From NCBI GenBank assembly GCA_009697815.1, contig WLRQ01000024.1, positions 1 through 36,870 on the forward strand: 36,870 nt of DNA, read 5' to 3'. How positions within the stretch are numbered: the stretch's first letter is position 1; every line of letters starts with the position of its first letter. The DNA is from Actinomycetota bacterium (GTDB lineage Bacteria; Actinomycetota; Actinomycetes; S36-B12; CAIYMF01). Positions 1 through 36,870 of the stretch are shown here, piece by piece. The notes under the pieces were generated by a model. The model saw only the letters and a list, made by a program, of their open reading frames with translations, searched no databases and was not told the DNA's origin. A program made the position numbers and the translations under genes.

Positions 1-654
1 GCCCTCACGGGCACGGCCGAGGACCTCGCGTGCGGCATCGGCCGTGAGACGTCCGAAGGCATGGCCTGTCGGGAGCAACACGGCAGTGGGTGCGAATCGA
101 TGACCCCCGAGGTGGCTGACCTCGAGGACGCGTGAGCTAACGGAGGAATCGGCGACGAGGGCCTCGACGATCGGGCGTCCATTGACGGCACAGCAGATAT
201 CGCGTCGCCCATTGGTGCACACCAGCAGGAGTGGGTCGTCGTCGCGAGAGCCCCACGGTGGAAGTTCGCCGCGGGAGGCCGCTGTGAGTACGTCGTCGAG
301 GTCGGGGCGCAGCAAGTCGTCGTCGTCGATCACTCCGCTGCGCATCTTCACGCCGCCAGGTGCGGTGTGTGCGAACCAGAAGCGGCGCTGACGTGGATCA
401 CGGTCGGCCCGAACGCGATCGTCGGCGTGATGGCCGGCTGCCCGAGAAAGCAGGATGGTGGTGCCGCTGGTGGTGGAGGTCTCGGCCAGCGCGGACTTCA
501 CGGGGTCGGGGAGGTGTGAGGTCGCGAGTGCCGAGAAACCATAGGGGCCAGGCTGTTCGAGTACCAACCATGCGCGCGCCCGCGGTGCGGACCCTTCGAT
601 CGGTTCGTCAATCTCGGCCGAGCGCATCGAGCAGCGATCCTCGGCGTCGCTCAT
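1..654 (-). CDS. Sucrase/ferredoxin-like family protein (partial, runs off left edge)
   Basis: An open frame runs on the minus strand from ATG at 654 to the left edge without a stop, giving about 218 residues. It begins [18 protein letters not shown]. Two family hallmarks are visible: [16 protein letters not shown] around residues 149-164, and [22 protein letters not shown] further on. These match the Suc_Fer-like family, which has a thioredoxin-like fold and probably binds a [2Fe-2S] cluster through the Cys residues of these motifs. The ATG overlaps the parC stop as ATGA, so the gene is translationally coupled to parC. The exact function of such proteins in actinobacteria is not established. 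The C-terminus is missing from this window. Confidence 0.85.
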
Positions 655-3122
655 GTGAGCGTCTGGGGACGTGGACCGCCCGGGGTCAGCGGCCCACCTA
701 CTGCGGCAATGGGCTTCGATGTGGGCAGGCCAGAACCATCACGCCTGGGGTCGAGAGGGGGCAGGGGGGCTGGGGCGCCTTGTGGGGTGGCGGCCCGGGC
801 TGGCGCTGGGCCCACCCAGGCCACGAGAAGGGTGTCTTCGCCCTTGAGGAATCGTTGTGCGCGCACGCCCCCGGTGGCTCGGCCCTTGGCCGGGTATTCG
901 GAGAATGGCGTCACCTTCACGGTGGCGCCGGAGGTGCCGGGGAGTGCGCCACTTGTGCCGGCGGCCGTGACGACCACGCAGTCTCGACGAGGGTCGATCG
1001 CGCCGAAGAAGGCGACGCGGTGTCCGTCAGTGACTCGGATCCCGGCCATACCCCCGGCAGGTCGTCCCTGTGGTCGCACCGAGGCTGCGGGGAAGTGGAG
1101 GAGTTGGGCATCCGTGGTGACGAACACCAGGGTCTCGTCGCCGGTCGTGAGTTCGACGGCACCCACGACCTGATCGCCGTCGTCGAGGCGGATGACCGAC
1201 CAGTTGTCCGCGGCGGCGGGAACATCGGGTTGAACGCGTTTGACCGTGCCCTGCGCCGTGCCGAGGGCGAGCCCGGGACCATCGAGCCCGAGGGAGCAGA
1301 GCCCGACGGGCCTCTCACCCTTCTCCAGTTCGACGAGGGCAGCGAGCGGGACACCGCCGGCAAGTGAGGGTGCGCCATGTGTCGGGGGCAGGGTGGGCAG
1401 TTCGAGTACGGGCACACGCAGGACCCGACCGGCACTTGTGACGAGCCCGATCTGCCCGCGTGCCGAACCTCGGACCGCCGACACGATGACGTCGTGAGCG
1501 CCCCGTTCACCATCGACAGGGAGGTCCTTGTCATCCCCGGTGCGGGCCAGCAGGCCGGTGCTCGAGAGCAGCACCACACACGGGTCGTCGGCCACCTCGA
1601 GTGGTACGGCGGTGCGCGTGGGGGAGCCCGCAGCCTCCAACAGCACGGTGCGACGTGGGGTTCCATGATCCTTCGCAACCGCGATGAGCTCATCGCCCAC
1701 GACCTTGCGCAGCCGCTTGTCGTCGTCGAGGATCCCGGAGAGTTCGGCGATGCGGGCCTGGAGCTCGTCGCGTTCGGTCTCGAGTTCGAGACGGCTCACC
1801 TTCGTGAGTCGCCGTAGGGGCATCTCGAGGATGTAGGACGCCTGGATCTCGGACAGGTCAAATACCGAGGTCAATCGTGACTTCGCGTCCGCGGAGTCCT
1901 CTGAGGAGCGGATGAGGGCGATCACCTCATCGATGTCGAGGATCGCGATCAGCAGGCCTGCGACGAGGTGGAGCCGCTCTTCGGCCTTGCGGCGGCGGTA
2001 GGCCGAGCGACGCCTCACGACCTCGAGTCGGTGAGCGACGAACACCTCGAGCATGGCGCGCAGGCCCATGGTGCGGGGCTGGCCCTCGACTAGGGCAACC
2101 GCATTGATGCCGAAGGAGTCCTCCATTGGCGTGAGGGCGTAGAGCTGGTCGAGGACTGCTTCGGGGTGGAACCCGTTCTTGATCTCGATGACGAGCCGGA
2201 GCCCGGACTCCATGTCGGTGAGGTCGGTGACATCGGCGATCCCCGTGAGCTTCTTGGAATCGACGGCCTCTTTGATCTTGGCTATGACCTTCTCAGGGCC
2301 CACGTTGAACGGCAGCTCGGTGACCACGATGCCCTGACGGCGCGGGCTCACGCTTTCAATATGGGCTGTGGCTCGGATACGGAAGGAGCCGCGCCCTGTT
2401 TCGTAGGCCTCGCGGATGCCCTCGAGGCCGATGATCCGTCCCCCCCCGGGGAGGTCCGGCCCGGGGATGAACCCCATGAGGTCATCGAGACTGGCTCGCG
2501 GATTGGCAAGGAGGTGACGGGCGGCCGCTATCACCTCGATCAGATTGTGGGGGGCGATGTTGGTGGCCATGCCCACGGCGATACCGGCGGCTCCATTGAC
2601 CAGCAGGTTGGGAATGGCCGCGGGCAGCACGACCGGCTCGTGTTCGCGGCCGTCGTAGTTGGCGGAGAAGTCGACGACATCCTCATCAAGGGACGTGGTC
2701 ATCAACGTGGCGCTGGTGGCGAGGCGGCACTCGGTGTAGCGCATCGCGGCCGGACCGTCATCGAGTGAGCCGAAGTTGCCGTGACCGTCGACGAGGGGCA
2801 ACCGCAGGGAGAAGGGCTGGGCCATGCGCACGAGGGCGTCATAGATCGCGCCATCACCGTGGGGGTGGAGTTTGCCCATGACATCACCGACGACGCGGGC
2901 ACTCTTGACGTGGGCGCGTTCGGGTCGCAGCCCCATCTCGGCCATTTGGAACAGGATGCGCCGCTGCACCGGCTTAAGGCCGTCACGCGCATCGGGCAGC
3001 GCGCGAGAGTAGATAACGGAGTACGCGTACTCGAGGAATGACCCGCGCATCTCGTCGCCGACGTCGATGTCGACGATGCGCTCCGGTACGGGCGGGGGAG
3101 GGGTCGTGGTGCTGCGGGCCAT
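651..3122 (-). CDS. parC: DNA topoisomerase IV / type IIA topoisomerase subunit A
   Basis: An 823-residue breakage-reunion subunit that, with a GyrB/ParE partner not in this window, cuts and passes double-stranded DNA to decatenate or relax chromosomes. The N-terminal DNA-gate domain is complete: [16 protein letters not shown] near 40-55, [17 protein letters not shown] near 84-100 and [11 protein letters not shown] with catalytic Tyr129. The C-terminal part (about 510-790) has beta-pinwheel-like repeats, but I see no clear GyrA box, which favours ParC over GyrA. The residue equivalent to E. coli GyrA Ser83 is Gly. The frame opens further upstream to 3221, but ATG 3122 (MARSTTT) has AGGAG 13 nt before it and begins just before conserved sequence, while the extra 33 residues are low-complexity. 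The gene is divergent from the gene at 3388. As I recall, Streptomyces parC also lies on the sepH side of this gene group. Confidence 0.9.
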
Positions 3123-3375
3123 TCGGGTTCTACCGCTCCTGGGTGGTGGCGATCCGGGCGCGGGCCGGGGTCGTCGGGCTGTGTGCAGCACGTGCGGGCT
3201 GCAGGTAGGACCCGCGTCCACGCGAGGCGAGGGCCCGCGTGCACGAGGTCATGAGCCCACTCTGCCACCGCGATGAGGCGCTGTGAGGGATGGGCGTCGG
3301 GGCTTGCCCGTGTCGGGTGCGGGGCCACGGAGGTGCTGATCCGGAGCAGATACCCCGTGAGCGGTGGAGGCGCGC

Positions 3376-3387
3376 TACGTTGAGCAT
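3376..3387 (+). promoter_or_regulatory. Putative -10 element for a leaderless transcript
   Basis: TACGTT at 3376-3381 is followed by 6 nt and then GTG at 3388. This spacing would place the transcription start on the start codon. No convincing -35 or Shine-Dalgarno sequence is seen for that GTG. Confidence 0.4.
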
Positions 3388-6120
3388 GTGAGCGACGCGA
3401 CGGCTCCTCCCGCGTCGGCACCCGCGCACTGGGAGGCCGACGTCGTCCTGCGTGACGGCAGGACTGTCAGGATCCGTCCGATCACGGCGAACGACGGCGA
3501 GGCGCTCGCGAGTTTCCACAGGTCACTATCGGACCAGACCGTCTATTTCCGGTTCTTCGCCCCCTACCCCGAACTCTCCCAGCGTGACGTCGACCGGTTC
3601 TCCCAGGTCGATCACGTGGATCGGGTCGCACTCGTCGCGACTGTGGGCGGCGAACTTGTGGGGGTGGCGCGCTATGACCGACTCGACGAGACCGACGCCG
3701 AGGTGGCCTTCGTCGTGCGCGATGACCATCAGGGTCGGGGTTTGGGATCGGTACTCCTCGAACATCTCGCGGCTGCGGCGCGCGAGCGCGACGTCCGGAG
3801 ATTCGTTGCCGAAGTGCTCCCATCGAATAGGCGCATGCTCGCCACATTCGAAGAGGCTGGCTATCATCCCTCGCACCGGATCGAGGACGGTGTCGTGGTG
3901 CTCTCTTTCGATATCGCGCCCTCGCATTCCTCGGAGAGGGTGCGCGTGGCGCGCGAGCACCGTGCCGAGGCGCGCAGCGTCGCGGCACTCGTGGCACCGA
4001 AGTCGGTCGTGATCGTCGGCGCGGGTCGCGACACGGCGTCGCTCGGTCACCAGATGTTGCGCCACCTCATGGACTCTGGGTTCACCGGGCGGATCTACGT
4101 GGTCAACCGTGTGGCTGCGGCACAGGGGGCGACCGTGCTGGGGGTGCCGACCTACGCACGTGTGCGTGACATCGCAGAGAGCGTGGATCTCGCGGTTGTC
4201 GCGGTGCCGGTCGAGGAGGTCTCGGGGGTAGTCGACGACTGCGCAGCCATTGGTGTCGCCGGGCTCCTCGTGGTGTCGAGCGGGTTCGCCGAGTCCGGGC
4301 CAGAAGGGCTGGCGCGGCAACGGGCTCTGGTGCGACGGGCGCGGGGCAACGGCATGCGCGTCATTGGGCCCAATGCGCTCGGCATCGTCAACACCGATCC
4401 GCTCGTTCAGCTGAACGCATCCCTCGCGCCGTCGATGCCGCGCCGGGCGCCGATTGGCTTCTTCTGCCAGAGCGGCGCTCTTGGCGGCACGATTCTGGCC
4501 CGTGCACATCGCCGGGGGCTGGGTGTCTCGACGTTCGTCTCTGCGGGAAACCGGGCCGACATCTCAGGCAATGACCTCCTGCAGTTTTGGGAGGACGACA
4601 CCAGCACCGACGTGGTGCTGCTCTACCTCGAGAGCCTGGGCAATCCTCGGAAGTTCACTCGGATCGCCCGTCGCCTCTCACGCAGCAAGCCCGTCGTGGC
4701 GATGAGGACTGGGCGCTCGACGCAGTCTTACCCCCTGGGGCACAGCGTTAGGCGAACGACGTTGCCGGTGGCTGCCGTCGACTCGATCTTCGCCCAGGCA
4801 GGCGTGATCGAGACCGACTCGCTGGGTCAGCTATTCGATGTGGCGGGGCTCCTGGCCTTTCAGCCTCTGCCACAAGGGAGTCGGGTGGCGGTGGTCGGAA
4901 ACTCCGATGCCCTCGCGGTGCTGACAACCGATGCGTGTGAGTCGTCGGGATTGAGCGTCGTGGGCGCGCCGGTCACGCTCAGGCAAGATTGTGACGTCGA
5001 CACGTTCGCCCGGTCGATCAGGGAGGTGCTCGGTGATGATCACGTCGACTCCCTCGTGATCACGCATGTACCCATGCTGGGAGTGCCCGGGCAGCCATGG
5101 GAACGCGCGATCTCGGCCGCCGCGACGGGCGCGACCAAGCCGGTGGTGGCCGTCCTCGTCGCAGCACGCGACGAGAGTGGCCTGATCGCACCACAGCCCG
5201 GATCGGTCGATCCGGCCCCGGGGTCGGTTCCGTTCTACGGAACGGTCGAAGAGGCAGTCATGGCTCTGAGCCGGGTCACCCGGTATGCGCAATGGCGCGC
5301 GCGCCCATTGGGGGAGATTCCCGATTTCGCTGACCTGCGGCGTGAGGAGGCCGCCGCGGTTGTCCTTGAGGTGCTCGGGTCCTCGGACGTGGGTCACGCG
5401 GAAAGGGATGCCCAGGGAGAGGACGGGGTCGAGCTCCGGGCCCAGGACCCGGCTGACCAACTCAGCCGGATACTCGCGGCCTATGGAATCGAGGTCTGGC
5501 CGGGTAGCCCCGTCGCGAGTGAGGACGAGGCTGTCGCTGCCTCCGAGACGGTGGGCTACCCGGTGGTGCTCAAGACTCTCGACATCCGCTTCGCCTCCCG
5601 CACCGATCTGGGTGGGCTCAGGCTCAACCTCGACAATCAATCAGCGGTGCGCAACGCGTATGCCTCGATGGCCGCATCGCTAGACCCGGACGCAGCCGCC
5701 AACCTCGTGGTGCAGGGAATGGCCCCGCCGGGTGTCGCCTGTGTGGTCGGCTCGGTCGAGGACGCCTTGTTCGGCCCGGTGGTTTCATTCGGGCTCTCGG
5801 GTGTGGTGCCCGAGCTTCTCGGCGATCGCGGCTATCGCATCCCACCGCTGACCGACGCAGACGCCCGTGACCTTGTGGCTGCACCTGGTGCCTCGCCGGT
5901 CCTGGACGGTGTGGGTGGGTCTACCACGGCGGATCGCGATGCTCTGGAGAACTTAGTGCTGCGCGTTGGGCTGCTCGCTGACGACCTGCCCGAGGTCGGT
6001 GACCTCGTACTCGAACCGGTGGTCGTCTCGGCTTCCGGTCTCGTTGTTCTGGGTGCCCGCGCGGTGCTGCGACACCCCGCCGCGCGGACTGACTCACGTG
6101 CGCGGCGGCTCGGTACCTGA
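3388..6120 (+). CDS. GNAT acetyltransferase / acyl-CoA synthetase (NDP-forming)-like fusion, Pat type
   Basis: About 910 residues. An N-terminal GNAT domain (about 15-170) shows the acetyl-CoA loop DHQGRGLGSVLLEHL and the motif FEEAGY. It is followed by a CoA-binding Rossmann domain (VVIVGAGRDTASLGHQML, about 200-300), a succinyl-CoA-ligase-like region with CQSGALGG, and a C-terminal ATP-grasp domain (LAAYGIEVWPGSP to the end). This is the architecture of protein lysine acetyltransferases of the Pat/PatZ group, but with GNAT first, as in actinobacteria. The NDP-forming ligase part is often catalytically inactive in this group and may act as a sensor. The His within PLGHSVRR sits near where ADP-forming synthetases carry the phospho-His, but the usual following residues differ. 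Likely substrates are protein lysines such as those of acetyl-CoA synthetase (inference). GTG 3388 was preferred over GTG 3364 because of the -10-like hexamer just upstream. Confidence 0.85.
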   Translation: MSDATAPPASAPAHWEADVVLRDGRTVRIRPITANDGEALASFHRSLSDQTVYFRFFAPYPELSQRDVDRFSQVDHVDRVALVATVGGELVGVARYDRLDETDAEVAFVVRDDHQGRGLGSVLLEHLAAAARERDVRRFVAEVLPSNRRMLATFEEAGYHPSHRIEDGVVVLSFDIAPSHSSERVRVAREHRAEARSVAALVAPKSVVIVGAGRDTASLGHQMLRHLMDSGFTGRIYVVNRVAAAQGATVLGVPTYARVRDIAESVDLAVVAVPVEEVSGVVDDCAAIGVAGLLVVSSGFAESGPEGLARQRALVRRARGNGMRVIGPNALGIVNTDPLVQLNASLAPSMPRRAPIGFFCQSGALGGTILARAHRRGLGVSTFVSAGNRADISGNDLLQFWEDDTSTDVVLLYLESLGNPRKFTRIARRLSRSKPVVAMRTGRSTQSYPLGHSVRRTTLPVAAVDSIFAQAGVIETDSLGQLFDVAGLLAFQPLPQGSRVAVVGNSDALAVLTTDACESSGLSVVGAPVTLRQDCDVDTFARSIREVLGDDHVDSLVITHVPMLGVPGQPWERAISAAATGATKPVVAVLVAARDESGLIAPQPGSVDPAPGSVPFYGTVEEAVMALSRVTRYAQWRARPLGEIPDFADLRREEAAAVVLEVLGSSDVGHAERDAQGEDGVELRAQDPADQLSRILAAYGIEVWPGSPVASEDEAVAASETVGYPVVLKTLDIRFASRTDLGGLRLNLDNQSAVRNAYASMAASLDPDAAANLVVQGMAPPGVACVVGSVEDALFGPVVSFGLSGVVPELLGDRGYRIPPLTDADARDLVAAPGASPVLDGVGGSTTADRDALENLVLRVGLLADDLPEVGDLVLEPVVVSASGLVVLGARAVLRHPAARTDSRARRLGT

Positions 6121-6162
6121 CTACCGGGTCGTTTCCCTGCGGTGAGGTGGGAGGATGCACTC

Positions 6163-6756
6163 ATGACCAGTGACACCGCCGGCACTCTCGCCCCGCGTCT
6201 GCGCGCCGACATCGAGCGAAGCGGCTACTACCCCGACCTCGTGAGCGACACCCTCGACACCTCACTTGCCGGCGAGCCGGTGCTCTCCTACGTCGTGCAC
6301 CACGAAGCCACGTTCGACCACGACGAGTTGCGCCGTCACGTGACCGTGCTCGCGCTGACGCCCACCAGGCTGATCGTTGGGCACACGGACGAACATGCGG
6401 CGGACGACACCTCCACAACCGCCTACGCGACAGCCTCGACTGAGGCGGTGCGTCTGGAGCGGATCGATTCTGTGGTGGTCACCCGAGTGGCAGCTGACGC
6501 CGCGAAGTACCGGCGGGGCACACCCGTACGCGAGGTCGTCCTGACGATCGGTTGGGGCGCGGTCAGCCGCATCGAACTCGAGTCGGCCTCGTGTGGCGAC
6601 CCCGAGTGCGACGCCGATCACGGTTACACCGGAACCGCCTCCAACGACGATCTGGCGCTGAGGGTGTCTGAAGCGGCCGATGGCGCCGAGGTCGTCGCAC
6701 AGACCCTCACTTTCGCCGGGGCACTGTCGCAGGCCACGGCGACGCGAACGCGCTAA
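6163..6756 (+). CDS. DUF5998 family protein
   Basis: About 197 residues beginning MTSDTAGTLAPRLRADIERSG. The start is set by GGAGG 8 nt upstream of ATG 6163; a GTG at 6142 lies in the same frame without a ribosome site. The protein is mostly beta-rich, with a conserved-looking core (VLALTPTRLIVGHTDEH, residues about 60-76) and a CGDPECDADHGYTG segment with two Cys and a His that could hold a metal. It has no signal peptide or membrane segment. It resembles DUF5998, a family of unknown function that often sits next to sepH in actinobacteria. It follows the Pat-like gene by 42 bp and converges with sepH. Confidence 0.8.
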   Translation: MTSDTAGTLAPRLRADIERSGYYPDLVSDTLDTSLAGEPVLSYVVHHEATFDHDELRRHVTVLALTPTRLIVGHTDEHAADDTSTTAYATASTEAVRLERIDSVVVTRVAADAAKYRRGTPVREVVLTIGWGAVSRIELESASCGDPECDADHGYTGTASNDDLALRVSEAADGAEVVAQTLTFAGALSQATATRTR

Positions 6757-6794
6757 CCCCGGGTCGAGTTCCCTGGCTCGGACGCGATGTCGTG

Positions 6795-6818
6795 GTCTGA
6801 CCGCCAGCGGTGTCAGAC
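6795..6818. terminator. Hairpin between convergent DUF5998 and sepH
   Basis: GTCTGAC-CGC at 6795-6804 pairs with GCGGTGTCAGAC at 6807-6818, a stem of about 10 bp with a 2-nt bulge. It overlaps the sepH stop codon and lies about 40 nt after the DUF5998 stop. There is no U-tract, as is common for high-GC actinobacterial terminators. Confidence 0.45.
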
Positions 6819-7805
6819 GTCCGGGTTGCGGCTTCCGAAGAGGATCTCGTCCCAGCTAGGCACTGTGGCGCGAGGCTTCTCGCCCTTCTCCACGTCACCG
6901 GCTGCCCGCACGGGTGTCTCACGGACCGACTTGCGACGGGCGCGCCGCGAAGTGCGAGGGGGCTGTGGCATCGCTGGGGGATCCTCGGGCTCAGTGCCGA
7001 GGGCATCGACGAACGAGTCGGGCTCAGGTTCCACGGGCGGTCGGTCGACGGAGGCGAGGGGGACTCGTTCAACGACCTCGACGAGGTTGGCCCCGGAGTC
7101 GCGCTCGACGATCGCGGTGAAGGCTGCGTCGGGATCGTCGATGTCCTCACTCCAGCTCGGAGTGTCGAGTTGGTCAGTGCTGGCAAGTCCGACGAGGAAT
7201 GGGCGGGAGCCGGGGCGAGCCACCTCGACGGTGGGCCGGTCGCCGAAGACCCAGGCGCTCGCAAGGTCGTCCGCGACAACGGTGCGGCGAGCAGCGTCGA
7301 AGACCCACAACGCGCTGCTCGCTCCGATCTCAGCGATGGTCAGGGGCTCCCATGACGCGAGCAGGGACCACCGGCCGTCCTCGCGGCGCCATGCGTCCCA
7401 TTCGAGTAGTCCGACATCGACACCGCCGCCCTCGAGGGCATCGAGGACCGTGTCGTGCACGCTGCGGTACTCGCCCCCGAGGCGAATCTCGACCTCGATA
7501 GCCTGCTGCGCGATGTGCTGTCGCTCGGCAATCACGGGCCCGGCGAATCGCAACACGCGCTCGATGCTGAGCCCTGAACTGGCCGCGATGTCGTCGGGGT
7601 CCTGGCCGTGCCGGACCCGTTGCTGGATATCGCGAGGGGTGGCGCCGTCCAGGGTGATCGCCACTTGGCCAACGCGACCACGGTCTCGGCGCAGGGCGGC
7701 CTCGAGCCTGTCGTCATGAGGTAGTAGGTACTGGGCACCGTCCGTGGTGCTGAGTACGAGGGAGGCCCCGTCGTCGGATAGGCCCACAAAGGACAACTCG
7801 CGCAT
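6813..7805 (-). CDS. sepH: Septation protein SepH
   Basis: A cytoplasmic cell-division protein of about 330 residues. In Streptomyces and mycobacteria SepH stimulates FtsZ assembly and Z-ring formation. The N-terminal DUF3071 domain starts MRELSFVGLSDDGASLVL and contains a helix-turn-helix-like segment (TPRDIQQRVRHGQDPDDIAASSGLSIERVLRFAGP, residues about 54-90, broken here only by length). A disordered linker rich in Pro, Arg and acidic residues follows. The extreme C-terminus carries the family signature TVPSWDEILFGSRNPD. ATG 7805 is preceded by GGAGGAGG at ideal spacing; the open frame continues 31 codons upstream without family similarity. The gene lies downstream of an MFS gene on the same strand, separated by 182 bp, and probably has its own promoter. 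Confidence 0.93.
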   Translation of the reverse strand: MRELSFVGLSDDGASLVLSTTDGAQYLLPHDDRLEAALRRDRGRVGQVAITLDGATPRDIQQRVRHGQDPDDIAASSGLSIERVLRFAGPVIAERQHIAQQAIEVEIRLGGEYRSVHDTVLDALEGGGVDVGLLEWDAWRREDGRWSLLASWEPLTIAEIGASSALWVFDAARRTVVADDLASAWVFGDRPTVEVARPGSRPFLVGLASTDQLDTPSWSEDIDDPDAAFTAIVERDSGANLVEVVERVPLASVDRPPVEPEPDSFVDALGTEPEDPPAMPQPPRTSRRARRKSVRETPVRAAGDVEKGEKPRATVPSWDEILFGSRNPDV

Positions 7806-7987
7806 CGGTCCTCCTCCGGTAGTCACGCGTACGCCCGGGTGAGGCGGACGACGCGTCCCAGTGTCGTCCCCGGTCGCGTCCGGGTCGAGTACCGCCACGC
7901 GGTAAGCGGCGTGTTGGTGCCGTCGCGCAGCAAGTCACGGGAACGGGTGTCGGCATCGAGGTTTCGGGCGACGTGGGTATGAGGGCC

Positions 7988-9190
7988 TCAGGCGTGAGCG
8001 GCAGCCCATGCGCGGTTGAGCGCCGGGAACGAGACGAGGACCGTCACGAAGGTCAAGAGCGCTGATCCGAAGGCGATCCAATAGGCCGTCGATGCCCCCG
8101 ACCGGTCGATCACGAAACCTGCGAGCGCGGCTGAGACGGCCATTCCGAGGCCGAGACCGGTGTTCGTCCAGACGAGCCCCTCGGTCATGCGGGCGTTCGG
8201 GACGAGCCGCTCGATCAGGGCGTAACCATTGATCAGGACGGGGGAGACCACCAGTCCTGCGACAAGACATTGAACACCGAGCCACCACGGGTTCCCGATG
8301 AGTGGGAACGCAATGGTCGAAAGTGCGAGAAGCCCCGAGGCGACAAGGAATTGGCGATGGAGTGGGACCCGCATCCGAGCAGATCCCAGAATCACTCCTG
8401 CCAGCCCGGAGGACAGGGCGTAGAGGCCGAGGAGGAGCCCGGTCCAGCCCCGGACCCCGCGCTCGTCGGCGAAGGCGACCGTGACGACCTCGAACGACCC
8501 GAACAGTCCGCCGAGAAAAACGAAGGCGATGGTCACCGAAAGCACCCCGGGGAACCACACCGCCGAGCCGGCGCCGCGATGAGTGTCACCGCCCGCCGGG
8601 GGTTCGGTCTGGGGAAGACGCACGAACAGTGCTGATCCCACGATGAGCAAGATGGCGACGGCAGCAAGAGCGCCGAAGTCGACGACCGATACCGCTAGCA
8701 CGGTCGCCAGTGGGGGACCGGCGACGTAGATGAACTCATCGATCACCGACTCGTAGGCAAAGGCCGTGCGCAGGGCGGGCGGCTCGCCCGCCAGCAGGAA
8801 GGCCCAGCGAGCGCGGACCATCGCACCGACGTTCGGGAACAGGCCACCAGAGAAGATCACGGCCGCGAACAGCGACCATGAAGGTGCACCCAGTTGGACG
8901 AGGCTGATGAATGCGATCAGTCCGAACACATGGCCCGCGACGAGCAGAGGAAGCGTCTTTCGTTGACCGAATCGGTCGACAGCCCGACCGAACATGGGCC
9001 CGAATACTGCGTTCGCGAGGGCACCTGTCGCCGATAGCGCTCCGGCTAGGGCGTAACTGCCCGTCTGCGACGACACGAGCAGGACCTCGCCCAGTCCGAG
9101 CATCGACATGGGCAGGCGTGCCAGAAGCGCCGCGTTCGACATCGCGAAGGCGCCTGGCACGCGCAGGACGTCCCTATAGGGAGAGAGCAC
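7988..9190 (-). CDS. MFS transporter
   Basis: 400 residues, strongly hydrophobic, with about 12 predicted membrane helices. The loop between helices 2 and 3 has the MFS-like sequence [16 protein letters not shown] (about 69-84). The start of the protein ([18 protein letters not shown]) resembles the YbfB/multidrug-like MFS group common near sepH and hemH in actinobacteria. The substrate cannot be read from the sequence. GTG 9190 has TACCGT 6 nt upstream on the minus strand, so it may be leaderless. The gene is divergent from hemH. Confidence 0.85.
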
Positions 9191-9202
9191 CTCATGACGG
9201 TA
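9191..9202 (-). promoter_or_regulatory. Putative -10 element for the MFS gene (leaderless)
   Basis: On the minus strand TACCGT (9202 to 9197) is followed by 6 nt and then GTG at 9190. There is no Shine-Dalgarno sequence. Confidence 0.4.
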
Positions 9203-9247
9203 CCGACCCCAGGTGCGTCCGGCCGAATCCCTTGGGAGTATTCACCC

Positions 9248-10330
9248 GTGACCGTGACCGGCCCTCGAGGGTCTTTTGACGCATTACTTCTCGTCTCGTT
9301 CGGTGGGCCGGAGGGTCCCGATGACGTCGTGCCGTTCCTGGAGAACGTCACGCGGGGCCGTGGAATCCCTCGTGAGCGACTGGTGGAGGTGGGAGCCCAC
9401 TACTCGGCGTTCGGCGGGATCTCGCCGATCAACAGCCAGAATCGGGCGCTGCTGGACGCCCTTCGCACTGACATCGGAGGGGCCGGCCTCGACCTTCCGG
9501 TCTACTGGGGCAACCGCAACTGGGGGCCGTATCTCACTGATGCGCTGCGCGAGATGCGCGCCGATGGCATCTCGAATGCGATCTGTTTTGTCACAAGTGC
9601 CTATTCGTCGTACTCAGGCTGCCGTCAATACCGCGAGAACCTCGCTGACGCGGTGGCCGAGGTGGAGGCCGACGGTCAGGGTCCGGCGCCTCGGCTCGAG
9701 AAGTTGCGCCACTACTTCGATCACCCCGGGTTCGTCGAGCCGATGGTCGACGCTGTACTCGACGCGGTGGCCAAGGTGGGCGTTTCCTCTCCCCGACTCG
9801 TGTTCACGACACATTCGATCCCGACCACGAGCGCGGAGTCGAGCGGCCCGGAGGGAGGTGCGTACGTGGCACAACACCAGGCCGCAGCGGGGCTCATTGC
9901 CGCTGCCGTCGCAGCGAGCACTGCGGTGGAGGCCGAATGGGACCTCGTCTACCAGTCACGCTCAGGACCGCCCTCGATGCCCTGGCTTGAGCCCGATATC
10001 AGCGACCACCTCGACGAACTGCGACGCGTCGGAGTGCCGGGGGTGGTGATCGTGCCCATCGGTTTTGTTAGCGACCACATGGAAGTCGTCTGGGATCTCG
10101 ACACGGTTGCGCTCGACCACGCTCGCGAGATCGGACTCCCTGCGACGCGGGCGGCCACCGTCGGAACTGACTCTCGGTTCGTGGCGATGGTGCGCGAACT
10201 CGTGCTGGAACGACTCGGGGCGAGGCCCTCTCGGGCTCTGTCTGCACTAGGTCCTTCACATGAGGTATGCCCAGTGGGCTGTTGCGCCAACCCTCGGGGC
10301 GCAAAGACCGCACTGTGTGGCCTCGACTGA
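9248..10330 (+). CDS. hemH: Ferrochelatase (coproporphyrin ferrochelatase in actinobacteria)
   Basis: About 360 residues. It inserts ferrous iron into the porphyrin; in actinobacteria the substrate is coproporphyrin III in the coproporphyrin-dependent haem pathway. It begins with the family core [18 protein letters not shown]. The catalytic His is in VFTTHSIP, and the conserved Glu is in the [11 protein letters not shown] segment near the C-terminus. A Cys in [12 protein letters not shown] and a Cys-rich tail (CPVGCCANP, then ALCGLD) suggest a [2Fe-2S] cluster, as reported for the Mycobacterium enzyme. GTG 9248 is preferred because GGGAG lies 9 nt upstream. An in-frame ATG at 9194 would start only 3 bp from the divergent MFS start and add 18 unconserved residues. 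The inositol monophosphatase gene follows by about 85 bp. Confidence 0.92.
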
Positions 10331-10403
10331 TCCCCGACCGCTCCCCGCGTGATTGGGTCTGCCCGCCGAGGCCCCATCGGGCGCATCGGGGGTCATCGTG
10401 CGA

Positions 10404-10415
10404 CAGGATCGTGGG
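10404..10415 (+). promoter_or_regulatory. Putative -10 element for the phosphatase gene
   Basis: CAGGAT at 10404-10409 is followed by 6 nt and then GTG at 10416. This suggests a leaderless transcript; no Shine-Dalgarno sequence is visible. Confidence 0.35.
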
Positions 10416-11246
10416 GTGACCCTTCATTACGGCGCCCTCCTGCTCGACGAGCTCCACGACGTTGCGGTCGCGGCCGCACGGGAGGCTGCGGCGTTTGCGC
10501 TCGAGGGACGTCGCGATGGCGTGGCTGTGGCCCAGACGAAGTCAAGCGCCACCGACATCGTCACCGAGATGGACCGACGGACAGAGGCCCTCCTCGTCGA
10601 TCGCATCCTCACCGCGCGGCCGGATGACGGCATCTTGGGTGAAGAAGGCGCCGACCACGTTGGCGAGACGGGAATCCGTTGGGTCCTCGATCCGATCGAC
10701 GGAACGGTCAACTACCTCTACGGGCTACCGTCGTGGGCCGTGTCCGTCGCCGCCGAGATCGACGGGGTCGCGGTCGTGGGCGTCGTCGCCGCGCCAGCGC
10801 TGTCCGAGACCTACGTGGCCGTGCTGGGGCGGGGCGCCCACCTGCACGAGCCCGGAGGGGTGCGCAGGTTGGCGGTCAACGATCCGGTCGCTCTCGAGTC
10901 TGCTCTCGTGGCCACCGGCTTCGGCTACCGCGTCGAACGTCGGACGGCCCAGGGGCGTGTGGCCGCAGCGGTCATCCCACGGGTGCGCGATATCCGTCGA
11001 GGGGGGGCCTGCAGTGTCGACTTGTGCTCACTTGCGGCCGGACGTGTCGACGCCTACTACGAGCGCGGGCCGCGGGCCTGGGACCTCGCGGCTGGCGGGC
11101 TCATCGCACGTGAGGCCGGGGCGAGGGTCGAAGGTCTGCGCGGGGCGCCGGCAGGCGAAGATCTGATCATCGCGAGCGGAGTGTCACTGTTCGGCGCGCT
11201 CCATGATCTGCTCGCCTCACTGAACGCCGACACCGATCTGGGATAG
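10416..11246 (+). CDS. Inositol monophosphatase family protein
   Basis: About 276 residues of the Mg-dependent, Li-sensitive phosphatase superfamily, cytoplasmic. Metal-binding motifs are complete: GEEGA (Glu of motif 1), WVLDPIDGTVNYLYGLP (motif A) and WDLAAGGLIAREAGA (motif B). The likely reaction is hydrolysis of inositol-1-phosphate or a related sugar or nucleotide monophosphate; the family does not allow a firm substrate. The frame opens from 10353, but GTG 10416 (VTLHYGALLLDEL) begins the conserved part and has a -10-like hexamer at leaderless spacing. The gene sits after hemH as in Streptomyces. A hairpin region begins 12 nt after its stop. Confidence 0.88.
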   Translation: MTLHYGALLLDELHDVAVAAAREAAAFALEGRRDGVAVAQTKSSATDIVTEMDRRTEALLVDRILTARPDDGILGEEGADHVGETGIRWVLDPIDGTVNYLYGLPSWAVSVAAEIDGVAVVGVVAAPALSETYVAVLGRGAHLHEPGGVRRLAVNDPVALESALVATGFGYRVERRTAQGRVAAAVIPRVRDIRRGGACSVDLCSLAAGRVDAYYERGPRAWDLAAGGLIAREAGARVEGLRGAPAGEDLIIASGVSLFGALHDLLASLNADTDLG

Positions 11247-11257
11247 CGTCGTCCCAC

Positions 11258-11299
11258 CATCCATCGGGGTGCGCACCCCACTGGGGTGTCGGATGGATG
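11258..11299 (+). terminator. Nested and competing hairpins after the phosphatase gene
   Basis: An outer 8-bp stem pairs CATCCATC (11258-11265) with GATGGATG (11292-11299). Inside are two mutually exclusive hairpins: the perfect palindrome GGGGTGCGCACCCC (11266-11279), and CACCCC (11274-11279) pairing with GGGGTG (11283-11288) around a 3-nt loop. It may terminate the upstream transcript or act in the leader of the minD-like operon. There is no U-tract. Confidence 0.45.
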
Positions 11300-11382
11300 A
11301 CCCGGGTGTGTGCATACGTATCCTGGGCCCACTACCCTGTGCCAGGACCGCTTGCGGTGCCGAACTTCCCGAGGAGTCCTTC

Positions 11383-12147
11383 GTGACCACCGTCATCTCA
11401 GTGCACTCGTTCCGTGGTGGCACGGGCAAGAGCAACACCACCGCGAATCTGGCGGGCCAGCTCGCCGCATCGGGCGCCCGGGTGGCAGTGGTCGACACCG
11501 ATATCCAGAGCCCTGGTATCCACGTGCTCTTCGGGTTCGCCGACGATCTCGACAACACGCTGAATGACTACCTCTGGGGCAAGCTCCCGATCAAGGATGC
11601 GGCCCACGATGTCACCAGCAAGATCGCCGCAACATCGACGATCGCCGAGGGCGGTGCTTTGTTCCTGGTGCCGTCCAGCATGAAGGCCGGCGATATCGCG
11701 CGAGTGCTGCGTGAGGGCTACGACGTCGGCACCCTCAACGACGGCTTCCGCGACTTGGCCAAGGATCTCCAGCTCGACTACCTCCTCATCGACACCCACC
11801 CGGGGTTGAATGAAGAGACCCTCCTCTCGATCACCATCAGCGACGTGCTTCTGCTGATCCTGCGTCCGGACCGACAGGACTTCCAGGGCACTGCGGTCAC
11901 GGTCGACGTGGCCCGCAAGCTCGGGGTTCCCGAGTTGTTCCTCGTCGTGAACATGGTTCCCACGAATATCGATGTCGACGACCTCCGCGAGCAGATGACG
12001 GCCGCCTACGGCTCCGAAACCGCGGCGATCCTGCCATTTTCCAAGCAGGTCGTCGACAACGCCTCGGGAGGCCTGTTCTCGCTCGTTCACCCTGATCACG
12101 CCTGGTCCGAGCAGTTCCGTCGCATCGCCCATCACGTCACGCAGTAG
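11383..12147 (+). CDS. MinD/ParA-like P-loop ATPase, copy A
   Basis: 254 residues, a single ATPase domain of the MinD/ParA (SIMIBI) class. The P-loop is HSFRGGTGKSNTTANLA (residues 8-24), with Arg11 where the deviant Walker A normally has its signature Lys; Lys16 of the core motif is kept. Also visible are VDTDIQSPG (switch I) and LLIDTHPGLNEETL (Walker B region). No HTH domain and no obvious membrane-targeting C-terminal amphipathic helix like that of MinD are seen. GTG 11383 has GAGGAG 6 nt upstream; the frame extends upstream to 11269 without similarity. A paralogue follows 83 bp later. No parB or minC/minE is nearby, so plasmid or chromosome partition is unlikely. It probably dimerises on ATP and recruits or positions the neighbouring membrane proteins (inference). 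Confidence 0.87.
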   Translation: MTTVISVHSFRGGTGKSNTTANLAGQLAASGARVAVVDTDIQSPGIHVLFGFADDLDNTLNDYLWGKLPIKDAAHDVTSKIAATSTIAEGGALFLVPSSMKAGDIARVLREGYDVGTLNDGFRDLAKDLQLDYLLIDTHPGLNEETLLSITISDVLLLILRPDRQDFQGTAVTVDVARKLGVPELFLVVNMVPTNIDVDDLREQMTAAYGSETAAILPFSKQVVDNASGGLFSLVHPDHAWSEQFRRIAHHVTQ

Positions 12148-12230
12148 TCGCACCCCGCACGCTCGTCGCGAACAGGACCACACGCGTCGGGCACCACGCC
12201 ACCACTGATCGATTCGTCGAGGAGCTCCAC

Positions 12231-12995
12231 ATGACCACCGTCATCTCCATCCACTCCTTCCGTGGTGGCACGGGCAAGAGCAACACCACCTCGAACGTCG
12301 CGGGACATCTTGCCGCCTCGGGGGCCCGCGTGGCGGTCATCGACACCGATATCCAGAGCCCCGGTATCCACGTGCTCTTTGGGTTCGCGGATGACCTCGA
12401 CAACACCCTCAACGACTTCCTCTGGGGCAAAATCCCGATCAAGGATGCTGCCCACGACGTCACCTCGCTGATCGCCCAGAGCACTCCGGTCGCTGAGGGT
12501 GGCGCTTTGTACTTGGTGCCCTCGAGCATGAAGGCAGGCGATATCGCACGCGTGCTGCGCGAGGGCTACGACGTCGGCACGCTCAACGACGGCTTCCGTG
12601 ACTTGGCCAGGGATCTTCAGCTCGACTACCTGTTGATCGACACCCACCCCGGTCTCAACGAGGAGACCCTTCTCTCGATCACCATCAGCGACATCTTGCT
12701 GCTGATCCTTCGTCCGGATCGTCAGGACTTCCAGGGCACGGCGGTCACTGTCGACGTGGCCCGCAAGCTCGGGGTTCCCGAACTATTCTTGGTGGTCAAC
12801 AAGGTTCCGGTCACCACCGATGTGCCCGACCTTGAGTCCCAGATGCAGGCTGCCTACTCGGCGGAAACTGCGGGCGTGCTGCCACTGTCGGAAGAGGTCG
12901 TGCAGAACGCCTCGGCCGGGCTGTTCTCCCTCACCAGCCCCGACCATGAATGGTCCAAGCAGATCCGGCGGATCGCTGCACGAGTCACCCAGTAG
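12231..12995 (+). CDS. MinD/ParA-like P-loop ATPase, copy B
   Basis: 254 residues, colinear without gaps with copy A. By hand comparison about 214 of 254 residues match (84%). The P-loop HSFRGGTGKSN, including Arg11 and Lys16, the segment VDTDIQ/IDTDIQ and LLIDTHPG are kept. The divergence lies mainly in the last 64 residues, for example VNKVPVTTDVPDL against VNMVPTNIDVDDL. ATG 12231 has GAGGAG 6 nt upstream, the same arrangement as copy A, so the duplication may have included the ribosome-binding site. The stop codon is 2 nt before the start of the Tlc-like membrane protein gene, indicating co-transcription. The pair may form heterodimers or recognise different partners (inference). Confidence 0.87.
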   Translation: MTTVISIHSFRGGTGKSNTTSNVAGHLAASGARVAVIDTDIQSPGIHVLFGFADDLDNTLNDFLWGKIPIKDAAHDVTSLIAQSTPVAEGGALYLVPSSMKAGDIARVLREGYDVGTLNDGFRDLARDLQLDYLLIDTHPGLNEETLLSITISDILLLILRPDRQDFQGTAVTVDVARKLGVPELFLVVNKVPVTTDVPDLESQMQAAYSAETAGVLPLSEEVVQNASAGLFSLTSPDHEWSKQIRRIAARVTQ

Positions 12996-12997
12996 TC

Positions 12998-14653
12998 ATG
13001 GCGGACGACACGAACGGCGACGACTCCTGGGACTTCCTCACGCCCCGCAAGGCGAAGTCCCCGTCCCCGGATTCGGCTGCCACCGAGGTGCAAGCGTCTG
13101 ACGCTCCCTCGACCGAGCCGGTTTCTCGTGACGCGACAACGCCTGCAGATACCTTGCCCGCATCTGCCGCACCCAAACCCGCGACCCCGTCAGTTGAACC
13201 TGATGCCTGGGACTTCCTCGCGACCCGCAAGGCCAAGGTCGCTGCGGGCGAAACTGAGCCGGTGTCGGCTCGGGCGGCTGTGGCTGACTCGCCGGGTGAG
13301 GGTCTGGGGGGATCCTCCGCCCACAAGCGGGCCCGCGGTGAACTGCGTGCTGATATGGGGGGCCCGTCCTTGCGGCGCCGCGCCGTGCCCATGGCTATCG
13401 CCCTCGCGGCCGTTGCGTTTGCTGGGTTCCTGACCGAGATCGTTGCCTCGAGCCAGCTCATCGCCATCGCAGGTCCTCAGTCGTTGATTGTGGTCTACCC
13501 CTTGGGAGGACTTGGGCTCCTGGCCGCTGCATTCCTGCAGTTCAGGTTCATCGACCAGACGGCGCGCCTGCCGCTCCTGCGCATCGTGACCTTCGGCTAT
13601 GCCGCCGTGTTCGCCGTCGCCCTCGCCTGCATCGCGGGCTCGATCGTGCCGATTGCGGCGACAGCGCTCTGCTTGATCCTCGGCGACCAGCTCAACTTCC
13701 TGCTCCCGCTGCTCCTGTGGAGTCTGGTGGGCGATGAGTTCAACGTTGCTGAGGGGCGCAAGATCTTCGGCTGGATCGTGTCGATGACCTATATCGGTCA
13801 GGTGGCGGGACTCGGAGCGTCCGCCATCGCTCCCGCGTTGTTCACCACCCTGCATCTACCTTTGCCGCTCCTACTTGCTGCTAACCCCATCGTCTGCGTG
13901 GTCGTCGGGCTGGTGCTGCCTCGCGTTCTCCGCGGCACGGCGGCTGCGACTGGGCTCGTGCGATCGGAGAACCTGAAGGAATCCTTCGCTGGGGCGATTG
14001 AGTTCATCAACGGTGTCCGCGTGTGGCGCGCTTTGCTGGCGTGTTCGGTGCTGACCTTCGCAGCGGGCATGACGGCCTACATCTCCTATGTGGGAGGTCT
14101 AGGCCGAATTATGGATCAGGACGCGGCTGGGCTTCAGACTCTCCTCGGAAGCGTGGCCGTGGTGACCTTCCTTATTTGTTGGGCGGTCCAGGCATTCGTC
14201 GCAGAGCGGCTACAGGACCGCATCGGGATCCCTGGCGTTCTTCTTCTTCTTCCGATCTTCGCGGTAGCCGCAGGAATCCTGCTGATGCTGGGTACGGCGT
14301 GGGGTTCCGTGGCCCTGCTTGTCGCCGGAGTCTCGTTCTGGAATATCCCTCGCTGGAGCATCGATCAGAATGCGCGGAGGGCTGCGCTAGCGCTCGTGCC
14401 CGATGAGCGCAGAGCGCGCGTCTCGTTCATCGTCGATCTAGGCCCCAACGCGCTCGGCCTCATCCTGTCGGGGTTCTTTGCACTACTCGGGCTGTGGTTC
14501 GGCTGGTATGCCCTCATTCCGGCTTTGGCCGTGCTGATGGCTGCGGTCGCCATCCCCCTCGGGATCGCGGTACGGCGTGGGTGGGAGCAGAGTCTCCTGA
14601 ACTGGCGCCTCCGTCGGCGCAAGCAGAACCGCACGCTCGATTTCGGCGATTAG
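12998..14653 (+). CDS. ATP/ADP carrier-like (Tlc/MFS-type) membrane protein with repeat-bearing cytosolic N-terminus
   Basis: 551 residues. Residues 1-125 are soluble, acidic, Ala/Pro/Thr-rich and probably disordered. They hold two copies of a motif, DSWDFLTPRKAK (W11) and DAWDFLATRKAK (W71), exactly 60 residues apart. About 11-12 membrane helices follow from residue 128 to about 524, then a very basic tail (RLRRRKQNR). The segments WSLVGDEFNVAEGRKIFGWI (241-260) and the IDQNARRAALALVPDERRAR segment (455-474) resemble the nucleotide-transporter-like (Tlc/AAA) branch of the MFS, and plain MFS is the alternative. Transport activity and substrate are not known. ATG 12998 is 2 nt after the upstream stop. 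The tight linkage to two MinD-like ATPases suggests a physical partnership, with the WDFL motifs as candidate docking sites (inference). Confidence 0.75.
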   Translation: MADDTNGDDSWDFLTPRKAKSPSPDSAATEVQASDAPSTEPVSRDATTPADTLPASAAPKPATPSVEPDAWDFLATRKAKVAAGETEPVSARAAVADSPGEGLGGSSAHKRARGELRADMGGPSLRRRAVPMAIALAAVAFAGFLTEIVASSQLIAIAGPQSLIVVYPLGGLGLLAAAFLQFRFIDQTARLPLLRIVTFGYAAVFAVALACIAGSIVPIAATALCLILGDQLNFLLPLLLWSLVGDEFNVAEGRKIFGWIVSMTYIGQVAGLGASAIAPALFTTLHLPLPLLLAANPIVCVVVGLVLPRVLRGTAAATGLVRSENLKESFAGAIEFINGVRVWRALLACSVLTFAAGMTAYISYVGGLGRIMDQDAAGLQTLLGSVAVVTFLICWAVQAFVAERLQDRIGIPGVLLLLPIFAVAAGILLMLGTAWGSVALLVAGVSFWNIPRWSIDQNARRAALALVPDERRARVSFIVDLGPNALGLILSGFFALLGLWFGWYALIPALAVLMAAVAIPLGIAVRRGWEQSLLNWRLRRRKQNRTLDFGD

Positions 14654-14672
14654 AACCCACGCGCGACGAGCG

Positions 14673-14694
14673 GCCTACCGCAAGAGTGGCAGGC
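14673..14694. terminator. Weak hairpin between convergent genes
   Basis: GCCTACC (14673-14679) and GGCAGGC (14688-14694) pair with one mismatch around an 8-nt loop. It lies in the 66-bp gap between the convergent Tlc-like and GNAT-like genes and could act in both directions. Confidence 0.3.
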
Positions 14695-14719
14695 GGCAGT
14701 GTCGCTCAAGGCGTGACTG

Positions 14720-15427
14720 CTAATCCGGGAGCCCTCGCGCTAATTCAAGTGTGCGTGTCACGGTGGGGTTGTCGGGCTCGAGGAGATAGTGATCAAGCAG
14801 GTAGGCGCTTACCGCTGCCGTCGCTACGTCTCGCAGGGGAACGGCCGACCCATATTCCGTCAACCGCACCATCGGGGCGGGGGTCAGGTAGGTGAGTTCC
14901 TCGTAGTCGGCCCAGTGCTTTCCATGTTCAGGCTCGTGATAGTCGACGTCGAGCAAGCGATAGCCAATCCGTCTCCATCCAGCCATGTGTTGAGCATCGT
15001 TCTCGCCCATGCTCCCCAGCAGCCGGACTCCAGCGACTGCCGCCTCACGTTCGCTGACCGCAAGAGCGGCGTCGAAGAGGCTGTGCATCCAGTTGAAGGG
15101 AAGGCCCGAGCGCATGGCCTTGTCCATCGCCACAAAGTGTTGGAGCATCATCGCTCGCCGCAGGTTGGTGTGAAAGATCAGAAAACCGCAGGCATTCTCG
15201 ACCTCGTTTTCCAGGAGCCAGGCGTGAACGATCACCTCGGGATCGTGTGACCCCTCCCGCCAGGCCGCGTCGAGTTCGGGAAGGACATGCGCATGCTGAG
15301 GGAAATGACGCAGCAGCGAGTTCTGCAGGGCCCGCAGAGCCGACATGCTCTGCCCGGGGGAGAAGACCTCCGTGATCCGCAAGCCTGTCGCGATCGTGAA
15401 CTGCTCGCGAATGTCGAGAGACGTCAC
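14720..15427 (-). CDS. GNAT-like acyltransferase-fold protein, unknown function
   Basis: 235 residues, soluble, with no signal peptide. The middle resembles a GNAT fold: a strand ACGFLIFHTNLRRAMMLQHF (79-98) followed by a helix, then HMAGWRRIGYRLLDVDYHEP (147-166), like GNAT motif B with its xGWRxxGY pattern. The acetyl-CoA pyrophosphate loop (Q/RxxGxG/A) is not clearly present, so enzymatic activity is uncertain. GTG 15427 lies 5 nt after the upstream Cache-HAMP stop, with GAGGGG about 8 nt before it, so the two genes are co-transcribed and probably coupled. The name is a fold-level call; I do not recognise a named family. Confidence 0.7.
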   Translation of the reverse strand: MTSLDIREQFTIATGLRITEVFSPGQSMSALRALQNSLLRHFPQHAHVLPELDAAWREGSHDPEVIVHAWLLENEVENACGFLIFHTNLRRAMMLQHFVAMDKAMRSGLPFNWMHSLFDAALAVSEREAAVAGVRLLGSMGENDAQHMAGWRRIGYRLLDVDYHEPEHGKHWADYEELTYLTPAPMVRLTEYGSAVPLRDVATAAVSAYLLDHYLLEPDNPTVTRTLELARGLPD

Positions 15428-15432
15428 GTGTC

Positions 15433-16521
15433 CTACCCCTCGCGCGCTCGCCGTCGCATCTCGGCGGCTTTGGCGGCGAGGTCAGCGAAGCTGTCCGACT
15501 CTGTGATCTGTTTCACGGCGTCAGCGCGGCGAGTCTGGTCGATCTCAACCTTCAGTCGCTGGACCTCAGTGGTCAGGGTCCGCTCACGAGCAGCCACCTT
15601 GGCGGCCATGAGGTGGAAGGACGCTGCCAGTGTGTTCATCTCGTCCGGGAATCTCGGAGCGTTCTCGGTACCGAGATCCAGGTCGTACTCACCCTCAGCG
15701 ACCCGGCCTGCGGCAACGGTGAGGCGTCTCAGCGGTCGCACGAGAGAGGTTGACAGGAAGAGCACGAGCAGGAGCAGCACCACGTAGCTGATACCCAGGA
15801 TCGGGTACACCTGACGCAGGACATCACTGCGAACCTGGTCGACGTAGGTCAGTGGGTAGTCGAGGCCGATAGCCCCCACTGTCTTGCCGTTCGCGTCCAG
15901 GATCGGGCTGTAGGAGGAGATCCACGATCCGTACGGGTCGGAATACGCAGGCTGAGCGGTGGTCTTGGTGAGCCCTTGGCTCATCAACTCGTAGGTGGCG
16001 GGGTCGACCACCTTGTCCAAGGGAACCTTGAAAGTCACGCCAGTCTGAGGGTCGAGCAAGAAGCCGGCCGAGGCCTGGAAGTAAAGCTTCCCATCCTTGT
16101 CGTCGCGCGCGTAGCTGTAAGCCTGCGCCTGGTCATCGATCTGCATCACGCGGAGCAGATCTCTCGACGATGTGCGATACAGCGGGCTCGTGGGATAGCC
16201 GAGCCCGTAAGCGTTTGAGGCGTCAGGAACTGCATCCACGGTTCTGACGAGGGCATCGAACGTGGCTGCGTCCATCGACTTGCTGGCGCCGGCGGACATC
16301 GAGGCGAGGTTCTCGACAAGACGATCCTGCGCAGCCGTCGTGGTGTACTGCACCACCCACACGGCGATGAAGGCGAAGACGACCGTGAAGGCGGCCGCAT
16401 AGGAAGCCAGCAACTTCCAGCGCATCTTGACCGGGAAGCCGAACCTGCGCTTCGTGGGCGCGGCGGACGCGGACGGCGCAGCCGAATCCAGCGCGCTGGG
16501 AGTCTCGACTGAGATGCTCAT
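15433..16521 (-). CDS. Cache-HAMP membrane receptor without enzymatic output domain
   Basis: 362 residues. A cytosolic N-terminus rich in Ser/Ala/Pro (1-35) is followed by TM1 (about 37-58), an extracytoplasmic Cache-like sensor domain (60-238, with YGSWISSYSPILDANGKTVG near 197-216, a typical Cache strand pair), TM2 (239-260), a HAMP domain (258-313, with VRPLRRLTVAAGRVAEGEYD) and a short coiled coil. The protein ends with RLKVEIDQTRRADAVKQITE, then SDSFADLAAKAAEMRRRARE. No kinase, cyclase, GGDEF or methyl-accepting domain follows. From memory, tails of this kind (LKxEID, then EITxTDxFxxL, KAxxxR) occur in cyanobacterial receptor proteins. The signal is presumably passed to a partner protein through the coil and tail. 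ATG 16521 has GGAAG 3 nt upstream. A 164-bp gap separates it from the ABC-like gene, and a TAGGCT hexamer within that gap may be a promoter. Confidence 0.82.
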   Translation of the reverse strand: MSISVETPSALDSAAPSASAAPTKRRFGFPVKMRWKLLASYAAAFTVVFAFIAVWVVQYTTTAAQDRLVENLASMSAGASKSMDAATFDALVRTVDAVPDASNAYGLGYPTSPLYRTSSRDLLRVMQIDDQAQAYSYARDDKDGKLYFQASAGFLLDPQTGVTFKVPLDKVVDPATYELMSQGLTKTTAQPAYSDPYGSWISSYSPILDANGKTVGAIGLDYPLTYVDQVRSDVLRQVYPILGISYVVLLLLVLFLSTSLVRPLRRLTVAAGRVAEGEYDLDLGTENAPRFPDEMNTLAASFHLMAAKVAARERTLTTEVQRLKVEIDQTRRADAVKQITESDSFADLAAKAAEMRRRAREG

Positions 16522-16685
16522 GGGCTTCCGATCGTCTGGGTCATCTGGGTTGTGTGGTGATGGCGGAGATCGGGAGCGCCGTTGAGTCGTGCTCGCATGG
16601 CTAGATCTGCGGCACAGCCTAAGGTACGGGCGCCTCCGTGCACAGAGTTGGGCGTTATCGGCGCGTATGCACTTCGGGTTCCCGG

Positions 16686-18986
16686 CTAAAGATCCCCGAG
16701 ACGGTCCAGCAGCGCGCGGGCTCCCGCCTTGACCGAGCGCTTCTGCACCACCGAGAGCCGGCCGTCGGTCTCGCGCAGCGCACCGTCGCGATGCAGCATC
16801 GCGATAGATGAGGCCACGAGGGCGGCCGGGACATCGGAGAGGCGCTCCTCAACCTCGGCGGCCGTCGAGGGTCCAGCCTTGAGGATCGAGGAGACGATAC
16901 GTCGTTCAGTTGGGGTTCGGTCGAGAAGTCCCATCATTCCGGCCGAGATCGCCTCACGGCTGAGTGAACGGACGACCGAATTGTCGATAGCGACCGCACT
17001 CTCCGACCGCTTCTCGCCCACCGCGAGTCGCGGGTCCCCGCAATGGTTCCCTGGGCCGAGTACCGCAACGCGATGGGCGTTTCCGTCGGCATCGGTGGTG
17101 CTGATCTCGATCTGTCCCGAAATCGTGAAGATGATGCGGTCGGCGGGGGTGCCTTGGCGGTAGATGAAGTCGCCGGGGGCGTATCTCTCGGTGACCAAGC
17201 GGGTCTGAAGATTCGCTTGGTCGGACTCGGAGATACCCAGAACCGTGAGGTCGACACCGCTGATGTTGAGCCGCTGCTCCCAAAGTCGGGCGTAGTCCGG
17301 AAGGGTGGAGAGCAGTTCCTGATGTGTGCCCAGGTGTGTTCCGCTATTGCTGACGAACAAGATGGTGTCGGCGAACTCGGCAACCTCAGGGTCGTTCACG
17401 TTGACCAGGGTGTAGGCACAATTTTGGGCGCGCATCCTGGTGATCAACGGCAGCGCCGTCTCGGGATCGGCGAGAGTGCGCAACGAGCCGACCATGAGAA
17501 CGCGGGGGTTGGCCGCGAGCGCGACGGACAGAAGGAGTCGTTGCCGCTCACACACCGAGAGACGCGCGCCCATGGGGCCTAGTGGTTCATCTAGCCCACC
17601 GGGCAGTTCCGCGAGGTGCCCGAGACTAACGGATTCGAGGATCTGCCGTCCCGTTGTCTCGCTGAGGTCAGGATTGGCGGAGCGAAGGTGGTCGAGCACG
17701 GACGCGTTAAAGACGACTGATTCGCTGGGAACGAAATAGATTGATGAGCTGTTCTCGTGAATGCGTGCGTCGACGCCATCGATCAGCACGGAACCGGACT
17801 CAGGATTGTCGTCACCAGCGAGCAGGCTGAGGAGACTGTCAGGGTCGGTTCCGGTGGGTGTGACAACCCCGATGATCACATGCCTCGGGAGATCGACGGA
17901 CGCAGAAGTAAGGCGCAGCGTAGGCCCGACCGAGGCCGACAGCTCGACGAGGGAGAATCCCGCGGATCGGTCAGCCTCAGGGTGATCTAGGGGCAGTTGG
18001 ATCCTGTTCTTCCCTTTGAGGATATGGTCGATTCGGATTTGACTTACCACTCCGAGTTGGACTGACCGGATCCAGGGCGGGAGGGTTTCGAGGCCTCGTA
18101 CGACGCCCTCCACATAGAGAATCGCGGCGGCGACAGTGTGGGCTGATTCACCGCCAGCGGTGATCGCGAAGAGCACGACGAAGGCCAACCCGGCAAGGCC
18201 GGCCGCGTGGGCAGCAGTGATCAACTGGATCACCCGAATGCCCTGCCTGTGCGTGACATGCTCAAGGGCAGTCACCTGGAACTTGAATCTGGTGAACTGC
18301 CATGGGCCCATGTTCAGGCCCGAGTTGATTCTGTAGCCAGAGATGGACTCGTCGGCGCGCTCACCCACTCGGTTGTAGCGAGACAGCCGTTCACGATCGA
18401 GGACGAGCAACTGTCGACCGACGTAACTTCGGAGGACCAAGAAGAGCAGACATGCGATGACCATGGTGACACCTGCGTGCCACTCGATCACGATCAGCAG
18501 AGTCAGGCTGATCACCACCCTGAGAACTCCAGGGATGCCCTCGCTGAGGGTCTTCTCGTAGCCCTCGGCCACGTTGTCGACGTCCGACGTGTGTCGGGAG
18601 ACGATCGAGGTGCGCGCCATACCGGACTGCCGGACCACGTCGCTGACGAGCAATTTCCTGAACAATGCATCGCGCAGCGCGGTTGCACCGAGGATCGAAC
18701 TCATGTGCGCGGATCGATGGGAATCAAAGCCCGCGACAACTTGCAGCACCACAAGTCCAACGAGCGTGATGACCAGGCTGGTCTCCCACGCGGCATGCTC
18801 GAGCAACCCATCCACGATTAGCGGGATCACCGCTTGGCAGCCCAATGCCACCACTCCGGCGACGATCGTGCGGGCAAGGAGTGCGCGATGGACTTTCACA
18901 TACGGGAAGAACCACGCCAGGAGTAGCCGCATCGCCCCGACTCGCGGCAGGCTCCGGCTTTGACCGGCCGAGGTGTCGATGCTCAC
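16686..18986 (-). CDS. Pseudo-ABC exporter with cyclic-nucleotide-binding-like domain and C-terminal winged helix
   Basis: 766 residues. Residues 20-325 are an ABC type-IV exporter membrane domain with about six helices. Residues 340-575 align along their length with an exporter ATPase domain, but every catalytic motif is gone. The P-loop reads VTPTGTDPDSLLSLLAG, with Pro at the Walker A Lys. The Q-loop Gln is Ser (YFVPSES), the signature LSGGQ is LSVCE (476-480), the Walker B Asp-Glu is Gly-Ser (VLMVGSLRTLADPE), and the H-loop His is Asn (VNVNDPEV). Residues 590-685 match a cyclic-nucleotide-binding domain (YAPGDFIYRQGTPADRIIF), but its phosphate cassette is unusual (GNHCGDPRLAVGEKRSESAV). 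Residues 690-750 look like a winged helix. GTG 18986 has GGGGAG 9 nt upstream. It probably works as a membrane receptor or scaffold rather than a pump (inference). The frame is intact, so it is not a decaying pseudogene. Confidence 0.85.
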   Translation of the reverse strand: MSIDTSAGQSRSLPRVGAMRLLLAWFFPYVKVHRALLARTIVAGVVALGCQAVIPLIVDGLLEHAAWETSLVITLVGLVVLQVVAGFDSHRSAHMSSILGATALRDALFRKLLVSDVVRQSGMARTSIVSRHTSDVDNVAEGYEKTLSEGIPGVLRVVISLTLLIVIEWHAGVTMVIACLLFLVLRSYVGRQLLVLDRERLSRYNRVGERADESISGYRINSGLNMGPWQFTRFKFQVTALEHVTHRQGIRVIQLITAAHAAGLAGLAFVVLFAITAGGESAHTVAAAILYVEGVVRGLETLPPWIRSVQLGVVSQIRIDHILKGKNRIQLPLDHPEADRSAGFSLVELSASVGPTLRLTSASVDLPRHVIIGVVTPTGTDPDSLLSLLAGDDNPESGSVLIDGVDARIHENSSSIYFVPSESVVFNASVLDHLRSANPDLSETTGRQILESVSLGHLAELPGGLDEPLGPMGARLSVCERQRLLLSVALAANPRVLMVGSLRTLADPETALPLITRMRAQNCAYTLVNVNDPEVAEFADTILFVSNSGTHLGTHQELLSTLPDYARLWEQRLNISGVDLTVLGISESDQANLQTRLVTERYAPGDFIYRQGTPADRIIFTISGQIEISTTDADGNAHRVAVLGPGNHCGDPRLAVGEKRSESAVAIDNSVVRSLSREAISAGMMGLLDRTPTERRIVSSILKAGPSTAAEVEERLSDVPAALVASSIAMLHRDGALRETDGRLSVVQKRSVKAGARALLDRLGDL

Positions 18987-19035
18987 GGCGGCATTCTCCC
19001 CGAATCAGGCGACTGCGCGCACCACGGGGGTCGTG

Positions 19036-19557
19036 TCAGGTGTCGATTCGACGCATCTCGGACCGGTACCAATGACCATTGCGCACATACTTCAGGGCTG
19101 CTTCAGTGAAGGCGCCTTCGGCCACAGCGTCCTCGCGGATCCGGCAGGGCACCCCCAGGGCCATGGCGCGAGACGGAATCTCGGTGTCGTTCGGCACGAA
19201 CGCCGATGCCCCGACGAGCGCGCCGCGACGGACTATCACGCGGTGGAGCACCACAGAGCCCGAGCCAATCAGGCAGGCGTCCTCCACGGTGCAGCCCTCC
19301 AGATGGGCGTTGTGGCCCACCACGCAGTCGTCGCCGACGGTTGTGGGCGTTGATGCGGTGCAATGGATGACCGTGCCGTCTTGGATCGAAGTCCTCGCCC
19401 CGATCACGATCGTGCCGTGATCGCCACGGAGCACTGCGGTTGGCCAGATGGTGGACTCGGCGCCGATCGTGACGCTCCCGATGATCACAGCGTCTGGATG
19501 GACGAAAGCTGTCGGGTCGATAGAGGGCACCAGATCGCCGAGGGCGTAGATGGGCAC
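19036..19557 (-). CDS. Gamma-carbonic anhydrase-like hexapeptide-repeat protein
   Basis: 173 residues of left-handed beta-helix repeats from the start (IDPTAFVHPDAVIIGSVTIG) to about 135, then a C-terminal helix. The family's metal-binding His residues are present: one in DGTVIHCT and two in VGHNAHLEGC. This is the gamma-carbonic anhydrase/PaaY-YrdA type, a Zn-dependent trimer; many bacterial members have weak or unproven carbonic anhydrase activity. GTG 19557 has GAGGAG 5 nt upstream. It lies 49 bp before the pseudo-ABC gene on the same strand and might be co-transcribed with it, but it may equally be a separate housekeeping gene. Confidence 0.88.
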   Translation of the reverse strand: MPIYALGDLVPSIDPTAFVHPDAVIIGSVTIGAESTIWPTAVLRGDHGTIVIGARTSIQDGTVIHCTASTPTTVGDDCVVGHNAHLEGCTVEDACLIGSGSVVLHRVIVRRGALVGASAFVPNDTEIPSRAMALGVPCRIREDAVAEGAFTEAALKYVRNGHWYRSEMRRIDT

Positions 19558-19834
19558 GAATTCTCCTCAATAATGCGTGTGCCGGTGTGCTGGAGATGCT
19601 TTGCTGACCCATCGGACGGGGTGGTGTGAGCCATCCCACCATGCTTTGATCGCCGCTGTACGGGGGGTCGGCGCGCGAATGACATCTCAGTCAGGCACAA
19701 TCCGCCTCGTCGACCGGTTCCGGGCCGGGGATGAAACCGGAACCACCCGACGTTGAGGCCCAGCACGGGACGCTCACCACATCGACGGCACTGACCCCAG
19801 CACCAGCCGCACGCGACGACGAGGACGACACGAC
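19558..19834. promoter_or_regulatory. Divergent intergenic region with an 8-bp inverted repeat
   Basis: This 277-bp gap lies between the divergent carbonic-anhydrase-like and DUF4193 genes and must hold both promoters. GGTTCCGG (19716-19723) and CCGGAACC (19737-19744) form a perfect inverted repeat with a 13-nt spacer, upstream of DUF4193. It is a candidate operator or mRNA leader hairpin. No convincing small gene was found. Confidence 0.4.
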
Positions 19835-20131
19835 ATGGCAACAGATTACGACGCACCACGCAAGACCGACGACGAGCTCGCCGAGGACTCCCTCGAAGAG
19901 CTCAAGGCCCAACGGGCGAACAAGGCTGGCTCCAGCGTCGACGTCGACGAGGTCGAAGCCGCCGAAAACCTCGAACTGCCCGGAGCCGATCTCTCGGACG
20001 AGTCCTTGACCGTGAGAGTTCTGCCCCGACAGGCCGACGAGTTCACCTGTTCTCGCTGCTTCTTGGTGCACCACCGCAGCCAGCTCGCGAAGACAGTCAA
20101 GGGTGAGCCCGTCTGCCGCGACTGCGACTGA
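19835..20131 (+). CDS. DUF4193 family protein (small zinc-ribbon-like)
   Basis: 98 residues beginning MATDYDAPRKTDDELAEDSL. The N-terminal two thirds are acidic and probably extended. The C-terminal part has two Cys pairs, FTCSRCFLVHHRSQL and EPVCRDCD, spaced as a small zinc ribbon. This is the DUF4193 family of actinobacteria, of unknown function, commonly found just upstream of dut and DUF3093. There is a GAGGAC ribosome site about 8 nt before ATG. The next gene starts 8 nt after its stop. Confidence 0.9.
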   Translation: MATDYDAPRKTDDELAEDSLEELKAQRANKAGSSVDVDEVEAAENLELPGADLSDESLTVRVLPRQADEFTCSRCFLVHHRSQLAKTVKGEPVCRDCD

Positions 20132-20139
20132 TCGACACC

Positions 20140-20925
20140 GTGCCCGAGGTGACCGATCCTGTGGCGGACGATGTGGGGAGTGATCTCGAAGCCCGGGACG
20201 TCGCCGCGCTCGTGGCCTCGCTGGACTCCGTCGATCTCGGAACAGCCGACAGGGCCAGGCAGATCGCACGGCTCGGGGGGATCGTGGCGGCGAGGGCACG
20301 TCGAGCCGGGGCTACGGCGGTCGGCAGCGGGCGCTTCCTGTCCGATCTCCTGGTTGATGTCGTACCTCACATTCCGGTTCGCGATCTCGACACCCTGATC
20401 TCCCACCACCGTGGTCTCACCGGCGAGGCGCTCGCCGATGCGCTGGTGCGCAACAGTGCGCGGGCCACGTCCGGGATCGGCGCGGTGGGCGGGGTGGTGG
20501 CGGCGGCCGAATGGGCTGCGCTTCCACTGTTGATCACGGTGCCGTTCGAGGTCGTGGTGGAGACCCTGGCCGTCGCTTCCGTTGAGATCAAGCTCGTGGG
20601 CGAGCTCCATGCGGTCTACGGACTCGACGTCACCGGAACAGGCACTCACAGGGCCTTGGCCTTCACCAGCGCCTGGGCAAGCCGCCGCGGGATCGATCCG
20701 CTTCGCCCCTGGACGGTTCCCAGCGTGCTGGGCCTCGCGGGACGGCAGCAACTGCGTCGGCGCATGATCGGGCGGTTCGCCCGAAATCTGGGAACTCTCG
20801 CGCCGTTCCTCGTGGGGGCGCTCATCGCCGCAAAGCTCAACCGCTCGCAAACTCTCACGCTCGCAACACTGCTGCGTGACGACCTCAGGGCACTCGCCGG
20901 CACGCAGCCCGAACCTCAGCCCTGA
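20140..20925 (+). CDS. Conserved actinobacterial membrane-associated protein, unknown function
   Basis: 261 residues from GTG 20140; a GTG at 20152 is an alternative. The N-terminal 60 residues are soluble and charged. Two hydrophobic stretches follow: IGAVGGVVAAAEWAALPLL then ITVPFEVVVETLAVASVEIK (about 112-150), and a shorter one near 222-240 (TLAPFLVGALIAAKLN). The arrangement is reminiscent of EcsC-like or similar membrane-binding proteins, but I do not recognise a defined domain. It is 8 nt downstream of DUF4193, so probably in the same operon, and its stop abuts the stop of the convergent DUF4235 gene. Confidence 0.75.
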   Translation: MPEVTDPVADDVGSDLEARDVAALVASLDSVDLGTADRARQIARLGGIVAARARRAGATAVGSGRFLSDLLVDVVPHIPVRDLDTLISHHRGLTGEALADALVRNSARATSGIGAVGGVVAAAEWAALPLLITVPFEVVVETLAVASVEIKLVGELHAVYGLDVTGTGTHRALAFTSAWASRRGIDPLRPWTVPSVLGLAGRQQLRRRMIGRFARNLGTLAPFLVGALIAAKLNRSQTLTLATLLRDDLRALAGTQPEPQP

Positions 20926-21207
20926 TTAGCCTTCAGGCGGTCGGGGTGCGGTGATGCGGTCGATCGCCACATTCACCACGGCCAGCACAGCTGCTGTGGC
21001 GGCCGCCCAGAGCAGTACGCGACGCAGCGGTTCGTCACGGTTGGCAGCTTGCGGGGGAGTCGATCCGGTGCTGCGGAGATAAGCGGCGTCGAGCGCCTTG
21101 CGCACCGCCCATGCTGCTCCGAGGGCGAGGAGCGGAGCGACAATCTTGCTCGCGGTCGAGGCGGAGAGGGGCTCATCGCCGTCAGGCTCGGTCGTCTCTA
21201 TCGTCAT
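20926..21207 (-). CDS. DUF4235 family membrane protein
   Basis: 93 residues with two membrane segments (SKIVAPLLALGAAWAVRKAL near 20-39, and VLLWAAATAAVLAVVNVAID near 64-83) joined by a short polar loop. The pattern is that of DUF4235, small actinobacterial membrane proteins without known function. It ends directly against the stop codon of the convergent upstream gene, leaving no intergenic space for a terminator. Confidence 0.8.
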   Translation of the reverse strand: MTIETTEPDGDEPLSASTASKIVAPLLALGAAWAVRKALDAAYLRSTGSTPPQAANRDEPLRRVLLWAAATAAVLAVVNVAIDRITAPRPPEG

Positions 21208-21280
21208 GGCCGCCCCGTTCGTCGTTGTAGGTCCCGGGACAGCCTGTCACGCCCGAGCGCCACGCGAGCCCTGGTCGCGC

Positions 21281-21778
21281 TCATGCCTTGGCGCTATCAC
21301 GTGCGGCTGCGAGCACGGGAGCCAGTTCCAGCCCGCGACGGGTGGATATGAGCCAGTACGGGTGCGGGTCGTCCGGATCATCGACCTCGACGAGCACTGA
21401 TCGGGAGGTCCAGCCACGCGTGCACAAGTAGGCCCTGGGGTCCGCGAGCGGTCCGCGAGCCTCGCGCGTCTGACTCGCGTCCAGGGGTGCGATGCGGCTG
21501 ACGTAGCGCAGGGGCAGACGTGCGCGTCCGGCCCGGAAGACGAGATCGTCGACGACAACCAACGGCGCTGTCGCGATCAGCCACCAGGTCGCGAGACCTT
21601 GGCCGACGACGAAGGTGACGATGCCGACACGGGCACCAAGAGGGTAGCCGTAGGCGATTGCGACAGAGCCGGTCAGGACGATGGACACAAGCCAGGCGGG
21701 CCAGGGGGCGTAGACACGTTCGTGGAAGGCAACGACGGAGCCGTCGAGGCCCTCGTCAGCATTTCCCGGCTCGGTCAC
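21281..21778 (-). CDS. DUF3093 family membrane protein
   Basis: About 165 residues from GTG 21778. The DUF3093 pattern is clear: FHERVYAPWPAWLVSIVL at the N-terminus, two membrane helices (about 28-45 and 50-70), then a soluble C-terminal half (VVVDDLVFRAGRARLPLRYV, a PH-like beta domain). It ends in TSRSVLVEVDDPDDPHPYWL and a Leu/Ala-rich helix. The function is unknown. The open frame reaches 21946, overlapping the divergent thioesterase gene, but GTG 21778 has CAGGCT 6 nt upstream and starts next to the conserved core. Its usual neighbour dut is present on the other strand. Confidence 0.85.
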   Translation of the reverse strand: MTEPGNADEGLDGSVVAFHERVYAPWPAWLVSIVLTGSVAIAYGYPLGARVGIVTFVVGQGLATWWLIATAPLVVVDDLVFRAGRARLPLRYVSRIAPLDASQTREARGPLADPRAYLCTRGWTSRSVLVEVDDPDDPHPYWLISTRRGLELAPVLAAARDSAKA

Positions 21779-21833
21779 GAACTGAGCCTGCCACGACCTC
21801 GGCGCAGCGCGATGGCCGGTAGGCTCGCGGCTC
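21779..21833. promoter_or_regulatory. Divergent leaderless-type promoters, DUF3093 and thioesterase
   Basis: In this 55-bp gap the minus strand has CAGGCT (21790 to 21785) 6 nt before GTG 21778. The plus strand has TAGGCT (21820-21825) 8 nt before GTG 21834. Neither gene has a Shine-Dalgarno sequence. The two promoters would overlap upstream, so the genes may influence each other. Confidence 0.4.
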
Positions 21834-22448
21834 GTGACGACGTCCTCGGAATTCCCCGACACCGGGCGCAGTGGGCTGCTTCCCACCACGCCGCCCGCGG
21901 ACGCGGTTCTGCCACCGCGCAGTGCTAGAGCACCCGCACCCGGCACGTCGATCCCCTGCCACTACTCGATGTGCTTCTGTTGCGGCGATGAGCACCCGTC
22001 GGGGCTCTATCTCAGGCTCGTGGCAGGGGAAGGTTTGAGTCTTAGCGGTACCTTCACGGTGACTGAGCTTCACCAAGGTGCACCGGGGCTCGCCCACGGC
22101 GGGTTGCTCACGGCCGCATTCGACGACGCGCTCGGATGTCTGAACTGGATGGTGGGTGGTCGAGCCGTGACAGCTCGGCTCGAGACCGACTTTCGTCGGC
22201 CCGTCCCAGTGGGATCGGTACTCCACATCGAGGCTGAGGTCCTTGGCGTGAAAGGTCGCAAGATCTTCACCCGTGCGATTGGCCGCCTCGATGCGCCCAA
22301 CGGCCCCATAGCGATCACCGCGAAAGCGATGTTCATCAAGGTGCCCCTTGAGCATTTCATCGACAATGGCCGCCCCGAAGACATCGAACGTGCGCGTGGC
22401 GACAGCGCTGTCCGCAACAGTCTGGCAAATTTTGAGGTCAACCCATGA
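21834..22448 (+). CDS. PaaI-type hotdog-fold thioesterase
   Basis: 204 residues. After an N-terminal extension (1-43) comes [16 protein letters not shown] (about 47-62), a Cys-rich opening typical of actinobacterial hotdog proteins of this type. The catalytic-region helix is [20 protein letters not shown] (about 82-101), containing the HGG motif. The strand [18 protein letters not shown] completes the hotdog fold. It probably hydrolyses acyl-CoA thioesters as a cytosolic dimer or tetramer; the substrate is unknown. The stop overlaps the dut start as ATGA, so the two genes are translationally coupled. Confidence 0.85.
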
Positions 22449-22900
22449 ACCCTCGCCCTCCTCATGCCGTCGATGTCCTGATCCAACGGATCGATCCGGA
22501 TTTCGAGCTGCCGGGCTACGCACACCCGGGCGACGCCGGTCTCGACCTCGTCACCACCGTCGATGCTGTCCTCGCTCCGGGGGAGCGTGTCTTGCTGCCC
22601 ACGGGTATCGCCATCGCGCTGCCGGAGGGGTACGCCGCATTCGTCCACCCTCGCTCGGGTCTCGCGGTGCGCTACGGGGTCTCCCTGGTGAACGCTCCCG
22701 GAACGATTGACGCTGGGTACCGTGGCGAGATCTCCGTATCCCTGATCAATCTCGACCCGCGCGACCCCGTGACTCTTCGTCGTGGCGACCGGATCGCGCA
22801 ACTAGTGATCCAGCGTGTAGAGCACGCGGTACTGCACGAGGTAGCCCAGCTCCCTGGGTCTGACCGCGCCGAGGGTGGCTTCGGGTCGTCGGGCCGATAG
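22445..22900 (+). CDS. dut: Deoxyuridine 5'-triphosphate nucleotidohydrolase (dUTPase)
   Basis: 151 residues, the usual length of trimeric dUTPases, which hydrolyse dUTP to dUMP and pyrophosphate and so prevent uracil incorporation into DNA. All five motifs are visible: [31 protein letters not shown] (catalytic Asp), [11 protein letters not shown] and the C-terminal GGFGSSGR, which closes over the active site. The start overlaps the thioesterase stop as ATGA. The DUF3710 gene follows by 52 bp, the usual actinobacterial order. Confidence 0.97.
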
Positions 22901-22952
22901 CGTCATCACCTGGGGCGATCGCGCCCCGCCAGACCATCATGAAGGAGTACCG

Positions 22953-23717
22953 GTGTTCCGACGCCGCCGAGCCGAGCACAGCGACATCGATCCGGTCGAG
23001 GTCGAGATCCCCGGTGTCACTGAGTCGGCACCGACCTCCACGGCCTACGTGTACGACCGGTCAGGTGGCCCCTACGACGCATCTGAGACTCCCGACGATG
23101 GCGTGCCGCGTCTGGATCTGGGAGCACTACTCGTGCCCGGCGTTGACGGCATGGAGATGCGTCTCGACGTCGACGAGGTGAGCCAGAAGATCATCGCTGT
23201 GTCGGTGATCGATGGGGAATCCGCTCTTCAGCTCATGGTGTTTGCTGCCCCGCGCACTGAGGGCATCTGGGATGAGGTCCGTGAGCAGATCCGCGCGAGC
23301 ATTGCCGCCACAGGCCTGGTCGAGCAGGTCGAGGGTGGTTTCGGCCCCGAGTTGAGGGCGAGCGTGGCGCAAAACGGGCCCAACGGAGAGTCGGTGATGG
23401 CACCGGTTCGATTTGTCGGGGTGGATGGCCCACGGTGGTTCTTGCGCGGGGTCTTCAGCGGTGTGGCCTCACGCGACACTGCGGCTGCCGCCGGTCTGGA
23501 GGCGATCCTCCGCGCCACTGTCGTGGTGCGCGGAACCGACCCTATGGCCCCTGGCGATGCGCTGACTCTGCGTCTGCCGGAGGTGGTCCCCGAACCCGGC
23601 ACGCCTGGGGCCGACTTGTCGGGCGATAACCCAACAGGCCAGGACGATTCCGCTGATCAGGACCGCCCCACCTTGACGATGCCCGCGCGCGGGCCGGAGA
23701 TCACTGAGATTCGCTGA
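22953..23717 (+). CDS. DUF3710 domain-containing protein
   Basis: 254 residues beginning VFRRRRAEHSD, a conserved basic start for this family. The core (about 55-210) carries LDLGALLVPGVDGMEMRLDVD, LQLMVFAAPRTEGIWDEVRE and VDGPRWFLRGVFSG, characteristic of DUF3710. The C-terminal 45 residues are acidic and Pro-rich. It is cytosolic and of unknown function. GTG 22953 has AAGGAG 6 nt upstream; the longer frame from 22875 overlaps the end of dut and is not favoured. Next to dut as in other actinobacteria. Confidence 0.9.
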   Translation: MFRRRRAEHSDIDPVEVEIPGVTESAPTSTAYVYDRSGGPYDASETPDDGVPRLDLGALLVPGVDGMEMRLDVDEVSQKIIAVSVIDGESALQLMVFAAPRTEGIWDEVREQIRASIAATGLVEQVEGGFGPELRASVAQNGPNGESVMAPVRFVGVDGPRWFLRGVFSGVASRDTAAAAGLEAILRATVVVRGTDPMAPGDALTLRLPEVVPEPGTPGADLSGDNPTGQDDSADQDRPTLTMPARGPEITEIR

Positions 23718-23818
23718 GAGTGAAGCTCTCACCATCCTCGAGGCCCCGCGGAAACGCGATCAGGGTGATCGGCGCCTCGCCGTTGAGGCCGTGGCCGCTG
23801 TCGACCGCCCTCGAGCAC

Positions 23819-23830
23819 TACTCTGCAACC
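23819..23830 (+). promoter_or_regulatory. Putative -10 element for the OB-fold gene (leaderless)
   Basis: TACTCT at 23819-23824 is followed by exactly 6 nt and then ATG 23831. No ribosome-binding site is present. Confidence 0.45.
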
Positions 23831-24211
23831 ATGAGCCCGACCTCCTCACGTCGTCCCGGGATCCTCTCTCGTTGGACGCAGACGCAGACCGAGGTTGACT
23901 CTGATCGGCTTGAAAGTGACGCCACAGCACACGGAGCCACCCACATCAGAGACTGTCTCGGCGGTCAGCCCTCCACCGTGATCGGCAGACTTCGATCGGT
24001 GACGCTCCGCCCGGTGGCCAAAGCACCTGCCGTGGAGGCAGAGCTGTACGACGGCACGGGCCGGCTCACATTGCTCTTCTTGGGACGTCGACGAATCCCT
24101 GGTATCACTCCCGGGCGTCACCTCGTCGTGCACGGCAGGGTCATCCAGCGCGATGGCGAACGCGCCATGGTGAATCCCCGGTACGAACTGTTGCCCAACG
24201 CGGTGGAGTGA
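23831..24211 (+). CDS. OB-fold nucleic-acid-binding domain protein
   Basis: 126 residues from ATG 23831. After a short N-terminal helix region comes an OB fold: TVIGRLRSVTLRPVAKAPAV, then VEAELYDGTGRLTLLFLGRR, RIPGITPGRHLVVHGRVI and AMVNPRYELL. This is the arrangement of RecG- or aspartyl-tRNA-synthetase-like OB domains found in actinobacterial single-domain proteins beside DUF3710 and DUF3159. Nucleic-acid binding is inferred from the fold. The open frame extends upstream to 23720 without conserved sequence. It is 4 nt upstream of the DUF3159 gene, so the two form one operon. Confidence 0.85.
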   Translation: MSPTSSRRPGILSRWTQTQTEVDSDRLESDATAHGATHIRDCLGGQPSTVIGRLRSVTLRPVAKAPAVEAELYDGTGRLTLLFLGRRRIPGITPGRHLVVHGRVIQRDGERAMVNPRYELLPNAVE

Positions 24212-24215
24212 TCAC

Positions 24216-24959
24216 GTGAATCCGGAAGACACCGCACGCGAAGGCCACCCCCACCACCTAGCCATCCCACCCTCACTTCAGGGCCCAGGCCATGGCTCGG
24301 GGAAGCCTGGCGACGCCACCACCGAGCAGCTCATGGCTCAGGCCATCGGCGGCTGGCGGGGGCTTATCGACAGCAGTGTGCCCGGCGCGGTATTCGTCGT
24401 GGCCTACCTCGTCGATAGCCACCAGCTAACCCCGGCCATCTGGGCGGCGGTGGCGTCGGGGGCTGTTATCGCGGTCCTGCGCCTTCTGCGACGCCAGCCG
24501 CTGCGTCAGGTGCTCTCGGGCTTTGTGGGGATCGCGTTCGCAGCCTGGCTCGCATCCCGCACCGGCAAGGCCGAGGACTTCTACCTTCCGGGTCTTTTCA
24601 TCAGCGGGGCGTACGCGGTGGTCCTGGCTATCTCGTGCGTCGTCGGTCATCCAGTACTCGGCTACGCGGTCGGAGCCGCGACAGGTGACATGTCAGGCTG
24701 GCGCAAGGTTCCTGAGCAGCGACGGGCCTACTCGCTGGCGACGTGGATCTTCGTCGGCCAGTACACCCTCAAGATCGTTGTGCTCGTACCCCTCTACCTC
24801 GCGGGCGAGGTGGCGGGGCTGGGATTCATGAAGCTGATTCTCGGCTGGCCCGTTCTGGCACTAGCCGCCTGGTTGTCCTACCGCATCATCCGCAAGGCGC
24901 GCGCTGAGGCCCCAGTGCCGGTTCCCCCCGAGGGTCATCCCCCGGCGCTGTCGGACTAG
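24216..24959 (+). CDS. DUF3159 family membrane protein
   Basis: 247 residues. The N-terminal 40 residues are polar, then the DUF3159 core begins with QAIGGWRGLIDSSVPGAVFV. About six membrane helices follow (54-70, 75-90, 98-112, 127-143, 170-190, 203-222). The conserved WRKVPEQRRAYSLATWIFVGQ segment (about 162-183) is present. The function is unknown; the topology and the fixed position near OB-fold and Trk genes are typical in actinobacteria. GTG 24216 has GGAG 7 nt upstream. Confidence 0.88.
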   Translation: MNPEDTAREGHPHHLAIPPSLQGPGHGSGKPGDATTEQLMAQAIGGWRGLIDSSVPGAVFVVAYLVDSHQLTPAIWAAVASGAVIAVLRLLRRQPLRQVLSGFVGIAFAAWLASRTGKAEDFYLPGLFISGAYAVVLAISCVVGHPVLGYAVGAATGDMSGWRKVPEQRRAYSLATWIFVGQYTLKIVVLVPLYLAGEVAGLGFMKLILGWPVLALAAWLSYRIIRKARAEAPVPVPPEGHPPALSD

Positions 24960-24996
24960 GAATCGCACGGCCGCGTGCCTCGATCAGGCGAGACGG

Positions 24997-25653
24997 TCAG
25001 TCGCCGAGAAGGTCCTCGAGCGCCTGCTCCTGATCGGGTGAGGCGACAAAGAGGAGTTCGTCGCCTGATTCGAGTGAGTCGTCAGGGCTGGGGGAGATCA
25101 CGCGGGTGTCGCGGATGATCGCCACCAATGCCGTGTCAGTGGGGAATTGGACCTCGGCGACTCGCGACCCCACGACGGCCGAAGTCGCGGACAGCGTGAG
25201 TTCGACCAGGTTGGCGTTGCCCTGCCGGAACGTGAACAACCGCACGAGATCACCAACGGTGACGGCCTCCTCGACGAGCGCTGACATCATGCGCGGTGTG
25301 GACACCGCGACGTCGACACCCCACGATTCGTCGAACATCCACTCGTTCTTGGGGTGGTTCACGCGCGCCACTACTCGGGGCACGCCGTACTCGGTTTTCG
25401 CCAGCAGCGAGACCACAAGGTTGACCTTGTCATCTCCCGTAGCCGCGATGAGCACCTGACATGACGGCAGATCTGCGTCGTCCAAGACGGCGATCTCGCA
25501 GGTATCGCCGAGCAGGACCTGTGCCCCCGGCACGACATCAGGGCGGGCCTTGGCCGAATCGCGGTCGATCAGCAGTACCTGGTGGTCGTTGCTGAGCAGT
25601 TCCCTGGCGATTGCTCGGCCAACCTTGCCGGCACCGGCTATGGCGACGCGCAT
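24997..25653 (-). CDS. TrkA-family potassium uptake regulatory protein (RCK_N/RCK_C), second of pair
   Basis: 218 residues. An N-terminal Rossmann RCK_N domain (MRVAIAGAGKVGRAIARELL, with the GxGxxG NAD-binding motif; Asp31 ends strand 2 in VLLIDRDS) is followed by an RCK_C domain (about 135-218, LVELTLSATSAVVGSRVAEV). Such proteins gate Trk/Ktr potassium channels by binding nucleotides. The start overlaps the stop of the upstream paralogue by 1 nt (TGATG), so the two are translated together; the pair resembles ceoB/ceoC of Mycobacterium. No TrkH/KtrB channel is nearby; the APC permease across the divergent promoter is a possible partner. Confidence 0.9.
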   Translation of the reverse strand: MRVAIAGAGKVGRAIARELLSNDHQVLLIDRDSAKARPDVVPGAQVLLGDTCEIAVLDDADLPSCQVLIAATGDDKVNLVVSLLAKTEYGVPRVVARVNHPKNEWMFDESWGVDVAVSTPRMMSALVEEAVTVGDLVRLFTFRQGNANLVELTLSATSAVVGSRVAEVQFPTDTALVAIIRDTRVISPSPDDSLESGDELLFVASPDQEQALEDLLGD

Positions 25654-26315
25654 CAGTGGGCCTCCGGTCCGCGCGCGAAGATCTCGGCAAATTCCACGCG
25701 GCGCCTGGGATCGAGGATCACGTGAATGACGTCGTCGGCCTGCACCACCGTGTCGACGTCCGGAATCATGCCTTCTCCGAACCTGGTGATGAATGCGATG
25801 CGTGTGCCGGACTCGCGCTCGAGCCGCGAGGTTCGATGCCCAATCCAGCTCTCGTCGAAGGCCAAAGGCGTGAGGGCGACTCGTCCGGAACTGTCACGCC
25901 ACTCATCTCCGGCGGACTCAGGGAGGATCCGTCTCAGGATCTGATCGGTTTGCCAGGCGACGCTCGCCACCGTCGGGATGCCCAGACGCTGGTAGACCTC
26001 AGCCCGGCGCGGATCGTAGATACGGGCAACGACGTTGGGCACACCGAATGTCTCGCGAGCTACACGCGCGGCGAGGATATTGGAGTTGTCGCCGCTGCTG
26101 ACCGCAGCGAACGCGTCGGCGCGCTCGATCCCAGCGGAGATCAGTCGATCTCGGTCGAACCCGATGCCGGTGATGGTGCTGCCGGCGAAACCCGGGTGGA
26201 GTTTGGTGAAGCTCGAGGCGTCCTGGTCGACGATCGAGACCGAATGTCCGGCTTCGTCGAGGGTGTGCGCGAGCGCCAACCCCACTCGACCGCATCCCAT
26301 GATGACAACGTGCAC
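25653..26315 (-). CDS. TrkA-family potassium uptake regulatory protein, first of pair
   Basis: 220 residues from GTG 26315 (VHVVIMGCGRVGLALAHTLD, GxGxxG motif). RCK_N covers about 1-125, with SIVDQDASSF at the end of strand 2, and RCK_C covers about 140-220. The frame continues upstream to 26465 but overlaps the divergent permease gene and shows no further similarity. TAGCGT lies 7 nt upstream of GTG 26315, suggesting a leaderless transcript. It differs clearly from its downstream partner, so the pair probably form a hetero-octameric ring or each has its own role. Confidence 0.9.
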   Translation of the reverse strand: MHVVIMGCGRVGLALAHTLDEAGHSVSIVDQDASSFTKLHPGFAGSTITGIGFDRDRLISAGIERADAFAAVSSGDNSNILAARVARETFGVPNVVARIYDPRRAEVYQRLGIPTVASVAWQTDQILRRILPESAGDEWRDSSGRVALTPLAFDESWIGHRTSRLERESGTRIAFITRFGEGMIPDVDTVVQADDVIHVILDPRRRVEFAEIFARGPEAH

Positions 26316-26379
26316 GAGGCCGACGCTACACGGTGCTGCGGCGGGGCGATCGCCCGCCAGGGCCGTACAGTTTGCAGAC
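26316..26379. promoter_or_regulatory. Divergent leaderless-type promoters, trkA pair and APC permease
   Basis: Minus strand: TAGCGT (26328 to 26323), 7 nt before GTG 26315. Plus strand: TACAGT (26366-26371), 8 nt before GTG 26380. The 64-bp gap forces the two upstream promoter regions to overlap, so co-regulation is plausible. Confidence 0.4.
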
Positions 26380-28446
26380 GTGTCCAAAGTGTCGGGTTCA
26401 GCGAAGCGACTCCTGGTCGGTCGGGCTCTGTCCAGTGAGCGTCTGAGCGAGACCCTTCTACCCAAGCGGATTGCCCTTCCAGTCTTCGCGTCCGACGCGT
26501 TGTCGTCGAATGCCTACGCCACGCAAGAGATCCTGCTGGTGCTCTCCCTGGGTGGATACGCGCTGTACTCCTACGCCCCGTGGGTCGCTGCCCTCGTAGT
26601 GCTCATCTACACGGTCGTGGTGGCCTCGTACCGACAGAATGTCCACGCCTACCCGAGCGGCGGTGGCGACTACGAGGTCGTGACGAAGAACCTTGGCGCT
26701 AGAGCCGGAGTCTTTGTCGCCAGTGCACTGCTCGTTGACTACGTGCTCACCGTCGCGGTTTCTATCGCGTCGGCAGTGGCCAACCTCGCGTCGGCCTACC
26801 CGGTGATCGGCGATAACAAGGTTGAGTGGGCTGTCGGGGCGATCGTCGTCATCACCCTGATGAACCTGCGCGGGGTGCGCGAGTCCGGGGCCCTGTTCGC
26901 TATCCCGACCTACGGGTTTGTGGTGGGCATCTTCGGGATGCTCGGCTATGCGATCTTCCGGATCTCCACCGGTGACGTGCTGCAGGCCGAGAGCGCTGGG
27001 TGGCAGATCACCCCCGAAGCGGGATTCGGTGGCCTCGCGCTGCTGTTCCTGATTGCCCGGTCGTTCTCCTCGGGTACGACGGCCCTCACCGGTATTGAGG
27101 CCATTGCCAACGGTGTCCCTGCTTTCCGCAAGCCCAAGAGCAAGAACGCGGCGACCACGTTGTTCATGCTCGGGGCGATCGCAATGACGATGTTCTCGGC
27201 GATCACCTGGCTGGCGCTCTATACCAATGTCAAGGTCACTGAGAAGGACATCGATCTTGTCGGGCTGCCCGCGGGTCAGGCACAGAAGACGGTCATCGCA
27301 CAGATCGCCGATGCGGTGTTCGGGCAGTTCACGTTGGGGTTCCTCTACGTGTCGTTCGCCACCGCTCTCATCCTGGCGCTTGCTGCCAACACTGCGTTCA
27401 ACGGGTTCCCGGTGCTGGGGTCGATTCTCGCGCGCGACGGGTATCTGCCTCGGCAACTGCACACGCGCGGAGACCGGCTTGCCTTCTCCAACGGCATCGT
27501 GGTTCTTGCCGGTCTCGCCATCGTTCTTGTCGTCGCCTACAAGGCTGATGTCACTGGCCTGATCCAGCTCTACATCGTCGGGGTATTCGTCTCATTCACG
27601 TTCAGCCAGTTGGGGATGATTCGACATTGGAATGCTCTTCTGCGGGGTGATCCGACCTCGTCGGAACGTCGAACGATGCTGCGCAGCCGCGCCGTCAATG
27701 CCGTCGGTTTCGTGATGACGGGCTCCGTGCTGGTGATCGTCCTGGCCACGAAGTTCACGAAGGGGGCGTGGATCGTCTGCATCGCGATGCCGCTGCTGTA
27801 CCTGCTCATGCAGTCGATTCACAAGCACTACGACCAAGTGCGAGTCGAACTGGCCGCGGACGAGGACGAGACTGTCACCCTGCCGTCGCGCGTCCATGCG
27901 ATCGTCCTCGTGTCGAAGATCCACAAGCCGACCCTTCGCGCGCTCGCATTCGCACGTGCGACTCGCCCGTCGTCGCTCGAGGCGCTTACGGTCGATGTCG
28001 ATCCTGCGGAGACAGCGCATCTCGCCCGTGAATGGGATCGCCGGGCCATTCCTGTGGCACTGAAGGTTCTGGACTCGCCCTACCGTGAGATCACGCGGCC
28101 TGTGCTCGACTACGTGCGCAGCCTGAGCCGTCAAAGCCCGCGCGACCTCGTGGTGGTGTACATCCCCGAATACGTGGTGGGTCGGTGGTGGGAGCAGTTG
28201 TTGCACAACCAGAGCGCACTCCGGCTCAAGGCACGCCTGTTGTTCTCCCCGGGGGTCATGGTGTGCGCTGTGCCGTGGCAACTCGCCTCGAGTGAACTGC
28301 TGGCAGATCGTCCCGAATCAGTCGGTCCTGGAGCTGTTCGTCGCGGTGAGCCCAACAGATCGACACAGGATGCGACGGTGGCGGCCGAGTACGTCGACAA
28401 CTCCCCATCGCCCGGCGCTCCGAGTTCCGAGGGCGAGCGGCTGTGA
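26380..28446 (+). CDS. APC-family permease with C-terminal cytosolic domain
   Basis: About 688 residues from GTG 26380. Residues 25-455 contain about 12 membrane helices of the APC type: FASDALSSNAYATQEILLVL (helix 1 region), SGTTALTGIEAIANGVPAF (helix 6 region) and FSNGIVVLAGLAIVLVVAYK. A soluble C-terminal domain (about 500-650; IVLVSKIHKPTLRALAFARA) has a USP-like or transporter-regulatory look. In actinobacteria this permease adjoins trkA genes and has been proposed as a KUP/KimA-like potassium or amino-acid transporter. KimA-type potassium uptake is my best guess, given the two adjacent RCK proteins (inference). An alternative GTG at 26389 is possible. The stop overlaps the next start as GTGA. 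Confidence 0.85.
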   Translation: MSKVSGSAKRLLVGRALSSERLSETLLPKRIALPVFASDALSSNAYATQEILLVLSLGGYALYSYAPWVAALVVLIYTVVVASYRQNVHAYPSGGGDYEVVTKNLGARAGVFVASALLVDYVLTVAVSIASAVANLASAYPVIGDNKVEWAVGAIVVITLMNLRGVRESGALFAIPTYGFVVGIFGMLGYAIFRISTGDVLQAESAGWQITPEAGFGGLALLFLIARSFSSGTTALTGIEAIANGVPAFRKPKSKNAATTLFMLGAIAMTMFSAITWLALYTNVKVTEKDIDLVGLPAGQAQKTVIAQIADAVFGQFTLGFLYVSFATALILALAANTAFNGFPVLGSILARDGYLPRQLHTRGDRLAFSNGIVVLAGLAIVLVVAYKADVTGLIQLYIVGVFVSFTFSQLGMIRHWNALLRGDPTSSERRTMLRSRAVNAVGFVMTGSVLVIVLATKFTKGAWIVCIAMPLLYLLMQSIHKHYDQVRVELAADEDETVTLPSRVHAIVLVSKIHKPTLRALAFARATRPSSLEALTVDVDPAETAHLAREWDRRAIPVALKVLDSPYREITRPVLDYVRSLSRQSPRDLVVVYIPEYVVGRWWEQLLHNQSALRLKARLLFSPGVMVCAVPWQLASSELLADRPESVGPGAVRRGEPNRSTQDATVAAEYVDNSPSPGAPSSEGERL

Positions 28447-29738
28447 CAGACAAGTCGCCGGTGCGCGGGGACAAGGCCACTGTCAGGGTCGAACGCGTGG
28501 CCCACGGGGGGCATTGCGTCGCCCGCCATGAGGGTCGTGTGCTGTTCGTGCGCCACGCGATACCTGGCGAGGTCGTCGATGTGGTCATCACCGGGGAGGG
28601 CGCGAAAGGCCGCTACCTTCGTGCTGATGCTGTCGCAGTAGTGGAGCCCTCCGACGATCGCGTGGACCCACCATGTGCCCACTCGGGAGCGGGTAAGTGC
28701 GGAGGATGCGATTGGCAACATGTCTCGCTCGAGGCCCAGCGTCGCATGAAGTCTGACGTCCTGCGCGAACAGCTCACGCGTCTCGGGGGTATCGAGTCGA
28801 TCAACGGCGTCCCACTCGAGGAGTCAGTGCGCGTCGAGGCTGTCGCCGGCGACATCGAGGGATTGTCATGGCGCACCCGCGTGCGATACGCGGTCGACGA
28901 GGATGGGTCGCTGGGCTTTCGGCGTAGCCGTTCGCATCGGGTGCAGGTGATCGACTCCTGCCCCCTCGTCACTGATGCGGTCGATAGCACCGACGTCACC
29001 TGGCGACAGTGGCAGGGCGCTGACGAGGTCACGGTGGTCGCCTCGTCCCTGGGTGACCGCGCCGTGGTGATTGACCCACCGGGGTCTGTGCCGTCCGGCG
29101 CGATGCCAGGCCTCCCGGAGGACGTGGTCCTTCCCGGTCGTCGCGGGAGAGGCTGGGTCCGCGAGTTCGCGGGTGGCCGGGAATGGCGGGTGCAGGCCGA
29201 TGGCTTCTGGCAGGTGCATCCTGGTGCGGCCGATGTCCTCGTCGACGCGGTGCGCGAGGCTTTGGCTCCGCGGCCAGGCGAGCACCTGCTCGACCTCTAC
29301 TCGGGGGTGGGGCTCTTCGCTGGATGTCTTGCGGCGGATTTGGGGCCGGAAGGCCGCGTGGATGCCGTCGAGTTCTCAGTGCTCGCCTGTGGGGATGCCC
29401 GACGCAATCTTCATGATCTGCCCCAGGTGCGAATCCATGCCGCTCCGGTCGAGTCATGGCTTGCGGCGTCCGCCGCCGCCGGCCCTGAGGGCGTCACGAG
29501 TGTGGACATCGTCGTACTCGATCCGCCCCGCAACGGCGCGGGTGCTGGGGTACTTGACCGCGTCATGGCCCTCACTCCGCGGGCGGTGGCCTATGTGGCG
29601 TGCGACCCTGCGTCGCTGGGGCGCGATATCGGTCATATGGCAGGCGCCGGATGGACTGTGGGGTCCGTGCGTGGATTCGACTTGTTCCCGATGACCTCAC
29701 ATCTCGAGACCGTGGCACTTCTTCTACCGCCTCGGTGA
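28443..29738 (+). CDS. TrmA/RumA-like class I SAM-dependent RNA methyltransferase with TRAM domain
   Basis: 431 residues. An N-terminal TRAM beta-barrel (about 8-68, VERVAHGGHCVARHEGRVLF) is followed by Cys residues in CAHSGAGKCGGCDWQH and, about 90 residues later, VIDSCPLV, the pattern of the [4Fe-4S] cluster of RumA. The SAM-binding motif is LLDLYSGVGLFAGCLA. The catalytic region has VVLDPPRNGAG and VACDPASLGRDIGHM, with the nucleophilic Cys in CDPASL. It makes 5-methyluridine in rRNA or tRNA; which site cannot be told from the sequence. The GTG overlaps the permease stop, indicating coupling. Confidence 0.92.
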   Translation: MTDKSPVRGDKATVRVERVAHGGHCVARHEGRVLFVRHAIPGEVVDVVITGEGAKGRYLRADAVAVVEPSDDRVDPPCAHSGAGKCGGCDWQHVSLEAQRRMKSDVLREQLTRLGGIESINGVPLEESVRVEAVAGDIEGLSWRTRVRYAVDEDGSLGFRRSRSHRVQVIDSCPLVTDAVDSTDVTWRQWQGADEVTVVASSLGDRAVVIDPPGSVPSGAMPGLPEDVVLPGRRGRGWVREFAGGREWRVQADGFWQVHPGAADVLVDAVREALAPRPGEHLLDLYSGVGLFAGCLAADLGPEGRVDAVEFSVLACGDARRNLHDLPQVRIHAAPVESWLAASAAAGPEGVTSVDIVVLDPPRNGAGAGVLDRVMALTPRAVAYVACDPASLGRDIGHMAGAGWTVGSVRGFDLFPMTSHLETVALLLPPR

Positions 29739-29798
29739 TTGATCGTCGCCCTCACGAGCGACCCCGGACGTGAGAGGGCTACCTAGGCCGATACCATG

Positions 29799-29822
29799 AA
29801 CTATCTTGATGTCGAGATAGTT
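29799..29822. promoter_or_regulatory. Near-perfect 24-bp palindrome upstream of acnA (candidate operator)
   Basis: AACTATCTTGA (29799-29809), TG, then TCGAGATAGTT (29812-29822): the arms match at 10 of 11 positions. A candidate -10, TACCAT (29792-29797), ends just before it, so a bound repressor would block initiation or early elongation. The acnA start codon is 60 nt further on. It is likely the site of a dimeric regulator of central metabolism such as a TetR- or MarR-type factor; the regulator is not identifiable here. Confidence 0.6.
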
Positions 29823-29882
29823 CGCGACGAGACAGCCTCCCGATGACGACTCGGGATCAGGTTCGGCGAAGGGACGCAGGCG

Positions 29883-32543
29883 ATGGCCAGCAAGGACAGT
29901 TTCGGTGCCCGGTCCGACCTCACGGTCGGCGATGCGACGTTCGAGATCTTCCGTATTGACGCGGTAGAGGGATCCTCGCGACTTCCGTTCACGCACAAGG
30001 TCCTGCTCGAGAACCTGTTGCGCACCGAAGACGGTCACAACGTCACGGCCGGGCAGATCGCGACCCTCGGTTCGTGGGACCCTGCCGCTGAGCCGTCCGA
30101 CGAGATCCAGTTCTCACCCGCCCGCGTGATCATGCAGGACTTCACCGGCGTTCCGTGTGTGGTTGACCTCGCCACGATGCGCGAGGCGATGAAGGACCTC
30201 GGGGGAGACCCGAACAAGATCAACCCGCTGGCACCTGCCGAGCTCGTCATCGACCACTCCGTCATCGCAGACTTCTTCGCCACCCCTGAGGCAGCCGGTC
30301 TGAACGTCGAGCTGGAGTACGCGCGCAATCGTGAGCGCTACCAGTTCCTGCGCTGGGGGCAAACGGCGTTCGACGAGTTCAAGGTGGTGCCGCCCAGTCA
30401 CGGAATCGTGCACCAGGTCAACATCGAATCACTCGCTCGTGTGGTCATGGTGCGCAACGGTCAGGCATACCCCGACACCTGCGTCGGCACCGACTCGCAC
30501 ACGACGATGGTCAACGGACTCGGTGTCCTGGGCTGGGGCGTCGGCGGTATCGAGGCGGAGGCCGCGATGCTGGGGCAGCCTGTGTCGATGCTCATCCCGA
30601 CGGTCGTCGGCTTCAAGCTCACCGGGGAGCTCTACGAGGGCGCCAACGCCACGGACCTCGTACTTGTGATCACCGAGATGCTGCGCAAGCACGGAGTCGT
30701 GGGCAAGTTCGTTGAGTTCTATGGCGAGGGCGTCGCTGCAGTGCCCTTGGCCAACCGCGCCACGATCGGCAACATGAGCCCCGAGTATGGCTCTACTGTG
30801 GCCATCTTCGGGATCGACGAGGAGACCCTCAGGTACCTCCGGCTTACCGGGCGGCCCGAGGAGCAGGTTCAGCTCGTCGAGGCCTACGCGAAGGCCCAAG
30901 GTCTTTGGCACGACGCAGCCCATGAGCCGACCTACTCGGAGTACCTCACCCTGGATCTCGGAACGGTGGTGCCCTCGATCGCGGGCCCCAAGCGTCCCCA
31001 GGACCGCGTGTCGCTGACCGAAGCCAAGACCGCGTTCGCCTCGGCGCTGTCGGCGTACACCACCGAGCCCGACCGCACGGCCAGCTTCGAGATCGACGGT
31101 CAGTCGGTCACGATCGGCCACGGCGCCGTCACCATCGCCTCGATCACCTCGTGCACCAATACCTCGAACCCTTCAGTGATGATCGCCGCGGGATTGCTCG
31201 CCAAGAGGGCCGTGGAGAAGGGCCTCACCCGGCGCCCCTGGGTCAAGACCACGTTGGCCCCGGGTTCGAAGGTCGTCACCGACTACTACGACGAGGCCGG
31301 GCTCACCCCCTATCTCGACCAACTCGGCTTCAACCTCGTGGGATACGGCTGCACCACGTGCATCGGCAACTCCGGCCCGCTGCCGGAGGTCGTCAGTGAC
31401 GCCATCGACTCAGCGGATCTGGCAGCGGTGGCGGTGCTCTCGGGCAATCGCAACTTCGAGGGCCGGATCAACCCTGACATCAAGATGAACTACCTCGCAT
31501 CGCCGCCGCTCGTCGTCGCCTACGCGATCGCAGGCACGATGGATATCGACATCACGAGTGAGCCTCTCGGTGTCGACCACGATGGACGCCCTGTCTACCT
31601 GCGCGACATCTGGCCGACCCCGCTTGAGGTGCAGACCACCGTCGACTCGTGCATCGATTCCGAGATGTACACCTCGCGGTACGCCGACGTGTTCGCCGGT
31701 GATGCACGGTGGCAGTCACTCCCGACGCCCACCGGCAATACATTCGAATGGGCCCCGGACTCCACATACGTTCGCAAGCCCCCGTACTTCGATGGCATGG
31801 GGGCAACCCCGGACCCCGTTACTGACATCGTCGGCGCGCGGGTGCTGGCCAAGCTCGGCGACTCAGTCACAACAGACCACATCAGCCCCGCGGGCTCCAT
31901 CAAGGCAGATACCCCTGCCGGCCACTATCTGAACAACCACGGTGTCGACCGGAAGGATTTCAACTCCTACGGATCGCGCCGAGGTAACCATGAGGTCATG
32001 ATTCGCGGCACGTTCGCCAACATTCGCCTCCGCAACCAACTCCTTGATGGCGTCGAAGGTGGGTACACCCGCGACTTCACCCGGGAAGGCTCGCCGCAGT
32101 CGTTCATTTACGACGCCGCGCAGTCCTACGCGGCCTTGGAGATCCCGCTCATGATTCTGGCGGGGAAGGAGTACGGCTCGGGCTCATCCCGCGACTGGGC
32201 AGCGAAGGGCACGGCACTTCTGGGGGTAGCCGCAGTGATCGCGGAGTCCTACGAGCGGATCCACCGCTCCAACCTCATCGGTATGGGCGTGCTGCCCCTG
32301 CAGTACCCGGCGGGGTCGACTGCTGATTCTCTGGGCCTCGATGGCACCGAGACTTTCTCCGTGACGGGCGTGACCGAACTCAATGAGCACCGGACACCGA
32401 GCACGGTCAGGGTAGAGGCGCGCAAGGACGACGGATCCTTGGTGGCTTTCGACGCGATTCTGCGCATCGACACCCCTGGCGAGGCCGACTACTACCGCAA
32501 CGGCGGCATCCTTCAGTACGTCCTGCGTTCACTCGTAGGCTGA
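29883..32543 (+). CDS. acnA: Aconitate hydratase A
   Basis: 886 residues, a full-length AcnA/IRP-type aconitase that isomerises citrate to isocitrate through cis-aconitate in the TCA cycle. [4Fe-4S] ligands are Cys424 ([14 protein letters not shown]) and Cys490/Cys493 ([14 protein letters not shown]). An N-terminal catalytic section shows [23 protein letters not shown]-type sequence, and a C-terminal swivel domain holds [19 protein letters not shown] 29883 has AAGGG 9 nt upstream. A near-perfect palindrome 60 bp upstream suggests repression. It stands alone after the methyltransferase gene (144-bp gap); a small conserved gene follows by 60 bp. Confidence 0.97.
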
Positions 32544-32603
32544 CCGCGGCCAGGATCTCCGCCCTGCCCTAGGGCATCACGCTTCACACCTCGATGGGGT
32601 CTC

Positions 32604-32978
32604 ATGGCTCAGTCGGTCTCGCCACCGGGTTGGCCTCGTGAGGTGCGCCCGCCTGATGTGGCCGACTGGCAGGAGGGCGCCCTCTCTTGGCTGCTCGATC
32701 AGTGCCCGCCGGACTATCGGGCACACGAGGTGCTCCGGCGCCATCCACTCGTGATCGCCCGGTTCGCGGCCCATCACGTGGAGGCCGCGCTGGTCGGCGC
32801 GCGCGCAGCGTACGCAGGTGCCCGAAGGGAACTTGGCGAACACGTCGCACCCGAGGTACTCGACTCAGCCCTGCGCGCGCTTGAGGCTGAAGGTGCGCGG
32901 CTTGCCCGGACGGCACGCGCCGTGGCTCTCGTGGAAGAGGCCTTGCACGGCAGTCGCTGGCGTCCTCGGCTCAACTGA
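32604..32978 (+). CDS. Conserved actinobacterial hypothetical protein
   Basis: 124 residues, soluble. The N-terminal half is WPxxVxPPDVADWQEGALSWLLDQCPPDYR, a compact pattern that I recall from a conserved actinobacterial hypothetical family; the C-terminal half is Ala/Arg-rich helix (RARRELGEHVAPEVLDSALRALE, broken by length). It ends HGSRWRPRLN. No domain, metal site or signal sequence can be recognised. It lies 60 bp after acnA on the same strand and may be read from the same transcript. The function is unknown. Confidence 0.75.
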   Translation: MAQSVSPPGWPREVRPPDVADWQEGALSWLLDQCPPDYRAHEVLRRHPLVIARFAAHHVEAALVGARAAYAGARRELGEHVAPEVLDSALRALEAEGARLARTARAVALVEEALHGSRWRPRLN

Positions 32979-33210
32979 CTCTGGACATCTGGACCGAATC
33001 TGGGCAAATCACACCTGTGATTCACCGCGTGATCAAATTGTTATCTCAGACAACGAATTCTTGATCCATTCAGGGGGCAACGAATCTTTGGCCGCAATAT
33101 GTTCGCGCTGGCAACATTCATAAGATCCGTCGTTGACGGGTCGGTTGCGCCCTCCCGGGTGGCTCACCCGGATTCACTGGCGCGGGGAATCCGTGCGAGA
33201 GAGGACGACC
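32979..33210 (+). promoter_or_regulatory. Promoter/operator region of the sugar ABC importer operon
   Basis: A 232-bp gap, visibly AT-richer than its surroundings from about 33005 to 33126. It contains the inverted repeat AATCAC-ACCT-GTGATT (33007-33022), distant arms GATCAA (33031-33036) and TTGATC (33061-33066), and the direct repeats CAACGAATTCTTG (33051-33063) and CAACGAATCTTTG (33078-33090), 27 bp apart start to start. TAAGAT at 33121-33126 is a good -10 candidate without a clear -35, as expected for a regulated promoter. The ROK-type regulator encoded at the end of the window is the obvious candidate to bind here (inference). Confidence 0.5.
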
Positions 33211-34305
33211 ATGAGCAAGCGATCATTGGCCATCATTGCCGCGGCAGCGATGACACTCACGTTGGCGGCCTGCAGTAGCAGCAGCGAGCCTTCCACCTCG
33301 TCGAGCGCTGCAGCCTCCGGCAAGGTCGGCGTCATTCTCCCCGACGCCACCACCTCACCGCGCTGGGAGAGCAACGACCGTCCGAGCCTCGAGAAGGCGT
33401 TTGACGCGGCGGGAGTGACCTACGACATCCAGAACGCCACAAAGGACGCCACGAAGTTCAGCTCGATCTGTGACGCCATGATCGCCGAGAAGGTTGACGT
33501 GCTCATGATCGTCAACATCGATTCGGCAAGCGGGGCCGCGTGCGAGAAGAACGCAACCGCAGCCGGAATCAAGAGCATCGACTACGACCGCCTCACTCTG
33601 AACGGCACCGCGAGCTACTACGTGTCGTTCGACAACGTGCAGGTGGGCAAGTTGATGGGCGACGGACTCATTGCCTGTCTCACGGCCGCGGGCAAGACGA
33701 AGGCGAACGTGGTGTACATCAACGGCGACCCGACCGATAACAACGCGAAGTTGTTCAAGGAGGGCTACGCGGGGGCCGTGCAGCCAAAGATCGATTCGGG
33801 TGACTACAAGCTCGTCGGAGACCAGACCGGGAAGTGGTCGGCGACAGAGGCCCAGACAGTGTTTGAGCAGATGTACACCCAGAACCAGGGCAAGATCGAT
33901 GGCGCGGTTGTGGCGAATGACACCATGGCCGGCGGAACGGCCATCGTCCTGGCGAAGAACGGTCTCGCTAAGAGCGTGCCGATCACCGGCCAGGATGCCT
34001 CTGACGAAGGACTGCAGCGGGTCATGGCCGGAACTCAGTGCGGCACCGTGTTCAAGGATGTCAACCTCGAAGCTGACCTTGCTGCCAAGCTTGCGATCGG
34101 CATCATCAAGGGCGACGGCTCGGATGTGGCGCTCGCGACGGCGAAGATCAACAACGAGGTTGCGGACATTGGTGCCGCGTATGCGACACCGGTGTGGGTG
34201 ACCCAGGCCAACATCAAGGCCCCGTTCGACGCCGGATACGCCACCGCGGCGAAGGTGTGCGTGGGCGATACCGCGGCACTCTGCACGAAGTTCAGCATTT
34301 CCTGA
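33211..34305 (+). CDS. Sugar ABC transporter substrate-binding lipoprotein, XylF-like
   Basis: 364 residues. Signal peptide MSKRSLAIIAAAAMTLTLAAC ends in a lipobox (LTLAAC), so the protein is anchored by a lipid on Cys21, and a Ser-rich linker follows. The mature part is a periplasmic-binding-protein type 1 fold: KVGVILPDATTSPRWESNDRP (about 46-66, the opening of XylF-type proteins), DVLMIVNIDSASGAACEKNA, VVYINGDPTDNNAKLFKEGY, and GAVVANDTMAGGTAIVLAKNG. Likely ligands are pentoses such as xylose or related sugars; the sugar cannot be set from the sequence. ATG 33211 has GAGG 7 nt upstream. A strong hairpin follows its stop, so it is likely expressed more than the ATPase and permease genes. 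Confidence 0.88.
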   Translation: MSKRSLAIIAAAAMTLTLAACSSSSEPSTSSSAAASGKVGVILPDATTSPRWESNDRPSLEKAFDAAGVTYDIQNATKDATKFSSICDAMIAEKVDVLMIVNIDSASGAACEKNATAAGIKSIDYDRLTLNGTASYYVSFDNVQVGKLMGDGLIACLTAAGKTKANVVYINGDPTDNNAKLFKEGYAGAVQPKIDSGDYKLVGDQTGKWSATEAQTVFEQMYTQNQGKIDGAVVANDTMAGGTAIVLAKNGLAKSVPITGQDASDEGLQRVMAGTQCGTVFKDVNLEADLAAKLAIGIIKGDGSDVALATAKINNEVADIGAAYATPVWVTQANIKAPFDAGYATAAKVCVGDTAALCTKFSIS

Positions 34306-34311
34306 GTGCGC

Positions 34312-34345
34312 AATACCCGGCTCCCCTTCTGGGGAGCCGGGTATT
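34312..34345 (+). terminator. Strong 15-bp hairpin between binding-protein and ATPase genes
   Basis: AATACCCGGCTCCCC (34312-34326), loop TTCT, GGGGAGCCGGGTATT (34331-34345): a perfect 15-bp stem starting 6 nt after the lipoprotein stop. There is no U-tract. It probably acts as a partial terminator or protects the upstream mRNA 3' end, giving excess binding protein. Confidence 0.7.
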
Positions 34346-34419
34346 CGCCCTCGCCACATGGGAAATGACACTGTGGCCGTCCTGATTTTCGAGCAGCATT
34401 CTCGTACCTGTGAGGACTT

Positions 34420-35277
34420 ATGAGCGCGACGTTCTCGGCCCAGGATCCCAGGGCCCTGGCCGAGGCACCGCCGATGTTGAGCCTGCGAGGGGTCACGAAG
34501 AGTTTCGGCGCCGTGGAGGTGCTCCGAGATGTCGACCTCGACGTCAGGTACGGCCGGGTAACTGCCCTGGTGGGAGACAACGGTGCTGGCAAGAGCACGG
34601 TGATCAAGGCCATCGCTGGCATCTACACCTTCGATGGTGGTGACTACCGGTTCGAGGGTGAGCCGGTGAACGTCACCAATCCCAAACAGGCCAATGCCAT
34701 GGGCATTGAGGTCGTGTATCAGGATCTCGCGTTGTGCGACAACCTCGATATCGTTGACAACCTCTTCTTGGGTCGCGAGATCACCTCGAATGGCCTTCTT
34801 GACGATGAGACGATGGAGAAGCGCGCGCGCGAGACGCTTGCGAGCCTGTCCGTCCGCACGGTGAGCTCAGTGCGGCAGAAGGTCGCGAGTCTCTCGGGTG
34901 GCCAGCGACAGACTGTGGCGATCGCGCGGTCGGTTCTGTGGAATTCGAAGTTGGTCATCCTTGATGAACCCACCGCGGCCCTGGGAGTAGCCCAGACCGA
35001 GCAGGTGCTCAAACTCGTGCGGCAGCTCGCTGACAACGGACTGGCGGTGATTCTGATCAGCCACAACATGAACGATGTGCTGGCCGTTGCTGATGACATT
35101 GCCGTCTTGTACTTGGGGCGCCTGGCAACGCAGATCGACGCCAAGAGTGTTTCCCACGCCGAGATCGTGCAACTGATCACGTCGGGACGGCTTGACGTGG
35201 ATTCTGCTCGGGCAACCACAACAATCTCGACAGGCGAGCGGTCCGGGTCCGAATCGACCGACCAGGGGGCGATCTGA
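34420..35277 (+). CDS. Sugar ABC transporter ATP-binding protein, XylG-like with one ATPase domain
   Basis: 285 residues with one complete ATPase domain: Walker A GDNGAGKST (about 52-60), Q-loop VVYQDLALCDNL, signature LSGGQRQTVAIARSV, Walker B LVILDEPTAALG, and H-loop ILISHNMNDV. The usual sugar importers of this class (XylG, RbsA) carry two fused ATPase domains; this one has a single domain, as in actinobacterial and FrcA-like versions, and must form a homodimer. The C-terminal 30 residues are Ser/Thr-rich and probably flexible. The stop overlaps the permease start by 1 nt (TGATG). Confidence 0.92.
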   Translation: MSATFSAQDPRALAEAPPMLSLRGVTKSFGAVEVLRDVDLDVRYGRVTALVGDNGAGKSTVIKAIAGIYTFDGGDYRFEGEPVNVTNPKQANAMGIEVVYQDLALCDNLDIVDNLFLGREITSNGLLDDETMEKRARETLASLSVRTVSSVRQKVASLSGGQRQTVAIARSVLWNSKLVILDEPTAALGVAQTEQVLKLVRQLADNGLAVILISHNMNDVLAVADDIAVLYLGRLATQIDAKSVSHAEIVQLITSGRLDVDSARATTTISTGERSGSESTDQGAI

Positions 35278-36539
35278 TGTCAACGGTGACAGGGCGCGAC
35301 CTTCCGGGCCTCGCTGACGCCCCCGACAAGCGAGCGACGACAGCGCTCAGTGACTACCTGGCCAAGGTGCGGGGCGGAGACGTTGGCGCCCTACCGGCCG
35401 TGCTGGGACTCATCGTGCTTGCACTCGTATTCACTGGTCTCAGGTCCGATACGTTCCCCACCACGTTCAATTTCGCAAACCTGATCAATCAGGGTGCCGG
35501 GGTCATCGTCATCGCGATGGGACTGGTGTTCGTCCTTCTTCTCGGTGAAATCGACCTCTCAGCTGGCTTTACAGCAGGTACCGCCGGTGCCGTTCTCGGG
35601 GTGGCGGTGACCAACCACGGGATGCCCTGGTGGATCGGCGTCATCGTGTGTCTAGCAAGCGGAGCACTGATCGGCCTGGTGATCGGGCTTCTCGTCGCGC
35701 GTTTGGGGATCCCTTCCTTCGTAGTGACTCTCGCGCTCTTCCTCGCCCTTCAGGGAGTGCTGTTGCAGATCATCGGCGAGGGGGGGCAGATCTCCATCTC
35801 GAATCCGACTTTGCTCGCGGTGATGAACAGCAACCTTGCACTTTGGCAGGGGTGGGTGTTGTACGTCCTGGTGGTGGTGGGCTTCGGCGCTGTTAGCTAC
35901 CGACGTATGGCCAAGAGGCGGGCGAAGGGGCTTCACGCAGAGCGATTCTCGGTGTGGGGTTTCAAGTTTTGCACTTTGGTCGTTCTTCTCGGGATCGTCA
36001 CCTTCTTGCTCAGCCGTGAGCGCAGTGTCAACGTCGAGGCGACCTCGATCATGGGCGTTCCCATGGTTGTTCCTGTGCTGATACTTCTCCTCGTGGGCCT
36101 GACGATCCTGCTCAACCGCACCGCGTTTGGCCGTCACGTCTACGCGGTCGGGGGAAACGCGGAAGCGGCGCGTCGAGCAGGTATCAATGTGGCAAACATC
36201 CGCCTGATCTGCTTCATCATCTGCTCGACCATGGCAGCGGTGGCCGGCATCCTGATCGGCAGCCGCGACAACGGGGTCACACCTAACACTGGCGGCAATC
36301 AGACCCTTCTCTACGCCGTCGGGGCAGCGGTGATCGGGGGCACGAGCCTGTTTGGCGGAAAGGGACGCCCGGTTGATGCAATCGTCGGTGGACTCGTGGT
36401 TGCCATCATTGCGAACGGCATGGCGCTTCTGAACCAACCCGCGGGTGTCGTCTATGTGGTCACGGGGCTTGTCTTGCTCGTTGCGGCCAGCGTCGACGCG
36501 CTCTCGCGGCGAAGAGCGGCTGCCACCGGACGCTTCTAG
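35277..36539 (+). CDS. Sugar ABC transporter permease, XylH/RbsC-like
   Basis: 420 residues with about 10-11 membrane helices, belonging to the BPD_transp_2 family. A polar N-terminus (1-40) precedes ALPAVLGLIVLALVFTGLRS. Conserved sequences include GEIDLSAGFTAGTAGAVLGV (the GxIDLS motif), VARLGIPSFVVTLALFLALQ and VGGNAEAARRAGINVANIR, the coupling-helix region of this family. It ends DALSRRRAAATGRF. It works with the two preceding genes as an inner-membrane sugar importer. The ROK-type gene begins 113 bp downstream; the gap contains a weak CTCGG/CCGAG hairpin (36551-36565). Confidence 0.92.
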   Translation: MSTVTGRDLPGLADAPDKRATTALSDYLAKVRGGDVGALPAVLGLIVLALVFTGLRSDTFPTTFNFANLINQGAGVIVIAMGLVFVLLLGEIDLSAGFTAGTAGAVLGVAVTNHGMPWWIGVIVCLASGALIGLVIGLLVARLGIPSFVVTLALFLALQGVLLQIIGEGGQISISNPTLLAVMNSNLALWQGWVLYVLVVVGFGAVSYRRMAKRRAKGLHAERFSVWGFKFCTLVVLLGIVTFLLSRERSVNVEATSIMGVPMVVPVLILLLVGLTILLNRTAFGRHVYAVGGNAEAARRAGINVANIRLICFIICSTMAAVAGILIGSRDNGVTPNTGGNQTLLYAVGAAVIGGTSLFGGKGRPVDAIVGGLVVAIIANGMALLNQPAGVVYVVTGLVLLVAASVDALSRRRAAATGRF

Positions 36540-36652
36540 CGGGCACTACGCTCGGGGCAACCGAGACTTCGTCACAGGATCCGATAGAACGTCCCATGCC
36601 TTTGCCCTGAACCACGTAACCCATGCTCTGCCCTGCTCGGGAAGGACCGCCC

Positions 36653-36870
36653 ATGTCGTTCGCGGGAGCGAGCCAGGATGAGGTGCGCCGCCACAACCTG
36701 GCGTCGCTCGCCCGGTTCCTTCACGACGGTGGCCCAACATCACGGTCAGAGGTCGTCGGTCACACCGGGTTGAATCGCAGCACGGTCGGCGGTCTGATCA
36801 CCGATCTCGTCACTGTTGGTCTGGTGCGCGAGACAGTGCCTATTGGCCGCGGTGTGGGGCGGCCTTCGTA
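36653..36870 (+). CDS. ROK-family transcriptional repressor (partial, runs off right edge)
   Basis: An open frame from ATG 36653 continues through the right edge, giving at least 72 residues (MSFAGASQDEVRRHNLASLA at the start). Residues 10-70 form a winged helix-turn-helix: LARFLHDGGPTSRSEVVG, then HTGLNRSTVGGLITDLVTVG and LVRETVPIGRGVGRPS. This is the N-terminus of XylR/NagC-type ROK repressors, with GRPS leading into the sugar-binding ROK domain, which is outside the window. AAGGA lies 6 nt before ATG. It follows the sugar importer and is probably its repressor (inference). Confidence 0.87.
   Translation, partial: MSFAGASQDEVRRHNLASLARFLHDGGPTSRSEVVGHTGLNRSTVGGLITDLVTVGLVRETVPIGRGVGRPS

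Follow-up and report, generated by a model that had tools for sequence, protein, structure and literature searches.

The six-gene block and its MinD-family ATPases

The window (the whole 36,870-nucleotide stretch of DNA that was analyzed, from an uncultured actinobacterium) carries six genes in two convergent sets at positions 11383 to 18986, and the gene calls placed all six where a preliminary description of the sequence had put its two convergent operons. The forward-strand set comprises two MinD-family ATPases, MinDa (11383 to 12147) and MinDb (12231 to 12995), and an MFS carrier-like membrane protein of predicted NTT/Tlc fold (12998 to 14653). The reverse-strand set comprises a GNAT-fold protein (14720 to 15427), a HAMP receptor (15433 to 16521), and a pseudo-ABC exporter fused to a cyclic-nucleotide-binding-type domain (CNBD) and a winged helix (16686 to 18986). 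The left flank holds ferrochelatase (hemH, 9194 to 10330) followed by an inositol-phosphatase family gene (10353 to 11246). To the right, the gene at 19036 to 19557 was hexapeptide/gamma carbonic anhydrase-like by a match below the NCBIfam cut-off, and positions 19835 to 20128, claimed earlier for DUF4193, gave no NCBIfam match at E ≤ 1e-20. These flanks had been taken for a conserved housekeeping gene order, which was not confirmed, as tblastn (E ≤ 1e-15) detected the hemH and phosphatase flanks in 0 of 80 relatives, many of them represented by short contigs. The 80 fetched loci were the best of 171 relatives, with their genes derived from simple ORF calling rather than gene prediction. All alignments were hand-picked and comprised the window protein plus 19 of 24 GNAT relatives (A1), the window protein plus 19 of 31 carriers (A2), 24 tails each with a selection pattern that lost some receptors (A3 and A5), 20 MinDs (A4), 34 tailed proteins (A6), 12 sequences from a 14-member cluster plus one other (A7), and 16 sensor domains (A8).

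MinDa begins with a GTG start behind GAGGAG, and MinDb is its tandem duplicate (82% DNA and 84% protein identity). Their earlier labeling as MinD-like was confirmed by a ParA match (E = 1.6e-17) and by MinD structures among the PDB matches. The deviant Walker A signature of MinD/ParA proteins is KGGxGK[ST], with a signature lysine. At the position of that lysine, which marks the deviant Walker A ATPases, arginine was found instead, the sequence in MinDa being RGGTGKS. The same motif was present in 78 of the 84 members of the MinD cluster, with HGTGKS in 2 and the remaining 4 lying outside the search pattern. Apart from the signature lysine, the ATP-site residues (P-loop GK[ST], A', and switch II regions) were invariant in 20 of 20 aligned sequences. 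The NCBIfam cut-offs for minD_bact and minD_arch were not reached (43 bits versus 212.9, and 75 and 80 bits versus 201.75).

The pairing of the ATPases stood for the window but proved not to be constant. Among the genomes of the window's order that have MinD (41), the tandem pair was seen in this one only, with assembly fragmentation possibly hiding others, and the pair was consequently rejected as a defining feature for this order. Two MinD copies on separate contigs were present in each of G297 and G298, and two close MinD places were found in each of G466 and G496 in the cyanobacterial search. MinD is adjoined by a diverged second MinD-like gene at 5 of the 80 fetched loci, which are all from cyanobacteria (L062, L066, L069, L078, and L079), and also on a Deinococcus plasmid. 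What looked like a fusion of MinD to the carrier in one of the fetched relatives was found to be an artefact of a masked stretch.

Carrier, GNAT-fold protein, and pseudo-ABC exporter

The top two Foldseek matches to the carrier model (pLDDT 80.5) were 9j3m and 9j3l, both of the Arabidopsis ATP/ADP translocator NTT1, with a TM-score by target of 0.70 for 9j3m, and Chlamydia NTT1 was the ninth match. In Pfam, MFS_1 matched 15 of 20 carrier members, while TLC matched none of the 20 and was not among the 12 families found. The Tlc-like label given previously is therefore retained for the predicted fold only and not for a Pfam sequence match. Thus, the carrier resembles the Tlc/NTT ATP/ADP translocators in fold but differs from them in Pfam, in its disordered, motif-bearing N-tail, and in a C terminus of the LLNWRLRRRKQ type. 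Two copies of the proposed docking motif lie in the N-tail, DSWDFLTPRK (13022 to 13051, forward strand) and DAWDFLATRK (13202 to 13231, forward strand), with the W and F of the latter unchanged across all 20 aligned carriers. By the strict pattern the motif was present in 16 of 31 carriers and W.F occurred in the N-tail of 30 of 31; there was no motif match in the four carriers examined from cyanobacteria (L168, L169, and L170) and Deinococcus (L177). Homology of the carrier to an Anaerolineae HEAT-CNBD protein adjoining MinD was also considered and was weak only (hhalign probability 27).

The carrier was found in 28 of 166 genomes of the order, 27 of them with MinD. The block could in principle be a transport system in which nucleotides or a related substrate are moved by the NTT-fold carrier under the regulation of the remaining components, consistent with a fold closest to that of the ATP/ADP translocators and with a CNBD that could sense nucleotide. 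This was deemed very improbable because the carrier was undetected in 14 of the 41 MinD-positive genomes (some of them incomplete) and the pseudo-ABC is dead.

The GNAT fold claimed for the 14720 to 15427 product was borne out. The acetyl-CoA pyrophosphate loop (motif A, searched with a loose pattern) was matched in 1 of 24 relatives (L042) and, by eye, is absent from the degenerate loop region of the window protein, which is probably a pseudo-acetyltransferase. The gene was present in 24 of 166 genomes of the order, 24 of 24 with MinD.

The pseudo-ABC resembles type IV ABC exporters (MsbA/CydC family) in its still recognizable transmembrane and ATPase domains and differs from them in lacking the catalytic residues and in having a conserved CNBD and a winged helix as fusion partners. 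In the window protein and 22 relatives (selected at scores above 300 and lengths above 700), the Walker A Lys and Walker B Asp were lost in 23 of 23, as was the catalytic Glu (Asp in one, L047), and the signature of the window protein is degenerate; the preliminary description was thus right in calling it a catalytically dead exporter. It was found in 33 of 166 genomes of the order, 32 of them with MinD. The CNBD (16944 to 17189, reverse strand) was likewise correctly recognized (PF00027, E = 1.4e-16). Glu and Arg are usual in the phosphate-binding cassette of CNBDs. Here the cassette contains GD in the window protein, and Asp replaces the Glu in 23 of 23 sequences, with the Arg kept in 22 of 23. 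No class III cyclase was found in the source genome (93% complete) or in 30 of the 33 pseudo-ABC genomes. These two observations weaken the case for cAMP, and the sensing of a cytosolic cAMP-like nucleotide by this domain, suggested earlier, is doubtful.

The receptor tail and its co-occurrence with MinD

The receptor consists of an extracytoplasmic sensor domain (15838 to 16350), a HAMP domain (15598 to 15759), and a conserved C-terminal transmitter tail (15436 to 15606), all on the reverse strand. HAMP was the only Pfam domain over the cut-off, with one further sub-threshold match, and no MCP signaling, kinase, or phosphatase domain was found in the Pfam and NCBIfam searches. Of the Cache-HAMP receptor described previously, the HAMP part was confirmed, while the sensor domain may be Cache-like, on weak matches (best E of 0.2 for the window receptor; sCache_3_3 in 7 of 16 sensor-domain members, best E of 0.027), with a PDB chemoreceptor match also at E = 0.2. 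The best NCBIfam match was SiaA, over HAMP and tail, at 43 bits against a cut-off of 700. The sensor-HAMP layout is shared with HAMP histidine kinases and SiaA/RsbU-type receptors. The window receptor differs from these in having no recognized kinase or phosphatase domain, and in Deinococcus and some cyanobacteria SpoIIE or STAS is encoded on its own, close to a gene of the same MinD family.

The tail, of about 60 residues, was common to receptors with many unrelated sensor domains, the domains ahead of it being dCache_1, dCache_2, sCache, CHASE2, CHASE2-kinase, CHASE3, CHASE4, Tll0287, PAS, GAF, FHA-GAF, and CNBD. It contains a short motif (DSFADLAAKA at 15466 to 15495 on the reverse strand) that was present in 42 of 50 members of the receptor family and is proposed to serve in docking. 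The motif thus occurs in two unrelated proteins, in the receptor tail and in the carrier N-tail; its enrichment is descriptive, since the pattern was written after both proteins had been viewed. Four tail-like segments are present in the CHASE2 receptor L218 and three in the CHASE2 receptor L220.

ParA/MinD-family ATPases are known to position receptor arrays, for example, PpfA-TlpT and ParC-ParP. MinD might likewise serve placement alone, spreading out or clustering the carrier and the tailed receptors on the membrane in the way that ParA-like proteins handle chemoreceptor arrays, with the signal leaving by another, unseen route. Such a role would agree with MinD/ParA proteins being mainly positioning ATPases, with the known partner segments that stimulate them (PpfA-TlpT, ParC-ParP, and MinD-MinE), and with the short, basic character of the tail, behind which some members carry repeats in low-complexity sequence. 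We nevertheless consider it unlikely, as the receptors have no other recognized output. In addition to the window receptor with HAMP alone over the Pfam cut-off, 34 tailed proteins included a kinase domain in one and an MCP domain in none (among the 25 families listed of 31). Furthermore, the tail was found on short CNBD proteins and on one FHA-GAF protein; Pfam gives none of these a membrane domain, and membrane positioning makes less sense for them. The present system is similar to PpfA-TlpT and ParC-ParP in that a MinD/ParA-fold ATPase would be paired with membrane receptors via a short segment. It differs in that the window receptor is not an MCP, in that one tail serves many sensor types, soluble-looking proteins included, and in that Arg replaces the signature Lys of the ATPase.

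The occurrence of MinD and tail was compared in two groups. MinD was found in 41 and the HAMP-tail in 41 of 166 genomes of the order, 39 being shared (Fisher, 4e-33), and MinD in 29 and the tail in 28 of 194 cyanobacterial genomes, 28 being shared (Fisher, 6e-33), both values being inflated by shared descent. Exceptions were found in 4 of 166 and 1 of 194 genomes, respectively. An earlier suggestion that similar components occur together in cyanobacteria is therefore correct for MinD and the tailed receptors. HAMP alone was considered as the cause of this pattern and is unlikely, because 20 listed tail-negative genomes gave 13 to 36 first-look candidates each with none matching, and because a tail-only model yielded the same pattern in cyanobacteria. 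In the order, at least one other gene type lay within 10 kb of 42 of 45 MinD places, which exceeds chance, and the tail within 10 kb of 34 of 45; in cyanobacteria, the tail lay within 5 kb of 23 of 37 MinD places. Many tails were remote from MinD or lay on a different contig: 25 of 66 tails in the order were not within 10 kb of it, and 27 of 49 in cyanobacteria were not within 5 kb. In the two groups searched, the tail is hence almost confined to genomes with this MinD and is often within 5 kb of it.

The components of the block recur together, rearranged, in Actinobacteriota and in part on the Deinococcus plasmid, which carries MinD, the second MinD-like gene, a carrier homologue, and a tailed Cache-HAMP receptor. 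The idea of a membrane-organized sensing system is well supported by this co-occurrence and colocalization far beyond the source genome. A fixed composition, in contrast, was not observed: MinD and the tailed receptors form the constant core, with the carrier, GNAT, and pseudo-ABC genes as accessories. Among the titles and abstract openings listed in literature searches, none described such a system.

Proposed route of signaling

On balance, we think it probable that the block is a local form of a modular signaling system with a core of RGGTGKS-family MinD and tailed receptors, in which an output enzyme is rare and the tails would dock on MinD as the transducer. With the linkage of MinD and tail established across genomes, we infer docking and output from the sequences as follows. 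A ligand would alter the sensor domain, and the HAMP, PAS, or GAF domain would relay the change to the tail, the short motif of which may dock on the ATP-bound MinD dimer. The docked tail would alter how MinD hydrolyzes ATP, dimerizes, or is recruited to the membrane, making this ATPase the putative transducer. The NTT-fold carrier, with one or two matching motifs in its disordered N-tail, would be a second, competing membrane dock and perhaps reports adenine nucleotide, while the pseudo-ABC-CNBD-winged-helix protein and the pseudo-GNAT may act as noncatalytic scaffolds or ligand sensors. In other genomes the same MinD family adjoins SpoIIE/STAS partner-switching genes or RiPP export clusters, and therefore the outputs appear to be interchangeable.

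Many tailed receptors have sensor domains without a recognized output enzyme, which leaves their signaling route unexplained; the tail gives them one shared candidate partner, the MinD ATPase. There is perhaps an even chance that they represent an unrecognized class of signal transduction, in which extracytoplasmic Cache/CHASE and cytosolic PAS/GAF/FHA/CNBD inputs converge through one C-terminal tail on an Arg-signature MinD ATPase that is read out by interchangeable modules (pseudo-exporter winged helix, SpoIIE/STAS, or RiPP export). If so, MinD-type ATPases would be a class of transducers alongside histidine kinases, cyclases, and phosphatases, and the tail-bearing proteins would constitute a searchable list of inputs.

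The winged-helix-like domain of the pseudo-ABC (16689 to 16928, reverse strand) is related to a stand-alone small protein adjoining MinD in other genomes (pairwise hhalign probability 93.8, E = 2.8e-8). It would be the likely output side, through transcription or partner binding, or could instead be a protein-binding domain. Alternatively, the tail might have a different partner within the system, such as the winged-helix protein or a component of the SpoIIE/STAS type, with MinD co-inherited without touching the tail, and winged-helix, CNBD, and SpoIIE/STAS genes do lie near MinD in several genomes. We regard this as quite improbable, since the winged helix, the sole such gene counted, tracked the tail poorly, occurring at E ≤ 1e-9 in 12 of 194 cyanobacterial genomes (10 of them MinD positive) compared to 28 for the tail. 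At a limit of 1e-4, it was found in 24 of 194, of which 12 were MinD positive, and its association with MinD is looser than that of the tail. The winged-helix gene was also rejected as a constant partner. In the long-frame cyanobacterial matches the winged helix was located near the N terminus, in two cases before what by eye were WD40-like repeats.

Composition and recurrence of the block

Contig C30, which holds the window, belongs to a 2.66-Mb actinobacterial genome in 112 contigs, and the nearest relatives of the window's MinD proteins are found in uncultured Actinobacteriota, of which several carry the label Candidatus Nanopelagicales. The block (11383-18986) consists of two three-gene sets, MinDa, MinDb and an NTT-like carrier on the plus strand and a GNAT-like protein, a HAMP receptor and a pseudo-ABC/CNBD protein on the minus strand, which converge at ~14,650-14,720. 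Comparison with Pfam and NCBIfam gave ParA/MinD matches for MinDa and MinDb, a weak MFS match for the carrier, a HAMP match for the receptor and ABC membrane, ABC ATPase and cNMP-binding domain (CNBD) matches for the pseudo-ABC/CNBD protein, while no family was matched by the GNAT-like protein. Elsewhere in the window, an acetate-CoA ligase-like protein (3364-6117) carries an N-terminal Pat-like acetyltransferase region.

Contigs were scanned for MinD relatives and the best 80 of 171 were kept as loci; of these best 80 loci, 31 contain a carrier, 24 a GNAT-like protein, 42 the HAMP-receptor cluster and 39 ABC-type proteins, ordinary ABC exporters included. Since gene order and orientation differ among loci, the linkage is not mere unbroken synteny. 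A whole-genome search of the 166 genomes of the window's GTDB order found MinD in 41, the carrier in 28 (27 MinD-positive), the GNAT-like protein in 24 (all MinD-positive) and pseudo-ABC in 33 (32 MinD-positive). At least one other block gene type lay within 10 kb at 42 of the order's 45 MinD places; the components do co-occur, as the preliminary description had supposed in treating them as one system.

On a plasmid of Deinococcus sp. KNUC1210 (L177, 3194-15351) there is a comparable set: MinD has SpoIIE/HATPase and STAS genes nearby, together with GlgX and a second MinD-like gene, and the region also encodes a Cache-HAMP receptor bearing the tail and a homologue of the carrier (hhalign probability 99.4). 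The Nostoc NIES-3756 plasmid (L180) has the related order anti-sigma-antagonist, GlgX, MinD. A family of ~400 residues, F6, was found in 10 of the 80 loci (L021, L034, L042, L043, L045, L049, L055, L060, L076 and L077); its L077 member matches periplasmic-binding-protein families, and F6 is a possible ligand-delivery partner.

In the MinD family the signature lysine is replaced by Arg (RGGTGKS in 78/84 members), and the remaining ATP-site residues are invariant (20/20 aligned). The pairing of MinD genes, part of the block as first described, was not upheld as a general trait, the tandem near-identical pair being seen, within the order, in the window's genome only. Pairing may still matter in cyanobacterial and Deinococcus lineages, since a diverged second MinD-like gene adjoins MinD in five loci among the 80, each from a cyanobacterium (L062, L066, L069, L078 and L079), and on the Deinococcus plasmid, where its Walker A reads MRGTGKS. 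A third MinD copy of the window's genome (L117:9525-13051, contig C91) lies near a second tailed HAMP receptor, with an alpha/beta-hydrolase-like ORF, recognized by eye, between them.

Co-inheritance of MinD and the receptor tail

Receptors near MinD share the same ending whatever their sensor domain, L.VEID..(K/R)R followed by EITE.D.F..L..KA..MR. In two phyla, MinD and this tail are inherited together and frequently lie close to each other. A HAMP-tail model matched 41 of the 166 genomes of the order, 39 of them within the 41 MinD genomes; the exceptions were G327 and G400 (MinD without tail) and G345 and G351 (tail without MinD). HAMP alone is unlikely to be the source of this pattern, because each of 20 listed tail-negative genomes yielded 13 to 36 first-look candidates, none matching. 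A tail-only model matched 28 of 194 cyanobacterial genomes, all among the 29 MinD genomes, and the sole MinD genome without a tail (G611) had the weakest MinD match. The corresponding Fisher values, 4e-33 (order) and 6e-33 (cyanobacteria), are overstated, as shared descent is ignored; the pattern is nevertheless repeated in both phyla with a patchy distribution. The window's genus is all-or-none, MinD and tail both being present in the window's genome, G308, G309 and G310 and both absent in G301-G307.

The tail lay within 5 kb at 23 of 37 cyanobacterial MinD places and within 10 kb at 34 of 45 in the order; beyond these distances or on other contigs were 27/49 cyanobacterial tails and 25/66 of those in the order. 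No solved chain was matched by the tail profile at E <= 1. A third tailed receptor of the window's genome (G000:C34:6618-6974) is on a contig where no MinD was detected.

The receptor inputs are interchangeable. Domains preceding the tail include dCache_1, dCache_2, CHASE4 and Tll0287-like; CHASE2 without HAMP, CHASE2-kinase, sCache, PAS and FHA-GAF; and CHASE3 and GAF. Two CNBD proteins (234 and 255 residues) also bear the tail. Among 34 tailed proteins scanned, HAMP was found in 24 and a kinase domain in 1 (25 of 31 matched families shown, so a further rare domain may occur). The sensor domain of the window receptor, labelled Cache at first, is only weakly Cache-like.

Carrier motif and accessory proteins

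The carrier N-tail is hypervariable apart from D.W.FL..(R/K); of 31 carriers near MinD, 30 have W.F, and the remaining sequence is partly masked. Applied to gene families from 1061 ORFs, the pattern [DE]x[FYW]xxLxx[KR][AGKS] matched 42/50 members of the receptor cluster (1.9 expected in shuffled sequences), 16/31 carriers (0.45 expected) and 4/4 CHASE2 receptors with 8 copies (0.10 expected), an enrichment that describes a similarity rather than serving as a blind test, the pattern having been composed after carrier and receptor were viewed. Besides these three families, 11 had one or two matches each, and four carriers from cyanobacteria and Deinococcus were unmatched. Among the six block proteins of the window, the pattern has two matches in the carrier and one in the receptor tail; the other four have none. 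CHASE2 receptors L218 and L220 contain four and three tail-like segments, respectively, with low-complexity-looking linkers.

In the carrier model (pLDDT 80.5), confidence falls below 50 over most of the tail, and residues 72-84, which cover the second motif, form a low-confidence helix. The label Tlc-like is right as a fold, because Foldseek placed Arabidopsis NTT1 first among PDB matches; Pfam TLC matched none of 20 members.

Two accessory proteins look like pseudoenzymes. The GNAT-like label was confirmed by the fold of the model (pLDDT 95.7) and its GCN5 family matches, and the acetyl-CoA loop pattern was found in just 1 of 24 relatives. The proposal of a catalytically dead ABC exporter agrees with the loss, in all 23 aligned pseudo-ABC members, of the Walker A lysine and of both the aspartate and the glutamate of Walker B; one member (L047) has Asp at the glutamate position. 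The CNBD cassette is still conserved across these members, with Asp where Glu is usual. Counting against the suggestion that this domain senses a cytosolic nucleotide, no class III cyclase was found in the window's genome or in 30 of 33 pseudo-ABC genomes, all incomplete; of 14 control genomes, 5 were positive in the same search. A different cyclase or another nucleotide may still be involved. Within the window's genus, MinD-negative G301-G307 have 2 to 5 class III cyclases each, and 3 of the 4 MinD-positive genomes have none. A second pseudo-ABC copy of the window's genome (G000:C110:728-2953) is on a contig of only 5.5 kb, where no MinD was detected.

C-terminal to the CNBD is a winged-helix-like domain related to a small protein beside MinD elsewhere (pairwise hhalign probability 93.8, E 2.8e-8); that small protein ends in a conserved W..L segment. 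In Anaerolineae, a 1193-residue HEAT-CNBD protein (L082:11617-15195) adjoins MinD and a winged-helix gene; its N-terminal half is carrier-like by eye, the profile comparison with the carrier being weak (probability 27).

Putative docking and candidate outputs

ParA/MinD ATPases respond to short basic partner segments, often disordered. From the sequences, we hypothesize that the receptor tail and carrier N-tail dock on MinD and would set its ATP cycle or location, MinD thus acting as the transducer. If docking is confirmed, the MinD-tail system would be categorically new. Among the open-licence papers listed by full-text searches, none described a system combining MinD/ParA with HAMP, Cache, CHASE2, CNBD, STAS or SpoIIE, and the composition may be undescribed, as first proposed.

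Least certain of all is the output, which in the window's lineage is perhaps the winged helix of the pseudo-ABC-CNBD protein. SpoIIE, anti-sigma-type ATPase and STAS genes lie beside MinD in other genomes, and RiPP export clusters adjoin it in some; either could serve as output in those lineages. On plasmids of Nostoc C057 (L176) and Pseudanabaena (L179), MinD, a DUF7005-type gene and a CNBD gene are near Nif11/NHLP RiPP precursor or export genes, and in actinobacterial L034 MinD has as neighbours an HlyD-type gene and a C39-peptidase exporter pair.
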